In this document: positions 1-64,000 of the stretch, in pieces
Position numbering within the stretch: the stretch's first letter is position 1
How the letters are laid out: each line of letters begins with the position of its first letter
Assembly: GCA_020048055.1 (NCBI GenBank)
Contig: JAIFNA010000007.1
Coordinates: 62,001-126,000 of the forward strand
DNA from: Arcobacter sp.
GTDB lineage: Bacteria > Campylobacterota > Campylobacteria > Campylobacterales > Arcobacteraceae
Length of the DNA stretch: 64,000 nt
Direction: 5' to 3'
Notes under the pieces: generated by a model
Told to the model about the DNA's origin: nothing
The model's input: the letters and a program-made list of their open reading frames with translations, nothing else
Databases searched by the model: none
Translations under genes and position numbers: made by a program

Positions 1-888
1 AAAACAGCAGTTTGTAATCTTGCTTCGGTAAATTTAAGTAAAATAAATACGAAAGCTGATATTGAAAGGGTTGTGCCTATTGCTATTAGAATGCTTGACA
101 ATGTTATCGATTTAAATTTTTATCCACTCAGAAAAGTTAAAGTTACAAATAGTGCAACAAGAGCTATTGGACTTGGTGTTATGGGTGAGGCCCAAATGCT
201 TGCTGAATCATTTATCCATTGGGGTTCAAATGAGCATTTTAAGAAGATAGATACAATTATGGAATCTATTAGTTATAATGCGATTCTTTCCTCTTCTAAA
301 TTGGCGGTTGAAAAAGGTAAATATCCTGAATTTGAAGGAAGTAACTGGTCAAAAGGGATAATGCCACAAGATTTTGCACCATCTGCTGTTGATGTTTTGG
401 TTGATAAAGATCTATTTGATACAAATTATGACTGGCTGGCTTTACGAGAAGAGGTTAAAAAGAATGGTATGCGAAATGGCTATTTGATGGCAATTGCGCC
501 TACAAGTTCAATTTCAATACTTGTTGGAACTACTCAAGCTATTGAGCCTGTATATAAAAGAAAATGGTATGAGGAGAATTTATCTGGATTGATTCCAGTT
601 GTTGTCCCAAATCTTAGTCCATCAACTTGGGAATACTATAAGCCTGCTTATGAGATTGATCAATTGGATTTAATAAGAGCTGCATCTATTAGACAAAAAT
701 GGATAGATCAAGGTCAAAGTACAAATATATTTATGAGTCTTGATAAAGCTAGTGGAAGATATTTGCATGAAATTTATACTTTGGCTTGGCAACTCGGACT
801 CAAATCTACATATTATCTAAGGGGTCAATCACCAGAAGCTGTTAAAGAAGTAGCAGATAGAAGCACAGAGTGTGTTGGCTGTCAATAA
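1..888 (+). CDS. nrdA: Ribonucleoside-diphosphate reductase alpha subunit, 3' part
   Basis: This is the C-terminal ~295 residues of the class I ribonucleotide reductase large subunit, which reduces ribonucleotides to deoxyribonucleotides in the cytosol. The frame is open from base 1, so the true start lies upstream of the window. Supporting features are the NLASVNLS segment near the left edge, the 'APTSSISILVGTTQ' barrel segment, the 'LKSTYYLRG' stretch near the end, and a C-terminal CVGC pair. That pair corresponds to the mobile Cys pair that re-reduces the active site. It is followed 26 bases later by nrdB, the usual operon. The family call is firm, and only the N-terminal part is missing. 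Confidence 0.95.
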   Translation, partial: KTAVCNLASVNLSKINTKADIERVVPIAIRMLDNVIDLNFYPLRKVKVTNSATRAIGLGVMGEAQMLAESFIHWGSNEHFKKIDTIMESISYNAILSSSKLAVEKGKYPEFEGSNWSKGIMPQDFAPSAVDVLVDKDLFDTNYDWLALREEVKKNGMRNGYLMAIAPTSSISILVGTTQAIEPVYKRKWYEENLSGLIPVVVPNLSPSTWEYYKPAYEIDQLDLIRAASIRQKWIDQGQSTNIFMSLDKASGRYLHEIYTLAWQLGLKSTYYLRGQSPEAVKEVADRSTECVGCQ

Positions 889-914
889 ACATAATAGTTT
901 AAAGGAAAAAATAA

Positions 915-1943
915 ATGGGCATCATAGAAAAAAAAACTATATATAATCCAGATTCGCAAGAGAATCTGAACGATAGAAGAACGTTTGGTGGAAATCCAGA
1001 TGGGATGATAAATTTTACTAGATGTAAATATGAATGGGCAACAAAACTTTGGGATATGATGGAAGCTAATACATGGTTTCCAAGGGAAGTTCAGATGACA
1101 GGCGATGCTAAAGACTATAAATATCTTACACCAGCAGAAAAAAGGATGTATGATTTGGTTTTATCTCAACTTATTTTTATGGATAGTTTGCAAACAAATA
1201 ATCTTATGGATAATATTAATCCATACATCACTGCACCAGAAGTTAATGCTTGTCTAAGTCGTCAAAGTTATGAAGAAGCAAATCATAGCAAATCTTATGC
1301 TGTGATGGTTGAGTCGATTAGTGATAATACTGATGAGATTTATAATATGTGGAAAACAGATGCAAAACTTCGAGAAAAAAATAATTTTATTGCTGGAGTG
1401 TATAAAAATCTAAGTGGTGATATTACTGATGAAAAAATAGTTTTAGCAATGTTTGCCAATCAACTTCTTGAAGGTCTTTATTTTTATTCTGGTTTTGCTG
1501 CGATGTATGCACTCGGAAAATCAGGAAAAATGTTGGGTTCAAGTCAAATGATAAGATTTATCCAAAGGGATGAAGTTACGCATCTTTTGATTTTTCAAAA
1601 TCTAATCAATAGTACCAGAAAAGAGAGACCTGAACTTTTTACACCTGAACTTGAAGAAACAGTTAAAGATATGTTTAGAAAAGCTGTTGACCTTGAAGCA
1701 TCCTGGGGTGAATATATCACTCAAGGGCAAATTCTAGGGTTTACAGATAAAATAATTAGACAATATATTGAGTATTTAGCTGATCAAAGGCTAGAGGCTG
1801 TTGGATATAAAAGTATGTATAATGTAAAGCATCCAATTCCTTGGGTTGATGGTTATGCATCTTTTAATGACCAAAGAACAAACTTTTTTGAAGGAAATGT
1901 GGTAAATTATTCAAAAGGTTCACTTGATTTTGATGATTTTTAA
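915..1943 (+). CDS. nrdB: Ribonucleoside-diphosphate reductase beta subunit
   Basis: Small subunit (342 aa) that carries the di-iron tyrosyl-radical cofactor and passes the radical to NrdA. Iron ligands are visible in the usual order: Asp in 'FMDSLQ', Glu and His in 'EEANHSKSY', Glu in 'NQLLEGLYF', and Glu/His in 'RDEVTHLL'. The Tyr of HSKSY sits four residues after the His, as in class Ia enzymes with a stable tyrosyl radical. The ATG is preceded by an AAGGAAAAAATAA ribosome site. It lies directly after nrdA, and a nitrilase-type gene follows after 3 bases, so all three are probably co-transcribed. Confidence 0.96.
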
Positions 1944-1946
1944 TAG

Positions 1947-2663
1947 ATGAATTTAATAGCTCTTCAATCAAAAACAACGGAGGATTTCGCTAGAAATCTT
2001 CTAAATTTGATTTTTCACATAAAAAATACTTCTAAAAATAGTTTAATTGTAGCACATGAATTGGTTATTACTGGTTATTCGTATGATGATTTTGAAGCTG
2101 CATTGGAAATTTCTAATCAAGCAATACAACAATTGATTGAGCTATCAACAAATAAAATTATTTCTTTAACTCTTTTGACAAAACAAGGTAGTAGTTTTTA
2201 CAATACACTCCATATTTTCTATAACAATGAACTAATTCATACCCAATCAAAACATAAGCTTTTTTTACTAAGTGATGAGGGGAAATATTTTTCAAGTGGT
2301 AATGAAGATGATATAAAATTGATTGAAGTAGATGGTTTAAAAATTGGAATTTTAATATGTTTTGAGCTTAGGTTTACAGAGTTATGGGGAAAATTAAGAG
2401 GTGCTGATGTTATTCTTATCCCTTCAATGTGGGGAAAACCACGAAAAGAGCATCTTGAGACACTCTCAAAAGCACTAGCTATCGCAAATCAATGTTATGT
2501 TGTAGTAAGTAATAGTTCAAATGAAGATATGGCCAATGGTAGTGGAATTATAGATCCATTTGGCAATGAAACGAGAGATGATGCTAAAGAGGTTGTTTCA
2601 ACAAAGTTTGATGCAGAACAGATTAAAAAGATTAGACGATACATAAATATGGGAATAAAATAA
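1947..2663 (+). CDS. Carbon-nitrogen hydrolase (nitrilase superfamily)
   Basis: A 238-residue cytosolic amidase-type protein. The nitrilase triad is visible: Glu38 in 'AHELVITGYSY', a Lys in 'SKHKLFLL' near residue 104, and the nucleophilic Cys in 'GILICFELRF' near residue 138. The substrate cannot be told from sequence. Candidates in this superfamily include deaminated glutathione or omega-amides. It starts 3 bases after nrdB and shares the TAATG junction with the next gene, so it is translated within the nrd operon. The link to nucleotide reduction is positional only. Confidence 0.85.
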   Translation: MNLIALQSKTTEDFARNLLNLIFHIKNTSKNSLIVAHELVITGYSYDDFEAALEISNQAIQQLIELSTNKIISLTLLTKQGSSFYNTLHIFYNNELIHTQSKHKLFLLSDEGKYFSSGNEDDIKLIEVDGLKIGILICFELRFTELWGKLRGADVILIPSMWGKPRKEHLETLSKALAIANQCYVVVSNSSNEDMANGSGIIDPFGNETRDDAKEVVSTKFDAEQIKKIRRYINMGIK

Positions 2664-2908
2664 TGGACAAAGAAGATATTGAAGCACAAAAAAATAAGAA
2701 TAATACATTACATGGAGTTACACTAGAAAATATTATTACAACACTTCAAGATGTTTATGGTTGGGATAAATTAGCTTTAAGATTGAATGTGAATTGCTTT
2801 AAAAAAGATCAAAGTATAAAATCTTGTTTAAATTTTTTTAGAAAAACTCCATGGGCAAGGGAAAAACTAGAGAAAATTTATATTCAATATGTCAATAATA
2901 GAAAATAA
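2663..2908 (+). CDS. VF530-type small DNA-binding protein (DUF2132)
   Basis: An 81-residue protein matching the VF530/DUF2132 family by its characteristic core: 'LHGVTLENII', 'YGWDKLA', then 'CFKKDQSIKSCLNFFRKTPWAREKLE'-like spacing (CLNFFRKTPWAR is the clearest piece). Members of the family are small double-stranded DNA-binding proteins of unknown cellular role. The start codon overlaps the upstream stop as TAATG, so translation is probably coupled to the carbon-nitrogen hydrolase. Confidence 0.8.
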   Translation: MDKEDIEAQKNKNNTLHGVTLENIITTLQDVYGWDKLALRLNVNCFKKDQSIKSCLNFFRKTPWAREKLEKIYIQYVNNRK

Positions 2909-2932
2909 TTCTATTGCAAATTATCTTCTATA

Positions 2933-3658
2933 TTATGCTAATAATTTTGGTGAATGAGCTGGTATAGCATTTGCTTGAGAAAGTGCAACTGAACCTATAA
3001 TGCTATTTATATTTGCACTTGAAAAATCAGCCATATTTTTTCCAAAATCTATATTTTTAAAAGGTGCTTGTTGGTTTGATTTGTCAATTTCACTTACAAT
3101 ATTTTCGATCGCTTTTTGCTCGTTTTTATTGATTTCTTCAGCAAAAAAACTTTTTTCTTGTTCAATTACTGCTGTTTGTTGCTTAATCGTTTCTATAAGT
3201 TCTTCTGTGCTCAATGGTTTTGCACCTAGCATACCATCAAAATATGTACGACTTGTTGTGTCTTGTTGTGATTTTTCAAACTCTTTATTTATTGTAAGTG
3301 TTAAGCTATTGTAGTTTGAAATTCCATTTTCAATATTAGGTTGATTCGTATCAATTTCAATTTGAGTTGAATTTTCTGGTATCTTATTGATTATGTTTTG
3401 AATATCATTTAGAATTACTGATTGTTTCTCTAAAGTTTGCAAACTTATTTGAGCTGAACTAATATTGCTTATAAAATCTTTCAGGGAATTACTGAAGTCG
3501 CTTTTTTTATCAATTGAATCAAAATCAATTGCAAATGTATCTGTTTCTATTTCTGTTTTGGCATATTCTATTTTTTCTAAAGTTTTTACATTTATAGAGT
3601 TTGTTAATGAAGAGGTTTCATTAGCTAATTGTAATCCATTGTATTCTTTTATTTCCAT
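2933..3658 (-). CDS. Unknown protein with flagellin-like C-terminal tail
   Basis: 241 residues, transcribed alone, with AAGGAGAATACT before the ATG. I do not recognise a family for the body. It is rich in Asn, Ser, Gln and Glu with predicted amphipathic helices (for example residues ~150-200, 'TEELIETIKQQTAVIEQEK') and has no signal peptide or membrane segment. The last ~20 residues, with 'ALSQANAIPAHSPKLLA', closely resemble the C-terminal D0 helix of bacterial flagellins (SQANAxxxxxxKLL). By inference this could be a cytoplasmic or exported protein related to filament or hook assembly, or a partner of flagellin chaperones. No other flagellar gene is in the window. Confidence 0.6.
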   Translation of the reverse strand: MEIKEYNGLQLANETSSLTNSINVKTLEKIEYAKTEIETDTFAIDFDSIDKKSDFSNSLKDFISNISSAQISLQTLEKQSVILNDIQNIINKIPENSTQIEIDTNQPNIENGISNYNSLTLTINKEFEKSQQDTTSRTYFDGMLGAKPLSTEELIETIKQQTAVIEQEKSFFAEEINKNEQKAIENIVSEIDKSNQQAPFKNIDFGKNMADFSSANINSIIGSVALSQANAIPAHSPKLLA

Positions 3659-3999
3659 AGTATTCTCCTTTGTCAGATTTTATAATGCAGTATATTCAAG
3701 TATTAGTTAAACTTTTCTTAAAAATAGATAAAATTATATAAAATTAAGTTTTTTTCTGATATGTAAACGGTAGGTTAGTTTTATACTTAAGGCTCATAAA
3801 ACATTAATCATCTTTTAAATATAATCAAAAACTTTTTTGTTTGCAAAATATGAAGCCTAAAATCTCAAATAGTAGAGATATTATATTTCTATAATGAACT
3901 TTTTACTTTGCTAAAACAAGCTGATTTTCAGAACGAAACAATATAAATACAAATCTAAAATTTAAACAGATTTGAGAATTAATTTTTTAAGGAGAAAGC
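3659..3999. other. Divergent intergenic region
   Basis: 341 bases between the minus-strand flagellin-tailed gene and ilvI. It is very AT-rich. On the minus side a TATAAA box (near 3680-3690) precedes the AAGGAG ribosome site. On the plus side an ATATTTCTATAATGAACT stretch near 3882-3900 could be a sigma-70 -10 element for ilvI. I see no leader peptide with repeated Ile/Val/Leu codons, no T-box and no known riboswitch. Confidence 0.4.
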
Positions 4000-5697
4000 A
4001 TGAGAATAACTGGTGCTAAAATGGTAATAAAAGCTCTTGCTATGGAAAATACAGAAGTTGTATTTGGTTACCCAGGTGGAGCTATTATGAATGTTTATGA
4101 TGAAATTTATAAACAAAAAGATTTTCAACATATTTTAACAAAACATGAGCAAGGTGCTGTTCATGCTGCTGATGGTTATGCTAGAGCAACTGGAAAAGTT
4201 GGTGTTTGTATAGTTACATCTGGTCCAGGATTTACAAATGCAGTAACTGGGCTTGCAACAGCATATATGGATTCAATCCCTTTGGTTTGCATAAGTGGAC
4301 AAGTTCCAAATGCGATAATTGGCACAGATGGTTTTCAAGAGATTGATGCTGTTGGAATTAGTAGACCTTGTACTAAGCATAATTTTTTGGTTACTACAAT
4401 TGAGGAGTTACCAAGAGTTCTAAAAGAAGCATTTTATATAGCAAGTTCAGGAAGACCAGGGCCAGTCCACGTTGATATTCCAAAAGATGTTACAGCAAAT
4501 CTTGGAATTTTTAATTATCCAACAGAGATAAATTTATCAACTTATAAACCTACAATAAAAGGTAATTCGAGACAAATAAAAAAAGCTTTAGAGGAGATTG
4601 CCAACAGTAAAAAACCTCTTATATATATAGGCGGGGGTGCTATTTTATCAAATTGTTCAGACGAGATTAAGGAGTTTGCAAAGGCCACAGGAATACCTTC
4701 TGTTGAAACATTGATGGCAAGAGGTGTTATGGGGAGTAAAAATCCACTTCTTTGTGGAATGCTTGGTATGCATGGTGAATATGCTGCTAATATGGCAATG
4801 CATGATACTGACTGTATTATCTCTTTTGGTGCTAGATTTGACGATAGAGTAACTGGACGACTTGATAAATTTGGAAAACACGCAAAAATTATCCATGTTG
4901 ATATTGACCCAGCTAACATTGGGAAAATAGTACATATTAATTATCCAATAGTCGGTGATTTAAAAAGTGTAATGGGTGATATATTAGCACTTATGGGCGA
5001 GTATAAGTTTAATGATTATAGCTCATGGGTAAATATAATTAAAGAAAATCAAATAAAAGAACCATTGAAATATTTTGAAGATAGTGATAGTTTAAAACCT
5101 CAGTGGGTAGTCCAAAGAACTGGTGAATTGCTAGGCGATAATGCTATTATTTCAACAGATGTTGGTCAACATCAAATGTGGGCAGCACAATTTTACCCTT
5201 TTAATTATCCAAGACAATGGATAACAAGTGGTGGTTTAGGTACGATGGGATTTGGATTACCTGCTGCTATGGGTGTTAAAAGAGGATGCCCAGATAAAAT
5301 ATCTGTAAATTTTACAGGTGATGGTTCAATTATGATGAATGTGCAAGAGGTTATGACTTGCACACAATATCAAACACCAGTTGTAAATATTATTTTAAAC
5401 AATAATTATCTTGGTATGGTAAGACAATGGCAAACATTTTTTTATGAAGATAGATTATCAGAAACAATTTTGGAAGTTCAGCCAGATTTTAAAATGTTAT
5501 GTGAATCTATGGGCGGTATTGGTTTTAGAGTTACAACAAAAGAGGAGTTTGATAAGGCACTAGATGATGCTGTTAAATCAAATAAAACAGCTTTTATTGA
5601 GGTTATGATTGATAGAAGGGAAAACGTTTTTCCAATGGTTCCAAATGGACACGCGTTAAATGAGATGCAGTTATTGCAAGAGGGGGATAAAAAATGA
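4000..5697 (+). CDS. ilvI: Acetolactate synthase large subunit
   Basis: 565 residues; the catalytic subunit of acetohydroxyacid synthase, the first common step of branched-chain amino-acid synthesis, using thiamine diphosphate, Mg and FAD. The N-terminal 'VFGYPGGAIM' and 'TKHEQGAVHAADGYAR' contain the catalytic Glu. 'TSGPGFTNAVTG' follows, then the FAD-binding middle domain with 'GMLGMHGEYAANMAM' and 'ISFGARFDDRVTGR'. The C-terminal ThDP motif runs from 'FTGDGSIMMN' to 'NNNYLGMVRQWQ'. Length matches the family. AAGGAGAAAGC precedes the ATG. It overlaps ilvH by four bases (ATGA). Confidence 0.96.
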   Translation: MRITGAKMVIKALAMENTEVVFGYPGGAIMNVYDEIYKQKDFQHILTKHEQGAVHAADGYARATGKVGVCIVTSGPGFTNAVTGLATAYMDSIPLVCISGQVPNAIIGTDGFQEIDAVGISRPCTKHNFLVTTIEELPRVLKEAFYIASSGRPGPVHVDIPKDVTANLGIFNYPTEINLSTYKPTIKGNSRQIKKALEEIANSKKPLIYIGGGAILSNCSDEIKEFAKATGIPSVETLMARGVMGSKNPLLCGMLGMHGEYAANMAMHDTDCIISFGARFDDRVTGRLDKFGKHAKIIHVDIDPANIGKIVHINYPIVGDLKSVMGDILALMGEYKFNDYSSWVNIIKENQIKEPLKYFEDSDSLKPQWVVQRTGELLGDNAIISTDVGQHQMWAAQFYPFNYPRQWITSGGLGTMGFGLPAAMGVKRGCPDKISVNFTGDGSIMMNVQEVMTCTQYQTPVVNIILNNNYLGMVRQWQTFFYEDRLSETILEVQPDFKMLCESMGGIGFRVTTKEEFDKALDDAVKSNKTAFIEVMIDRRENVFPMVPNGHALNEMQLLQEGDKK

Positions 5698-6191
5698 AAA
5701 GTGCACACGATTTTTATAACACAACTGAAAAAAGAGAGATAATTTCAGTTATTGTACAAAATGAAGATTCTGTACTTTCTAGGATTTCAAATCTTTTTTC
5801 TGCACGTGGATACAATATTGATAGCTTAACGGTTGCACCAATTCCAAATAGTGAGTATTCAAGATTTACAATTGTAACTGTTGGAAGTGGAAGAACTATT
5901 GATCAGATTGTAAAACAATTAAATAAACTTATTCCTGTTTTAAAAGTAATTGAGCATAAAAATTTTATTGAAAAAGATACTGTACTTATAAAACTTCCAA
6001 TCGGACAAAATTTAAGTGATATTGACGTTGTAATTAAAGCTTACAATGGTTCAATTGAGCACATCACAGATGATGCTGTAATACTTTCAGCTACCAATAA
6101 TCCAAAAAGAATTATGGATCTAATTAAAATTATCCAATCATTCAATCCAATAGAGATTGTAAGAAGTGGTGTTGTATCGATAGAGAGATAA
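5694..6191 (+). CDS. ilvH: Acetolactate synthase small (regulatory) subunit
   Basis: 165 residues; the regulatory partner of acetolactate synthase, which activates the large subunit and confers valine feedback. The N-terminal ACT domain is seen as 'ISVIVQNEDSVLSRISNLFSARGYNIDSLTVAP'-type spacing (key residues N-x-x-G-v-L-sRi replaced by N-E-D-S-V-L-S-R). The C-terminal half carries the typical 'DAVILSATNNPKRI' segment. It starts inside the ilvI stop (ATGA overlap) and ends just before a strong terminator. Confidence 0.95.
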   Translation: MKSAHDFYNTTEKREIISVIVQNEDSVLSRISNLFSARGYNIDSLTVAPIPNSEYSRFTIVTVGSGRTIDQIVKQLNKLIPVLKVIEHKNFIEKDTVLIKLPIGQNLSDIDVVIKAYNGSIEHITDDAVILSATNNPKRIMDLIKIIQSFNPIEIVRSGVVSIER

Positions 6192-6196
6192 TTTTA

Positions 6197-6235
6197 TAGT
6201 TACAAAATATATCTTTATTTTGTAACTATTTTTAA
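6197..6235 (+). terminator. Rho-independent terminator after ilvIH
   Basis: A perfect 12-base-pair inverted repeat, TAGTTACAAAAT and ATTTTGTAACTA, separated by an 8-base loop and followed by TTTTT. It begins six bases after the ilvH stop, so it very likely ends the ilvIH transcript. Confidence 0.85.
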
Positions 6236-6264
6236 AGCTACTGAAACAAAAATCGGAGAAAATA

Positions 6265-7224
6265 TTGAAACTACAAGAGATTACTAAAGATTTAAACATT
6301 ACTTGTGATTTTGATATCGAAGTTTTTGGATTAAACACACTAAAAGATGCTTCTGCTAATCAAATTTCATTTTTAGAAAATACAAAATACATACAAGACT
6401 TAAAAGATACAAAAGCTGGTGCTGTATTTGTTAATGAAGAGTTAAAAAATGAAGTTCCAAAAGATACAATCGCACTAGTATGTCAAAATCCATATATTGC
6501 TTTAGCTATGGCATCAAAATACTTTGCGATGGCTATTGTTGAAATTGATGGCAACAACCCAATTGTTGGTGAAAAATGTACTATAATGGAAAATGTATCA
6601 ATTGGCAAAAACACAATAATCGGACAAAATTGCATAATTATGGCTGGAGCTTTCATTGGTGATAATGTAACTCTTGGTGATAATGTTTTAATCTATCCAA
6701 ATGTTGTAATTTACAGAGATTGTGTAGTTGGAAATGATGTGATAATTCATGCTGGTACAGTTATTGGAAGTGATGGATTTGGCTTTGCTCATACAAAAGA
6801 TGGAAAATATATTAAAATTTATCAAAATGGAAATGTTGTTATTGGTGATGATGTTGAGATTGGTTCAAACTGCTCAATTGATAGGGCGGCATTTTCATCA
6901 ACTATCATAAAAAATGGTGTTAGGATTGATAATCTTGTCCATATTGCACATAACTGTATCATTGGTCAAGGTTCAATTTTGGTTGGTCAAGTTGGTTTGG
7001 CTGGTTCAACGATTTTAGATGAATATGTTGTTATGGCTGGACAAAGCGGAGCAACGGGACATCTCAGAATCGCCCCTTTTACTACTGTTTCAGCTAGATG
7101 TGGCGTCAGTAAAACGATAACTGAACCAAAAAAACAATGGGCAGGTTTCCCTATGATGGAGCATAAATCTTGGTTAAAATTAAATGGAAAACTATCAAGA
7201 TTACTAAAAAAGGATAACAAATAG
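6265..7224 (+). CDS. lpxD: UDP-3-O-(3-hydroxyacyl)glucosamine N-acyltransferase
   Basis: 319 residues; the third step of lipid A synthesis, N-acylation of UDP-3-O-acyl-glucosamine. After an N-terminal uridine-binding domain the protein runs into left-handed beta-helix hexapeptide repeats, from about residue 100 to 260 ('VGEKCTIMENVSIGKNTIIGQNCIIM' type, read as I/V-G-x-N-x-x-I). The catalytic His region is 'RIDNLVHIAHNCIIG', and the 'GSDGFGFA' motif is typical of LpxD. The start is a TTG placed 7 bases after GGAG. No nearer ATG gives the full N-domain. ftsK follows directly. Confidence 0.93.
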   Translation: MKLQEITKDLNITCDFDIEVFGLNTLKDASANQISFLENTKYIQDLKDTKAGAVFVNEELKNEVPKDTIALVCQNPYIALAMASKYFAMAIVEIDGNNPIVGEKCTIMENVSIGKNTIIGQNCIIMAGAFIGDNVTLGDNVLIYPNVVIYRDCVVGNDVIIHAGTVIGSDGFGFAHTKDGKYIKIYQNGNVVIGDDVEIGSNCSIDRAAFSSTIIKNGVRIDNLVHIAHNCIIGQGSILVGQVGLAGSTILDEYVVMAGQSGATGHLRIAPFTTVSARCGVSKTITEPKKQWAGFPMMEHKSWLKLNGKLSRLLKKDNK

Positions 7225-9374
7225 CAGCAAAAATATTATATTTTATTTTAAGTTTTGTACTTATCTATTTTGCATTTTCTATATTTGTAACATCTTCTGA
7301 TGTGGTTGGAATGGTTGGTTATAATGTAGCTATTTTTTCCCATGAATACTTTGGTTACTTATCTTATGTTTATATTTTTGGTCTGCTTTATGGGCTTTAT
7401 GAACTTATTAATGTTGGCAAAATAAAAGAGGAATTTGCTATCAAATTCCTAATTGGATTTTTTATCTTTGTAAATCTTTTATTGTTTCAAGGACTAGTTT
7501 TTGAAGATGAACTATCTGGATTGATTGGTGAAAATTTAATATTACTTTTTACCCCAATTATTGGAATCGCTGGTATTTGGATATTTATTGCAATTGGTAT
7601 TGCTGTTGGTGTTTATGTTTTATCTCATTACAATGACTTTAATATCAAAGAATTTTTTTCCCAAATTATTAAAAAATTAAAAACAAATCAAACACAAAAA
7701 CATCCAATTCAAAAAGAGCAACCAAAAGTGTTTTTAAAACCAAAAGAGTTAAAAAAACAAGACAATGATGAAATAAAGCTTCTTGAAGAAAAAATAGCAA
7801 AACTTGATAAAGAGTTGGAGAAAAATGTACAAGTTGAAATCAAAGATGAAAATGAAAATGTAACAACTTATGAAACAACTTTACATAAAGACAAAGTTAC
7901 TATAGTTGAGGAGTTGGAGGAGAATAAAAAACTTCTTGAAGATATAGATATGGGTGTTGTTGCTAAACCAAAAGATTTTAAATTACCATCACCTGATTTT
8001 TTTGCAAAACCAGTAAAAACAAAAGTAAAAGTAAATGAAGCCTTGATAGATCGAAAAATTGAAGATTTATTACAAAAACTTCTTCAATTTAAAATTGAAG
8101 GTGATGTAGTTAGAACTTACACAGGACCAATTGTTACTACTTTTGAATTTAAACCAGCTCCCAATATCAAAATATCAAAAATATTAGGGCTTCAAGATGA
8201 TTTAGCGATGGCGCTTAAGGCTCAAACAATTAGAATTCAAGCACCTATTCCTGGAAAAGATGTTGTTGGGATTGAGGTTCCAAATGAAGATATGGAAACT
8301 ATATATCTAAGGGAACTTCTTGAGAGTGATTTATTTCAAAATAGTAAATCACCGCTTACGATGATACTTGGAAAAGATATTGTCGGGCAACCTTTTGTTA
8401 CAGATTTAAAAAAACTTCCACACCTTCTAATCGCTGGAACTACTGGAAGTGGTAAATCGGTTGGTATTAATGCGATGATATTGTCATTGCTTTATAAAAA
8501 TTCCCCAGATAATTTAAAACTTATAATGATTGATCCAAAAATGCTTGAATTTTCGATGTACAACGACATTCCCCATCTTCTAACACCAGTTATAACAAGA
8601 CCAGCTGAGGCTATAAATGCCTTAGCAAATATGGTAAAAGAGATGGAAAGACGATACTCTATGATGGCAAAAACAAGAACGAAAAATATTGAAAATTATA
8701 ATGAAAAAGCACTAGATGAAGGCTACGATCCTTTTCCTTATATTGTAATTATTATTGATGAGTTAGCGGATCTTATGATGACAAGTGGTAAAGAGGTTGA
8801 GATAAATATTGCAAGACTCGCTCAAATGGCAAGAGCAAGCGGAATACATCTAGTAGTTGCTACTCAAAGACCATCTGTTGATGTTGTTACAGGGCTTATT
8901 AAAGCTAATTTACCAAGTAGAATAAGTTATAAAGTAGGGCAGAGGGTTGATAGTAAAATTATCCTTGATAGTATGGGGGCTGAGTCATTGCTTGGTCGAG
9001 GTGATATGCTTTTTACACCACCTGGGATGAGTGGACTTGTTCGTATTCATGCACCTTGGAGTGATGAAAAAGAGATTGAAAAAGTTGTTGAATTTCTAAA
9101 AGATCAAAGGGAAGTCCAATATGATATTAGTTTTTTAAAAGAGAAAAATGATGATTTTACACCACTTGGAAGTGCTGCTGAATTTGGTGAGCTCGATGAG
9201 TTTTATGAAGAAGCAAAATTGATAGTTTTACAAGACCAAAAAAGTTCAATAAGTTATCTTCAAAGAAGGTTAAAAATAGGTTACAACAGAGCTGCTAGTA
9301 TTGTGGAACAACTAGAGCATAATGGAGTTTTATCTGCTGTTAATAGTAAAGGCAATAGAGAAATTTTAATATAA
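7221..9374 (+). CDS. ftsK: DNA translocase FtsK
   Basis: Membrane-anchored DNA translocase that pumps the chromosome termini through the division septum. The motor carries Walker A 'IAGTTGSGKSVGIN', Walker B 'VIIIDELADLMM', 'VVATQRPSVDVVTG', and a C-terminal winged-helix gamma domain ('YLQRRLKIGYNRAASIVEQLE'-like). A GTG at 7302 gives 690 aa but begins inside the first periplasmic loop. The same frame stays open back to 7218 and encodes a further hydrophobic helix ('ILYFILSFVLIYFAFSIF'), giving the usual four transmembrane segments. No ATG, GTG or TTG exists there. AAGGA at 7210 places an AUA codon at 7221 in start position. I chose 7221, and the exact start is uncertain. Confidence 0.9.
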   Translation: MAAKILYFILSFVLIYFAFSIFVTSSDVVGMVGYNVAIFSHEYFGYLSYVYIFGLLYGLYELINVGKIKEEFAIKFLIGFFIFVNLLLFQGLVFEDELSGLIGENLILLFTPIIGIAGIWIFIAIGIAVGVYVLSHYNDFNIKEFFSQIIKKLKTNQTQKHPIQKEQPKVFLKPKELKKQDNDEIKLLEEKIAKLDKELEKNVQVEIKDENENVTTYETTLHKDKVTIVEELEENKKLLEDIDMGVVAKPKDFKLPSPDFFAKPVKTKVKVNEALIDRKIEDLLQKLLQFKIEGDVVRTYTGPIVTTFEFKPAPNIKISKILGLQDDLAMALKAQTIRIQAPIPGKDVVGIEVPNEDMETIYLRELLESDLFQNSKSPLTMILGKDIVGQPFVTDLKKLPHLLIAGTTGSGKSVGINAMILSLLYKNSPDNLKLIMIDPKMLEFSMYNDIPHLLTPVITRPAEAINALANMVKEMERRYSMMAKTRTKNIENYNEKALDEGYDPFPYIVIIIDELADLMMTSGKEVEINIARLAQMARASGIHLVVATQRPSVDVVTGLIKANLPSRISYKVGQRVDSKIILDSMGAESLLGRGDMLFTPPGMSGLVRIHAPWSDEKEIEKVVEFLKDQREVQYDISFLKEKNDDFTPLGSAAEFGELDEFYEEAKLIVLQDQKSSISYLQRRLKIGYNRAASIVEQLEHNGVLSAVNSKGNREILI

Positions 9375-9451
9375 AATTTAATACAAGTTGTTGTAAAATC
9401 AATTTGATTCTAACAAAATCATAAGATGAAATTTAATTTAAGGAGTATAAG

Positions 9452-9994
9452 ATGAATACAAGTATAGTAGGAAGACATGTTAGCGTAAATGAAGAATTAA
9501 AAACTCACATACAAAATACAATGGATGTGTTTAAAAAATATAATCTTGATATTGTTTCTATAAATGCAATAATTGCTCAAGAGCAAAAACACGGTAAAAA
9601 TTTAATAACTTTTGAATATGTTTTAAATATGGCTCATCAAGATACAATTGTGGTAAAACAAAAAGATAAAGATTTACATGCTGCAATTGATATTGCAACA
9701 GATAGAGTTTGCAAAATATTAGCAAGACATAGCGATAAAATAAAATCTCATAGAGCAACAAAACTTACTGAAGTTGTAATTGAGGACGAAGAGGACAAGA
9801 TAGCAAAAGAATTAGAATTACTTGAAGATGAAATAGTCCCAGTTAAACTTAAGTCATACAAACCAATGGAAATTGAAGAGGCTTTAAATATGTTAAAAGC
9901 TGACGGTGGAGTTTTTAAAGTTTTCTATGATTTGGATGATAGTTTAAGAATTCTATACAAGATGAAAGATGGAAAACAATTCGGTTTGTATTAA
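9452..9994 (+). CDS. hpf: Long-form ribosome hibernation promoting factor
   Basis: 180 residues. The N-terminal half (about 1-105) is the HPF/RaiA fold, which binds the 30S decoding centre ('RHVSVNEELKTHIQ' and the Lys-rich 'DLHAAIDIATDRVCKILARHSDKIKSH'-like helix). The C-terminal ~55 residues ('KLKSYKPMEIEEALNMLKADGG' region) are the dimerisation domain of long-form HPF, which joins two 70S ribosomes into a 100S particle. AAGGAGTATAAG precedes the ATG. Confidence 0.9.
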   Translation: MNTSIVGRHVSVNEELKTHIQNTMDVFKKYNLDIVSINAIIAQEQKHGKNLITFEYVLNMAHQDTIVVKQKDKDLHAAIDIATDRVCKILARHSDKIKSHRATKLTEVVIEDEEDKIAKELELLEDEIVPVKLKSYKPMEIEEALNMLKADGGVFKVFYDLDDSLRILYKMKDGKQFGLY

Positions 9995-10013
9995 GATAAA
10001 ATAAGGAGTTGAA

Positions 10014-10391
10014 GTGAATTTAGAGAAGGTAATTTCCGGATTTTTTATAATCTTGGCTATGACATTGAATTTTGGTTTTTTTTATGGTGATATTGACAAT
10101 ATCACCCATCACAGCAAATATGAATTATTTGCTGCGATTGTTGTAAATTTAATCGCTACAACATTAAAACTTGGTGATAAAACACAAATTGGTTCCGTGT
10201 TATTGGCAACTAGCTTGGTGGCTGATTTGCAACTAATTGCTGCAGCAACAATTTGGACAATAGGCTCTGCTGTATATCTTGTGGAATCTGATGTAATAGT
10301 TCTTGTTGTGTCTTTATCAGGTGGTGCATTACTGGCAAACTTTATCTCAGTGATACTTTATGTGGGTGACACATTAAAATCAAAACGATAA
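10014..10391 (+). CDS. Small multi-pass membrane protein (DUF6394-like)
   Basis: 125 residues with GTG start after AAGGAGTTGAA. Three or four hydrophobic segments are visible, around residues 6-26, 40-52, 58-90 and 94-118, with short charged loops ('GDIDNITHHSKYE', 'KLGDKTQIG'). It is followed 22 bases later by a K+ channel/TrkA-type gene, so it may form part of the same membrane system. The DUF6394 name is from memory of the Campylobacterota family and is not certain, and the function is unknown. Confidence 0.7.
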   Translation: MNLEKVISGFFIILAMTLNFGFFYGDIDNITHHSKYELFAAIVVNLIATTLKLGDKTQIGSVLLATSLVADLQLIAAATIWTIGSAVYLVESDVIVLVVSLSGGALLANFISVILYVGDTLKSKR

Positions 10392-10412
10392 ATTATATAA
10401 ATGTTGTAAAAT

Positions 10413-12110
10413 ATGAATAATAGTGCACTATGGATAGTTTTACATAGGATGAGAGCACCACTTATGGTGCTTATTATTACTTATGCAATAGCTATTATTG
10501 GATTTTTACTTATTGAAGGTGCGGATAGTAGTGCTAAACCATACCAAATGACTATCTTTGATGCATTCTATATCGTTACATATACTGCAACAACAATAGG
10601 ATTTGGTGAAATACCTTATTCATTTACTTATGGACAAAGAATATGGATGTCTATGATTGTTTATATTACTGTTATGGGTTGGTTTTATTCTTTGGGTTCA
10701 ATTATTTCATTATTTCAAGATAAGCTTCTTTTGGCTCAACTTGCTGAATCAAGATTTAAAAAACAAATCAAAAATCTAAATCAAACATTTTTGATTGTTC
10801 TTGGATATAACTATACAACAAGTGAGATAATCAAAAAAGCAAATAAAGAGGGTGTTAGAACTGTTGTTATTGAAAAAGATACAAATAAAATAAATGAACT
10901 TAATTTAGAAAATTTTACACCACCCGTGCCATGTTTAATGGGTGATGTTTATGACCCATTAGCTTTGGAAAAAGCAGGATTAAATTCAAAATATTGCAAA
11001 GCAGTTGTTTCATTATTTTCAGATGATAATTTAAATCTAAGAGTCGCACTTACTGCAAAACTTCTAAATAAAAATGTTACTTTGGCTATTAAATCAAGCA
11101 CAAATTCTCAATCTGAGGATTTGAAAGATTTGGGCGTGGAGATTGTTGAAAATCCTTATGAGATTATTGCAGAGCAGATTGATATAGCTTTAAAAAATCC
11201 TTATTTTGCAATTTTGGAAAAATGGCTTCATGGTATAGGTAAACTTGATGACCCTATTTTAACACTTCCACACGGAAAATATATAGTTTATGGTTTTGGT
11301 AAGCTTGGCAAGAAGATATATCAAGTGCTTGCTGATAATAATATAGAAGTTATTTTTGTTCGTCCAAATGGCGAAGATATGAATTATGTTCCAAAAGAAC
11401 TTTCTGATATTGTAAAATACAACGACAATAATGAGGATGATATTGAATTAGAAAATGAATTTAGAACAGCTTCTGCTATTATCGCAAGATCAGAAAGCGA
11501 TACTTTAAATCTTTCAATTTTGGCTCGAGCTAGAAAAATAAATCCAAATATTCTTACAATTGCAAGAGAGAGCGAGATGGCTTACTTTTCAATATTTGAG
11601 AATGCAAATATTGATATGGTATTTATACCTTCAAAAGTTTTGATAGAAAAAACTACAAATGCACTTCTTGCTCCATATTCAAATAAATTCTTAGAACTCA
11701 TAAAACAAAAGAATGATGTAGATTTTGTAAAAAATATTATTGAAAGAATAGTTAGTAAAATGGGAAATGATCCGATTACTTTTGGTCTTACTATTAATAA
11801 AGAAAAATCTTATGCTATTTGGAATTCAATAGTTAATAAGAAACGAATAGTTACCCTTGATGTTTGCAGAAGATCAAGGGCTAATTGGAAAGAACATAAT
11901 AAAATTATGCCATTGATTTTGATTAGAGATGGTGAAATGCATCTACTACCATCTTGGGATATTGAATTACATTTGGATGATAAAATTCTTTTTGCTTCAG
12001 ATGAAGAAGCAAAAAATGATCTCAGATGGATTTCTAAAAATATATATGAGTTTTATTATATTTATTTTGGTGAAGAGAAAAATTTATTTGATAAAATATT
12101 TAAAAGGTAG
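10413..12110 (+). CDS. K+ channel protein with tandem TrkA-N domains
   Basis: 565 residues. An N-terminal two-helix ion channel module (residues ~13-110) includes a selectivity-filter-like 'TATTIGFGEIPYS', close to the TxGYGD type. Two NAD-binding TrkA-N (RCK) domains follow. The first begins around 'FLIVLGYNYTTSEIIKKANKEG' and the second around 'KYIVYGFGKLGKKIYQVL'. C-terminal TrkA-C-like sequence follows ('DVCRRSRANWKEHNKIMPLILIRDGEMHLLP' region). The predicted role is ligand-gated K+ or cation flux. The filter has GFGE where classical K+ channels have GYGD, so selectivity is uncertain. Confidence 0.85.
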   Translation: MNNSALWIVLHRMRAPLMVLIITYAIAIIGFLLIEGADSSAKPYQMTIFDAFYIVTYTATTIGFGEIPYSFTYGQRIWMSMIVYITVMGWFYSLGSIISLFQDKLLLAQLAESRFKKQIKNLNQTFLIVLGYNYTTSEIIKKANKEGVRTVVIEKDTNKINELNLENFTPPVPCLMGDVYDPLALEKAGLNSKYCKAVVSLFSDDNLNLRVALTAKLLNKNVTLAIKSSTNSQSEDLKDLGVEIVENPYEIIAEQIDIALKNPYFAILEKWLHGIGKLDDPILTLPHGKYIVYGFGKLGKKIYQVLADNNIEVIFVRPNGEDMNYVPKELSDIVKYNDNNEDDIELENEFRTASAIIARSESDTLNLSILARARKINPNILTIARESEMAYFSIFENANIDMVFIPSKVLIEKTTNALLAPYSNKFLELIKQKNDVDFVKNIIERIVSKMGNDPITFGLTINKEKSYAIWNSIVNKKRIVTLDVCRRSRANWKEHNKIMPLILIRDGEMHLLPSWDIELHLDDKILFASDEEAKNDLRWISKNIYEFYYIYFGEEKNLFDKIFKR

Positions 12111-12116
12111 GAACAA

Positions 12117-12917
12117 ATGATTCTTTTAACTGGACCTTGTGTTATAGAGAATAGAGATATGATGATGAGGATAGCTGAAAAATTATCCAAATTTAATGAA
12201 AATAAAAAAATTGATTTTTACTTTAAAGCAAGTTATGATAAAGCCAATCGAACAAGTATCGATAGTTTTAGAGGACCTGGGCTATATGAGGGTCTTAAGA
12301 TATTAGAAGAGATAAAAAATACATTTGGATATAAGCTTATTACTGATGTTCATGAAACTTACCAAGTTGTTCCCGTGGGTGAAGTTGTAGATGTATTGCA
12401 AATACCAGCTTTTTTGTGTAGACAAACTGATTTGTTGGTTGCAGCAGGGAAAACAAATTGCAAAGTAAATATTAAAAAAGGGCAATTTTTAGCAAGTGAA
12501 AGCATGAAACACCCAGTGGGAAAAGTTTTAAACACAAGAGGAGTTAAAGATGTAAGTTATGCATCTTCTAAAGAAAATGGTGTTTGGCTTTGTGAAAGGG
12601 GAAATGTATTTGGTTATGGTTCATTGATTGTTGATATGAAAAATTTAATTACAATGAGAGAATATGCGCCAGTTATCTTTGATGCAACTCATTCAGCGCA
12701 AGTTCCAAGTACAGGGGCTACAACTGGTGGAAATAGTGCAATTGTTCCATCTTTAGCAAGAGCAGCTGCTGCTGTTGGTGTTGATGGGTTTTTCTTTGAA
12801 ACACATATTGATCCAAGTTGTGCGCTCAGCGATGGACCAAATATGTTAAAAGTTGATGATTTGTATAAAACTGTCGATGATATTTTTAAAATCCAAGATG
12901 TGTTAGAGTTTAAATAA
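12117..12917 (+). CDS. kdsA: 2-dehydro-3-deoxyphosphooctonate aldolase (KDO 8-P synthase)
   Basis: 266 residues; condenses phosphoenolpyruvate with arabinose 5-phosphate to make KDO 8-phosphate for lipopolysaccharide. Typical KdsA segments are visible: 'LTGPCVIENRDM', 'FKASYDKANRTSIDSFRGPG', 'LITDVHE', 'DVLQIPAFLCRQTDL' and 'FDATHSAQVP'. The 'GVWLCERG' and Cys in 'IDPSCALSDGPN' fit the metal-dependent or intermediate class. It is closely packed with ribH and nusB in what looks like one operon. Confidence 0.96.
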   Translation: MILLTGPCVIENRDMMMRIAEKLSKFNENKKIDFYFKASYDKANRTSIDSFRGPGLYEGLKILEEIKNTFGYKLITDVHETYQVVPVGEVVDVLQIPAFLCRQTDLLVAAGKTNCKVNIKKGQFLASESMKHPVGKVLNTRGVKDVSYASSKENGVWLCERGNVFGYGSLIVDMKNLITMREYAPVIFDATHSAQVPSTGATTGGNSAIVPSLARAAAAVGVDGFFFETHIDPSCALSDGPNMLKVDDLYKTVDDIFKIQDVLEFK

Positions 12918-12938
12918 AATTAATAAAAGGGAAAAAGT

Positions 12939-13409
12939 ATGAATATTATAGAGGGAAATTTAAGATTGGATGGAAGCGAAAGAGTAGCTATTGTTTGTGG
13001 TAGATTTAATCATATTATCACTGATAGATTAGTTGAAGGTGCTAAAGACTCATTTAAAAGACATGGTGGTGATGATAGTAAGTTGGATTTGATTTTAGTT
13101 CCAGGTGCATTTGAAATACCATTTGCTCTTCAAAAAGCACTTACAAGTGGTAAATATGATGCTGTTTGTTGTGTTGGGGCAGTTATTCGTGGGGCAACTC
13201 CACATTTTGATTATATTAGTGCTGAAGCTACCAAGGGGATCGCGACAGCTGCTATGAATTCTGGTCTTCCTGTTTCAAATGGTGTTCTTACAACTGATAC
13301 AATTGAGCAAGCGATAGAGAGAGCTGGAAGTAAAGTTGGAAACAAAGGTGCTGAGGCGATGACCACAATTATTGAGATGCTTAGTCTTTATAAAGTGATG
13401 GATAAATAA
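12939..13409 (+). CDS. ribH: 6,7-dimethyl-8-ribityllumazine synthase
   Basis: 156 residues; the penultimate step of riboflavin synthesis. Family landmarks are '[20 protein letters not shown]', '[13 protein letters not shown]', '[20 protein letters not shown]' and '[20 protein letters not shown]', with the catalytic His in PHFDY. It forms the known kdsA-ribH-nusB arrangement, and its stop overlaps the nusB start as TAATG. Confidence 0.97.
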
Positions 13410-13795
13410 TGGCTACTAGAACACAAGCTAGAGAATCTGTTGTAGGACTCCTTTATGCTTATGATTTAGGAAATACTACAATTGCTAAGTTTTCTGACAT
13501 AATTTTTGAAGATAAAAAAATCAGAAATAAACAAAAAGAGTTTGCCCAGGATTTGTTTGATGGAGTAATTGAAAATCTTGAAGCTATCGATGTTGTATTA
13601 TCTGAGCATCTAAAACAAAGAGATATTCACGAAGTTGGTGCAGTTGAAAAAGCTATTTTAAGACTATCGATATTTGAGATTACATTTAAAAAAGTTGATA
13701 AAGGGATAGCTATAAATGAAGCTATTGAGCTAGCTAAAAAATTAGCTAGTGATAACGCTCCTAAATTCATCAACGGTTTACTTGATAGTATATAA
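13409..13795 (+). CDS. nusB: Transcription antitermination factor NusB
   Basis: 128 residues, all-helical NusB fold. Landmarks are '[13 protein letters not shown]' at the N-terminus, '[16 protein letters not shown]' and '[29 protein letters not shown]' at the C-terminus. It acts with NusE (S10) on boxA of rRNA transcripts. Translation is coupled to ribH (TAATG), and pyrF starts 13 bases after the stop. Confidence 0.96.
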
Positions 13796-13808
13796 CAAAA
13801 GGGTATTT

Positions 13809-14492
13809 ATGAAACTTTGTGTCGCACTTGATAATGATACTTTAGAGGAAAATATAGCTTTAGCTAGTGAGTTAAGAAATTATGATATATGGCTTAAAAT
13901 TGGATTTCGTGCATATATTCGTGATGGAAAAGAGTTGATTTTGTCACTAAAAAAAATCAATCCAAATTTTAAAATTTTTCTTGATTTAAAGCTTTATGAT
14001 ATTCCAAATACTATGGCAGACGCTGCTTATGAGATTGCTTTGCTTGGTGTGGATATGTTTAATGTTCACGCAAGTGCTGGTAAGTTAGCAATGAAAACAG
14101 TAATGGAGAGGATCAAGAATATTCCAAATCGTCCACTTGTTTTGGCTGTAACGGCGTTGACAAGTTTTGATAATTCTAGTTTTGAGTATATTTACAATGA
14201 TGATATTGATAGAAAAGCTGTTTTGTTTGCTAAAGATACTTATGAAGCAGGGCTTGATGGTGTGGTTTGTTCTGTATTTGAAAGTTTAGATATTAAACAA
14301 AATACATCATCTGATTTTATCACTTTAACACCTGGTATTAGACCTTTTGGTGAAGATGCTGGAGATCAACAAAGGGTAGCTGATATTAACTCTGCAAAAG
14401 CTAATAATGTTGATTTTATAGTTGTAGGAAGACCAATTTATAAAGCACAAAAACCAAATGAAATAACACTTAAAATATTGAACGCTATTTAA
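13809..14492 (+). CDS. pyrF: Orotidine 5'-phosphate decarboxylase
   Basis: 227 residues; the final step of UMP synthesis. The catalytic set is visible as '[15 protein letters not shown]' (Asp-Lys-x-x-Asp type array D-L-K-L-Y-D-I). '[17 protein letters not shown]' and '[10 protein letters not shown]' form the phosphate site. An in-frame ATG at 13749 would overlap nusB by 47 bases and add an unrelated 20 residues. The ATG at 13809 gives the standard start '[10 protein letters not shown]'. Confidence 0.95.
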
Positions 14493-14503
14493 GGCGTTCT
14501 TTA
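14480..14503 (+). terminator. Short hairpin at pyrF stop
   Basis: GAACGC and GCGTTC flank an 8-base loop containing the pyrF stop codon, followed by TTTAG. The stem is short with a weak U-tract, so termination may be partial. The tRNA gene begins 31 bases downstream. Confidence 0.4.
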
Positions 14504-14534
14504 GATACTTTTATCTATAATTCGTAACTTTTTT

Positions 14535-14624
14535 GGACAGGTGGGTGAGTGGCTTAAACCAGCACCCTGCTAAGGTGTCGTATCCGCAAGGGTACCGAGA
14601 GTTCAAATCTCTCCCTGTCCGCCA
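14535..14624 (+). tRNA. tRNA-Ser (anticodon GCT)
   Basis: A 90-base tRNA. The acceptor stem GGACAGG pairs with CCTGTCC, followed by discriminator G and an encoded CCA. The anticodon stem GCACC/GGTGT encloses loop CTGCTAA with anticodon GCT at 14569-14571, reading AGC/AGU serine codons. The long variable arm (CGTATCCGCAAGGGTACC region) is characteristic of tRNA-Ser, and the T-loop GTTCAAATC is intact. It lies immediately left of the nif island. Confidence 0.97.
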
Positions 14625-14879
14625 CTATTAAAAAATCAAATATATTTAACAAATTAGTTCCGAATAAAGCTTTTGAAAACATTTTTAAGCACTCTCACTT
14701 TCGTTGCAATTTATGTATTAAGTTTTGATTTAATGCACCATTTTCAAAACATAATCTTTTATAGCTTTTGAATTTTTAATAAATTTTAAATTTTTGTTTC
14801 TATTTTTAGCTTCTTTGAGGTTTAATTTTTTATTTGGAATAAATCTTGCATAGTATATTAAAAATACTGGATACAAACA
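14625..14879. other. Intergenic region between tRNA-Ser and the nif island
   Basis: 255 AT-rich bases without a convincing ORF. The right end holds a sigma-54-type promoter (listed separately). I looked for a repeated tRNA 3' end that would mark an integration site and saw none here or at the other island edge. Confidence 0.5.
14835..14850 (+). promoter_or_regulatory. Sigma-54 promoter for SIR2-like/clpX operon
   Basis: TTGGAATAAATCTTGCAT: GG at 14836-14837 and GC at 14848-14849, with exactly 10 bases between, matching the -24/-12 (GG-N10-GC) rule and the TTGCA -12 core. The start codon of the SIR2-like gene lies 31 bases downstream of the -12 element, so the leader is short. I saw no TGT-N10-ACA NifA site upstream. 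Confidence 0.75.
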
Positions 14880-15701
14880 ATGCAAAAGATAAAAGAAAAG
14901 CTTCAAAGTGGAGAGTTAGTTCCTTTTTTAGGAATGGGGATATTTAAAGATACAGTTTGTAGTGATGGGACAACTTTACCATTTGATAGTGATAGCTTTA
15001 GTTTAGCGCTTAACAATGGTCGAGCGATGAGTCCTAGGCTTATGTATGAATATTCAAGGGTTGCCATGAGTCTAGAACAACGAAAAGGGCGAGAATATAT
15101 CACAGGTATGACAAACCATATCTATGCTTCAAAAGAGTATCCACTTCCTTTAGCTTATAAGGTTTTAAAAACAATCAAACCAAAATACTTAATCGATACG
15201 AATCTTGATGATAGTAGTACTAAAGTGTACGAAGATATGGCTCACTTTATGGTGACGGGGACTGCTCGAATTATGGGTGGATATGATAGATTTATCGTTT
15301 ATCTTTATGATGTGGATACGAAAACTTATAACAAAGTGGACAAAGAGGAACTAAACGAAACTCTCCCAATTATCTTCAAACCGATGGGTTGCATGATACC
15401 AAATAAAGATTTTATCGTGAGTGATGCAGATTTTGTTGATTGGTTGACTGAGGCTATGGGTGGATATGGATTGCCACCATTTTTAAAAGGTTACAAAAAA
15501 GAGAAATCATATCTTTTTTTAGGTGTTGATTTTAGCCGTGATACTTTTAGAATGGTCGCAAATGAGATAACTTTAGATTTGGCTGGCGGATATGTTGTTG
15601 ATGGGAAAGAGGAACTTTCAAAAAAAGAGTTGAAATTTATCAAAATGCACAGTTTGGAGTCGATAAAAGAAGATTTAGGAACTTTTTTAAAGGATTTGTA
15701 A
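14880..15701 (+). CDS. SIR2-like (SIR2_2 fold) protein of the nif island
   Basis: 273 residues. The N-terminus 'GELVPFLGMGIF' matches the nucleotide-binding start of SIR2-like proteins (LVPFLGAGvS). 'PKYLIDTNLDD' matches the TTNYD region, 'IIFKPMGCMIPNKDFIVSDADFVDWL' matches the K-L-H-G-s...lT..dy block, and 'SYLFLGVDFSRDTFR' matches the final FlGysl-D motif. The catalytic-position His is Met (PMG instead of LHG), and the first Gly-Ala-Gly is G-M-G, so NAD hydrolysis is doubtful. It is translationally coupled (TAATG) to a ClpX paralogue behind a sigma-54 promoter. By inference it could be an NAD(H) or redox sensor or an adaptor in nitrogenase turnover. It could equally be a defence-type SIR2 relative. 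Confidence 0.7.
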   Translation: MQKIKEKLQSGELVPFLGMGIFKDTVCSDGTTLPFDSDSFSLALNNGRAMSPRLMYEYSRVAMSLEQRKGREYITGMTNHIYASKEYPLPLAYKVLKTIKPKYLIDTNLDDSSTKVYEDMAHFMVTGTARIMGGYDRFIVYLYDVDTKTYNKVDKEELNETLPIIFKPMGCMIPNKDFIVSDADFVDWLTEAMGGYGLPPFLKGYKKEKSYLFLGVDFSRDTFRMVANEITLDLAGGYVVDGKEELSKKELKFIKMHSLESIKEDLGTFLKDL

Positions 15702-16888
15702 TGTCTAACATACTAGCTTGTGATTTTTGCGGAAAAGAGGAAATTCAGGTCGAAAAAATATTTAGTGCCGAAAAATCAAATATTTGCAATGAATGTGTCG
15801 ATACTTGCTTTCATATTTTAGATAAAACAAGAGTTCAAAAAGAGAAAGCCGAATTTCATAAAGGGATTTTAATCCCTACAAAAATCAAAGAGCACTTAGA
15901 TAAATATGTGATAGGTCAAGATGAGGCAAAAAAAGTTCTCTCAGTTGCCCTATACAATCACTACAAAAGAATCGATAAACCAACCTTTAAAAATGTCGAG
16001 ATAGAAAAATCAAATATTATGCTCATAGGTCCAACGGGAAGTGGAAAAACACTCCTTGCAAAGTCACTAGCGAAAATAATGAATGTTCCATTTGCAATAG
16101 CAGATGCTACAAGTTTAACAGAAGCAGGATATGTTGGAGAAGATGTCGAATCTATTCTATCAAGACTTCTTGTTGCAAGTGATTTTGATGTACAGAGAGC
16201 TCAAAAAGGAATAGTGTATATCGATGAGATAGATAAAATCGCCAATAAAAGTGAAACAGCATCAAGTGGAAGAGATGTTAGTGGTGAGGGTGTTCAACAA
16301 GGACTTTTGAAGATTCTAGAGGGTGCTGAGGTGTATGTCCCACTCAAAGGTGCTAAAAAAAACTCTTCAACTGAAACAGTGCTTTTAGATACAACACATA
16401 TACTTTTTATCTGTGGTGGTTCATTTGTGGGTCTTGGTGGTGATGATGAAAAAAGCAAAAAGTTTAAGCCTAAAAAGATGGGATTTTTAAAAGAAGATGA
16501 GAGTGAAAAGAAAAGTAAGAAAGAGATTGAATCAAAAGATTTGATGAAATTTGGACTTATCCCTGAATTTATCGGAAGAATTCCTGTGATTGCTTCACTC
16601 AATGAGCTTAGTAGTGAGGATTTGATAAGAGTGCTCAGGGAACCTAAAAATGCGATAATCAAACAATACCAAGCACTTTTTGAGCTAGATGGAATTGAAC
16701 TTGCATTTGAAGCTGAAGTTATAGAATATATTGCAAATCTTGCAAAAGAGAAAGGTGTCGGAGCTAGAGGTTTAAGAAGTATTATAGAAAAAGCGATGCT
16801 CCCTTTGCAGTATGAACTTCCAGCTGATGAAACGATAGAGAAATATACTCTTAGTTTAGAGTATGCAAAAAGTATTTTAGAAAAGTAG
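15701..16888 (+). CDS. clpX: ClpX-type AAA+ unfoldase, nif-associated paralogue
   Basis: 395 residues. The N-terminal C4 zinc domain (C7, C10, C29, C32) is followed by an AAA+ domain with Walker A 'GPTGSGKTLLAKSL', pore loop GYVGED, Walker B 'GIVYIDEIDK' and sensor 'LIPEFIGRIPVIASL'. The RKH loop of housekeeping ClpX is replaced by 'GAKKNSSTE', and the ClpP-binding IGF loop reads KKMGFL in a Lys/Glu-rich stretch. Azotobacter vinelandii also carries a second clpX in its nif cluster, reported to act on NifB and NifEN. By inference this paralogue removes nif maturation proteins. A housekeeping clpX is expected elsewhere. Confidence 0.88.
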   Translation: MSNILACDFCGKEEIQVEKIFSAEKSNICNECVDTCFHILDKTRVQKEKAEFHKGILIPTKIKEHLDKYVIGQDEAKKVLSVALYNHYKRIDKPTFKNVEIEKSNIMLIGPTGSGKTLLAKSLAKIMNVPFAIADATSLTEAGYVGEDVESILSRLLVASDFDVQRAQKGIVYIDEIDKIANKSETASSGRDVSGEGVQQGLLKILEGAEVYVPLKGAKKNSSTETVLLDTTHILFICGGSFVGLGGDDEKSKKFKPKKMGFLKEDESEKKSKKEIESKDLMKFGLIPEFIGRIPVIASLNELSSEDLIRVLREPKNAIIKQYQALFELDGIELAFEAEVIEYIANLAKEKGVGARGLRSIIEKAMLPLQYELPADETIEKYTLSLEYAKSILEK

Positions 16889-17017
16889 CCTTATAACTAC
16901 ACTATTACTGCTTTAAAAAGTTTTGAAATACTTAAATGTATTCCTGCAACTTTTTTATTGTATTAGAGCAGTTCTAAGACTACTTTGTATTTTAATTTTT
17001 TTATGAGGATGTAACCA

Positions 17018-18283
17018 ATGAATGAAACAAAACCACTCCAAATCAACCCTTTGAAACTCTCTCAGCCGATGGGTGCATTACTTTGTTTTTTGGGTATCAA
17101 AAATACGATGCCTTTGATGCATGGAGCAATTGGATGTGCGAGTTTTTCAAAAGTTTTTTTTACAAGACATTTCAATGACCCAATAGCAATTCAGACAACA
17201 GCGGTAAATGATATCACAGCGGTTATTGATGGTGGGGACTATAGTATAAGTGAAGCTATTAAAAATATCACAGCAAAAGTACAACCTGATTTGGTTGGAC
17301 TTTTTACAACTGGACTTACTGAAACGAAAGGGGATGATATCAAAGGGGCAACTTATTTGCTTCGAGATGTTCAAAAGATGGTGTATGTCCATACTCCCGA
17401 TTTTGAAGGAGGACTTGAGAGTGGTTGGGCTAAGTCGATTGAAGCGATTATCGAACAACTTGTCGAGAAACAATCGAAAATAAATCCTACAAAAGCTCTC
17501 CTTATCCCAAATGTCAATTTTACACCTCTTGAAACAGAAAAACTCAAAGAGCAACTTGAACTCTTTGGCTTTGATGAGGTTTTTGCATTGCCAGATTTAA
17601 GTGAATCACTTGATGGACATCTTGGTGTGAAACAAGGGGCTTTGACAAACGGTGGGATAAGTATAGAGGAGATAAAAAATCTAGCTGATACAAAAGTGGT
17701 TATCACGGTTGGAAGAAGTGTTCAAAGAACAGGAGAGAAATTTTTAGAGAAAAATGGATTGATACAGCATCTCCATTTTGATTCAATTGGTGGACTGATC
17801 CAAAGTGACCAATTTTATAAAGATTTACTTCTATTTCAATCTTTAAAAGCTCCCCATCCACAAGCACAAAGATGGAGAAAAAGACTGCAAGATGCACTTT
17901 TGGATACTCATTTTTTACTTGGTGGGAAAAAAATAGTTATTGCACTTGAATATGACCAAGCTCTTAGTGTTGGGAATATTTTAAATGAAGTGGGTGCAAA
18001 TATCGTTGCAGTAGTGATACCTAACAAAATTGTAAGTAGTGAAAATACAATATTCAAAAATGTCATCATTGGAGATATGAGTGATGTAGAAAAAGAGATG
18101 GAAGATGCGGATATTTTGATATCGAATTTTCATGGGGAACGAATCACCAATAAACTTCATAAAACAGTTATTTTAAGAGGTTTTCCAAATTATGAAACAG
18201 TAGGAAATCAACTCAAATATGATTTACTCTATGAGGGAACGACTCAGTTTTTATTTGAAGTTGCTAATAAACATCAACATTAA
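17018..18283 (+). CDS. nifN: Nitrogenase iron-molybdenum cofactor scaffold protein NifN
   Basis: 421 residues; forms the NifEN tetramer on which the NifB product matures into FeMo-co. The start 'INPLKLSQPMGALLCFLGI' and 'MPLMHGAIGCASFSKVFFTRHF' are the NifN versions of the NifK P-cluster regions, and 'QTTAVNDITAVIDGG' follows. 'VGLFTTGLTETKGDDI' also matches NifN rather than NifK. It lies 130 bases after clpX, a gap in which I found no GG-N10-GC promoter, and 97 bases before nifX. GAGGATGTAACCA precedes the ATG. Confidence 0.93.
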   Translation: MNETKPLQINPLKLSQPMGALLCFLGIKNTMPLMHGAIGCASFSKVFFTRHFNDPIAIQTTAVNDITAVIDGGDYSISEAIKNITAKVQPDLVGLFTTGLTETKGDDIKGATYLLRDVQKMVYVHTPDFEGGLESGWAKSIEAIIEQLVEKQSKINPTKALLIPNVNFTPLETEKLKEQLELFGFDEVFALPDLSESLDGHLGVKQGALTNGGISIEEIKNLADTKVVITVGRSVQRTGEKFLEKNGLIQHLHFDSIGGLIQSDQFYKDLLLFQSLKAPHPQAQRWRKRLQDALLDTHFLLGGKKIVIALEYDQALSVGNILNEVGANIVAVVIPNKIVSSENTIFKNVIIGDMSDVEKEMEDADILISNFHGERITNKLHKTVILRGFPNYETVGNQLKYDLLYEGTTQFLFEVANKHQH

Positions 18284-18290
18284 ATTTTTA

Positions 18291-18308
18291 ATGGAACACT
18301 TATTGAAT
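18291..18308 (+). promoter_or_regulatory. Weak sigma-54-like promoter before nifX
   Basis: ATGGAACACTTATTGAATA resembles the nifH promoter (TGGAACACTAAATGCA) in its -24 half. The -12 half is TTGA rather than TTGC at the correct 10-base spacing. It could be a weak or decayed -24/-12 element. Confidence 0.35.
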
Positions 18309-18343
18309 AACAATATATAGTTTATAGAAAAATAAAATAATCA

Positions 18344-18374
18344 GTTCTGAAAATAGGGACAATTTTAAAGGGGT
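18344..18374 (+). promoter_or_regulatory. nifX leader: hairpin C only of the nif leader family
   Basis: GTTCTGAAAATAGGGAC pairs GTTCT with GGGAC (two G-U pairs), followed by AATTTTAAAGGGG as ribosome site. It has the position and layout of hairpin C seen before other genes of the island, but hairpins A and B are not clear here. It is probably a reduced member of the family. Confidence 0.5.
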
Positions 18375-18380
18375 GTAATT

Positions 18381-25945: not shown

Positions 25946-25994
25946 CTTCTTCTCCTTTAAATTATATTTTAACTTATTTGGTAAAAATTTCAAT

Positions 25995-26092
25995 TCAAAA
26001 TATATTGTATAAACGATTCTGCAACGGAAGGGTCATCATCTTTGATGATGGGGTACCCACCGTGAAGCCTTAGTACATACAATATATTTTGA
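25995..26092 (-). repeat. 98-base structured inverted-repeat element, copy 1
   Basis: It is bounded by perfect 16-base inverted repeats (TCAAAATATATTGTAT and its complement). Read on the minus strand it contains CTAAGGCTTCACGGTGGGTA, an inner hairpin CATCATC-AAA-GATGATG flanked by GGGT/ACCC, and then CGTTGCAGAATCG. Copy 2 at 42773-42869 shares both conserved blocks but has different inner and outer stems that still pair. It lies between the GNAT and DUF683 genes in the direction of transcription. Confidence 0.8.
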
Positions 26093-26113
26093 CTTGAAAC
26101 AACTCACACTTTT

Positions 26114-26920
26114 TCAAAACCCATAAACCATCTCCAAATTGATATTAGGCTTTTCATTTTTGTAAAGCAACTTATAACCACTTTCAAATTTGAAGTTGTA
26201 GCTTTCATACAACTCTTTTATCTCCAAAATATCTGCTGGGATAAAAGCTATCAAAATCTTCAAACCTCTATGATAAATCACCCCACGAAGTAATTTTTCA
26301 GCATCATCAAATGCACCATCATCCATAATCCAAGGGGAGATTTTGATGATTGCTTTATCGATGGCATAAGAGTGTTGAAAACCAAATTTTGTAGAAAGTA
26401 AGAGGGAAGATGGCTTTGCAATTTTTGTTATAAAATCAACTCTATCTTCATTAAATGCCAAAAAATCGATTTGTTTGACTATCGGAAGATAGTTTTCATT
26501 TGAGATATGTTTTCCCATAGCATTTGTGAAGTTAAAAACTGCACCACCTTTATAAGTAGCTTTGAGAAAATTTCCATACTGGCTAAATCCAAAATTGGAA
26601 AATATATCAATCTCATCACTTTTTGCTAAAAAGAGGATAGTTTTTGTAGTCGATACATTTTTAAAAAAGAGGGTAATGATTCGCTCTCTGATGGTTTTAT
26701 TTACATGGGAAAGGTAGGCAAAATTATTGATAAGTATCGTATGATCTAAACTCATAGCAGTGAGTATTCCTACTAAACTTTCTTTCTCATATATCCCATA
26801 ACAGAGGCTTTTATCCTCTTCAAAGGCTTTTAAAATACTATTTTTATCGAGCAATATTTTAGAAGAAAGAGTTTCTAAATCTTTCTCTAAACTATCTTTT
26901 CTTATCCAACCTACGAACAT
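26114..26920 (-). CDS. GNAT-type acetyltransferase-like protein
   Basis: 268 residues with a two-domain GNAT layout: 'LCYGIYEKESLVGILTAM' (beta4 strand) and 'TILFLAKSDEIDIFSNFGFSQYGNFLKATYKGG' in the first half, then a C-terminal repeat ending 'LKILIAFIPADILEIKELYESYNFKFESGYKLLY', which resembles the YitH/HolE-type C-domain. No substrate can be assigned. The start overlaps nifV by 10 bases, so it is co-translated with homocitrate synthase. Acylation of a cofactor ligand is a speculative idea. Confidence 0.7.
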   Translation of the reverse strand: MFVGWIRKDSLEKDLETLSSKILLDKNSILKAFEEDKSLCYGIYEKESLVGILTAMSLDHTILINNFAYLSHVNKTIRERIITLFFKNVSTTKTILFLAKSDEIDIFSNFGFSQYGNFLKATYKGGAVFNFTNAMGKHISNENYLPIVKQIDFLAFNEDRVDFITKIAKPSSLLLSTKFGFQHSYAIDKAIIKISPWIMDDGAFDDAEKLLRGVIYHRGLKILIAFIPADILEIKELYESYNFKFESGYKLLYKNEKPNINLEMVYGF

Positions 26921-28017
26921 AGATACAACTCTTTAAGTTCAAGTGGTTCCATCACTTTTTTCCTTGAAGTGACGATAGCTCTTATTTTTGGGAGTATCTC
27001 ATCTATTTTTGCATTATCTGGAGTTATTCCTAAGCTATTAAGATGGTACAAAATTGTTGAACTTCCACTATGCTTTCCGATTGGAAAATATCGATGAAGC
27101 CCAACTTCAAGGGGGCTAAAAGCCTCATAAGCACTATTGTTTTTTAGCATCCCATTCATATGAATTCCAGATTCGTGAGAGAAGATATATTCCCCAACAA
27201 TAGGGGAGTTTTTGTCGATGGGTTTATTGGAAGCCTCACTTACTAGATGGACGAGTTTTTGAAGTCTATCAGAGTGGATAACCCTTTTTTCATTAAACTG
27301 GTGGGTTAAACTCATCAAAACTTGCTCAAAACTAGCATTTCCAGCCCGCTCCCCTAGACCAATAACTGTTGTATTAACGCTAAATGCACCAGCTTCAATC
27401 CCCGCTATCGAGGTTGCAGTTCCCATCCCAAAGTCATTGTGGGTGTGCATTTCAATTGGGAGAAGATTTAAACTTGTAAGATAGGAGATATTTTGGAAAG
27501 TTGTATTTGGAGTCAATATACCAATAGTATCGCAGTACCTGAATCTATCAGCGCCTAAATTTTTTGCAAATTTCATAATATCAGCTAAAAAAGGAAGTTC
27601 ACTTCGACTTGCATCTTCTGCTCCAACACAGACAAAAAGACCCTCTCTTTTTGCCAGCTTGATGGTATTTTGAAGGTTTATGTAAAGTTCATCAACTCCA
27701 CCTTTGAGTTTCAAATCAATCAAAAGTTTTGATACAGGGATAGATAAATCAACAGCTTTTACTCCACAATTAAGTGATGCGTGGAGGTCACTCATCGTCG
27801 CACGATTCCAACTCATAATCTGTAAAGGAAGTCCAAGATTTAAAATCTCTTTTAACTCCTCTTGCTCTTTTTTCCCCATGGCAGGAATCCCAACTTCAAG
27901 TTCATCCGCTCCAGATTCATAGAGTAAAGTAGCAATTTTGAGCTTTTCATCTAAAGTAAAAGATACATAAGGTGCTTGTTCACCATCTCTTAGTGTTGTA
28001 TCATTTATAATTGCCAT
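26911..28017 (-). CDS. nifV: Homocitrate synthase NifV
   Basis: 368 residues; condenses acetyl-CoA and 2-oxoglutarate to (R)-homocitrate, the organic ligand of FeMo-co. The DRE-TIM barrel signature is at the N-terminus ('INDTTLRDGEQAPYVSFT'). The second signature with metal-binding His is 'EMHTHNDFGMGTATSIAGIEAGA', followed by 'TVIGLGERAGNASFEQVLM', and 'FSHESGIHMNGMLKN' holds the HxH-type ligand. The length fits NifV rather than the longer LeuA. It has its own sigma-54 promoter. Confidence 0.93.
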   Translation of the reverse strand: MAIINDTTLRDGEQAPYVSFTLDEKLKIATLLYESGADELEVGIPAMGKKEQEELKEILNLGLPLQIMSWNRATMSDLHASLNCGVKAVDLSIPVSKLLIDLKLKGGVDELYINLQNTIKLAKREGLFVCVGAEDASRSELPFLADIMKFAKNLGADRFRYCDTIGILTPNTTFQNISYLTSLNLLPIEMHTHNDFGMGTATSIAGIEAGAFSVNTTVIGLGERAGNASFEQVLMSLTHQFNEKRVIHSDRLQKLVHLVSEASNKPIDKNSPIVGEYIFSHESGIHMNGMLKNNSAYEAFSPLEVGLHRYFPIGKHSGSSTILYHLNSLGITPDNAKIDEILPKIRAIVTSRKKVMEPLELKELYLCS

Positions 28018-28067
28018 AATTATTTTCCTTCAAAACCTAGATTATTACGTGTATCGTTTTAATACAA

Positions 28068-28083
28068 TGCAAAATCTATTCCA
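28068..28083 (-). promoter_or_regulatory. Sigma-54 promoter for nifV
   Basis: On the minus strand TGGAATAGATTTTGCATT has GG (complement of 28081-28082) and GC (complement of 28069-28070) exactly 10 bases apart, with a TTTTGCA -12 core. It is very close to the SIR2-clpX promoter TTGGAATAAATCTTGCAT. The nifV ATG lies about 50 bases downstream. Confidence 0.75.
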
Positions 28084-28129
28084 TTTTATTTTGCAAAATG
28101 ACAATAGTTGTTTAATTATTTAATAAAAT

Positions 28130-28459
28130 TTATGTTTTACAGCTAAAACAATATATTTGGTCTTTACAATTTTCACAAGCTGGAGCTGTTTCGTTGATGC
28201 TATCGTAGATAAATTTTTTCCACAATTTCTCTTTTGGTTTGATTTTAGAAAGTATTGGAAAATTTTCATTCATATATCTTCCCATCTCTGTCCTACTACT
28301 AAATCCTAAATCTTCATAGAGATGATTTTGCATCAAAGAGATTTTTGCAATATGTGGAGCAATGTGTTCTTTGGAATACAAATCAACAGCATAATCTGAT
28401 AAAAAATCTGCTACTTTTTGTTCTAATATTTTTAAAGATTTTTTATTTTCAAGGTTCAT
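28130..28459 (-). CDS. nifQ: NifQ family molybdenum-trafficking protein
   Basis: 109 residues, shorter than typical NifQ (~165-200). The NifQ C-terminal half is clear: 'NHLYEDLGFSSRTEMGRYMNENFPIL' matches HLWQDLGL.NR.ELS.LM...FP.L, 'KLWKKFIYD' matches MKWKKFFY, and the Cys cluster C95-x2-C98-x5-C104-x2-C107 is at the end. NifQ carries a Mo-Fe-S cluster to NifEN/NifH. The start at 28459 follows GGAGG at 5 bases. The in-frame ATG at 28471 contains that ribosome site. It lies before the nifV promoter. Confidence 0.82.
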   Translation of the reverse strand: MNLENKKSLKILEQKVADFLSDYAVDLYSKEHIAPHIAKISLMQNHLYEDLGFSSRTEMGRYMNENFPILSKIKPKEKLWKKFIYDSINETAPACENCKDQIYCFSCKT

Positions 28460-28491
28460 AGTATCCTCCATTTAACTCTTAGTTATTAACC

Positions 28492-29709
28492 CTACAAAGT
28501 CATCTCCACCATTTTTCCATTGACAATTTCACCAAACTCCACACCAAAACTATAACAATCAAACAATTCCTCTTTTGTAGGTATAAGTTTAATTTTTAAA
28601 GGTTCTAACGGCACTCTAAATTTTAAAGATTTAAGACGATGTTGAATCATATCTTGTGCTTCTCCACTCCATCCATAAGAGCCAAAACATCCACCAAATT
28701 TCCCTTTTTTCTCTAAAAGCATCATGCAAGAAAGCAAATCCCAAATAGGTTTAGGTGCATCACCATTTATTGTTGGTGTTCCTAAAACAATTCCTGTACT
28801 CTCTTCTAAAATAGTGAGCATATTTTGCTCATCCAAGGCAGTTAAATCATAAATATTCGCAATGATATTTTCATTAACCTCTATCCCATCATAAATACTT
28901 TGTGCCATCTCTTTTGTATTTTTATAACTTGTGACATAAAAAATGGAAACAATCTTTTTACCATGAAGCCTATCCTCTTTACTACTCCACTCTTTGTAAA
29001 GCTCTATATATTTTTTTGGTTTATTTCGTAAAATGGGTCCATGAAGTGTACAAATTTTATCAATTTGAAATTGCTCATAAAGTTTGATAGCATTCAATGC
29101 ATCGCTTTTAAATGGTCGCATAATATGGTCATAATAGTATTTAAAAGCATAACTAAAATCCCCAACCAAATCATCAAAAAGCCTACTGTCATAATAGTGA
29201 CTTCCAAAAACATCCCCACTAAAGAGGATCATATCTTCTACAAGATAACTGCTCATAGTCTCTGGCCAATGGAGATTTGGTGTACTTAAAAATTTAAAAG
29301 TTTTATCTCCAAGTTGTAATTCTTTATTTGTCCAAACCGTTTCAAAATCCATCTTTGCTGATTTTGTGATAGATTTTAGCATCGGAGTTGCCATAGGAGA
29401 GATAAGAATTTTTGCATTTGAAGCTCTTTTGTAAAGGTTTGCCAAAGCTCCAGAATGGTCTGGTTCTAAATGATGCATAATAATATATTTGATATCTTCA
29501 TATTTGCATATAGATTCAATATTTTTAAAAAACTGCTCTTCAAATTCCTCTTTTACAGTGTCTAGTATCACTACTCCTTGTGAAGTTTTGACTAGATATG
29601 CATTATAAGTTGTCCCGTTAGCTGTTTTCATAATGATATCAAATGTTCTGATATCTTTGTCACTTACACCTATGTAGTAAATATTTCTTTTAATTTCAAG
29701 TGCATTCAT
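28492..29709 (-). CDS. A-type flavoprotein (FprA, O2/NO reductase)
   Basis: 405 residues. An N-terminal metallo-beta-lactamase-like di-iron domain has H-x-E-x-D-H in 'IIMHHLEPDHSGALANL', and later ligands in 'FSGDVFGSH' and 'LHGPIL'. A C-terminal flavodoxin domain begins near 'IVSIFYVTSYKNTKEMAQSI' and contains 'GTPTINGDAPKPIW' and 'GSYGWSGEA'. Such proteins reduce O2 or NO to harmless products. By inference it protects nitrogenase. The ATG overlaps the upstream nifX stop (ATGA). A TTG at 29733 is an unlikely alternative. Confidence 0.88.
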   Translation of the reverse strand: MNALEIKRNIYYIGVSDKDIRTFDIIMKTANGTTYNAYLVKTSQGVVILDTVKEEFEEQFFKNIESICKYEDIKYIIMHHLEPDHSGALANLYKRASNAKILISPMATPMLKSITKSAKMDFETVWTNKELQLGDKTFKFLSTPNLHWPETMSSYLVEDMILFSGDVFGSHYYDSRLFDDLVGDFSYAFKYYYDHIMRPFKSDALNAIKLYEQFQIDKICTLHGPILRNKPKKYIELYKEWSSKEDRLHGKKIVSIFYVTSYKNTKEMAQSIYDGIEVNENIIANIYDLTALDEQNMLTILEESTGIVLGTPTINGDAPKPIWDLLSCMMLLEKKGKFGGCFGSYGWSGEAQDMIQHRLKSLKFRVPLEPLKIKLIPTKEELFDCYSFGVEFGEIVNGKMVEMTL

Positions 29710-30068
29710 TTTAAAAGAATTCTTTGTAACCAAAGAGGTGGATTATTATTGATAAGTTTTCTAAAAGAAACCAGAACATCTATTATTTTTTCATTTTCAA
29801 CTGATGATTTCATAGGATAAATTCCACAAGTTTTTACCATATTTGCAGCTTTTGGACCAATTTGAGCAACATAAACGATATCACTATTCTCTAGGCAATT
29901 TATTTTATATTCAAGCTTATCTACCTCTTCTTCAAATTTGAGGGAACTATCCACTTCGCTCACTAGACTATAATCATGTTGGTCTACTTCATAAATATAA
30001 AATTTTTCACACCATCCAAAGTGTTCATTGACCGTAATGCCATCTTTTGAAGCAAATGCAATTCTCAT
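29706..30068 (-). CDS. nifX: NifX-type FeMo-co binding protein, second copy
   Basis: 120 residues of the NifX/NafY fold: 'RIAFASKDGITVNEHFGWCEKFYIYEV' with the cofactor-contact His in NEHFG, 'DIVYVAQIGPKAANMVKTCGIYPM', and closing 'NNNPPLWLQRI'. It is similar in length and layout to the NifX at 18381, but here a Cys follows the HFG motif. It lies between the Sel1-NifU fusion and the flavoprotein, overlapping the latter by 4 bases. It may carry NifB-co or a later intermediate. Confidence 0.88.
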   Translation of the reverse strand: MRIAFASKDGITVNEHFGWCEKFYIYEVDQHDYSLVSEVDSSLKFEEEVDKLEYKINCLENSDIVYVAQIGPKAANMVKTCGIYPMKSSVENEKIIDVLVSFRKLINNNPPLWLQRILLK

Positions 30069-30078
30069 AATCTATCCT

Positions 30079-30831
30079 TTAGATAATATATATTCTTATA
30101 TTTTCATCTATCACTTGACTGAGTGTCGTTTTTATAAGCTCATAAGTGCTTGTAGCACCTAAGCTACATCCTGCACAATTTCCAAGATACGCAAGTCTTA
30201 ATTCAATATTTGGCTCATTTTTGTATTGTAAAACAGTGATATTTCCACCATCCTTGATAAGAATTGGTTTGATATATCTATCTAGGGCATCATCCACGAG
30301 AGCCATTTGTTCCTCATATGATTTTGTTCTAAATTGGACATTTGGTTCACAATTATCATTCACAGGTTTATCAACCCCACCCATTTGGGTTTGTGCAACT
30401 GGATGACCATCAAGTGCAGCACGAAGCATACAATCAAACCCTTCTTTTACAGTTTCAAGGTTTGTTCTATCTTTAAGAAGTAAGAGCGCTAATCTAAAGT
30501 TTGCATTTTGATGATTTTTTGCAGTTGCTTTTCTAAAATAATAGAGTGCTTTTTCCATATCCTCTACTACTCCAATAGCACTTTGATACATCAAAGCAAG
30601 ATTATAATTTGCTGAGTCATTATCAAATTTTGCACCTTTTAAAAAGTACTCATGTGCTGTTTGCAAATTTTTTGTTACCCCCTCACCTTTAAGATACATC
30701 AATCCAAGATTTGTCATAGCTTGGTCATCATCATATGAAGCCAAATGTTTCCAAATTTGAAGTGCAGTGTTATAATCTCTAGCTCTATAAGCTTTAAGAG
30801 CTGCAAAATTAGTGATATTTGTATTGCTCAT
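30079..30831 (-). CDS. Sel1-repeat/NifU C-terminal domain fusion
   Basis: 250 residues. Residues ~10-150 are Sel1/TPR-like repeats ('ALQIWKHLASYDDDQAMTNLGLMYLKGEGV', 'ALYYFRKATAKNHQNANFRLALLLL', written here as A-x-x-x-L-G-x-x-Y/L-x-x-G units). Residues ~175-250 are an Nfu domain with 'YIKPILIKDGGNITVLQY' and the cluster motif 'NCAGCSLGATSTYELI' (CxxC). By inference it is an Fe-S scaffold or carrier with a protein-docking arm. No NifU N-terminal domain or NifS is in the window. I chose the ATG at 30831, 6 bases after AAGGA. The ATG at 30834 is adjacent and overlaps the upstream stop. Confidence 0.82.
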   Translation of the reverse strand: MSNTNITNFAALKAYRARDYNTALQIWKHLASYDDDQAMTNLGLMYLKGEGVTKNLQTAHEYFLKGAKFDNDSANYNLALMYQSAIGVVEDMEKALYYFRKATAKNHQNANFRLALLLLKDRTNLETVKEGFDCMLRAALDGHPVAQTQMGGVDKPVNDNCEPNVQFRTKSYEEQMALVDDALDRYIKPILIKDGGNITVLQYKNEPNIELRLAYLGNCAGCSLGATSTYELIKTTLSQVIDENIRIYII

Positions 30832-30833
30832 CA

Positions 30834-31217
30834 TTATTCCTTGCATCCGCATTTACAAGACTCTGCTCCACTGTTGAGCAAAGTTTTGTAGTTTGTGGCG
30901 TCTAATTTTATAAATTTATTATCTAAGAATTTAAAAAAAATTTCATCAATAGTATTTGTTTTACTATCTGCTTTATACACGGCTATATTGTTTTCTAAAC
31001 AATTTATATAAACTCCTTCCCCCATATGGTAAAAAATTGTTGCAGTAACATTGTATTTGGATAAAAAACTGGCTATTTCTAATCCATTCCCTTCTTTTTC
31101 ATTTTTTATAACCCTAAAGTTTCCATCTATTTCATCAAGAAGTGCAAAAAATGGAACATTTCCAAATAAATCTGAGATAGTAGTTGAAGTACTATTTGAT
31201 ATAGGTATCGCTAACAT
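30834..31217 (-). CDS. NifX/NifB-C-terminal-like protein with Cys-rich tail
   Basis: 127 residues of the dinitrogenase cofactor-binding fold. 'ISNSTSTTISDLFGNVPFFALLDEIDG' matches the start of the family with D-L-F-G in place of H-F-G, so the cofactor-contact His is absent. 'ATIFYHMGEGVYINCLENNIAVYKA' follows. The C-terminus 'ESCKCGCKE' has three Cys in CxCxC form. It is first in the leftward operon behind a full leader-family copy. Its function is unknown, perhaps cluster delivery to the NifU-like protein encoded next. Confidence 0.75.
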   Translation of the reverse strand: MLAIPISNSTSTTISDLFGNVPFFALLDEIDGNFRVIKNEKEGNGLEIASFLSKYNVTATIFYHMGEGVYINCLENNIAVYKADSKTNTIDEIFFKFLDNKFIKLDATNYKTLLNSGAESCKCGCKE

Positions 31218-31400
31218 TTAAAATCCTTTTAAAATGTCCCATAAAAGGTGCCTAAAAAATTAATATTTTTTCAGGGAACCTTAAAAGGGACTTATTGTTT
31301 AATGCCTACTTTTTACAGATTGAGTAAATCAATTTTCAAGTAGCCTTGTGCTTGTACTCTCTTTGAGAAATCCTAAAGGGAAAAAGAATTTTCCTTTTAT
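31218..31400 (-). promoter_or_regulatory. nif leader family copy 2 (minus strand)
   Basis: Read on the minus strand: hairpin A AAAGGAAAA...TTTTCCCTTT (31374-31398), the link TTTAGGATTTCTC, a shared CAAGCACA stretch, hairpin B from GCTACTT to AAGTAGGC, then a hairpin-C equivalent (CACCTTTTATGGGAC) and AAAAGGA before the ATG. The CCTTTTATG and CATTTTAAAAGG arms can pair over the ribosome site. It is more diverged than copies 3-5. No GG-N10-GC promoter was found for this operon. Confidence 0.65.
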
Positions 31401-31448
31401 TTTCTATTTAATATTCAATATCTATTCCGCTATATCAAAAATCAGATT

Positions 31449-31466
31449 TAGGAACACTATTTGCAT
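31449..31466 (+). promoter_or_regulatory. Sigma-54 promoter for nifE
   Basis: TAGGAACACTATTTGCATC: GG at 31451-31452 and GC at 31463-31464 are 10 bases apart, with the -24 half GGAACAC identical to that of nifH. The nifE ATG lies 38 bases downstream of the -12 element. This rules out the earlier in-frame start at 31461, which is inside the promoter. Confidence 0.82.
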
Positions 31467-31502
31467 CTTTATATAAAGATTAATTGGTTGGAGATACTTA
31501 TA

Positions 31503-32852
31503 ATGGCAATGGTAAATAAAAAACAAATCAAAGAACTTCTCAATGAATCAGCTTGTGCATCGAATGAGAAAAAAAAATCAAGTTGTGACAAACCAAAACC
31601 AGGAGCAAGTAGTGGTGGTTGTGCCTTTGAAGGAGCTCAAATAGCCCTTTTCCCTTTTGCGGATGTTGTCCATCTTGTCCATTCTCCAGCGACTTGTTTA
31701 GGAGCTTCGTGGGAGACGAGAGCAACTCCTAGTAGCTGGAAAGGTGAAAATAACACTTATATGGGTTATTGTACGGATGTCACTACAAATGATGTAATTT
31801 TTGGTGGAAATAAAAAGCTAGAAGATTCTATCGAATACATCATACAAACAAAAAGCCCAAAAGCTATCTTTGTTTATGAAACTTGTGTTACTGCTATGAT
31901 TGGAGATGATATGGATGATATCGGTAGAAGAATGCAAAAAAAACATAATATCCCAGTTGTCATCATCCATAGCCCAGGATTTGTGGGGAGTAAAAACCTA
32001 GGGAGCAGACTTGGTGGTGAAGCTGTTTTAGAGCAACTTATTGGTACTCGTGAACCAGAATCTATCCATCTGTATGGGATAAACTTGATAGGGGAATACA
32101 ATGTCACAGGTGATATGTGGCAGTACATTCCAATACTAGAGCGTATTGGGATAAAAGTGATTTCAACTCTATCAGGTGATGGAAGGTTAGAAAATATCCA
32201 AATGGCACATCGTGCCAAACTCAATGTCATCGTATGTGCAAAATCACTTATCACTTTGGTGCGAAAAATGGAAGAGCAATATAACATCCCTCATGTATCT
32301 GTTTCATTTTATGGGAAAAGAGACACATCAAATGCGATTATGACTATCGTAGAAGCTTTTCAAGATGAAAAACTCATAACAAAAGCAAAAGAGATTATCA
32401 AAGAAGAGGAGGCAAAACTAGAACTTGCACTCCTTCCGTACAGAAAAATACTTGCTGGTAAAAAAGCTATCTTAAATACTGGTGGTAATAAATCATGGTC
32501 GATAGCTTCAGCCCTGCAAGATATAGGGATAGAAGTAGTTGCTACAAGTGTTGCCAAAGCTACTTTGGAAGATATTGAAATAGCAAAAAGTTATGTCAAC
32601 ATCCTTATGAAGTCTCCTGCAAATGAACAAGCAAAACTTATTGATGAACATAATGTTGATATCCTACTTGCAGGTGGAAGAAGTCTTTATACTGCTATCA
32701 AAAAGAAAATCGCTTTTGTGGATGTCAATCAAGAGAAACACATCAGTTATGGTGCATATACAGGACTTGTCAGCATGGCAAAAGATGTTTGCAGTGCTGT
32801 TCAAAATCCAGTTTTTAGGGTTGTTGGTACAAAAGCACCATGGGAAGAATAG
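31503..32852 (+). CDS. nifE: Nitrogenase cofactor scaffold protein NifE
   Basis: 449 residues; partner of NifN in the FeMo-co assembly scaffold. 'GGCAFEGAQIALFPFADVVHLVHSPATCLGASWETR' region gives the two Cys regions homologous to the NifD P-cluster ligands (key residues G-C-A-F and T-C-L-G). The third Cys lies in 'FVYETCVTAMIGDDMDDI', and 'AILNTGGNKSWSIASALQDIG' is typical of NifE. The N-terminus has a Cys pair ('ESACASNEKKKSSCDKP'). The start at 31503 follows GGAG and lies downstream of the sigma-54 promoter. Confidence 0.94.
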   Translation: MAMVNKKQIKELLNESACASNEKKKSSCDKPKPGASSGGCAFEGAQIALFPFADVVHLVHSPATCLGASWETRATPSSWKGENNTYMGYCTDVTTNDVIFGGNKKLEDSIEYIIQTKSPKAIFVYETCVTAMIGDDMDDIGRRMQKKHNIPVVIIHSPGFVGSKNLGSRLGGEAVLEQLIGTREPESIHLYGINLIGEYNVTGDMWQYIPILERIGIKVISTLSGDGRLENIQMAHRAKLNVIVCAKSLITLVRKMEEQYNIPHVSVSFYGKRDTSNAIMTIVEAFQDEKLITKAKEIIKEEEAKLELALLPYRKILAGKKAILNTGGNKSWSIASALQDIGIEVVATSVAKATLEDIEIAKSYVNILMKSPANEQAKLIDEHNVDILLAGGRSLYTAIKKKIAFVDVNQEKHISYGAYTGLVSMAKDVCSAVQNPVFRVVGTKAPWEE

Positions 32853-32904
32853 AAAAGGAACAGTAGTTGCATTAGCTATATTGTTAAGAAAATGTTAGAA
32901 AAAA

Positions 32905-33002
32905 TCAAGAAAAGCGAATTTATTCGTGTTTTAGGTTTGTCTATTGAAAAGTAGAAATTCAACAATATGTCCATTTAAAATTAGGACAATTTAAAAGGAG
33001 TA
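32905..33002 (+). promoter_or_regulatory. nif leader family copy 3 (before fdxN), compact form
   Basis: Hairpin A is CGAAT/ATTCG (near 32914-32927), the link is TTTTAGGTTTG, and hairpin B is the short TCTA...TAGA (32940-32954). Hairpin C is GTCC (32969-32972) with GGAC (32984-32987), then AAAAGGAG. All modules are present in the same order but with shorter stems than in the nifB, ORF119 and nifT leaders. Confidence 0.7.
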
Positions 33003-33007
33003 ATGAT

Positions 33008-33382
33008 ATGTCGGTATTAATAACAGAAAGTTGCATCAATTGTGATGCTTGTATAGATGAATGCCCAGCGACAGCGATAGTAAGTTCGGATGAAGCACCA
33101 ATAGATAGCGAATATACATATATAAAACCAGAAAATTGCATAGAGTGCGTAGATGCCAGCATTCCAAAATGTGTCGATGTTTGTCCAACAGAGGGTTGTA
33201 TAGTTTGGGATATGCCTTATACTGCTGAATTTGACAGCTATTATTTACAAGGGATGGAAGATGGAAAATATGGAATCAGAGAACATAAGAAAAAAGGTCT
33301 CTTGACTCCAGCTAATCAGCCACGACCATTTAGAGAAGAAGTTAGCATAAATGATAGAGTAAAACATCTAGCTGTAAGTTAA
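33008..33382 (+). CDS. fdxN: 2[4Fe-4S] ferredoxin, FdxN type
   Basis: 124 residues. The first cluster motif is C9-x2-C12-x2-C15-x3-C19 and the second C44-x2-C47-x7-C55-x3-C59. The longer spacing in the second motif is typical of nif-linked FdxN/NifB-associated ferredoxins. The C-terminal ~55 residues ('YYLQGMEDGKYGIREHKKKG') form an extension. It lies between nifE and nifB and probably feeds electrons to NifB or nitrogenase. AAAAGGAG precedes the ATG. Confidence 0.93.
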   Translation: MSVLITESCINCDACIDECPATAIVSSDEAPIDSEYTYIKPENCIECVDASIPKCVDVCPTEGCIVWDMPYTAEFDSYYLQGMEDGKYGIREHKKKGLLTPANQPRPFREEVSINDRVKHLAVS

Positions 33383-33402
33383 GAATTATGAAATAAGAAT
33401 GT

Positions 33403-33548
33403 TAAGTCCTTTTTAAAGGGATGTTTTAAAGGGGAGAAACTGGTTTCTCCCCGTAGGATTTGCTTCTTTAGATGTGGCTTTGCCATATCGAAAAAAGAAG
33501 TCATAAAATAGTAGGTCCCTTTTAAAATGGGACATTTTAAAGGAGTAT
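33403..33548 (+). promoter_or_regulatory. nif leader family copy 4 (before nifB), with duplicated hairpin C
   Basis: Hairpin A is a GGGGAGAAAC...GTTTCTCCCC stem (33431-33452), the link is GTAGGATTT, and hairpin B runs from GCTTCTTT to AAAGAAG with inner GTGGC/GCCAT (33462-33500). Hairpin C is GTCCC (33515-33519) with GGGAC (33529-33533), then AAAGGAG (33539-33545). An extra hairpin-C-like unit, GTCC...GGGA followed by TTTTAAAGGGGAG, lies upstream at 33406-33436. Confidence 0.8.
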
Positions 33549-33551
33549 GAT

Positions 33552-35024
33552 ATGAGTTGTGGTACAGGTTGTGGAACAACAAACGAATTTGATTTTGGTG
33601 GTTTTGACCCAAATGATTCAAGAGCTTTAGAGATACAAGAAAAAATAAATAATCACCCATGTTATAGTGAAGGTGCTCATCAACACTATGCAAGGATACA
33701 TGTAGCAGTTGCACCTGCTTGTAATATTCAATGTAACTATTGTAATAGAAAATATGACTGCTCAAACGAAAGTCGTCCTGGTGTTACAAGTAGTAGACTA
33801 AAACCAGAAGAAGCGGTGAAAAAAGTCCTTTATGTTGGTGGAGAGATTCAACAACTTTCAGTCGTGGGTATTGCTGGACCAGGTGATGCTTTAGCAAATC
33901 CTAAAAAAACTTTTGAAACTTTTAGAATGCTTCAAGAAAAAGCACCCGATTTGAAACTTTGTCTTTCTACGAATGGTCTTAGAATCGCTGATTATATAGA
34001 TGAGATAGTAAAATACAACATCGATCATGTCACTGTTACAATCAATACGGTTGATGAGAGTGGTGAAATTGGAAGCCTTATATATCCTTGGGTACATTGG
34101 GATTTCAAAAAAATCAGAGGAAAAGAAGGCGCAAAATTTTTACTCCAAAAGCAACTTGAAGGGATAAAACTTCTAGTTGATAGAGGAATTTTAGTCAAAG
34201 CGAACTCTGTTCTTATCCCAAATGTAAACGATAAAGATTTACCAAATGTAGCTAAAAAATTAAAAGAGATGGGTGTATTTTTGCATAACATTATGCCACT
34301 TTTATCTGCTCCTGAATTTGGAACTAAATTTGGACTTGATGGGGTTCCAAGTGCAACAGACCAAGAGGTGATGGCAGCTCAAGAAGCGTGTGGAATGGAT
34401 ATGAAACTGATGAAACACTGCAGACAATGTCGAGCTGACGCTGTTGGACTTATAAGTGAAGATAGGGGTGATGAATTTACAAAAGAGAGTTTTTCTGCAC
34501 TTTCATTTGAAGAACTAGAGAAACGATACAACATTAAGGCACGTTCCGTAAAACATCAAATTATTGAAAATTGGCGAACAGCACTTGATGAAGCAAATCA
34601 TAGAATAAAACTTGAACAAGCAACTAAACTCGAGCTAAGTACCACAGGTGAAACAAAACTTGTAGCGGTAACAACTGGTGGTGAGGGGATGATAAATTTA
34701 CATTTTGGTAGCGCAAAAGAGTTTTTGATTTATGAAGCTGGTGATAAGGCTATCAAATTTGTAATGCACAGAAAAATAGCAAGCTCATATTGCAGTGGTC
34801 CTGAAAACTGCGATGGGAACAACCCAATCGATGATATAAAAAATACACTCAAAGATTGTGACATCTTACTCACTGAAAAAATAGGTGAATGCCCGATGGA
34901 TGAACTAAGAAGTATTGGTCTTATCTGTGATGAAAGCTATGCTCTTCAACCTATTGAAATATCGGTTTTTGAAGCTTACAAAAAACACTTTTCAGTAATT
35001 GAACTTGAAAGAGAGGCTGGGTAA
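33552..35024 (+). CDS. nifB: Nitrogenase cofactor biosynthesis radical SAM protein NifB
   Basis: 490 residues; fuses two [4Fe-4S] units with carbide insertion to form NifB-co, the core of FeMo-co. The radical SAM motif is C57-x3-C61-x2-C64. 'VVGIAGPGDALANPKKTFET', 'KLCLSTNGL' and 'HNIMPLLSAPEFGTKF' follow, and the accessory cluster Cys pair is in 'KHCRQCRADAVGL'. The last ~130 residues are a fused NifX-like domain ('TTGGEGMINLHFGSAKEFLIYE'). The N-terminus has CGTGCG. It ends in a terminator. Confidence 0.96.
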   Translation: MSCGTGCGTTNEFDFGGFDPNDSRALEIQEKINNHPCYSEGAHQHYARIHVAVAPACNIQCNYCNRKYDCSNESRPGVTSSRLKPEEAVKKVLYVGGEIQQLSVVGIAGPGDALANPKKTFETFRMLQEKAPDLKLCLSTNGLRIADYIDEIVKYNIDHVTVTINTVDESGEIGSLIYPWVHWDFKKIRGKEGAKFLLQKQLEGIKLLVDRGILVKANSVLIPNVNDKDLPNVAKKLKEMGVFLHNIMPLLSAPEFGTKFGLDGVPSATDQEVMAAQEACGMDMKLMKHCRQCRADAVGLISEDRGDEFTKESFSALSFEELEKRYNIKARSVKHQIIENWRTALDEANHRIKLEQATKLELSTTGETKLVAVTTGGEGMINLHFGSAKEFLIYEAGDKAIKFVMHRKIASSYCSGPENCDGNNPIDDIKNTLKDCDILLTEKIGECPMDELRSIGLICDESYALQPIEISVFEAYKKHFSVIELEREAG

Positions 35025-35055
35025 TACACCCTCTCTTAAGCTTTTCTCTTAACTT
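35009..35055 (+). terminator. Terminator overlapping the nifB stop
   Basis: AAGAGAGG (35009-35016) pairs with CCTCTCTT (35030-35037). The loop holds the nifB stop codon, and a T-rich tract (CTTTTCTCTTAACTTTTTT) follows. It separates the nifE-fdxN-nifB transcript from nifH. Confidence 0.65.
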
Positions 35056-35214
35056 TTTTCTATTTTATTTCTTAATTTTACTTCACAAATACATTTTTAT
35101 TTTATAACCATATTTGTACACAATCCTCCAATAAATAATTCATTATCACTCTAGTTATAAAAACCAAATATTATTCAAAAATTTTTTAATTTTTTAATTT
35201 TTTAATTTTACCAA

Positions 35215-35230
35215 TGGAACACTAAATGCA
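35215..35230 (+). promoter_or_regulatory. Sigma-54 promoter for nifH
   Basis: TGGAACACTAAATGCA: GG at 35216-35217 and GC at 35228-35229 are 10 bases apart. The nifH ATG lies about 40 bases downstream with AAAGGAGACGAA as ribosome site. The preceding 35 bases are A/T tracts (ATTTTTTAATT repeats), which could bend DNA for an upstream activator. A TGT-N10-ACA site was looked for in the 190 bases upstream and not found. Confidence 0.85.
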
Positions 35231-35248
35231 ATTACCATTATGATTTAA

Positions 35249-36184
<936 letters not shown>

Positions 36185-36204
36185 TAAATTAAAAGTTAAA
36201 AGTT

Positions 36205-36336
36205 AAGAGTTCAGGAGAAGTAAGAGAAATTCATTTCTCTCTTCAGGGTTTGCTTCTTGAGATGGAATTATTTCCATCGTTAAAAGAAGCAAAGAATTAT
36301 AGGTCCCTTCAAATTTGGGACAAATTTTAAGGAGAA
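36205..36336 (+). promoter_or_regulatory. nif leader family copy 5 (between nifH and ORF119)
   Basis: Hairpin A is AGAGAAAT/ATTTCTCT (36223-36240), and the link is TTCAGGGTTT. Hairpin B is GCTTCTT/AAGAAGC with inner GATGGAA/TTCCATC (36252-36290). Hairpin C is GTCCC (36303-36307) with GGGAC (36317-36321), then AAGGAG (36329-36334). CCTTCAAATTTG and CAAATTTTAAGG can alternatively pair 11 of 12 positions and mask the ribosome site. It is nearly identical to the nifT leader. Confidence 0.82.
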
Positions 36337-36340
36337 CAAG

Positions 36341-36700
36341 ATGTTTGTATGTGGCTACCACTTCCCAGCGAGTGAAGGAAATGATGTAAGTTTTGATAAA
36401 GTTATTGAAAAAGTAAACGAAGGTATTGATGCTACGGGTAAAACTGTAACATTAGCAAGTGAAACAAGAGAAGGTGTTAAGTTAGAAGAGTTATCTGTTC
36501 CAGCTGGTACTTTTTTACATACTGCATTTGTAGATTATTTTACAAATACAGAATGCGCAGCAAAAAATGATTTCAAAATGGTTTATTACACAAATAGATA
36601 CCAAATCAGTGAAATTTCAAAAGCTGTAGATGGTGATGTTACAAAAGATATTTGTAAAAAACTAGATGATATGAATCTTTACAGAGTGTCTGTAAAATAG
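36341..36700 (+). CDS. Unknown protein encoded between nifH and nifD
   Basis: 119 residues; I do not recognise the family. It is soluble and alpha/beta, starting 'MFVCGYHFPASEGNDVSF' and including 'IDATGKTVTLASETREGVKLEELSVPAGTF', 'HTAFVDYFTNTECAAKNDFKMVYYTNRY' and an acidic helical end. It is not a PII (NifI) protein, which is what occupies this place in archaeal nif operons. AAGGAGAACAAG precedes the ATG behind a full leader-family copy. Its position inside the structural operon implies a direct role with nitrogenase. Confidence 0.8.
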   Translation: MFVCGYHFPASEGNDVSFDKVIEKVNEGIDATGKTVTLASETREGVKLEELSVPAGTFLHTAFVDYFTNTECAAKNDFKMVYYTNRYQISEISKAVDGDVTKDICKKLDDMNLYRVSVK

Positions 36701-36760
36701 TTGAAAGTGGAGGCTTACAGCCTCTATTTGTTAGAAAAATATTTAAAAGGAGAGTGTCAG

Positions 36761-38224
36761 ATGGGACCAGAAACTTTAGAAAGTAAACAAAAACAAGTTA
36801 TCGCTGATGTATTAAAAATATATCCAGAGAAAGCTGCAAAAAATAGAGAAAAACATCTTGGTGTTGATAGCCCAGAAGGTGTTAAAGGTGCTTGCGATAA
36901 AACAAAAAGCAATAAACAAACTGTACCAGGTGTTATGAGCCAAAGAGGTTGTGCATATGCAGGATCTAAAGGGGTTGTTTGGGGACCTATTAAAGATATG
37001 ATTCATATCTCTCACGGACCAGTAGGTTGTGGGCAATATAGTAGAGCTGGTAGAAGAAATTATTATATAGGGACAACTGGAATTGATACATTTGTAACTA
37101 TGAACTTTACTACTGATTTTACAGAAAAAGATATCGTATTTGGTGGAGATAAAAAATTAAAACAAGCTCTTAGCGAAATTGATCAATTGTTTCCATTAAA
37201 TAATGGTATCTCTATCCAATCAGAATGTCCAATAGGACTTATTGGAGATGATATTCATGCAGTTGCAAGAGCACATAAAAAAGAATCAGACAAACCAACA
37301 ATAGCAGTATCTTGTGAAGGCTTTCGTGGGGTTTCACAATCACTTGGACATCACATTGCAAACGATATGATTAGAGATGAAGTTATGCCTGATACTAGTG
37401 CTAGAAAAGATTTCGAATCAACTCCTTATGATGTTGCTATCATCGGGGATTATAATATTGGTGGAGATGCTTGGGCTTCTAGAATTTTACTTGAAGAGAT
37501 GGGTTTAAGAGTTATTGCTCAATGGAGTGGGGATGCTTCTTATAAAGAACTTACAATTGCACCAAAAGCAAAATTAAATTTATTACATTGTTATAGATCT
37601 ATGAACTATATTTCAAGACATATGGAACAAGAATTCGGAATTCCATGGATGGAATATAACTTCTTTGGACCTTCTAAAACAACTGAAAGTTTAAGAAAAA
37701 TTGCTGAGTTCTTTGGAAGTGAAATTCAAGAAAAAACAGAAGCTGTTATCTCAAAATATACAGCTATGACTGATGCAGTTATCGCAAAATACAAACCAAA
37801 ACTTGAGGGTAAAACAGTAATGCTTTATGTTGGAGGATTAAGACCTCGACATGTTATTGGTGCTTATGAAGATTTGGGTATGGAAGTTATTGGTACTGGA
37901 TATGAGTTCGGACATGGTGATGACTATAAAAGAACAAAAGAAGATATTGCTAGAAGTACATTAATCTATGATGATGTAAATGAATATGAATTAGAACAAT
38001 TCGTAAAAGCTTTAAAGCCTGATCTTGTAGCTTCAGGTGTCAAAGAGAAATATGTATTCCAAAAAATGGGATTACCATTTAGACAAATGCACTCTTGGGA
38101 TTATTCAGGACCATACCATGGTTATGATGCATTCGCAATATTTGCTAAAGATATGGATTTAGCTATGAATTCACCTGTATGGACACATAATGTTGCTCCA
38201 TGGGATAAAGAGATAGGAGCTTAG
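36761..38224 (+). CDS. nifD: Nitrogenase molybdenum-iron protein alpha chain
   Basis: 487 residues. P-cluster Cys lie in '[16 protein letters not shown]', '[10 protein letters not shown]' and '[11 protein letters not shown]'. The FeMo-co Cys region is '[19 protein letters not shown]' with 'WMEYNFFGP', and the FeMo-co His lies in '[17 protein letters not shown]'. An in-frame TTG at 36701 would add 20 unrelated residues. AAAAGGAGAGTGTCAG places the true start at the ATG 36761. Two bases separate it from nifK. Confidence 0.97.
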
Positions 38225-38225
38225 T

Positions 38226-39773
38226 ATGCAAGACGTAAATAATATAGTTAACGGACAAAAACTGTTTTTAAAAGATGACTATCAAGCATCTTTATTAGCA
38301 AAAAAAGAATTCGAAAGTGCAGTTGGTGCAACAAATCCAGAAAAAGTAGTGGAAATTGCTGAGTGGACTAAATCTTGGGATTATAGAGAAAAAAATTTAG
38401 CTAGAGAAGCTATCACTGTTAATCCTGCGAAAGCTTGTCAACCACTTGGTGCTATTATGGCTGGACTTGGTTTTGAAAATACTATGCCTTATGTTCACGG
38501 GAGCCATGGATGTGTTGCTTACTTTAGAAGTTACTTTACAAGACACTTCAAAGAACCAACTCCTTGTGTATCTGACTCTATGAGTGAATCAGCTGCGGTA
38601 TTTGGTGGATTATCAAATATGAAAGATGGTTTAAGAAACTGTAATGCTATGTACAAACCTGAAATGATAGCAGTAAGTACAACTTGTATGGCGGAAGTTA
38701 TCGGAGATGATTTAAATGCATTCGTAATAGGTGCACGAGAAGAAGCCGAGGGTGAATTAGACAATACGGCTATCACTTATGCACATACACCATCGTTTGT
38801 TGGAAGCCATATTACTGGTTATGACAATATGATGAAATCAATCTTAGAGCAATTAAACCCAGAAAAAAGTGCAAAAGTTTTAGATGAAGAAAGAATCAAC
38901 ATCATCCCAGGATTTGAGCCATATTTGGGTTCATTAGCTGAAATTAAAGAGATTGCTGCAACATTTAGTGACAAAATTGTTATGATTGGTGACCATGAAG
39001 AGCAATGGAACACAGGTGCTGGTGAATATAAATTATATGCTGGTGGGACAACTTTAGCAAATGCAAAAACTGCTATCAATGCAAAAGCTACAATTAGTTT
39101 ACAAGGTTATAGTACAACTCAAACAGCTAAAACTATCAAAAACAAATGGAGTCAAGGTTTTTATACTTGTAATCCAATTGGTTTAGGTGGAACTGATGCA
39201 TTTGTTATGAAACTAAAAGAGTTAACAGGAAAAGAAGTTGCAGAGTCACTTAAAACTCAAAGAGCTCAATTAGTAGATGCAATGCAAGATTCTTATCCAT
39301 ACATGCATGGTAAAAAATTTGCAATCTATGGTGATCCAGATTTTCTTTTAGGTCTTGTATCATTTTTAGTTGAAATGGGCGCAATTCCATCACATATCCT
39401 TTGCCATAATGCTCCTAAAAAAGGTTGGGAAGATGATATGAAAAAAATCTTATCCAAATCTCAATGGGCAAGTGATTGTCAAATTTGGCCAGGAAAAGAT
39501 TTATGGCATTTGAGAAGTTTATTATTTACTGAACCAGTTGATTTCTTGATAGGAAATGTATATGGTAAAGAGCTTTATAGAGATACAGGTATTCCACTTA
39601 TTAGAATTGGATTCCCTATATTTGATAGACACCACTTACATAGATATTCAATCAGCGGATATAAAGGCGCATTGAATCTACTTACTTGGATAACAAATGC
39701 AGTTCTTGATCAACTCGATGAAGAGACAAAAGATATAGCGAAAACTGACTATTTCTTTGACTGTGTAAGATAA
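38226..39773 (+). CDS. nifK: Nitrogenase molybdenum-iron protein beta chain
   Basis: 515 residues. P-cluster ligands are visible in 'NPAKACQPLGAIMAGLGF', 'HGSHGCVAYFRSYFTRHF' and 'VSTTCMAEVIGDDL'. 'PIGLGGTDAFVMKL' and 'HLHRYSISGYKGALNLLTWITNAVLDQLD'-like C-terminal sequence complete the fold. It pairs with NifD in the MoFe tetramer. The ATG follows GATAGGAGCTTAGT, in which the nifD stop lies. A strong terminator follows 35 bases after the stop. Confidence 0.97.
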   Translation: MQDVNNIVNGQKLFLKDDYQASLLAKKEFESAVGATNPEKVVEIAEWTKSWDYREKNLAREAITVNPAKACQPLGAIMAGLGFENTMPYVHGSHGCVAYFRSYFTRHFKEPTPCVSDSMSESAAVFGGLSNMKDGLRNCNAMYKPEMIAVSTTCMAEVIGDDLNAFVIGAREEAEGELDNTAITYAHTPSFVGSHITGYDNMMKSILEQLNPEKSAKVLDEERINIIPGFEPYLGSLAEIKEIAATFSDKIVMIGDHEEQWNTGAGEYKLYAGGTTLANAKTAINAKATISLQGYSTTQTAKTIKNKWSQGFYTCNPIGLGGTDAFVMKLKELTGKEVAESLKTQRAQLVDAMQDSYPYMHGKKFAIYGDPDFLLGLVSFLVEMGAIPSHILCHNAPKKGWEDDMKKILSKSQWASDCQIWPGKDLWHLRSLLFTEPVDFLIGNVYGKELYRDTGIPLIRIGFPIFDRHHLHRYSISGYKGALNLLTWITNAVLDQLDEETKDIAKTDYFFDCVR

Positions 39774-39807
39774 GTTTTTTGTAAAAATAATTTTCGAAAT
39801 ATTTTAA

Positions 39808-39846
39808 AAAAAGCCCAAAGAGTTTTACTCTTTGGGCTTTTTATTT
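39808..39846 (+). terminator. Strong rho-independent terminator after nifK
   Basis: AAGCCCAAAGAG and CTCTTTGGGCTT form a perfect 12-base-pair stem with a 5-base loop, with A-run before and TTTATTTTATT after. It ends the nifH-D-K transcript. Confidence 0.92.
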
Positions 39847-39860
39847 TATTTTTTATTCTT

Positions 39861-39876
39861 TGGAATAGTTTTTGTA
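39861..39876 (+). promoter_or_regulatory. Sigma-54-like promoter before the aldo/keto reductase
   Basis: TGGAATAGTTTTTGTATA has GG (39862-39863) and GT (39874-39875) at 10-base spacing. It is almost the same as the nifV promoter TGGAATAGATTTTGCATT except T for C in the -12 GC. It lies just after the nifHDK terminator, so it is well placed to restart transcription for the next genes. Confidence 0.5.
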
Positions 39877-39917
39877 TATAAATAACTATATTAAGATTTA
39901 GTTATTAGGTTATTGTT

Positions 39918-40013
39918 ATGGAATTTATTTTTTTACCGTTCGTTTATGTTATCTATATTGTTCTAATTTTTCTTATTAAAGAAAATATAAATAAATCAAA
40001 ACGAGTTGAATAA
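39918..40013 (+). CDS. Putative 31-aa single-span membrane peptide
   Basis: ATG GAA TTT... encodes 31 residues: 'MEFIFLPFVYVIYIVLIFLI' as one hydrophobic helix followed by the basic tail 'KENINKSKRVE'. Its TAA overlaps the ATG of the aldo/keto reductase as TAATG, the coupling pattern used throughout this island. It lies downstream of a sigma-54-like promoter. The ribosome site is weak (TAGGTTATTGTT). It could be chance in AT-rich DNA. Confidence 0.45.
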   Translation: MEFIFLPFVYVIYIVLIFLIKENINKSKRVE

Positions 40014-41116
40014 TGAATTTCTCTACGCAAGAAGCTACTTTAGAATTTGCAAAAAAGTTTTCACACTATAAAGATTTTTATCTAAAATCAAATGATTTGA
40101 TAATTTCAAAACTTGGTCTTGGAACTTTTAATATGGAGCCGTACAAAGAGGAAAATTACCTTTTTCACTATATTGAAGCGGTTAAAGAAGCTATTAAAAA
40201 TGGGATAAACCATATAGATACAGCGAGTAATTACCGATACGGACAAAGTGAAAAAGAGATAGGAATCGCTTTACGTGAACTTGGAAGTGAAGTGAAACGA
40301 GAAGAGCTTATTCTTACTTCAAAAGGTGGTTTTATCCAGTTAGAGTACCCATTTCCACAAAATCCATACACTTGGATAGAGGAAAATATCATCAATACAA
40401 AATTAGCAACTTATGAGGATATTGAACTCGACCAACATTGCCTCACTCCTGATTTTTTAGAGTGGAGTTTGAAAAGAAGTTTAGAAAATGTAGGAGTGGA
40501 AGGTTTTGATATCTATTATTTGCATAATCCAGAGATGCAACTTGCTAGACTTGGTGAAAAAGAGTTTTATAAACTTATAGAAAAAATCTTTAAGAGATTT
40601 GAAAAATTAGCCGATAAGGGACTTTTGAAATATTATGGCGTCGCTGTTTGGAATGGTTTTACAAGTCAGAGTGTTGAAGAACTTTTGAGTTTAGAAAAAT
40701 TGGTAGAGTGTGCCAAAAAAGTGGGTGGGGAAAACAATAGATTCAAATATATTCAGCTCCCTTTTAATATGGGAAAAACTGCTCCATACACCCAACCTAG
40801 CCAAAAAGTAAAAGGGGAGAGTTGCACGATTTTGCAATCAGCTTATAGACTTAAAATTGGGGTGATTAACTCATCATCATTGTTACAAAGAAAGCTTTTT
40901 CAAAAGCCATTTAGTGCTGAAGTGGGAGTAATACTTGACGATACAATGACTATAAAAGATGATGTTGGACTTGCTTTACAATTTTGTCGTTCAACACCTA
41001 CAATAGTGAGTAGTTTATTTGGCTCAATTGTCCCAAAAAATATCAAACAAAATTGTGAAATTGCAAAAGTAAGAGCAGTTCCAAGGGGAAAATATGACCT
41101 ATTATATAAGTTGTAA
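40013..41116 (+). CDS. Aldo/keto reductase family protein
   Basis: 367 residues, (beta/alpha)8 barrel. The catalytic tetrad is visible: Asp and Tyr in 'HIDTASNYRYGQSEKEIGIAL', Lys in 'ELILTSKGGF' and His in 'FDIYYLHNPEM'. The C-terminal NADP-site segment is 'PTIVSSLFGSIVPKNIKQNCEIA'. The substrate is unknown. It sits between nifK and nifT with a NadB-like flavoprotein (3-base gap), so it is probably used during nitrogen fixation. Cofactor or redox supply is only a guess. Confidence 0.88.
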   Translation: MNFSTQEATLEFAKKFSHYKDFYLKSNDLIISKLGLGTFNMEPYKEENYLFHYIEAVKEAIKNGINHIDTASNYRYGQSEKEIGIALRELGSEVKREELILTSKGGFIQLEYPFPQNPYTWIEENIINTKLATYEDIELDQHCLTPDFLEWSLKRSLENVGVEGFDIYYLHNPEMQLARLGEKEFYKLIEKIFKRFEKLADKGLLKYYGVAVWNGFTSQSVEELLSLEKLVECAKKVGGENNRFKYIQLPFNMGKTAPYTQPSQKVKGESCTILQSAYRLKIGVINSSSLLQRKLFQKPFSAEVGVILDDTMTIKDDVGLALQFCRSTPTIVSSLFGSIVPKNIKQNCEIAKVRAVPRGKYDLLYKL

Positions 41117-41119
41117 CAA

Positions 41120-42760
41120 ATGATTTATGATGTAATTGTAGTAGGTGGCGGAATTGCAGGACTTATGGCTGCGATTGAAGCAAAAACAGTAAATAACAAA
41201 GTGGCACTTATCACAAAAGGAAATATTTTTAAATCGAATAGTTCCCTTGCAAGCGGTGGAATCAATGCCGTTTTAAATCCTAATGATGTTGATGAAATCA
41301 AAAAGCATATCAATGATACAGTGGAAAGTGCAAAGGGATTAGAGGATATCAAGTCTATTGTTTATATGTGTAAAAATGGTGGAAGAATCGTAGAGAAGTT
41401 AGCTAGCTATGGTGTTGAGTTTGATAAAAATAAAGATGGTCGGGTAGCTCAAAGAAGTTTTGGTGGTGGAAGTAGCAAACGAACTTGTTATGTTGGAGAC
41501 AAAACAGGTAGTGCCATCACGGCGGTTCTTATAAAAAAAGCCAAAAGCGTAGGTGTTGAGTTTTTGGTGAACAATTTTGTAATGAATATCACAAAATTAC
41601 AAAAAACTGTAAGCGGGGTTGTGAGTATTAGAAGAATTGATAGTTCAATCGTTGTCTATCCAGCAAAAGCAATTATACTTGCTGGTGGTGGATATGCTGG
41701 GATTTATAGAGGATTTTCTACAAATGCGAGTGACTATACAGGAGATATGTTAGCGGTTGCTCTTCGAGCAGGAGTCAATCTTAAAGATATGGAATTTGTA
41801 CAGTTTCATCCAACTGGTATGCCAAAAACAAGTTATCTTGTAAGTGAAGCTGCACGAGGTGAGGGTGGATATCTTCTCAATAGTGATGGGGAAAGATTTG
41901 TAGACGAATTAGGCACAAGGGATGTTGTAAGTCGAGCAATAACACAGCAGATAGAAAATGGAAAAAAGGTTTATATTGATTTAAGACACTTAAGCCGTGA
42001 GTATATTGAATCAAAACTCCCATCGTTATACAAAAGTGCTTATGCTCAAGCTGGAATAGATGTGTGCGAAGAACTTTTGGAGGTAAAGCCAGTAGCACAT
42101 TATACTATGGGCGGGATTGAGTCCAATATGTCAAAAACCTCAATTGAAGGGCTTTTTGTTTGTGGAGAATGTGCAAATAGTGGAGTGCACGGTGCAAATC
42201 GACTTGGTGGAAATTCACTTTTAGAGGGTGCTGTTTTTGGAGAACTAGCTGGAAAAAAAGCTTTAGAATTTTCTAAAAATAGAAAGTTTTTGCCGATTGA
42301 CTATGAGATAGTTGCAAACGATATCAAGATTGTAGATACGATTTTTGGTGGGGAAACTACAAAAAATTTCAATGCTATGAGGATAACATTAGGGAAAACA
42401 ATGTTTGAAGTTTGTGGGATACATAGAGATGAAAAAAAACTTATTCAGGCTTTTGATTATTTAAAATATTTGAGAAAACAGGTGGGAACACTCCATTGTA
42501 TAGATAAAAGTAAAAATAATAATGTAGAACTTATAGCGATACTTGAACTTAAAAATGCCCTTGAAATAGCAGAAGCTGTAGTCCTTGGTGCAACCAAAAG
42601 GAAAGAGAGCCGTGGGGCTCATAGCAGGGATGATTATCCAGAATTGAATCCAAAGATGAATAAATCAATTTTTGTGCATGAGTTTCAAAAAGGATATTTT
42701 AAATTGTGGTTTGAGGAGAATAACCTCCTTAGTAAAATAAGAAGGTATATTATTAGTTAG
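41120..42760 (+). CDS. L-aspartate oxidase/fumarate reductase-type flavoprotein
   Basis: 546 residues. The FAD dinucleotide fold is 'DVIVVGGGIAGLMAAIEA', with the flavinylation-region-like 'SNSSLASGGINAVLN'. Catalytic landmarks of the NadB/SdhA/FrdA family are 'FVQFHPTGM', 'SEAARGEGGYLLN', 'GTRDVVSRAI' (Arg), 'VAHYTMGGI' (His) and 'GANRLGGNSLLEGAVFGE'. A C-terminal helical domain contains 'SRGAHSRDDYPE'. It could be NadB (quinolinate/NAD synthesis) or a fumarate-reducing paralogue. Its place in the nif island suggests specialised use. Confidence 0.8.
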   Translation: MIYDVIVVGGGIAGLMAAIEAKTVNNKVALITKGNIFKSNSSLASGGINAVLNPNDVDEIKKHINDTVESAKGLEDIKSIVYMCKNGGRIVEKLASYGVEFDKNKDGRVAQRSFGGGSSKRTCYVGDKTGSAITAVLIKKAKSVGVEFLVNNFVMNITKLQKTVSGVVSIRRIDSSIVVYPAKAIILAGGGYAGIYRGFSTNASDYTGDMLAVALRAGVNLKDMEFVQFHPTGMPKTSYLVSEAARGEGGYLLNSDGERFVDELGTRDVVSRAITQQIENGKKVYIDLRHLSREYIESKLPSLYKSAYAQAGIDVCEELLEVKPVAHYTMGGIESNMSKTSIEGLFVCGECANSGVHGANRLGGNSLLEGAVFGELAGKKALEFSKNRKFLPIDYEIVANDIKIVDTIFGGETTKNFNAMRITLGKTMFEVCGIHRDEKKLIQAFDYLKYLRKQVGTLHCIDKSKNNNVELIAILELKNALEIAEAVVLGATKRKESRGAHSRDDYPELNPKMNKSIFVHEFQKGYFKLWFEENNLLSKIRRYIIS

Positions 42761-42772
42761 TGGCAAGAAAAG

Positions 42773-42869
42773 AACTTTTATACCCTTTCGCTAAGGCTTC
42801 ACGGTGGGTAACTCGCAATCTTTGATTGCGACCGTTGCGTTGCAGAATCGCTCAATTGATATAAAAGTT
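42773..42869 (+). repeat. 97-base structured inverted-repeat element, copy 2
   Basis: Bounded by AACTTTTATA and TATAAAAGTT. It contains CTAAGGCTTCACGGTGGGTA, an inner hairpin CGCAATC-TTT-GATTGCG, and CGTTGCAGAATCG. The two conserved blocks are identical to those of copy 1 (25995-26092), while the inner and outer stems differ in sequence but remain paired. It lies 12 bases after the NadB-like stop and just before the nifT leader, again in the sense direction. Confidence 0.8.
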
Positions 42870-42887
42870 ATTTGGAAACAAGGAATA

Positions 42888-43009
42888 AGAAAGTAAGAGA
42901 AACTCGTTTCTCTCTTTAGGATTTGCTTCTTTAGATGGAATTATTTCCATCGCTAAAAGAAGACATTAAAAACAAGGTCCCTTCAAATTTGGGACAAATT
43001 TTAAGGAGT
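42888..43009 (+). promoter_or_regulatory. nif leader family copy 6 (before nifT)
   Basis: Hairpin A is AGAGAAAC/GTTTCTCT (42896-42913), and the link is CTTTAGGATTT. Hairpin B is CTTCTTTAG/CTAAAAGAAG with inner GATGGAA/TTCCATC (42926-42962). Hairpin C is GTCCC (42977-42981) with GGGAC (42991-42995), then AAGGAG (43003-43008). From hairpin A to the ribosome site it is nearly identical to the copy after nifH, 6.6 kb away. Confidence 0.82.
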
Positions 43010-43014
43010 AAAAA

Positions 43015-43224
43015 ATGGCAAAAGTTATGTTAAGTGAAAAAAACGGGGAAATAATCTTCTATATTGCAAAAAAAGATATGGAGGAAACAATTGAAAAAAT
43101 TGAATTTGATAGTGAAGAGAAATGGGGTGGAGAAGTTGAATTAAGTAATGGAGAAATTTGGTGGATTGAACCAAATATTAAAAAACTTCCAAAAGAAGAA
43201 GCTTGTAAGAAAATTAGTGATTGA
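43015..43224 (+). CDS. nifT: NifT/FixU family protein
   Basis: 69 residues. The match is to NifT (KVMIR...YVxKKDLEE...WGGxVxLxxG) through 'KVMLSEKNGEIIFYIAKKDMEETI' and 'KWGGEVELSNGEIWWIEP'. This small protein of unknown function accompanies nifHDK in many diazotrophs and is not essential where tested. It is separated from nifK here by the reductase genes. AAGGAGTAAAAA precedes the ATG. Confidence 0.88.
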   Translation: MAKVMLSEKNGEIIFYIAKKDMEETIEKIEFDSEEKWGGEVELSNGEIWWIEPNIKKLPKEEACKKISD

Positions 43225-43228
43225 TTAT

Positions 43229-43254
43229 AAAATATACAATTTTAAGTATATTTT
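43229..43254 (+). terminator. Terminator after nifT
   Basis: AAAATATAC and GTATATTTT form a perfect 9-base-pair stem with an 8-base loop, 5 bases after the nifT stop, ending in TTTT. The AT-rich stem is weak, so read-through into nifA is possible. Confidence 0.5.
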
Positions 43255-43300
43255 ATGTACACTAAAAATTATAATTATTAAAAAAAATAGGAAATCTTAA

Positions 43301-44827
43301 ATGCTTGGTCAATGTGATTTATGCTTAAAACAAAAAGAATTAGAAGTTTTGTATGAGATTGCAACTTTGCTTGCTGACTCAAGGGATACACAAAAATCTT
43401 TGGAAAAATCATTATTAAGTCTTAAAAATACACTTGAATTGCAAAATTGTGTTATCTATAAGCTTGAAGATGAAATGTTAAATATTTATTCATCAATCAA
43501 TTTTAATAAGTACCAAAAAATTATTTCTGAGTATCGTATTGGTGAGGGAGCTACTGGACTTGCAGCAAAAAGTGGTGAGCCGGTTATTATAGAAAATATC
43601 CATAATGACATACTTTTTTTAAACAAATCAGGCAATAGGAATAGTGAAACTATTTCATACATTGCTGTACCGATGTTTGTTGATAATAAGATCTTTGGCG
43701 TTTTGGCAGCCAATTTAAGTAGGTCTACTAAGATTGGATTTGATGAAACAGTAAGAATATTATCTATTATAAGCACGCTATTTGCTCAATTTATATATTC
43801 ACATATAGTAGTAGAGCAAGATAAAGAAAGACTCAGAGAGCTCAAACTTTATTACAAAATGGAATGGGATTCAAAAGTTCATAATTTTGGTGATATTATA
43901 GGAAAAAGTCCAAAGATGGAAGATGTATATAAAGTGATAGATAGAATTGCTGGGAGTAATGTCACTATTCTTGTTCGAGGGGAAACTGGTACAGGAAAAG
44001 AGCTCGTGGCTGCTTCGATTCACAAAAGAAGTAAAAGAAAAGATGAACCGTTTATCAAACTCAATTGTGCTGCTATTACTGATACATTACTTGAAAGTGA
44101 ACTTTTTGGACATGAAAAAGGTGCTTTTACTGACGCAAAAGAGACAAGAAAAGGAAGATTTGAGCTTGCTGATGGAGGAACATTATTTCTAGATGAGATA
44201 GGAGACATTAGTGCTTCTGCTCAAGTAAAACTTTTAAGAGTGCTTCAAGAGAGAGAGTTTGAGCGAGTTGGCGGAAGTAAAACTATCAAAGTAAATGTTC
44301 GTCTAGTAGCAGCAACAAATAGAAATTTAGAACAAATGGTTAAAGATGGAACTTTTCGGGAAGATTTGTATTATAGACTTAATGTTATCCCAATTGATTT
44401 ACCACCACTGAGAGAAAGAGGGGAAGATATAGAACTTCTTGTAAACTTTTTCCTTGAGCGAAGTATGAAAAATCATAAAAAAATGGTTGTAATTACTGAT
44501 GATGCGATGTTAAAACTTATTCAATATCTGTGGCCTGGAAATGTTAGAGAGTTGGAAAATACTATTGAAAGAATTGTATTGATGGGTGACGAAGATGGAA
44601 TTAGTGCTTCTGATATGCTACTTTTGCTACCAGCACTGAATAATAAGATATTAAACAATGAGCATATAGGGATGATTAAAAATAAATCATTGGAGGAGAC
44701 TGAAAAGGAAGCTATTCAAAAAGCACTTCAAGATTGTAATAATAATCAAAGTGAAGCAGCCAAACAATTAGAAATAACACTAAGACAAATAGGATATAAA
44801 ATTAAAATGTACGGATTAAAAATATGA
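43301..44827 (+). CDS. nifA: Sigma-54-dependent activator NifA
   Basis: 508 residues. The GAF domain (~20-170) has '[23 protein letters not shown]'. The AAA+ domain has Walker A '[16 protein letters not shown]', '[15 protein letters not shown]' and Walker B '[12 protein letters not shown]'. The C-terminal Fis-type helix-turn-helix is '[24 protein letters not shown]'. The sigma-54 contact loop is GAFTDA instead of the usual GAFTGA. The Cys motif that makes alpha-proteobacterial NifA O2-sensitive is absent between the domains, but a C5-x2-C8 pair stands at the N-terminus. No NifL is encoded nearby. Confidence 0.92.
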
Positions 44828-45348
44828 TTTATAAAGGTGAACAATTTGAACTTTGCGATGATTTCATTGATGTTGGTTATATGGCTGAAAATATTTTAGT
44901 TGAAGATTTTTATGGGAATAAAATCATACTAGAAAGAAGCAATAGCGATAAAACAATGAGTTTATTTATTTCGATTCCTGAACTTGGAAATGGTTTTTTG
45001 GATGAAATAATTCAATTAGATAAGTTAATGAAAACTATACAAATACCCATTGGATGTTTTTTGATATTTAATGAGATGATAATCGATAAAATAGCTTTAA
45101 AAAATAGATTAGAGAAATTTGAGATAGTTTTTGATGTAGAAAATGAATTTGGAAATATGTATGGTATGAAAATTATTAATGGAACATTCAAAGATAAATT
45201 AACAAAAGGATTATTTTTAATTAATAAAGATGGCTCGGTTTTTTATTTAGATATTCCTGATGATATGGAAAAAAGAATTAATACTGAAAGACTTATTGTT
45301 GAGTTGAATAAAGCTTATTTGACATATACTGGTATTGGATGTCATTAA
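44824..45348 (+). CDS. Cys-less redoxin-fold protein downstream of nifA
   Basis: 174 residues. The N-terminal 'DVGYMAENILVEDFYGNKIIL' resembles the peroxiredoxin start (vGd-xApdF-l-d-x-x-G), and 'KTMSLFISIPELGNGFLDEIIQLDKLM' is placed like the active-site strand and helix without a Cys. 'GLFLINKDGSVFYLDI' matches the late strand pair. The only active-region Cys (in 'PIGCFLIF') is off-site. It overlaps nifA by 4 bases (ATGA), so a role in NifA signalling is plausible. It is similar in design to the 23414-23911 protein. Confidence 0.65.
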   Translation: MIYKGEQFELCDDFIDVGYMAENILVEDFYGNKIILERSNSDKTMSLFISIPELGNGFLDEIIQLDKLMKTIQIPIGCFLIFNEMIIDKIALKNRLEKFEIVFDVENEFGNMYGMKIINGTFKDKLTKGLFLINKDGSVFYLDIPDDMEKRINTERLIVELNKAYLTYTGIGCH

Positions 45349-45454
45349 TATATTAAAATTATAGATTATAATCCCAAATATATGGAGCTATCTATTAAAA
45401 CTTATGGCAAAGAGATTATTAATAGACAGTGTATAAATAAATAATAATTTATTG

Positions 45455-47047
45455 TTAAAATGATCCTAAAATATCGATAGCTTTTTCAAATCGTTTTACA
45501 ACACTTGCCTTATCACCAGTTGATAACCTTACAGTGTCAAGATAATCTTGATCAGCTATTAGTTTTTCGAAATTGTGTTGAATTTTTTGTCTATTTTTTA
45601 TCAAAATTTCCTCATCATTTAAAGCAAAGAAGTAGCTAACTGATTCTAAAACAGCTACATTTATCCTTCCTCTTTTACCATTTATTGGGCATCTAAAATT
45701 GCTTTTTCCAAAAAATTCATTTGTCAATCTCATAACTCTTTCAAAATCATTTATCAACTCTTTGATTTTTTGAATATTGATAAGCGCATCAATTAGTTTT
45801 TGTTTGTACTCTTCATTGTTTTTATTTAAAAATATATCTTGCGAATGAAAGTCTATAATATTATTTACCCCTAAAGTATTTACATGTTGCATTGTTTTAC
45901 CCAAAAAGTCGTCTATATTTCCACTGTATTGTTTGTAGTCAAAAATTTGAAATGCCAAATATCTAAGCACAACCTCTTTATCTTTCATTCTAGTTGGAGA
46001 TAAGCCATAATCGGTTGCACTTTTAAAATGCTCATTTGAGGCTAAATGTGAAAGTAAAACAGTCGATGGTCCAATATAAATACAGTTTCTTATCTCTTGA
46101 GTTGTTAGTTGTGTGCCACCTGTATTTATTCTGTAAAAAATATCATAAACAACAGACATCGGAACGCTAGGTTTAATAATATGGCAGTTTATTTTTTTAT
46201 CCATTATCCTCATTTGAAGGTTTGGACTTAAATCTGTAATTTTTTTACCATTTAGATGTTTTAATGATTTTAAACCTTGCAATCTAAAACCATCTTCACC
46301 AACAGAGTAAGTTTGTAAACTAAAATCTAAAAATTCTTTAACAGAGGTGCTTCTTTGTAAACCATCAATCATAATATATTTACCATCTTTAGATTCATTT
46401 AGATAAATTGGTGGAATAGGGATGTTTAAAATTATTGACTCAATAAATCTACTTTTTTGTTCAATCTTCCAAACTACATTTCTTTGAAAATCTGGGTCTG
46501 TTATAATTGTCCCTTGAGACATGCGAATTGCTATCTCTTTTGGTGAAATAGCAATCTCTCTTACATCAAGTTCATCTTTTTCAATATCAAAGTCTTCATA
46601 AGGAAAAATCCCTTGAGTTGGTAAAATTGCAGCTATTTCATCAATTGTATCATTATTGTTTTTGATGTGTTCAGTTCGTTTTTCTAAAAGCCAAGACTCT
46701 ATGTCTTCTAGTTTAAGTTCAAAATTATCACTATTTGATATTAGAAAATCCCTTAAAAATTCGTTATAGTAGGCAAGACTTACAAACGAATCATTGCTTA
46801 CATAAAGTAATATAGCTTGAGATAAATTTATAGAATTTGAGCAAATATATCCCCAGTCAAATTGTGTTTTTATAGATAATCCAAGTTTTTTATTTTCAAC
46901 AAAAAACGGTTGATTTTTAAAAGTAACTTTTCTTTTACCTTTTTGTCCACTACCTTTAAAAATTGGTTTTTCAATTTCTATAAATACTGGCTTTAGATTA
47001 TTTTGCATCACTTCTATTTCGTTTTCAAGCATCAAAAGATTTTCCAT
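45455..47047 (-). CDS. DUF262 (GmrS/ParB-like nuclease fold) protein
   Basis: 530 residues. The DUF262 core is clear at ~170-260: 'DPDFQRNVVWKIEQKSRFIESIILNIPIPPIYL' and 'YIMIDGLQRSTSVKEF' (the D-G-x-Q-R motif used for NTP-dependent chemistry in ParB/Srx-like domains), followed by 'YRINTGGTQLTTQEIRNC'. The GmrD-like HNH (DUF1524) partner is not present in the protein. Related proteins act in phage defence or modified-DNA restriction. It stands alone at the right edge of the nif island, and its function is inferred only. Confidence 0.85.
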   Translation of the reverse strand: MENLLMLENEIEVMQNNLKPVFIEIEKPIFKGSGQKGKRKVTFKNQPFFVENKKLGLSIKTQFDWGYICSNSINLSQAILLYVSNDSFVSLAYYNEFLRDFLISNSDNFELKLEDIESWLLEKRTEHIKNNNDTIDEIAAILPTQGIFPYEDFDIEKDELDVREIAISPKEIAIRMSQGTIITDPDFQRNVVWKIEQKSRFIESIILNIPIPPIYLNESKDGKYIMIDGLQRSTSVKEFLDFSLQTYSVGEDGFRLQGLKSLKHLNGKKITDLSPNLQMRIMDKKINCHIIKPSVPMSVVYDIFYRINTGGTQLTTQEIRNCIYIGPSTVLLSHLASNEHFKSATDYGLSPTRMKDKEVVLRYLAFQIFDYKQYSGNIDDFLGKTMQHVNTLGVNNIIDFHSQDIFLNKNNEEYKQKLIDALINIQKIKELINDFERVMRLTNEFFGKSNFRCPINGKRGRINVAVLESVSYFFALNDEEILIKNRQKIQHNFEKLIADQDYLDTVRLSTGDKASVVKRFEKAIDILGSF

Positions 47048-47338
47048 TTTTTAACCCTATAATTTGTAAATTTTTTTATTTTAACATATAAAACAAGTGA
47101 TAAAGCGTAATTAGATACAATAAAATATCAATAAAATAGTAAAAAATGAGGAAAATAAATGTGCAAAAAGCTTCAATTAAGTAATAAAGTATTGATTAAG
47201 AATATGTTAGTCAAAGAGTTTATTTGGAAACTTAACAATTTTAAGCCTTTTGAAACAAAATCTAACAAAGTTTGCATAATTGTAAAAGTTTGTTTTCTTT
47301 ACTTATTTAATATTCAAAAAATTGGAAATATATAAAAG
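47048..47338. other. Divergent intergenic region
   Basis: 291 AT-rich bases between the DUF262 gene and the oxidoreductase. It holds a possible 58-codon reading frame (47159-47335) but no clear promoter or hairpin. The oxidoreductase start itself has no good ribosome site. Confidence 0.4.
47159..47335 (+). CDS. Possible 58-aa small protein
   Basis: ATG after GAGGAAAATAA, basic and hydrophobic ('MCKKLQLSNKVLIKNMLVKEF', 'VCIIVKVCFLYLFNIQ'). It ends 3 bases before the TTG of the oxidoreductase gene, so it could be a coupling leader ORF. A reading frame of this length is also expected by chance in such AT-rich DNA, and no family is recognised. Confidence 0.25.
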   Translation: MCKKLQLSNKVLIKNMLVKEFIWKLNNFKPFETKSNKVCIIVKVCFLYLFNIQKIGNI

Positions 47339-48442
47339 TTGCAAAGTTTTAAAAAATACGATTATGTAATAGTTGGCGGTGGAATTTGTGGTTGCAGTAT
47401 CGCTTTTGAATTATCAAAAATTTCATCAAGTGTTTTATTGATTGATAAACTTGATAATGTTTCAAAAGGTGCAAGTGGAGCTGCTGGTGCTTTTTTATCT
47501 CCACTTTTAGGAAAACCAAATAAATTTAAAGATTTAGTTAATGAGGCACTTATTTATTCAACCAATTTTTACAAACAAAATACACCAGAATTGATAGATA
47601 ATTGTGGGACGGTAAGGGTTCCAAAAGATAGGCTTGATGAGGATAAATTCCAAAGTTATATTCCATTTATAGATTTCCATTTTGAGGTTGATATAAAAAC
47701 AAAAGGGTATTTTTTTCCAATTGGCTCCGTTGTAAATAGCAGTGAGATTTGTAAGATACTTTCAAAAAATGCCGAACAATTATTTAATTATGATGTAGTA
47801 AGTATAGATTTTGTAGATGAATGTTGGGTTGTAAATAAAGAAATATTAGCAAAAAATCTCATTTTATCAACAGGAGCCAGTATTAAACTATTGGATGAAG
47901 CATATATTGAGATAAGGTCAGTTTGGGGACAAAGGATAGATATAGAAACATCTACTTTAATCTCTACAAATTACCATAAAGAGTGCTCGATTGCCCATAC
48001 AACAAAAATAAATGACACTACATATAAGTCATCGATTGGTGCAACACACCATAGATTTGTAGATGAAAAAGATACAAATAATGAAGATACTCTTCGGTTA
48101 TTAAAAAAAGCAAATGATATTTTGACGCTAGATAATGTAAAAGTTACAAAGTTATTTGGAGGTGCTAGAGCTTCTAGTAGTGATTATTTCCCTATGATTG
48201 GGGAGATAGTTGATAGTAAAAAAACTTTAGAGGAGTTTCCATATCTTAAAAATGGAACAAATGTGAATCCACAAAGATTTACAAGGTATAAAAATTTATA
48301 TATTTACAATGGTGTCGGTGGAAGGGGATTTGTATTTGCACCTTATTTGGCAAAAATATTGGTAAAACATATTGTAAAAGAAAATAATATTGATGACACT
48401 TTAAGTCTTGATAGATTATTTAAAAGATGGGTAAAGAGATAA
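47339..48442 (+). CDS. FAD-dependent oxidoreductase, MnmC2-like
   Basis: 367 residues of the DAO/MnmC C-terminal family. The FAD-binding fold is 'YVIVGGGICGCSIAFELS'. 'SKGASGAAGAFLSPLLGKPNKFKDLVNEALIYS'-like sequence matches the ASG-x-x-x-G motif of the MnmC oxidase, 'SVWGQRIDI' and 'FGGARASSSDYFPMIG' lie in the catalytic half, and 'GGRGFVFAPYLA' is at the FAD-binding C-terminus. The probable role is conversion of cmnm5U to nm5U in tRNA wobble positions, without the fused methyltransferase. A glycine oxidase-like role is the alternative. The start is a TTG. Confidence 0.7.
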   Translation: MQSFKKYDYVIVGGGICGCSIAFELSKISSSVLLIDKLDNVSKGASGAAGAFLSPLLGKPNKFKDLVNEALIYSTNFYKQNTPELIDNCGTVRVPKDRLDEDKFQSYIPFIDFHFEVDIKTKGYFFPIGSVVNSSEICKILSKNAEQLFNYDVVSIDFVDECWVVNKEILAKNLILSTGASIKLLDEAYIEIRSVWGQRIDIETSTLISTNYHKECSIAHTTKINDTTYKSSIGATHHRFVDEKDTNNEDTLRLLKKANDILTLDNVKVTKLFGGARASSSDYFPMIGEIVDSKKTLEEFPYLKNGTNVNPQRFTRYKNLYIYNGVGGRGFVFAPYLAKILVKHIVKENNIDDTLSLDRLFKRWVKR

Positions 48443-48542
48443 TTTTTTTAAAATCAAATTAATCAAACAAGTTACAAAAGCGCTAAATACAGCAAATAAA
48501 AGCTATTTTTGCTAATATTATAAGTAAATGAAAGGTTCAAAA

Positions 48543-49415
48543 ATGAAAATATCAATACTGTTAATATTATTTATAACCCAATTTCTTTTTGGGGATTCAA
48601 AGTCAAATATCAAAACTGATATACCAGCAATAGTATCAGTAAAATGGTTGGAGCAAAATCAAAAAAATCCAAAACTTGTAATAGTTGATTTGCGTCCAAG
48701 TGAAGTATATGCAAAAAACCACATCCAAAATAGTGTAAATATTCCAGCAAAAGAGAATCTTTTTGATAAAAATAGCTTTATCCCAAAACTTGATATTTTG
48801 CAAAAAACATTTAGTGAAGCTGGGATTGGAAATGAGAGTATTGTTGTTGCTTATGATGACGGAAAATTTATTATGGCAGCTAGATTTTATTGGATTTTAG
48901 AAACATTAGGGCATTCCAATGTTGGGCTTTTAAATGTTGGATTTGATAGTTTGGAGAAAACAAAAATACCTATAAGCTCAAAAAATACAAAAGTTATAGC
49001 AAAAGAGTTTGTTCCAAGAGTTGATAATACAAAAGTACAAACGAAATTAAGCACACTTCTTTCGATAGGAAACAAAACCATAATTGACGGTCGAGAAGGG
49101 ACACATTTTAGTGGACTAGCTTCTAAGGCTAAGCGTTTTGGACATATTCCAACAGCAAAAAATTATCCATGCACTCAAAATTATCAAGTTTCAAAAGATG
49201 GAAATATGATAAAAGATTTAAGTGAACTTAAAAATCTATATAAATATTTGGATAAAAACAGACAAATTATTCTTTATTGCGATGGTGGCTCTGAATCGGC
49301 ATTAAACTACATAGTTTTGCAAGAATTAGGATATAAAGTTTCAATTTATGACGGCTCATGGTTGGAATGGGGAAATGATTTGAAAGTGCCAATCTCAAAC
49401 CCATCAAAAAAATAG
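48543..49415 (+). CDS. Tandem-rhodanese sulfurtransferase, exported
   Basis: 290 residues. The signal peptide is 'MKISILLILFITQFLFG'. The first rhodanese domain ('VDLRPSEVYAKNHIQNSVNIP') has Asp at the active-site Cys place (YDDG), so it is inactive. The second ('IDGREGTHFSGL', 'GHIPTAKNYP') has the active-site Cys in 'ILYCDGGSESALNYI'. It is a predicted periplasmic thiosulfate/3-mercaptopyruvate-type sulfurtransferase. AAAGG lies 6 bases before the ATG at 48543. An in-frame ATG at 48528 contains the ribosome site. Confidence 0.85.
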   Translation: MKISILLILFITQFLFGDSKSNIKTDIPAIVSVKWLEQNQKNPKLVIVDLRPSEVYAKNHIQNSVNIPAKENLFDKNSFIPKLDILQKTFSEAGIGNESIVVAYDDGKFIMAARFYWILETLGHSNVGLLNVGFDSLEKTKIPISSKNTKVIAKEFVPRVDNTKVQTKLSTLLSIGNKTIIDGREGTHFSGLASKAKRFGHIPTAKNYPCTQNYQVSKDGNMIKDLSELKNLYKYLDKNRQIILYCDGGSESALNYIVLQELGYKVSIYDGSWLEWGNDLKVPISNPSKK

Positions 49416-49423
49416 GTGTTTTG

Positions 49424-51235
49424 ATGATTGGTAAATATAAAAGCTCTATTAAAACAAAGTTGATAGGGATAATTTTTTTAGTTGCTACACTTACTAGCTT
49501 TATTGGTTATGTTGGATTTATCTATTGGTATATGGACAACCAATATAAAAAAGCAAACGAACAATCACACACAATAGGTCTAGTAATATCGCAAGATGTA
49601 GCTAAACTTATCTTGCTTGATGAAATATCTATCGCATCTGATATTACATCTAAATTAAAATCGTTTAATAATATCGATAAACTTGTTTTGTATTCACTTG
49701 ATAGAAAAGCAATTTTCCAATATTCTAAAAATGATAATAGTTTCATTGTGCCAAAATTTGAAGAGGGTAGTAATAAAAATCTTATCACTAAAGATATTTT
49801 AACTTTAAGAATTAATGTTGTTTATCAGGATAAACACCTAGGTTATCTAAGATTAGATCTCAAGGTTGAGAGTGTTTTTGATGTTATTTTAAATAATATC
49901 AAAATGCCTTTATTTATCATTTTGTGTATGGTTTTGGTTTCTTATCTTTTGGCGCTCTATTTTGCAAAAAAATTTACAGAGCCAATTTTAAACCTTGTAG
50001 CATTTTTGGAAAAAATTGATACTTTTTCCTTTTTGGATAACTATCCAAAAGTAAATGAGGAAAATGAAGTTGGGAAGATTTATCAAGTTGTAAAAACAAT
50101 GCTCGGGCGGATAAAAGAATCTCAAAAAGCTTTAAAAATAGCTTCAGTTGCGTTTGAAACACAAAGTGGAATGATGATAACCGATACAAATAAAAAAATT
50201 TTAAGTGTTAATAAAGCTTTTACAAACATACTTGGCTATACACAAGATGAAGTTGTTGGAAGTTCACCATCTGTTTTAAAATCAAATCTTACAACTGAAG
50301 ATTTTTATAAAAATATAAATCACTCGTTACAGACAAATCACTATTGGAGTGGGGAGATAAATAATCTTCATAAAAATGGGAATATCATAAAAGAGTATCT
50401 TACAATTCAGGTCGTCCTTGATGATGATGGCGAAATAATATATTATGTAGCTTCATTTTTGGATTTGACTTTACAAAAAAATGCAGAAGCAAAATTGCTT
50501 GAAAATGAGCAAATATTAAGACAACAATCAAAAATGGCAATAATGGGTGAAATGCTTGAAAATATAGCACACCAATGGCGTCAACCACTATCCATTATCT
50601 CGACAATTTCAACTGGAATGCTTTTAAATAAAGAACTTGGTATTCCGCTGACACAAGAAGAGGAGACAGTAAGGCTAAATAAGATAAACGATTCATCACA
50701 TTTTTTATCTCAAACAATAGATGACTTTAGAGAATTTTTCAAACCAGATAAGCAAAAAATGTTTTTTAATCCAAAAGAGAGTTATCTTAAAACGATTAAA
50801 CTGATTAATTCAACATTTAAACATCACAGTATTGAAGTTATTGAAAACTTAGAAGATTTTGAGATTTTGGGCTTTAATAATGAATTGATGCAAACAATTA
50901 TGAATGTGCTAAATAACGCAAGAGATATACTAGAAACAAGAGACAAGGGTGAAAAACGGTATATTTTTGTTGATATTTATAGAGAAAATTATGAAGTTGT
51001 TATCAGGATAAAAGATAATGCTGGTGGTATTCCACTAGAGATACTAGATAAGATTTTTTTACCTTATTTTACAACTAAAGAGTTATCCAATGGGACAGGA
51101 ATAGGGCTTTATATGTCTTATGAGATGATTGTAAATCACATGAATGGAAAATTTTTTGTATCAAACGAGGCGTTTGTTTACGAGCAAATTGCATATGTTG
51201 GAGCTTGTTTTACAATTAAGTTGCCTATGAAATAA
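49424..51235 (+). CDS. PAS-domain sensor histidine kinase
   Basis: 603 residues. A transmembrane helix (~12-32) and an extracytoplasmic sensor lead to a second helix (~165-185), then a HAMP-like linker, a PAS domain ('MMITDTNKKILSVNKAFTNILGYTQDEVVG', about 275-385) and the kinase. The H-box is 'MLENIAHQWRQPLSII', the N-box is 'NNARDIL', and the G-boxes are 'DNAGGIP' and 'GTGIGLYM'. The AHQWRQPL H-box is common in Campylobacterota kinases. No response regulator is adjacent. The 3' end overlaps the convergent lipoprotein gene by 11 bases. Confidence 0.92.
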   Translation: MIGKYKSSIKTKLIGIIFLVATLTSFIGYVGFIYWYMDNQYKKANEQSHTIGLVISQDVAKLILLDEISIASDITSKLKSFNNIDKLVLYSLDRKAIFQYSKNDNSFIVPKFEEGSNKNLITKDILTLRINVVYQDKHLGYLRLDLKVESVFDVILNNIKMPLFIILCMVLVSYLLALYFAKKFTEPILNLVAFLEKIDTFSFLDNYPKVNEENEVGKIYQVVKTMLGRIKESQKALKIASVAFETQSGMMITDTNKKILSVNKAFTNILGYTQDEVVGSSPSVLKSNLTTEDFYKNINHSLQTNHYWSGEINNLHKNGNIIKEYLTIQVVLDDDGEIIYYVASFLDLTLQKNAEAKLLENEQILRQQSKMAIMGEMLENIAHQWRQPLSIISTISTGMLLNKELGIPLTQEEETVRLNKINDSSHFLSQTIDDFREFFKPDKQKMFFNPKESYLKTIKLINSTFKHHSIEVIENLEDFEILGFNNELMQTIMNVLNNARDILETRDKGEKRYIFVDIYRENYEVVIRIKDNAGGIPLEILDKIFLPYFTTKELSNGTGIGLYMSYEMIVNHMNGKFFVSNEAFVYEQIAYVGACFTIKLPMK

Positions 51236-51815
51236 AGTTTAGATTATCTATCCAAACTTGTATATCAGAACTCATACGCTTTAAAATTTCGCTGTACCCA
51301 AAAACACCAGATTTAGAGTTTGCAATCTCAGTTTTTTGGCTGTAATGAAAAGTTTTTGTTCCTACAAGTATATTTGTAGTTTGTGAAATTAAGTTGATTT
51401 GTACAGTCATAACAACATTACTACCATTTGTAAAATCTTGATAAAAATCTATAACTTCAATCTCGCACAAATAATTAGTTTTTGCAGTTGAGTATCCATC
51501 TACGATATCATTTGAAGAGTTTATAAAACTTTGTTTGATAGTTTTATATACCATATTTGATGGACTCATCGCCCATTTGTTATTTGCAAAATAGCTAAAT
51601 TCATGTTTGTTTTTGTACCACATTTTTGTTGTTGAATAAAAATTATTTTGGTTTGAAACTTTTAGCTTTATGGTTTTTTTGTTTTTGGTGTTAGCATTTT
51701 GTTTTGCCTCTACAAATTCTACGATATGTTCATTTGTAATAGATTGTTTTTGCAAACAACCACTAAAAAGTATCACAGATAAAAAACCAACCATCAAATT
51801 TATTCTAATTTTCAT
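51225..51815 (-). CDS. ABC-type transport auxiliary lipoprotein (PqiC/LptE-like)
   Basis: 196 residues. The lipoprotein signal is 'MKIRINLMVGFLSVILFSGC' with lipobox FSGC, so the mature protein begins at Cys20. The body has the pattern of outer-membrane auxiliary lipoproteins that work with MlaD-type transporters ('MVYKTIKQSFINSSN', 'LISQTTNILVGTKTFHYSQK', 'QVWIDNL'). It is last in the four-gene Mla-type operon, 1 base after the MCE gene. Confidence 0.78.
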   Translation of the reverse strand: MKIRINLMVGFLSVILFSGCLQKQSITNEHIVEFVEAKQNANTKNKKTIKLKVSNQNNFYSTTKMWYKNKHEFSYFANNKWAMSPSNMVYKTIKQSFINSSNDIVDGYSTAKTNYLCEIEVIDFYQDFTNGSNVVMTVQINLISQTTNILVGTKTFHYSQKTEIANSKSGVFGYSEILKRMSSDIQVWIDNLNFIS

Positions 51816-51816
51816 T

Positions 51817-52731
51817 TTATTCCCCTGGTCCTAATTTAATAACTTTCTCTTTGAAAAAAATATCACTTGGGCTATTTTTAAAATTTTCAACAACCTCTTT
51901 GCTCTCAGTTGCTAGATTTTTTAGTTCACCTAGTACACTTTTTGTTTCTTGCAAAACCTCTCGTGTATCGTTTGTGAACCTTTGGATATTTATAGCTTTT
52001 ATCTCTTTTGCTATCTCTACACCACTTGAGGCGAGATTTTTTGTTTCCTCTATGAGTTCATCTGATTTTTTTAGTGTTTCATTTGTTTTTGTGATTGTTT
52101 GATTGAAATTTACAATAGCATCGTTTGAGTTTGCAAATATCTTTTTGAATTCCCCTTTATTATTTTTGAGTTCGCTAGAAAATTCACTAAAATTTGAGAT
52201 ACCTTTTTCTAAATTTTTGATATTTTTATCACTTAAAATAGCATTACTTTTGGAAAGTATAGTTTCAAATTGAAGCGATATTTGTTTTGCTTTTTGTGTT
52301 AGAAGAGTTATATTAGACGGTTTTGATGGGATAAATATCAAGCCATTTTCCATTGGTTGTGGTTTTTGTTGATTTTTAACACCACCTTCAATATCAAGAT
52401 ACCCAACCCCAGCTATCCCTTGCGAGCTTAATGTTACAAAGCTATCAATTGTAATAGGCGCTGTTTTTTCAAGTTTAAATCTAATTTCGATTTGTTCCCC
52501 ATTATTTGAGTCTAAAAAAATTCCCTCTACAAACCCAACATCAATCCCTTTGATTTTAACAACAGATGATTTTTTAAGTCCAGCAATAGACTCATTAACA
52601 AAAGTTGTGCAGTTAATATATTTATCTTCATCACCGCCATATTTTGCCAACCAAAATACAAATGATAGAAGTGAAATAGCACTGATTAAAACAAACACAC
52701 CAACTAAAACAAAATTTCCATTTCTCTCCAT
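51817..52731 (-). CDS. MlaD/MCE family lipid transport protein
   Basis: 304 residues. An N-terminal membrane anchor ('FVLVGVFVLISAISLLSFVFWLA', ~8-30) is followed by the MCE domain (~38-115; 'VNESIAGLKKSSVVKIKGIDVGFV', 'LSSQGIAGVGYLDIEGG') and a long coiled-coil tail rich in Lys, Glu and Asn (~160-290). It is predicted to be periplasmic, binding phospholipid for transport between membranes. Its start overlaps the ATPase stop (TAATG). Confidence 0.88.
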   Translation of the reverse strand: MERNGNFVLVGVFVLISAISLLSFVFWLAKYGGDEDKYINCTTFVNESIAGLKKSSVVKIKGIDVGFVEGIFLDSNNGEQIEIRFKLEKTAPITIDSFVTLSSQGIAGVGYLDIEGGVKNQQKPQPMENGLIFIPSKPSNITLLTQKAKQISLQFETILSKSNAILSDKNIKNLEKGISNFSEFSSELKNNKGEFKKIFANSNDAIVNFNQTITKTNETLKKSDELIEETKNLASSGVEIAKEIKAINIQRFTNDTREVLQETKSVLGELKNLATESKEVVENFKNSPSDIFFKEKVIKLGPGE

Positions 52732-53480
52732 TATTTCGCCACCTTTCCATTAACTTTTAAAAACTCTTTCATAAATGGCTCCTCAATTTTTAAAGCCTCA
52801 TCGTAAGTCCCGTCAAAATATACCAGTTTGTTGTGTAACACTATAAACCTATCCAAAGCACTTTTGATAGTATCAAGGTCGTGCGTAACAATAACTACAC
52901 TAAATCCAAGCATAGTGCGTAAATCAACAATTAGCCTATCAAAAGCTTCCGCACTAGCAGGGTCAAGTCCACTTGTTGGCTCATCTAAAAAAAGTATCTC
53001 AGGGTCAAGTGCTAAAGCCCTTGCTAAACCAACCCTTTTTTTCATCCCACCACTAAGCTCACTTGGGTACAAATAAGCATCTTTTGGTGTAAGTCCAACC
53101 ATGCTAAGTTTTGTCATTGCTATATTTTCAATCAGTTCTTTTGGTAGTTTTGTGTACTCAATAAGTGGTAAACAAATATTATCAAGGACACTAAGTGATG
53201 AGAATAACGCACCAAATTGAAACAACACAGCACATTTTTGTCTTAAAAAAAAAGTATCTTTTTGTGAGATATTTTTGATGGATTTTCCAAGAATTTCAAT
53301 ATCCCCGATGTGAAATTTTTGAAGCATTATTAGTTGCCTTAAAAGTGTAGATTTTCCAGCACCACTTCCACCCAAAATCCCTAAAATTTCAGATTTTTTA
53401 AGTTCAAATGAGATGTTGTCGTGAATTTGTTTATCACCAAAATAGGTGGAGATATTTTTGACTTTTAGTATATTTTTCAA
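52731..53480 (-). CDS. ABC transporter ATP-binding protein, MlaF type
   Basis: 249 residues. Walker A is 'GILGGSGAGKSTLLRQL', signature 'ELSGGMKKRVGLARALALDP', Walker B 'EILFLDEPTSGLDPAS', and the switch His 'VVIVTHDL'. 'SGGMKKRV' is characteristic of the MlaF/Mkl subgroup. The TTG start overlaps the permease stop (TTGA). It energises the MlaE-type permease. Confidence 0.92.
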   Translation of the reverse strand: MKNILKVKNISTYFGDKQIHDNISFELKKSEILGILGGSGAGKSTLLRQLIMLQKFHIGDIEILGKSIKNISQKDTFFLRQKCAVLFQFGALFSSLSVLDNICLPLIEYTKLPKELIENIAMTKLSMVGLTPKDAYLYPSELSGGMKKRVGLARALALDPEILFLDEPTSGLDPASAEAFDRLIVDLRTMLGFSVVIVTHDLDTIKSALDRFIVLHNKLVYFDGTYDEALKIEEPFMKEFLKVNGKVAK

Positions 53481-54592
53481 ATTCCCAACCTTGTAAGGGC
53501 AACTGCAATTAATGCATCACAGATAATCACCCAAAACAGTGCATTTACTACACTTTTTGTTGTGTAAGTGCCTATACTCTCCGTACTTTTATTTACCATA
53601 AAGCCTTGATAACACCCAACTATTGCAACAACAACTCCATAAAGTGGGGCTTTAGCTAAGCCTACATAAAGCTCATTTATTGAAATTTCAAAATAAATTC
53701 GGTCGATAAATTCATAAAAACCAATCCCCAAATGAAATTGTGTTACTACTAAAATTCCAGCTACTCCAGCCATATCAGCAGCAAACACAATAAAAGGCAT
53801 CATAAAAAAGAGTGCAAAAACTCTAGGGATTACTAAAAAAATAAATGGATCAAATCCCATAGTCCTCATCGCATCAATCTCATCAGTTATCTTCATGACG
53901 CCAATCTCAGCAGTAAACGAACTAGCACTTCTAGCTGTTATGAGTATTGCTGCAATTATGGGAGCTAACTCTCTAAAAACAGACATCACACTCAAATCTA
54001 TAACAAAAATATCCCCACTAATTTTGACCAAATACCCAGCTGATTGGTAAGCAACAACTAAGCCAATCAAAAATGAAAGGGTCATAATTATGGGTAATGC
54101 TTCAATTGATGTGCTTTGTATATGTTTTATAAACGCCCTAAATCTAAATTTATTTGGTTGAAAAATGACTTTTAAAATAGCAACAAAGAATTCACCTAAA
54201 AATGAAAAAAAGTTTATAATCCCAAGTAAAAAAAGATAGTTTTTGTATCCAAAATCGTGTATGGAAAATAGTTTTTTTTGATTTAATTTTGGAAGTATTT
54301 GGAAGTGTTTCCCATAAAATTCAAGTAGTGTTTTTTGATTTTCTAGTAGATTTTCAAATACCACTTCTATGTTTGAAGGTTGTAATTTTTTTTGAAAAAT
54401 GATAATTTGTGTTGCACCTGCAAAATCAAGCTCTGTACAATTTGTAAAATCAAACACAATAATTTGATTTTGGAGTTTTAAAATATCTTTTTCAATCTTT
54501 TCTATATTTATTAAACTCTCTTTTGTCCAGTTGTTTGAGATATTTATTTTTGTATTTGTATCGTCTAGGTTTACTATTTGTATCTTATCCAT
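53477..54592 (-). CDS. MlaE-type ABC permease with N-terminal STAS domain
   Basis: 371 residues. Residues ~1-110 form a STAS-like domain ('ILKLQNQIIVFDFTNCTELDFAGATQIIIF'). The MlaE permease follows with about five membrane helices ('IMTLSFLIGLVVAYQSAGYL', 'LAPIIAAILITARSASSFTAEIGVMKITDEIDAMRTMGFDP'-type coupling helix, here P-I-I-A-A-I-L-I-T-A-R). In E. coli the STAS protein MlaB is separate, and here it is fused. It is the first gene of the leftward operon. Confidence 0.9.
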   Translation of the reverse strand: MDKIQIVNLDDTNTKINISNNWTKESLINIEKIEKDILKLQNQIIVFDFTNCTELDFAGATQIIIFQKKLQPSNIEVVFENLLENQKTLLEFYGKHFQILPKLNQKKLFSIHDFGYKNYLFLLGIINFFSFLGEFFVAILKVIFQPNKFRFRAFIKHIQSTSIEALPIIMTLSFLIGLVVAYQSAGYLVKISGDIFVIDLSVMSVFRELAPIIAAILITARSASSFTAEIGVMKITDEIDAMRTMGFDPFIFLVIPRVFALFFMMPFIVFAADMAGVAGILVVTQFHLGIGFYEFIDRIYFEISINELYVGLAKAPLYGVVVAIVGCYQGFMVNKSTESIGTYTTKSVVNALFWVIICDALIAVALTRLGI

Positions 54593-55044
54593 TTGGGGAT
54601 TTTACATATTTATAGTTACCTTGTTGTAAGCATTTTGTTATCATTTTGTAATCTAGTTTTTAGTATTTATTTGAATTTATAATTGACTATTTGTAATCTC
54701 ATTTGATAAAAACTTTTTATTTACTAGAAAATTGAGTGCAGAGCTTGAAGTCACATCAAAAATTCCAAAAAAACTAGCTGTAAAACTTATAGTACTTTTA
54801 GGAGAATTAAATACTTTTTCGTAATAAATCAAATAGACGTAAATCATCGCATGTCATTTGTTTTAGAACAGTGCCATCTGTCCTATAAAATAATCCAGGA
54901 ATTGCATTTCCATTTTTAAAATTTATTGTACATTCTAGTTCGCCAGACTTTGTTTTATCAACTATAAATTCTCCTATAAACTAAAAAAACATAAAAATTG
55001 AGCTATACTAAAAACTAAATTTTTTAAAAAATAAAAGGAAAACA
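54593..55044. other. Intergenic region with gene-remnant-like sequence
   Basis: 452 bases. The plus strand has a short open stretch 54727-54822 ('STKLSAELEVTSKIPKKLAVKLIVLLGELNTFS') without start, and the minus strand has the 54807-54965 stretch listed separately. Both read like protein pieces, so this may be the scar of a lost gene or small module. No promoter is obvious before the YaeQ gene beyond a general AT-rich stretch. Confidence 0.4.
54807..54965 (-). pseudogene. Protein-like remnant or ORF without standard start
   Basis: On the minus strand TAGGAGAATTT is followed by an open frame beginning ATA GTT GAT AAA and running about 52 codons to TAA. It includes 'SGELECTINFKNGNAIPGLFYR' in two parts (SGELECTINF, KNGNAIPGLFYR) and 'MTCDDLRLFDLLRKSI'. 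There is no ATG, GTG or TTG near the ribosome-site-like AGGAG. It is either a decayed gene or an AUA-started small protein. No family is recognised. Confidence 0.3.
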
Positions 55045-55581
55045 ATGGCTGCAAATGCAACTATCTACAAAGCTTTGCTAAATATCGCAAATATGGATGA
55101 CAATTATTACGCTGAACACAACTTAACAATAGCACAGCACCCATCTGAAAGTGATTTGAGGCTTATGGTTAGAATGATTGCTTTTATCTTAAATGCAAAT
55201 GATAGCTTGGTGCTTTGTAAAGATATTTCAGAAGATGATGAACCTGCACTTTGGGAAAAAACACTTGGTGGTGATATCCAAATGTGGATAGATTTGGGGC
55301 AACCTGATGAGAAGCGGATTAAAAAAGGGTGTGGGCGTTCTAAAAATGTGGTGATTTATTCTTTTCAAGATGGTATGGCAAATGCTTGGTTTAAACAAAT
55401 TGAAAATTCACTTCATAGATTTCGTAATCTTAAAGTTGTATTTTTAAAAATTGATGGTGATTTAGAAACCCTTACAAAACGCTCAATGAATCTTCAGTGT
55501 AATATCAGTGATGGTGAGCTTACATTAATTGATAGTAATGATAACAGTGTGGTTGTAACAACTCAAATATGGAAAAATTAA
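55045..55581 (+). CDS. YaeQ family protein
   Basis: 178 residues, full length for YaeQ (PD-(D/E)xK-like fold, function unsettled). Landmarks are 'ATIYKALLNIANMDDNYYAEHNLTIAQHPSES', read as the conserved Y-x-x-H-x-L-T-x-A-x-H-P-S-E, plus 'EDDEPALWEKTLGGDIQMWIDLGQPDEKRIKKGCGRS' (E-P-x-L-W and W-I-D-x-G-x-P). AAAGGAAAACA precedes the ATG. Confidence 0.9.
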   Translation: MAANATIYKALLNIANMDDNYYAEHNLTIAQHPSESDLRLMVRMIAFILNANDSLVLCKDISEDDEPALWEKTLGGDIQMWIDLGQPDEKRIKKGCGRSKNVVIYSFQDGMANAWFKQIENSLHRFRNLKVVFLKIDGDLETLTKRSMNLQCNISDGELTLIDSNDNSVVVTTQIWKN

Positions 55582-55601
55582 GATAGATTTTGGTGGTAAA
55601 T

Positions 55602-56675
55602 ATGAAAAGATTTCAATTGTTTTTGGTTACTTTTTTGGTTTTAGTATTTGGTTTTATTTTTAGTGGTTGTGCACAAAAGACACAAATAAAAGCTATAAAA
55701 GCTGGAATGATAAGCGACTCAGCAATTAAAGATATTGCTGTTTTGCCATTTGAAAATGATGAGGTGTCTCAAAGTATCCAAATTAATGATGCATTGTCTA
55801 ATGTAAATTTCAAGGGTGAAAAATATTTCAATGTTCAAGATAGGGTGAATCTTGAGAAGATTATGGTTGAAAAAAAATTAAATGATTCTGGTTTAGTTGA
55901 TATTATCCATAAAGATAAAAACATAGGTTTAGGGCAGATAAGAACAATTGTGAGCGGTGTCGTTAGTGTTGATGATGTGGCTAATTCAAAATTTCTAGAG
56001 AATCGCACAGATTATGATACTTGTAGGGTGACTTTGAGGGATAAAAATGGAAATCCATATTGCACACAATATAGGATTTATAATGTTATATGTGAGCAAA
56101 ATGTCTATACACTAACTTCAAATGTACAATTTACAAGGGTTGATGATGGGAAGATTGTTTTTACAAAAGTATTTACAAAAAAATCAATGCTAAAGCATTG
56201 CGTGGATGACTCTAGTGTACTGCTTAGTAAAAAAGATGTAAATACAAAACACGCAAAAGAGATTGCTGAGGATTTGGCAAAGCTTGTAGCCCCGTCTTAT
56301 GTAGATTATGTTGTACAACTTTTTGATGATGAAGATATTAAATATACAAGTGAGCAGTCAAAGAGGCTCAAACTTGCACTAGAACTTATAAAAAATCAAA
56401 GACATGAAACAGCAAATGATATTTTAGATAATCTAAATAGTGAACTAAAAGAGCTTAGTATTACTACTTTGTATAACTTTGCTGTTACAAGTGAAATTCT
56501 TGGAGATTTGTCAAAAGCATACAAACTTTATCAAAAAGCAGATAGTGTTGCTTTACAAAATGGTAAGGTTTTGGAGGATATTTCTTTAGGACTAAAAAGG
56601 GTTAAAAATAGTATCGAGGAGTTAGAAAAAGCAAATAAACAATTTCTAAATCTTAATTCAAAAGGGAAAATGTAG
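55602..56675 (+). CDS. CsgG-like outer-membrane lipoprotein
   Basis: 357 residues. The lipoprotein signal is 'MKRFQLFLVTFLVLVFGFIFSGC' with lipobox FSGC. The mid region 'IKDIAVLPFENDE', 'FNVQDRVNLEKIMVEKKLNDSGLVD' and 'TIVSGVVSVDD' follows the CsgG-type fold (vaVl-F, R-x-x-L-x-x-i-x-x-E). The C-terminal third is TPR-like helical ('TLYNFAVTSEILGDLSKAYKLYQKA'). Earlier TTG and GTG codons at 55590-55595 are less likely than the ATG at 55602. It may be a secretion or stress-related surface lipoprotein. Confidence 0.7.
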   Translation: MKRFQLFLVTFLVLVFGFIFSGCAQKTQIKAIKAGMISDSAIKDIAVLPFENDEVSQSIQINDALSNVNFKGEKYFNVQDRVNLEKIMVEKKLNDSGLVDIIHKDKNIGLGQIRTIVSGVVSVDDVANSKFLENRTDYDTCRVTLRDKNGNPYCTQYRIYNVICEQNVYTLTSNVQFTRVDDGKIVFTKVFTKKSMLKHCVDDSSVLLSKKDVNTKHAKEIAEDLAKLVAPSYVDYVVQLFDDEDIKYTSEQSKRLKLALELIKNQRHETANDILDNLNSELKELSITTLYNFAVTSEILGDLSKAYKLYQKADSVALQNGKVLEDISLGLKRVKNSIEELEKANKQFLNLNSKGKM

Positions 56676-56690
56676 ATTGGTACTTTTTCT

Positions 56691-57299
56691 ATGTTAGGTG
56701 AAAATAAATATCTTCACAAACTTTCACTTTTGATAATATTTGGGTTTATTTTACTTTTTGGATATATCTCATTTGGTAGTTTTTTCTTTGTAAAGGAGCA
56801 TCAAATAAGTATAGATGGGGAAATTTATACAAATAGAGTCTCCCAAAAGCCATACATTCAAGAGTTATCAAATGAGCTTACAAAAGGCTGTAAAAGCAAT
56901 ATTTGCAAGGTTCAAAAACTACTTGATTATGTTACAAATATAGAATACAAATTAAATCCAACAATAGCAAAATCACCAAAAGACACTATTAAATTTGGGT
57001 TTGGGGATTGTGATGATAAGAGCAATTTACTGATTTCACTTCTAAAAATCAATGATTATGATGTTTTATTTGCAACAGTTCCTAATCATATCTTTGTACT
57101 TATTCACTTAGAAGATAAAGAACTTAGTGATTTTGCTGGACTTTATTTAGATGGAAAAAAATATTATATTTTGGAATCAACCGCAATAAATTCTAAAATT
57201 GGATTTCCATTTCAATACAACATTGAAGATATTGAAACTATCCTCGAGCCATTTAAAAATGAAAAATTAGAAATTGATTTGATTGAGTACAAAAGGTAG
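56691..57299 (+). CDS. Transglutaminase-like cysteine protease-fold membrane protein
   Basis: 202 residues. One N-terminal membrane helix (~9-33, 'LSLLIIFGFILLFGYISFGSFFF') precedes an extracytoplasmic domain with the transglutaminase-like triad: Cys in 'GFGDCDDKSNLLISLL', His in 'TVPNHIFVLIH' and an acidic partner in 'YYILESTAI'. It lies 15 bases after the CsgG-like gene and probably works with it at the cell surface. The substrate is unknown. Confidence 0.75.
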   Translation: MLGENKYLHKLSLLIIFGFILLFGYISFGSFFFVKEHQISIDGEIYTNRVSQKPYIQELSNELTKGCKSNICKVQKLLDYVTNIEYKLNPTIAKSPKDTIKFGFGDCDDKSNLLISLLKINDYDVLFATVPNHIFVLIHLEDKELSDFAGLYLDGKKYYILESTAINSKIGFPFQYNIEDIETILEPFKNEKLEIDLIEYKR

Positions 57300-57460
57300 C
57301 TCGTGCAAAAAATTGCCAATTAATAGTAAATTTAATTTAGTAAAAATAATTTTAAAACCAAATTTTTGGATAATACTCGTAATATTCCATCAAATTACAG
57401 ATACACAAAACTAGTAAAAATTATATTTAGTATTTAGAGTAGATTGAAGGAGCAATATTT

Positions 57461-59158
57461 ATGAAATCAGAAATTAAAAAAAATACAAAGATAGAGACAC
57501 TTAATGAGCTATCAAAATTAGCAGATTATTCCTTTGTGGATTTTTTAGATGCTGACCCAAAAGGTAGAGTTGATGGTGAGGATTATTCACCTCGTCAAGT
57601 TTTTAATGGGCATTATGTGTTGGTAAATCCTACCCCAATTAAAAATCCCATTTATATTGCCCATAGTAGTAAGTTTTTTGAAGAGCTTGGATTAAGTGAA
57701 ACTTTAGCAAATAAGCAAGATTTTATGAAAATGTTTTCGGGTGATATTTCAAATGTTCCAAAACCTTTGCGTAAAGTTGGATGGGCAACTGGGTATGCAC
57801 TTTCAATTTATGGTACAGAATATTATGAACAATGCCCATTTTCGACAGGTAATGGATATGGTGATGGTCGTGCGATCTCTATTTTTGAGGGAGTTATCAA
57901 TAATCAACGCCTAGAGATGCAACTCAAAGGTGGAGGGAGAACTCCATATTGTCGTGGTGCTGATGGGAGAGCTGTGCTTCGTTCAAGTGTTCGAGAGTTT
58001 TTAGCGCAAGAGCATATGAATGCCCTTAGAATCCCTACATCGCGCTCTTTAACTTTATATGCATCCAAAAATGAGTATGTGAGACGACCTTGGTTTTTAA
58101 ATGACTCATACTCAAGAGACCCAGAGGTTATGATTGATGAAGATGTTGCAATTACAACACGAGTTGCATCTTCATTTCTAAGGGTAGGGCAACTTGAACT
58201 TTTTGGTCGTCGTGCAAGAAAAAGTGAGCATCCAAAAGCACAAGAGGAGCTAAGGAAAATTGTGGAGCATCTTATAAATCGTGAGTACAGTGATATAGAC
58301 ACAAAGTTGCCTTTGGAGGAAAAAGTGATTTTGCTTGTAAAAGAGTTTCAAAAACGGCTAACTTCACTTGTGGCAAATTGGATTAGAGTAGGGTATTGTC
58401 AAGGAAATTTTAATAGTGATAATTGTGCAGCGGGTGGGTTTACGCTTGATTATGGTCCATTTGGATTTATTGATATGTTTGATTCAAAATATCAGCCTTG
58501 GACTGGTGGCGGAGTTCATTTTTCATTTTTTAATCAACCAAAAGCTGCACATAAAAATTTTGAGATGCTTTGCATTGCACTTCAACCTTTACTCTTTGGT
58601 GATAAAGAGAAATTAGAACAACTAAGCTATTTAAGAGATAATTTTGAAGAGGAGATGGAAACTAAACTAATCAATATGTGGAGTTCAAAACTTGGGTTAA
58701 AAACTTTTAATGAGGAGCTTTTGAGTGAACTTTTCATTCTTATGATGGAAACTTCAGTTGATTACACAATATTTTTTAGAGAACTTAGCAATATTCCGCA
58801 AGATATCTCAGAACTTTTTAAAAGTTTTTATAAAGACCATACTGGCAATAAGGAACTATTGCAAAGTTGGTCGAAGTGGTTGGAGAAATGGAGATTACTA
58901 ATTGATGCAAGCAACATGGAAGAACTATCAAAACAAATGAAGCAAATAAATCAAAAATATTCATTAAGAGAGTGGTTTTTGGTTCCAGCTTATAAAGAGG
59001 CACAAAAAGGTAAATATTCACTTCTAAGAGAGTTGCAAGAGGTGATGAATGATCCGTATAGTGAACAATCAAACAAGACTGAGGAAAAATACTACAAACA
59101 AAAACCAAAAGAGTTTTTTAAAATAGCTGGAATATCGCATATTAGTTGTTCTTCTTGA
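57461..59158 (+). CDS. selO: Protein adenylyltransferase SelO (YdiU family)
   Basis: 565 residues; a pseudokinase-fold enzyme that AMPylates proteins and is linked to redox stress. Landmarks are '[13 protein letters not shown]', '[12 protein letters not shown]', '[34 protein letters not shown]'-like sequence (the L-K-G-x-G-x-T-P-Y loop), '[30 protein letters not shown]' (metal-binding N-x-D-N and D-Y-G-P-F). The C-terminus ends CSS, the position held by selenocysteine-Ser-Ser in animal SelO. AAGGAGCAATATTT precedes the ATG. Confidence 0.93.
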
Positions 59159-59383
59159 TTTATCGTCAAAAGAACTCTAAAATTGGGCAGTAAAATTTAA
59201 AAAAGCTACCTTTTGAAGTCAATTATTCATATAACCACTTCATTAATCCATATTAATAAACAAAAATAATATATGAAAGAAATTACTTTAATTGTACGAT
59301 ACTTTAAAATATTATATGGTTGATTAAAAGTCTCAAAAATTAGCTTTAGAGATATGTAGTAAATTTCACAAAAAGGTATTGTT
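59159..59383. other. Intergenic region
   Basis: 225 AT-rich bases between selO and the MipA/OmpV gene. I see no strong hairpin. A TATTATATGG stretch near 59310 could be a -10 region for the downstream gene. Confidence 0.3.
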
Positions 59384-60061
59384 TTGAAAATAATTTTTTT
59401 CTTGATTTTCGTTGTAAATATTGCTTTTTCTTTTGAAAATAGCGTTGGAATTGGGGTTGCATACTCTAAAAGTATCTATATTGAAAATGAAGATAATAAA
59501 ATAATTTTACCGATGGTTTATTATGAAACTGATGATTTTTATATAAAAGGGATAGAGTTTGGATACAAAATAAAACCTTTATTTTCATTAGTTGTAGAGC
59601 CAAGTTTTCAAAATGCTAAAATCGCTTCCCTTCCTACACAAAAAGATACAATTTTAAGTGGTTTTAAATTAGAACAAAGATTTGGGCAATACAAAATTAG
59701 TTACAAACTTCTAAGGGATATGGGAAATATTCATGATGGAGTGATTGGTAAAATACAATTTGCAAAATCTATCATTGCTTTTCCAGTTATAATCATCCCT
59801 TCTTTTGGTTTTGAGTATGAAAGTTCAAAAGTGACAAAATATCTTTATGGAGTCCCTGTGAATACTCCGTATGAAATGTATACACCAAAAGAAAGTGTAA
59901 GTGCTAATATTGGATTGATGGGAATTTATAATATCAGTAACAAATATGTGATAAATCTGATGGTAAATAAAAAGTTTTTATCAGATGAAATTACAAATAG
60001 TCAGGTAGTAAATAGTAGTAGTAAAACATCGTATTTTCTAAGTACCCTGTATAAATTTTAA
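59384..60061 (+). CDS. MipA/OmpV family outer membrane protein
   Basis: 225 residues with a Sec signal peptide ('MKIIFFLIFVVNIAFSFE') and a beta-barrel pattern of alternating hydrophobic strands ('VGIGVAYSKSIYIENEDNKIILPMVYYETDDFYIKGIEFGYKI' in short pieces) ending in an aromatic C-terminal 'YFLSTLYKF', as required by the Bam machine. The match to MipA/OmpV is on layout and is moderately sure. The start is a TTG after AAAAAGGTATTG. The lipocalin gene follows 16 bases later. Confidence 0.75.
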   Translation: MKIIFFLIFVVNIAFSFENSVGIGVAYSKSIYIENEDNKIILPMVYYETDDFYIKGIEFGYKIKPLFSLVVEPSFQNAKIASLPTQKDTILSGFKLEQRFGQYKISYKLLRDMGNIHDGVIGKIQFAKSIIAFPVIIIPSFGFEYESSKVTKYLYGVPVNTPYEMYTPKESVSANIGLMGIYNISNKYVINLMVNKKFLSDEITNSQVVNSSSKTSYFLSTLYKF

Positions 60062-60077
60062 AAAAAGGAGAAATTTG

Positions 60078-60596
60078 ATGAAAAGATATATAAAAAATAT
60101 TTTTTTCGTATTTGCTATCTTAGCTCTTGGTGGTTGTGCCAACAAGTATCTAGAGTTGCAAACAGTAAAAAAAGTTGACATTCAAAAATACAAAGGTAGC
60201 TGGTATGAGATAGCTAGATTTGAGCATTTTTTTGAAAAAGGTTGTAAGAATGTTACAGCTACTTATGAACTTCAAGAAGATTCTATAAAAGTTATTAACA
60301 GATGTACGATGATAGAGAATAATAATACAAAAGAAGCTACTGGGGTAGCTTATGCCACAGATAGCACAAATTCCAAACTAAAAGTTAGTTTTTTTAGACC
60401 ATTTTATGGAGATTATTATATTTTAGATTTGGCAGATGATTATAGTTACGCGCTTGTTGGGAGCCCAAGTAGAGATTTGCTTTGGATTTTGAGTCGTACA
60501 AAAACTATTAATGAAGAAACTAAAAATAAAATATTTACAAAACTCCCTAGTTTGGGATTTGATGAGAAAAGGTTTGTATGGACAATTCAAGAATAA
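60078..60596 (+). CDS. blc: Bacterial lipocalin (Blc-like lipoprotein)
   Basis: 172 residues. The lipoprotein signal has lipobox 'LALGGC'. The lipocalin signature 1 is 'YKGSWYEIARFEHFFEKGCKNVTATYEL' (G-x-W-Y-E-I-A-R), and signature 3 is 'DLLWILSRTKTINEE' (W-I-L-S-R). It binds lipids at the outer membrane. AGGAG lies 7 bases before the ATG 60078. A TTG at 60075 is adjacent. Confidence 0.9.
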   Translation: MKRYIKNIFFVFAILALGGCANKYLELQTVKKVDIQKYKGSWYEIARFEHFFEKGCKNVTATYELQEDSIKVINRCTMIENNNTKEATGVAYATDSTNSKLKVSFFRPFYGDYYILDLADDYSYALVGSPSRDLLWILSRTKTINEETKNKIFTKLPSLGFDEKRFVWTIQE

Positions 60597-60640
60597 AACT
60601 AAATATAATAAAAATAAAAAGATAAAAAGGGGAAAGAAAG

Positions 60641-61177
60641 ATGAAAATAGTATTGATGTTTATGTTGTTTGTAAATTTATTATTTGGAGGGAAAACGATG
60701 AGTGTATACGATATAAAAGTAAAAGATATAAATGGGCAAGAACTCACTTTGGAAAAGTATAAAAATAAAGTGATGCTTGTTGTCAATGTTGCTAGTAAAT
60801 GTGGTTTTACTGGTCAATATGAGGGGTTAGAAAAATTGCATGAAAAATATAGCTCAAAAGGATTAGCTGTTTTAGGTTTCCCTTGTAATCAATTTTTAGC
60901 ACAAGAACCAGGGAGTGAAAAAGAGATTAAAGAGTTTTGTAGTTTAACTTATGGGGTAAAATTTGATATGTTTAGTAAAATTGATGTTAATGGAAATAAT
61001 ACACACCCACTTTACAAGTTTCTCAAAAGTAGCTCAAGTGGGATTATGGGAACTGATATGATTAAATGGAATTTTACAAAGTTTTTAGTTGATAAAAATG
61101 GAAAAGTTCTTAAAAGATATAGTCCATCTACAACTCCAGCTGAGATTGAAAAAGATATTATCAAAGCATTACAATAA
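60641..61177 (+). CDS. Glutathione peroxidase family protein (Cys type)
   Basis: 178 residues. The active site is 'VASKCGFTGQYEGLEKLHEKY' with Cys replacing Sec, the tetrad Gln is in 'FPCNQFLAQEPG', and Trp/Asn are in 'MIKWNFTKFLVDKNGKV'. The N-terminal 19 residues ('MKIVLMFMLFVNLLFGGKT') look like a signal peptide. An internal ATG at 60698 has a better ribosome site (GGAGGGAAAACG) and gives the normal cytosolic start 'MSVYDIKVKD'. Both forms may be made. Confidence 0.9.
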   Translation: MKIVLMFMLFVNLLFGGKTMSVYDIKVKDINGQELTLEKYKNKVMLVVNVASKCGFTGQYEGLEKLHEKYSSKGLAVLGFPCNQFLAQEPGSEKEIKEFCSLTYGVKFDMFSKIDVNGNNTHPLYKFLKSSSSGIMGTDMIKWNFTKFLVDKNGKVLKRYSPSTTPAEIEKDIIKALQ

Positions 61178-61186
61178 AAGATATTT

Positions 61187-61630
61187 ATGGAAACTTTTAC
61201 ACAAACTAGCCTTATAAACTGCACCTTAGAGGAGCTTTTTGATTTTCATCTTGATACAAATAATATCAAGCTTATAACTCCAATTCATACAAAAGTGGAG
61301 CTAATAGATTATGAAAAAGCTACTTTTGAGGGGAAAATCATAAAGCTAAAGACTACACGAGCTTTTGTGCCAATCAATTGGACAGTAAAAATTGAAAAAT
61401 ATGAGTATCCAAATTTAATGGTGGATGTTGCCCTCAAATCCCCCTTTGCTTTTTGGGAACATCAACATATCTTTACCAAAAAAGGTTCAATGTGTGAACT
61501 CAAAGATGTTATAAAATACAAACTCCCTTTTGGGATATTTGGGAAATTAATAGCTCCTTTTATCAAAAAAGATATAGCAAATATGTTTGCTTACAGACAC
61601 AAACAAACGAAAAAGATTTTAGAAAATTAG
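61187..61630 (+). CDS. SRPBCC (START-like) family protein
   Basis: 147 residues of the SRPBCC/polyketide-cyclase-like fold seen beside other bacterial stress genes: 'FTQTSLINCTLEELFDFHLDTNNIKLITP' start, 'VPINWTVKIEKYEYPNLMVDVALKSPFAFWEHQHIF' (the W-x-H-x-H-x-F core) and 'YKLPFGIFGKLIAPFIKKDIANMFAYRHKQTKKIL' end. The ligand is unknown. It starts 9 bases after the GPx gene. Confidence 0.82.
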   Translation: METFTQTSLINCTLEELFDFHLDTNNIKLITPIHTKVELIDYEKATFEGKIIKLKTTRAFVPINWTVKIEKYEYPNLMVDVALKSPFAFWEHQHIFTKKGSMCELKDVIKYKLPFGIFGKLIAPFIKKDIANMFAYRHKQTKKILEN

Positions 61631-61652
61631 TATGTCAATTTGACATACTTTC
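61629..61652. terminator. Hairpin at the SRPBCC stop
   Basis: AGTATGTCA and TGACATACT make a perfect 9-base-pair stem with a 3-base loop, beginning within the stop codon. TTTC follows, so the U-tract is short. Confidence 0.5.
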
Positions 61653-61686
61653 GGGTAAAACAATAAAAATCAAGTAGAATAATTTT

Positions 61687-62925
61687 ATGAAAAAAGATAT
61701 ATTCCAAAAGATGCAAATTTTAAGTGATAGTGCCAAATACGATGTGAGTTGTAGCTCAAGTGGAAGTGAAAATAACTATAAAACAGGAGAGCTTGGAGCC
61801 ACACAAAATAGTGGTATTTGTCACACTTTTACAAGCGATGGACGATGTGTGTCGCTTCTCAAAGTGTTGCTTACAAATTTTTGTATTTATGATTGTGCTT
61901 ATTGTATCAATCGTGTAAGTAACGATATTCCAAGAACTGCTTTTGCTCCAAGAGAGTTAGCTGACATAACTATCAATTTTTACAAAAGAAACTATATCGA
62001 GGGGCTTTTTATAAGTAGTGGAATTATCGAGAGTGAAGACCATACGATGGTTCTTATCTTGCGAACTCTTAGGATTTTACGAAACGAGTATAAATTTAAT
62101 GGCTACATCCATGTGAAACTTATCCCTGGAAGTGATGCGAAACTTATAGAAGAGATCACAAGACTTGCAAGTCGTGTGAGTTCAAATATTGAGCTTCCAA
62201 GTGATGCAAGTCTAAAACTCTTAGCACCCAATAAAACAAAAGAAAAAGTGCTTCAACCACTCAAACTTGCCAGAGATTTTAGTATGGAGCGTACGAATAA
62301 GCCAATAGGGATGAGTACCCAACTTATCGTTGGAGCAACTCCTGAAAGTGATAGAGATATTTTAAAACTAAGCTCCGCTTTGTACGATAAAGCACTTCTG
62401 AAACGGGTATATTATAGTGCTTATGTTCCAGTGAATGATGATAAAAATCTCCCAGCACTTCTTACTTCAAAGCCACCACTTTTAAGGGAACATCGACTTT
62501 ATCAAGCTGATTGGTTGCTTCGGTTCTATGATTTTTCTTATGATGAGATAGTAAATGTTGATAATCCAAATCTTGATGAGGAGCTTGACCCAAAAATGTT
62601 TTGGGCTTTAAATAATTTACACCTTTTTCCAATGGAGATAAATAAAGCAAGCCTCGAAGAGTTGATGCGAATACCAGGGATTGGAGTGCGAGGTGCAAAT
62701 AAAATTATCAATGCAAGACGGTTTAAGAAGCTCACTTTTGATAGTCTCAAGCAGCTTAAAGTTTCAGTAAAAAATGCAAAATATTTTATAACTTGCAATG
62801 GAGTGTACCAAAAAGAGGTTCCGATGTATAGCGATACAATTAAAATAGCTCTAAAACCACCCAAACTAATAACAACACCAAACCTTTTTGATGTTGATTA
62901 TAGTGTCATTACTGGGGAGTTGTAA
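61687..62925 (+). CDS. Putative DNA modification/repair radical SAM protein
   Basis: 412 residues. The radical SAM motif is in 'NFCIYDCAYCINRVSND' (C-x3-C-x2-C). The N-terminal 'YDVSCSSSG' and the C-terminal helix-hairpin-helix 'LMRIPGIGVRGANKIINARR', a DNA-binding motif, identify the family that is always paired with the next gene (TIGR03916 with TIGR03915). Related to KsgA-unlinked DNA photoproduct-repair-like proteins, but its reaction is unproven. The two genes are separated by 2 bases. Confidence 0.88.
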   Translation: MKKDIFQKMQILSDSAKYDVSCSSSGSENNYKTGELGATQNSGICHTFTSDGRCVSLLKVLLTNFCIYDCAYCINRVSNDIPRTAFAPRELADITINFYKRNYIEGLFISSGIIESEDHTMVLILRTLRILRNEYKFNGYIHVKLIPGSDAKLIEEITRLASRVSSNIELPSDASLKLLAPNKTKEKVLQPLKLARDFSMERTNKPIGMSTQLIVGATPESDRDILKLSSALYDKALLKRVYYSAYVPVNDDKNLPALLTSKPPLLREHRLYQADWLLRFYDFSYDEIVNVDNPNLDEELDPKMFWALNNLHLFPMEINKASLEELMRIPGIGVRGANKIINARRFKKLTFDSLKQLKVSVKNAKYFITCNGVYQKEVPMYSDTIKIALKPPKLITTPNLFDVDYSVITGEL

Positions 62926-62927
62926 GT

Positions 62928-63662
62928 TTGATAGTTCTTTATGATGGGAGTTTTGAGGGATTTTTAACTTTAATACACGAGGTGTATTATCAAAAAATAA
63001 CACCAACAAAAATACTAAAAATCCTCCCAAATGAACTTGTTTTAGATGAGATATACACTATACAAACTGATGAAATACAAAGTGCAAAAGTGCTTATTGG
63101 TTTGAAAAAGAAGTTTACAAAAAAGCACTTTGAGACCATTTTTCATATCTTTATGTGTGATAGTGTGGAGTTTGAACTCCCATTGCTGCATTTTATTATT
63201 TTAGGATTTAAGAGCCAAAAAGAGTTAGAAAATATCAACTATCTTTTCGTTTTCAATATTGAAAATTTACAAAAAGAGCTTTTTAGACATATCCATAAGA
63301 TGAGTGGATTTATACGATTTATGGAGCTTGATGATGGGACTTTGTATGCCAAAATTGAAACCAAATTTAATGTTGTGTATCATCTTGGAAATCACTTTTT
63401 GGCACGATTTAACAATCAAAACTACATTATCCACGATGTGAATCGAAAACTTGCCTATGTGAAAATTGAAGATACCCATCAAGTGCAAGAAGTAGCAACT
63501 TTTGATGAACCAATTTTAAGTCAAAATGAGGATAAATTCTCAAATCTTTGGAAAACTTTTTTTATGAGTGTTGCTATAAAATCACGAGAAAATAAAAAAC
63601 TACAAAGAGAAATGGTTCCTCTTCTTTACCGTACTTTTATGACAGAGTTTAATTTAGTATAA
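62928..63662 (+). CDS. TIGR03915-type partner of the radical SAM DNA repair protein
   Basis: 244 residues. The family start 'IVLYDGSFEGFLTLIHEVYYQK' and the 'KMSGFIRFMELDDGTLYAKIETKFNVVYHLGNHFLARF' block are typical (D-G-S-F-E-G-x-L and R-F). The C-terminus 'REMVPLLYRTFMTEFN' matches family members that run on into an uracil-DNA-glycosylase-like domain in other bacteria, absent here. The TTG start lies 2 bases after the radical SAM stop. Confidence 0.85.
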   Translation: MIVLYDGSFEGFLTLIHEVYYQKITPTKILKILPNELVLDEIYTIQTDEIQSAKVLIGLKKKFTKKHFETIFHIFMCDSVEFELPLLHFIILGFKSQKELENINYLFVFNIENLQKELFRHIHKMSGFIRFMELDDGTLYAKIETKFNVVYHLGNHFLARFNNQNYIIHDVNRKLAYVKIEDTHQVQEVATFDEPILSQNEDKFSNLWKTFFMSVAIKSRENKKLQREMVPLLYRTFMTEFNLV

Positions 63663-63682
63663 AAAGTTAGTAACTTGTTGTT

Positions 63683-64000
63683 TTATGACCAATCTTTATG
63701 ACTTTCTAGGATATCAATTTTCTCTTTTTTGTATCTTACCATCTTGATTATAAGCTCTTTTGGGATTGTTTTGTTTAATGGAAATTGTACTGAGCCTTTG
63801 GCAAATTTATATTCTTGAAGTTCTTCTAAAAATGCCCCAATAGTATCTGGTTGGGGATAAAATCCTATATGATTTTTGTATCCAGCTATCATAATTTGCT
63901 TATCTCTTTTACCATCTTTAGATAATGCAAAAGCTGGGATTTTATAGTTTATTGTCTCTATCGCATCTGGAATAGCTTCTAAGATATAGTTTCTAAGTTC
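63683..64000 (-). CDS. DUF1801/YdhG-type protein, 5' part cut off
   Basis: The frame is open to the right window edge, so at least 105 residues are encoded and the start is outside. 'LRNYILEAIPDAIETINYKIPAF' and 'MIAGYKNHIGFYPQPDTIGAFLEEL' followed by 'GSVQFPLNKTIPKELIIKMVRYK' match the DUF1801 family (Fra/YdhG iron-chaperone-like fold). The ATG visible at 63892 is internal to the domain. The 3' end is convergent with the TIGR03915 gene. Confidence 0.85.
   Translation of the reverse strand, partial: ELRNYILEAIPDAIETINYKIPAFALSKDGKRDKQIMIAGYKNHIGFYPQPDTIGAFLEELQEYKFAKGSVQFPLNKTIPKELIIKMVRYKKEKIDILESHKDWS

Follow-up and report, generated by a model that had tools for sequence, protein, structure and literature searches.

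Why does a nif cluster open with a gene for a SIR2-like protein that overlaps the gene for a second ClpX? The question is posed by a 64,000-nt stretch of DNA (hereafter, the window) of an Arcobacter sp., and it touches a wider one: the removal of unstable, oxygen-sensitive cofactor-assembly proteins in diazotrophs is poorly understood and matters for the transfer of nitrogenase to new hosts. The occurrence of a second unfoldase together with a SIR2-fold protein in the nif clusters of Arcobacter and Sulfurimonas relatives points to a putative quality control system dedicated to nitrogenase.

The gene pair and its place in the nif cluster

The genome containing the window is 2.0 Mb in size and belongs to Campylobacterota (Arcobacteraceae-like). 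The best named match at the SIR2-like locus is an Arcobacteraceae MAG, with 93% identity of the SIR2-like protein. The complete nif cluster starts with the SIR2-like gene (14880) and closes with nifA followed by a Tpx-like gene (45348); directly ahead of it are pyrF and a tRNA-Ser gene. The tRNA-Ser(GCT) gene, located at 14535–14624 immediately 5′ of the cluster, may mark an island insertion boundary. The gene pair proposed in the sequence-only reading of this DNA was confirmed as two open reading frames, the stop codon of the SIR2-like gene and the ATG of clpX2 overlapping as TAATG. The next gene after clpX2 is nifN, and clpX2 stands among cofactor-assembly genes (nifN, nifX, nifW and nifZ). 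The main features are listed in Table 1.

Table 1. Features of the SIR2-like/clpX2 locus and of the distal end of the nif cluster (positions in the window).
Feature	Position	Strand	Remarks
−24/−12 (sigma-54 type) element TGGAATAAATCTTGCA	14835..14850	+	45 nt before the SIR2-like ATG; 9/12 consensus positions
SIR2-like gene	14880..15701	+	273 aa; Pfam SIR2_2, structure model and Foldseek, motif counts
P-M-G codons in place of the SIR2-enzyme His-Gly motif	15381..15389	+	aa 168–170 of SIR2-like
clpX2	15701..16888	+	395 aa; nif-clade ClpX paralogue; NCBIfam TIGR00382 above cut-off
Pore-1 loop GYVGED of ClpX2	16127..16144	+	intact; 54/54 ClpX2
Pore-2 residue corresponding to E. coli T199	16268..16270	+	Gly here and in 54/54 ClpX2; Thr in 24/24 other ClpX
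RKH-loop position	16355..16363	+	Lys-Lys-Asn here; H230 to Asn/Ser in 54/54 ClpX2; His in 23/24 other ClpX
MGF, ClpP-docking (IGF-type) loop of ClpX2	16478..16486	+	motif scan
nifA	43301..44827	+	Pfam; in relatives the usual upstream neighbour of the module
pseudo-Tpx gene	44824..45348	+	174 aa; fold of a thiol peroxidase lacking the catalytic Cys; YTGIGCH at the C-terminus; behind nifA

Two other products of the cluster were noted. The region 19864–20265, flanked by flavodoxin and nifW, encodes a PII-like protein that scores far under the PII equivalog cut-offs. The region 23923–24486 (reverse strand) encodes a 187-aa protein without an assigned family, which represents an unnamed nif-cluster family; a similar protein with KEF..NNLQWQ, YGYRGS and LPPKA motifs adjoins nifS in Sulfurimonas-type loci (L067, L074, L085 and L090).

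A sigma-54 promoter had been claimed ahead of the pair, and a −24/−12-type element, TGGAATAAATCTTGCA, is indeed located there. Its match quality was reached by 1.25% of shuffles and is weak taken alone; in the window, nifE, nifH and nifQ/V are preceded by comparable elements, as is the SIR2-like gene in about nine relatives, at a distance of 45–71 nt. A search for a TGT-N10-ACA NifA site upstream of the SIR2-like gene gave none. Putative control of SIR2-clpX2 by NifA is likely.

The SIR2-like protein and its coupling to ClpX2

The SIR2-like protein passes the Pfam SIR2_2 model (PF13289) narrowly, with 26.3 bits versus a cut-off of 24.5. The fold noted earlier was confirmed, Pfam and Foldseek both giving SIR2. 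The TN-D Asn, retained in nearly all Campylobacterota SIR2-like proteins, is present, and the GxG loop survives in part. The GAGxS motif is changed, most of these proteins reading G[ML]G[VI]F there. The replacement of His-Gly by PMG was verified and extends to the relatives. The catalytic His is absent in 80/80 Campylobacterota SIR2-like proteins, which have Met or Leu at that position, and the region of the motif reads KPMG or KPLG in nearly all of them. In seven Pseudomonadota nif SIR2 homologues, the TN-D Asn is replaced by Trp, and the His position is occupied by His in four and by Tyr, Leu or Ile in three. Because different branches drop different catalytic residues, it is unlikely that the family depends on NAD chemistry, and the pattern of residues suggests a non-catalytic role for SIR2-like.

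The distribution of the genes was surveyed in 397 Campylobacterota genomes. An intact SIR2-like gene was found in 71 genomes and nifD in 74, with 70 genomes carrying both (Fisher 8e-72; species of the same phylum are not independent, so Fisher values express the strength of linkage and not independent events). ClpX2 was found in 56 genomes, 55 of which also possess SIR2-like. The association of both genes with nif is therefore upheld, nifD being present in 70/71 SIR2-like-positive and 55/56 ClpX2-positive genomes. In nearly all ClpX2-positive genomes, the SIR2-like gene and clpX2 are adjacent or have clpP2 alone between them: the distance is ≤60 nt in 31 genomes and 600–715 nt in 23, and in the loci read the longer gap contains a complete clpP.

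Read from the side of ClpX2, the pairing recurs in other nif clusters; read from the side of SIR2-like, it does not always hold. ClpX2 is missing in 16 of the 71 SIR2-like-positive genomes, mainly those of Sulfurospirillum with the order nifA-SIR2, and four Sulfurimonas-type genomes have the order pseudo-Tpx-SIR2-nifS with no ClpX2 anywhere. The SIR2-like genes examined in rhizobia, Methylococcus and Paraburkholderia also belong to nif operons, without a clpX close by; most of the Pseudomonadota loci read have the gene at the end of a nifB operon. This one-sided coupling suggests SIR2-like to be a general nif accessory, not simply an adaptor of ClpX2. Conversely, 19 of the 74 nifD-positive genomes lack ClpX2, which is therefore not needed for fixation.

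These data bear directly on the proposal that SIR2-like serves ClpX2 as its own adaptor or gate, which binds NAD(H) or senses redox and passes nitrogenase proteins to the unfoldase. The overlapping genes, the presence of SIR2-like, close at hand, in almost every ClpX2-positive genome and the retained TN-D Asn and GxG remnant are what such a gate would lead one to expect, but the proposal is doubtful, given the Campylobacterota genomes and Pseudomonadota loci where SIR2-like occurs without ClpX2 and the changes in GAGxS and at the His position. An obligate adaptor is rejected by the distribution, and the role of recogniser for ClpX2 assigned to the protein in the sequence-only reading is not supported. 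NAD(H) or redox gating likewise found no support, with two of the motifs altered and Trp in place of the Asn in the Pseudomonadota homologues.

A 151–173 aa protein without a Pfam match, NifX-like by eye, is encoded 5′ of the SIR2-like gene in Sulfuricurvum/Sulfurimonas (L068, 8763–9284; L089, 9476–9931).

ClpX2, its rewritten loops and its putative ClpP partners

The product of clpX2 is a ClpX equivalog match (TIGR00382, 515.7 bits versus a cut-off of 370.75). Its C4 zinc finger, Walker A and B motifs, GYVGED and MGF are all intact, in agreement with what had been noted for the Walker motifs and the two loops. A housekeeping ClpX is also encoded in the genome. In the tree, ClpX2 proteins constitute one clade with 100/100 support, apart from the Campylobacterota housekeeping ClpX; this topology rules out that clpX2 arose recently by duplication of the genome's own housekeeping gene.

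Housekeeping ClpX and ClpX2 have the zinc finger, the Walker motifs, GYVG and the ClpP loop in common, and differ in that the ssrA contacts T199 and H230 are replaced in every ClpX2. When 54 ClpX2 were compared with 24 other ClpX, the positions fixed differently were found to concentrate in the pore-2 and RKH loops. The RKH loop, believed earlier to be lost, is changed instead and reads K-K-N in the window and R-K-N or R-K-S in the ClpX2 clade; the replacement of T199 by Gly in pore loop 2 is an additional change that had escaped the earlier note. P231 is substituted with Ser or Ala (Pro in 24/24 other ClpX). No change is seen at Y153 and V154, and position R228 holds Arg or Lys. In E. coli ClpX, T199 bonds the ssrA carboxylate and H230 contacts the tag, and the mutations T199A or H230A raise KM about 100-fold (PMC7652416). 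Since T199 is replaced by Gly and H230 by Asn or Ser, ClpX2 is predicted to be ssrA-blind with unfolding retained, the loss of ssrA reading being deduced from the E. coli mutants. The motif set and the loop changes agree with the earlier description of this ClpX as a possible ClpP-binding unfoldase with altered substrate reading.

The ClpP-docking loop looks intact in most ClpX2 ([MVL]GF); the MGF loop by itself is no proof of proteolysis by ClpX2. The genome of the window encodes one ClpP, the housekeeping one. In Sulfurimonadaceae, the operon has the order SIR2-clpP2-clpX2, and clpP2 is present in the operon in 28/80 loci. Genomes with the nif ClpP2 possess two full-length ClpP types, and the active site of ClpP2 is intact, with the catalytic residues kept. 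In one Sulfuricurvum MAG, two contigs (L068 and L069) carry two SIR2-clpP2-clpX2-nifB-nifV copies with identical ClpP2, representing either a duplication or an assembly artefact.

With a probability of roughly 60%, the locus represents a Clp module dedicated to nif, in its Arcobacteraceae version, composed of an ssrA-blind ClpX2 with ClpP and a non-catalytic SIR2-like accessory. ClpX2 would be an AAA+ unfoldase able to dock on ClpP, its partner being the single housekeeping ClpP here and the nif-specific ClpP2 of the same operon in Sulfurimonadaceae. With both degron-reading loops rewritten, it would pass over ssrA-tagged waste and have a small number of nif clients, the likeliest being unstable proteins of cofactor assembly, e.g., NifB and NifEN. 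SIR2-like would participate in the assembly or turnover pathway by binding and not by NAD chemistry, including where ClpX2 is absent.

A different function for ClpX2, that of an unfoldase or assembly chaperone serving nitrogenase maturation with no proteolysis, appears unlikely. ClpX is able to remodel proteins without ClpP, and the position of clpX2 among cofactor-assembly genes would suit such a chaperone; however, the ClpP-docking loop is kept, and a nif-specific ClpP2 with an intact active site is encoded in the same operon in 28/80 loci.

Martinez-Noel et al. (2011) reportedly described a ClpX2 in the nif cluster of Azotobacter vinelandii. Like the window's ClpX2, it is a second ClpX encoded in a nif cluster, and it is reported to control the levels of NifB and NifEN (PMC3916325). 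Its gene comes after nifWZM, with no mention of a SIR2 neighbour, whereas the present clpX2 is accompanied by the pseudo-Tpx and SIR2-like genes and, in some relatives, by clpP2. NifB and NifEN are named as the likeliest clients of ClpX2 by analogy with A. vinelandii, and a shared function of the two proteins is likewise to be understood as an analogy. If the module is real, what has been observed in one species with Azotobacter ClpX2 would become a general testable class, defined by a nif ClpX clade with its loop signature and, for some lineages, a nif ClpP.

Relatives of the SIR2-like protein and the pseudo-Tpx partner

SIR2 family proteins are known from nif systems of other bacteria. Rcc03262 of R. 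capsulatus is NifA-dependent, msi351 of M. loti belongs to a NifA/RpoN operon and ZMO1821 of Zymomonas is encoded in the nif cluster. These proteins, together with those of rhizobial nifB operons, are members of the SIR2-like family located in nif operons. The protein of the window shares 22–28% identity with the plasmid-borne homologues, and the members of these other nif systems differ from it in having no adjacent clpX, Trp in place of the Asn and, in some, a retained His. A ClpX2 and SIR2 proteins of nif clusters had each been recorded before; a search of the open-access literature, which covers few subscription journals, found no account of the gene order SIR2-(ClpP2)-ClpX2, of substitutions at the ssrA contacts or of a pseudo-Tpx partner. 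The widespread, uncharacterised family of nif SIR2 proteins gains a genomic context.

The AlphaFold model of SIR2-like (pLDDT 83.5) was matched by Foldseek to the SIR2 domains of the NADases DSR2, ThsA and KomC (best E 1.7e-9, probability 1.0, TM about 0.6). A PDB sequence search with a wider SIR2 alignment reached the same three proteins, mostly weakly, and a search with a narrow alignment gave chance matches only. Unlike these NADases, SIR2-like has no catalytic His, an altered GAGxS motif and a stand-alone domain, and is located outside a defence locus. PADLOC gave no family match, and a defence-system reading was rejected. That SIR2-like is an anti-phage, NAD-consuming effector or an active deacylase residing in the nif cluster by chance is hardly credible, because, although its nearest solved folds are those of defence NADases, the missing PADLOC match, the loss of the His in 80/80 Campylobacterota proteins, the near-perfect co-occurrence with nifD and the nif regulation seen in other bacteria all oppose it.

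The third partner of the module is a pseudo-Tpx. It was found in 52/397 genomes, of which 52/52 carry SIR2-like and 51/52 ClpX2; among SIR2-like-positive genomes it tracks ClpX2 (51/1/4/15, p 6e-11). In about 51/80 loci, its gene lies ≤152 nt upstream of the SIR2-like gene, while in the window it stands apart. A search for pseudo-Tpx on plasmids did not find it. The fold is like that of thiol peroxidase Tpx (model pLDDT 87.6, TM about 0.8), and the protein differs from Tpx in the absence of the conserved (peroxidatic) Cys from the active site and in the addition of a near-invariant C-terminus, Y[TN]GxGCH(G), which contains the sole invariant Cys of 20 aligned sequences. The model leaves the final residues disordered, as would be expected for a short linear signal, and it can be hypothesised that ClpX2 reads this tail. 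A proteolysis pathway built of three degenerate or rewired folds, where the YTGxGCH(G) tail would be a degron or tether for the ClpX2 loops, and the pseudo-SIR2 would present nitrogenase assembly proteins for removal by ClpX2 acting together with ClpP or ClpP2, is speculative and on present evidence improbable.

A second Tpx-like protein of the cluster, encoded at 23414–23911 on the reverse strand of the window, weakly matches thiol peroxidase models. In one genome without nifD, decayed pseudo-Tpx and SIR2-like remnants lie side by side (G272:C1:1431039-1431904), as traces of a lost nif cluster.

Follow-up and report, generated by a model that had tools for sequence, protein, structure and literature searches.

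In the expression platforms of translational riboswitches, the Shine-Dalgarno (SD) sequence and an anti-SD strand form alternative structures. The leader element described here resembles these platforms in having mutually exclusive helices, one of which leaves the SD free and one of which buries it, downstream of a conserved folded domain. It differs from them in that its genes do not share a common pathway, in that some genomes carry at least 20 copies and in that part of its module can stand alone. Repeats of the REP and MITE types are likewise similar to the element in their many copies, their tandem runs and their filled and empty sites. By contrast, the element is fixed in orientation and position in Arcobacteraceae, is stably associated with particular genes and engages in pairing that depends on the SD. 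In the same bacterial group, a study of Arcobacter sp. L examined 38 intergenic regions for structured RNA candidates, naming one motif HRC-4 and giving no names to most of the candidates confined to Arcobacter (PMC6429828). No description of the element appeared in passages of that paper, and some of its candidates may overlap with it. Finally, Nus factors and boxA, whose consensus is GYTCTTTAANA, control the translation of suhB (PMC5725501).

We report that a region downstream of nifH in an Arcobacter genome is probably the 3′ end of a repeated family of Arcobacteraceae leader RNAs that acts as a bistable translational switch. We infer this action from the conservation of two alternative folds, from their position and from the lack of the AAGG arm in copies remote from start codons. 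The family is undescribed as far as Rfam and the literature searches reach. At the gathering score, Rfam matched only tRNAs across the whole window; in the leader region, matches at E values up to 5 were at chance level, and 16 element loci had no match. A description of the element was not found in the titles and abstracts of open-licence papers on RNA in Arcobacter and Epsilonproteobacteria.

The element and its distribution

The window, which is the whole stretch of 64,000 nt analyzed, holds a nif cluster encoding a NifB-type radical SAM protein (33552), NifH (35270), a small ORF (36341) and NifT (43015). The genes downstream of the small ORF are presumably nifD and nifK, as judged from their sequences. 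The small ORF itself lies between nifH and nifD, and five other genomes have relatives of it downstream of the element.

The element is a leader RNA of ∼115–125 nt comprising hairpin A, a conserved linker, hairpin B, hairpin C and the SD. Copies in the window were located using a repeat search and BLAST, and those in the rest of the genome and in relatives using DNA searches. A covariance model was built on 26 copies using hairpins A, B and C only, the SD-burying helix being left out. This model identified six copies in the window, each with an E value of 1e-7 or better (Table 1), and 21 matches across the whole source genome at E 0.01. A sequence-only reading of the window had placed the same structural alternative in the leaders of nifT and nifB and in a minus-strand copy. 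All three were recovered: the nifT leader contains the same C module as the leader downstream of nifH, at 42977–43006, the nifB module lies at 33515–33543, and the minus-strand copy (31406–31221) is real and carries an extra hairpin of ∼40 nt within the loop of C. The copies at 32902–33002 (+) and 21414–21561 (+) were absent from that reading's list. The ∼40 nt hairpin, of the form AGGTnYCCT-A-rich...T-rich-AGGCACC or similar, occurs at about the same point of the C loop in four genomes, at the minus-strand copy and at three further loci. This hairpin could represent either an insertion or a subdomain.

Table 1. Predicted features of the element downstream of nifH, and further copies in the window
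Feature	Positions	Strand	Basis
Hairpin A of the copy downstream of nifH	36224..36239	+	two-sided changes in 6/6 pairs (108 relatives)
Conserved unpaired linker, family consensus CTTTAGRRTTTG	36240..36251	+	alignment column counts
Hairpin B, lower stem GCTTCTT/AAGAAGC, upper stem GATGGAA/TTCCATC	36252..36290	+	covariance model, pair counts, folding
Hairpin C, SD-free fold, GTCCC with GGGAC	36303..36321	+	covariance model, pair counts
Alternative SD-burying hairpin, CCTTCAAATTTG + GGA loop + CAAATTTTAAGG	36306..36332	+	arm swaps, mutual information, pair counts
Shine-Dalgarno AAGGAG of the ORF starting at 36341	36329..36334	+	sequence
ORF after the element, 119 aa, without Pfam or NCBIfam family	36341..36700	+	profile searches
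Full copy before nifT (43015)	42885..43010	+	covariance model, 136.2 bits
Full copy before nifB (33552; radical SAM + Nitro_FeMo-Co)	33422..33547	+	covariance model, 117.4 bits
Divergent copy before 2Fe-2S ferredoxin (21566)	21414..21561	+	covariance model, 60.5 bits
Short copy before ORF at 33008, C stem retained	32902..33002	+	covariance model, 48.6 bits
Copy before Nitro_FeMo-Co-domain ORF (31217), extra hairpin in C loop	31221..31406	-	covariance model, 49.1 bits

In a stricter covariance model search, the element occurred in at least 80 of 104 Arcobacteraceae genomes and at least 16 of 20 genera, the maximum being at least 28 copies per genome. Across samples drawn from the order and from the phylum, 54 of 398 and 54 of 397 genomes, respectively, had matches, Arcobacteraceae included; weaker matches were found in three families outside Arcobacteraceae. 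From 180 model matches, we retained 160 distinct elements from 58 genomes. Three loci are on contigs titled as a Helicobacter pylori PMSS1 isolate, a title that is probably wrong for one of them (L203).

The linker is the most conserved stretch of the element and is unpaired in the model; its consensus is matched exactly in 107 of the 160 elements. These properties would suit the binding of a trans-acting sRNA to the linker or to the loop of C, the sequence-only reading having named an sRNA target among its possibilities. The two R positions of the linker nevertheless differ among copies, and the comparisons speak neither for nor against such an sRNA, to which we give a very low probability. 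Pairing of the linker with the CCTT arm was also considered and dropped, as the linker contains AGA instead of AGG in 39 of 108 copies. A small upstream ORF with its start in hairpin B was rejected since, by eye, only some copies have the ATG.

Alternative folds at the Shine-Dalgarno sequence

In the copy downstream of nifH, GGTCCCTTCAAATTTGGGAC occupies positions 36302–36321, as checked against the letters of the window. The sequence-only reading had described two 12-nt arms here, complementary at 11 positions, that bury the SD and compete with a GTCCC/GGGAC stem. We found the same 11/12 complementarity around a GGA triloop (36318–36320), with C36310/T36328 as the sole mismatch. The 3′ arm, CAAATTTTAAGG, was correctly placed at 36321–36332, whereas the 5′ arm, CCTTCAAATTTG, had been placed one base off, at 36305–36316, and actually spans 36306–36317. 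The competing C stem pairs GTCCC at 36303–36307 with GGGAC at 36317–36321. Because CC at 36306–36307 and GGGAC are common to both structures, the C stem and the SD-burying helix are mutually exclusive. In the window, chance would yield an expected 0.00 occurrences of the 20-base module.

To assess the conservation of the two folds, we compared copies across genomes. Pair counts were made on the 108 sequences of alignment A3 alone, the 72 of A2 being left out. Mutual information over these 108 sequences brought out helices A and B as well as the variable pair of C. It also recovered most of the SD-burying helix, which the covariance model does not contain. In this helix, 91.1% of cells were paired and 9 of 12 pairs had changes on both sides. 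Cells with changes on both sides numbered 116 versus 45.3 in shuffles, and the covariation score was 0.230, whereas shuffles gave 0.071 and slid versions no more than 0.117, kinship not having been removed from any of these figures. One column pair (137/204), in the region of the C/T mismatch of the window copy, was unpaired in 38 of the 108 sequences. The C stem was 98.1% paired, and the A and B helices were 97.6–99.1% paired with compensatory change. Overall, the A, B, C structure was 98.5% paired, with 631 cells changed on both sides versus 171 in shuffles (kinship not removed).

Arm-swap tests yielded similar results. Of the 160 elements, 17 lacked a match to the C-module regular expression and 3 had modules longer than 36 nt, leaving 140 elements with 88 distinct modules. 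In these 88 modules, the SD-burying arms paired at −7.10 kcal/mol with their own partners and at −4.33 kcal/mol with swapped partners; none of 10,000 permutations reached the value for own partners. A free-arm pattern that fixes only GTCCC, GGGAC and AAGG, and is therefore independent of model choice, gave 89 matches in 12 genomes, while the reversed pattern gave none. Among the 77 distinct matches, the arms again paired far better with their own partners than with swapped ones (0 of 10,000 permutations). The shuffle and swap tests retain column or arm composition and not the tree, such that relatedness among the sequences remains in them. A full C stem together with at least 10 of the 12 SD-helix pairs was present in 80 of the 88 distinct modules. 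Examples of covarying arms are AAAACT/AGTTTT, TAATTA/TAATTA and AAAAGTGG/CCACTTTT, as well as TTTTTTGATG/CATCAAAAAA, which occurs without A-B before ispH of genome G056. In 75 modules of equal length, G-U pairs numbered 14 and A-C mismatches 9, a comparison of RNA with DNA hairpins that is not decisive.

The support for two folds is comparative, because the folding of single C modules is not significant: these fold no better than shuffles (z −0.46 to −1.45). The 163-base stretch at 36218–36380 folds better than shuffles (z −3.05); with the coding sequence included, the predicted fold gives the SD region other partners. Together, the sequence comparisons show three predicted hairpins, A, B and C, and a second helix predicted to pair with the SD, all with compensatory changes. 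Exclusive folds, one of them SD-burying, were the core of the RNA switch proposed from sequence, and covariation and arm swaps bear them out; that the RNA switches between them is our best reading.

We then calculated the balance of the two folds on 133 distinct stretches, with the SD forced free versus in the helix. At 37 °C, the median difference was −0.1 kcal/mol, with a 10–90% range of −3.8 to +2.0 kcal/mol between copies, and the folds were within 4 kcal/mol of each other in 117 of the 133 modules. For truncated transcripts of the copy at 36212, the C fold was predicted until the SD emerges, after which the SD-burying fold was level or slightly better (−44.4 vs −44.1 at 30 °C).

A thermosensor had also been suggested from the sequence. 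In a translational RNA thermometer, cold would favor the long AT-rich hairpin and warmth the short GC-rich stem, and the median difference does move in this direction, being −1.24 at 15 °C and +0.36 at 42 °C. This shift of about 1.6 kcal/mol is nevertheless small in comparison with the wide spread among copies, the predicted exposure of the SD rises only from 0.24 to 0.34 over 15–50 °C, and A-B would be superfluous in a thermometer. The weak predicted dependence does not favor a strong temperature sensor, and a translational thermometer appears very unlikely.

Genomic position, inheritance and downstream genes

According to the rule of our script, 151 of the 160 elements have a start codon with a same-strand ORF 3–24 nt after AAGG. 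Of the nine elements outside this rule, one lies at a contig end, two are internal copies of tandem runs and some others visibly precede start codons whose frames are short. An opposite-strand start was close to the 5′ end in only 2 of the 160 elements. In 11 internal tandem copies, C is retained and none carries AAGG in its arm, one reading TTTTAGG, which indicates that the arm is kept only where it is used as an SD.

Elements upstream of one gene recur across several genomes. Mean identity was 0.747 between elements of the same gene across genomes (154 pairs) and 0.646 between elements within a genome (369 pairs). In a nearest-neighbor test from which elements shorter than 100 or longer than 150 nt were left out, the nearest neighbor was an element of the same gene for 60 of the 102 elements having such a partner. 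As same-gene copies are more alike than same-genome copies, most elements appear to have been inherited in place, and expansion within genomes is not supported as the main source of copies. Gain or loss is visible at some loci. The element was upstream of the HIT-family gene at 6 of 30 loci; it is present in G040, while in close relatives of the same genus (G029, G138, G012, G057 and G050) the site is empty and the two genes are joined directly. Among 16 genomes of one genus, of which the 12 with an ispH start located by the script had their upstream stretches read, the element before ispH is complete in some, partial or reduced to C in others, and missing in the rest; in G056 and G130, the C module occurs without A-B. 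Because some copies have lost A or B yet keep C and the SD, the C/SD switch can apparently stand alone.

These data bear on the possibility that the element is a mobile repeat, scattered by insertion close to genes, which carries the start-site hairpin by chance, any regulation being incidental. The many copies per genome, the tandem copies and the clean contrast between filled and empty sites before the HIT gene are as expected of such a repeat, and in other families A-B occurs within longer repeats and beside rRNA genes, including two copies antisense to 23S. A mobile repeat would be expected in either orientation to genes. In Arcobacteraceae, however, the copies share one orientation and one position at start codons, their sequences follow the gene rather than the genome, and those away from start codons lack the AAGG arm; the antisense copies beside 23S are outside this family. 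Overall, we consider a mobile repeat quite improbable.

The 153 downstream reading frames formed 81 groups, 32 of which were met at least twice, and no common pathway was apparent among them. Recurrent genes included those for P-II, 2Fe-2S ferredoxin, IspH, rubredoxin, HIT, the 119-aa nif ORF, transaldolase and PrpF, as well as acetaldehyde dehydrogenase, ThrC, NifU-like, LepA, HisA and CysK, among others; urease genes are also preceded by the element. NCBIfam names were sought for 30 of the 153 proteins, 29 of which had a match, several of these below the curated cut-off; the nif ORF had none. The other gene names are our assignments, made from the sequences themselves. Nitrogen, nickel and Fe-S genes are frequent downstream in raw counts, from which we claim no enrichment. 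Because many non-nif genes are also preceded by it, the element is not a nif device. The nif-related ligands proposed from sequence (homocitrate, molybdate and Fe) accordingly fit poorly with an element that also precedes ispH, rubredoxin, transaldolase, thrC, hisA, lepA, urease and P-II genes. The variety of the 81 groups likewise disfavors one obvious metabolite as the trigger.

This variety would also be expected if the element were a fixed setter of translation level, in which the folds equilibrate and the balance at each gene sets a constant rate, with no regulatory input. The near-equal energies with their wide spread between copies, and the survival of the C module without A-B before ispH, are in agreement with such a device. 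It leaves unexplained the strict retention of A, B and the linker, and we consider it unlikely.

Hairpins A and B beside rRNA genes and the proposed switch

Outside Arcobacteraceae, A-B occurs without C, upstream of some ORFs and beside rRNA genes. In a set of six loci, A-B lies directly before 16S in G164 and G241, in the spacer before 23S in G164 and, in the antisense direction, at the 23S 3′ end in G241 and G143. The 23S genes of these three genomes are taken to be such from recognition by eye. Because it adjoins rRNA genes, A-B is not solely a translation device. In G145 and G158, the A-B copies, at ten loci, are mostly in longer repeated noncoding stretches on both strands, with no close start codon. 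Together, the antisense copies and these long repeats suggest that A-B spreads as a repeat in the outside families. At another locus (L225, near 1501–1600), stem B has AAAAGGAG as its 3′ strand, a short distance ahead of an ATG, and B alone would therefore bury the SD.

The rRNA context of A-B led us to consider a boxB/boxA module, through which a Nus complex would steer folding or block the SD, as at E. coli suhB, where boxA control of translation is established (PMC5725501). As far as the passages of that paper describe it, the suhB system is similar to the element in its leader position close to the SD and in some relation to rRNA leaders. Consistent with this idea, the element has a hairpin followed by a CTTTA-rich strand, and A-B immediately precedes 16S rRNA in G164 and G241. 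However, the consensus occurs in none of the 160 elements, in which the SD would instead be buried by RNA pairing, and the boxA-like strand is variable and within stem B. Moreover, several Arcobacteraceae 16S leaders, as read by eye, have a boxA-like sequence of their own, GTTCTTTAACA or GATCTTTAAA, and the rRNA leaders of 12 Arcobacteraceae genomes had no R1 match better than E 0.004. A Nus-factor module is thus extremely unlikely. CsrA was considered because of the GGA loop. CsrA (PF02599) was detected in none of the 104 Arcobacteraceae genomes and in 3 of 14 controls, and was ruled out as the regulator since the hosts lack it; some distinct modules also have a GAA triloop.

Our best reading of the sequence comparisons is therefore a new, portable family of translational RNA switches. 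In the proposed mechanism, C would form first during transcription and leave the SD open, corresponding to an ON state. Once the SD strand has emerged, the RNA could rearrange into the long SD-burying hairpin, in which the CCTTnAAA arm of the element would pair with the SD of the following gene to the exclusion of C, corresponding to OFF. The choice between the two would be biased by A-linker-B or by something bound to it, candidate inputs being a metabolite, a protein, an RNA or ribosome traffic. More tentatively, and with appreciable doubt, the element may be a portable cassette whose anti-SD arm captures the SD of any gene and whose A-B reads one global signal, so that dozens of unrelated genes, from nif, urease and hydrogenase genes to those for Fe-S, amino acids and translation, would be tied to one input, while sister families would also employ A-B next to their rRNA genes.

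With its two covarying alternative folds, the C module offers a small, naturally occurring model of a putative bistable switch. If the switch works as proposed, it would constitute a large layer of RNA-based translational control in Arcobacteraceae, bacteria that lack CsrA, and would offer an entry to the coordination of nif, urease, hydrogenase and Fe-S genes in this family.
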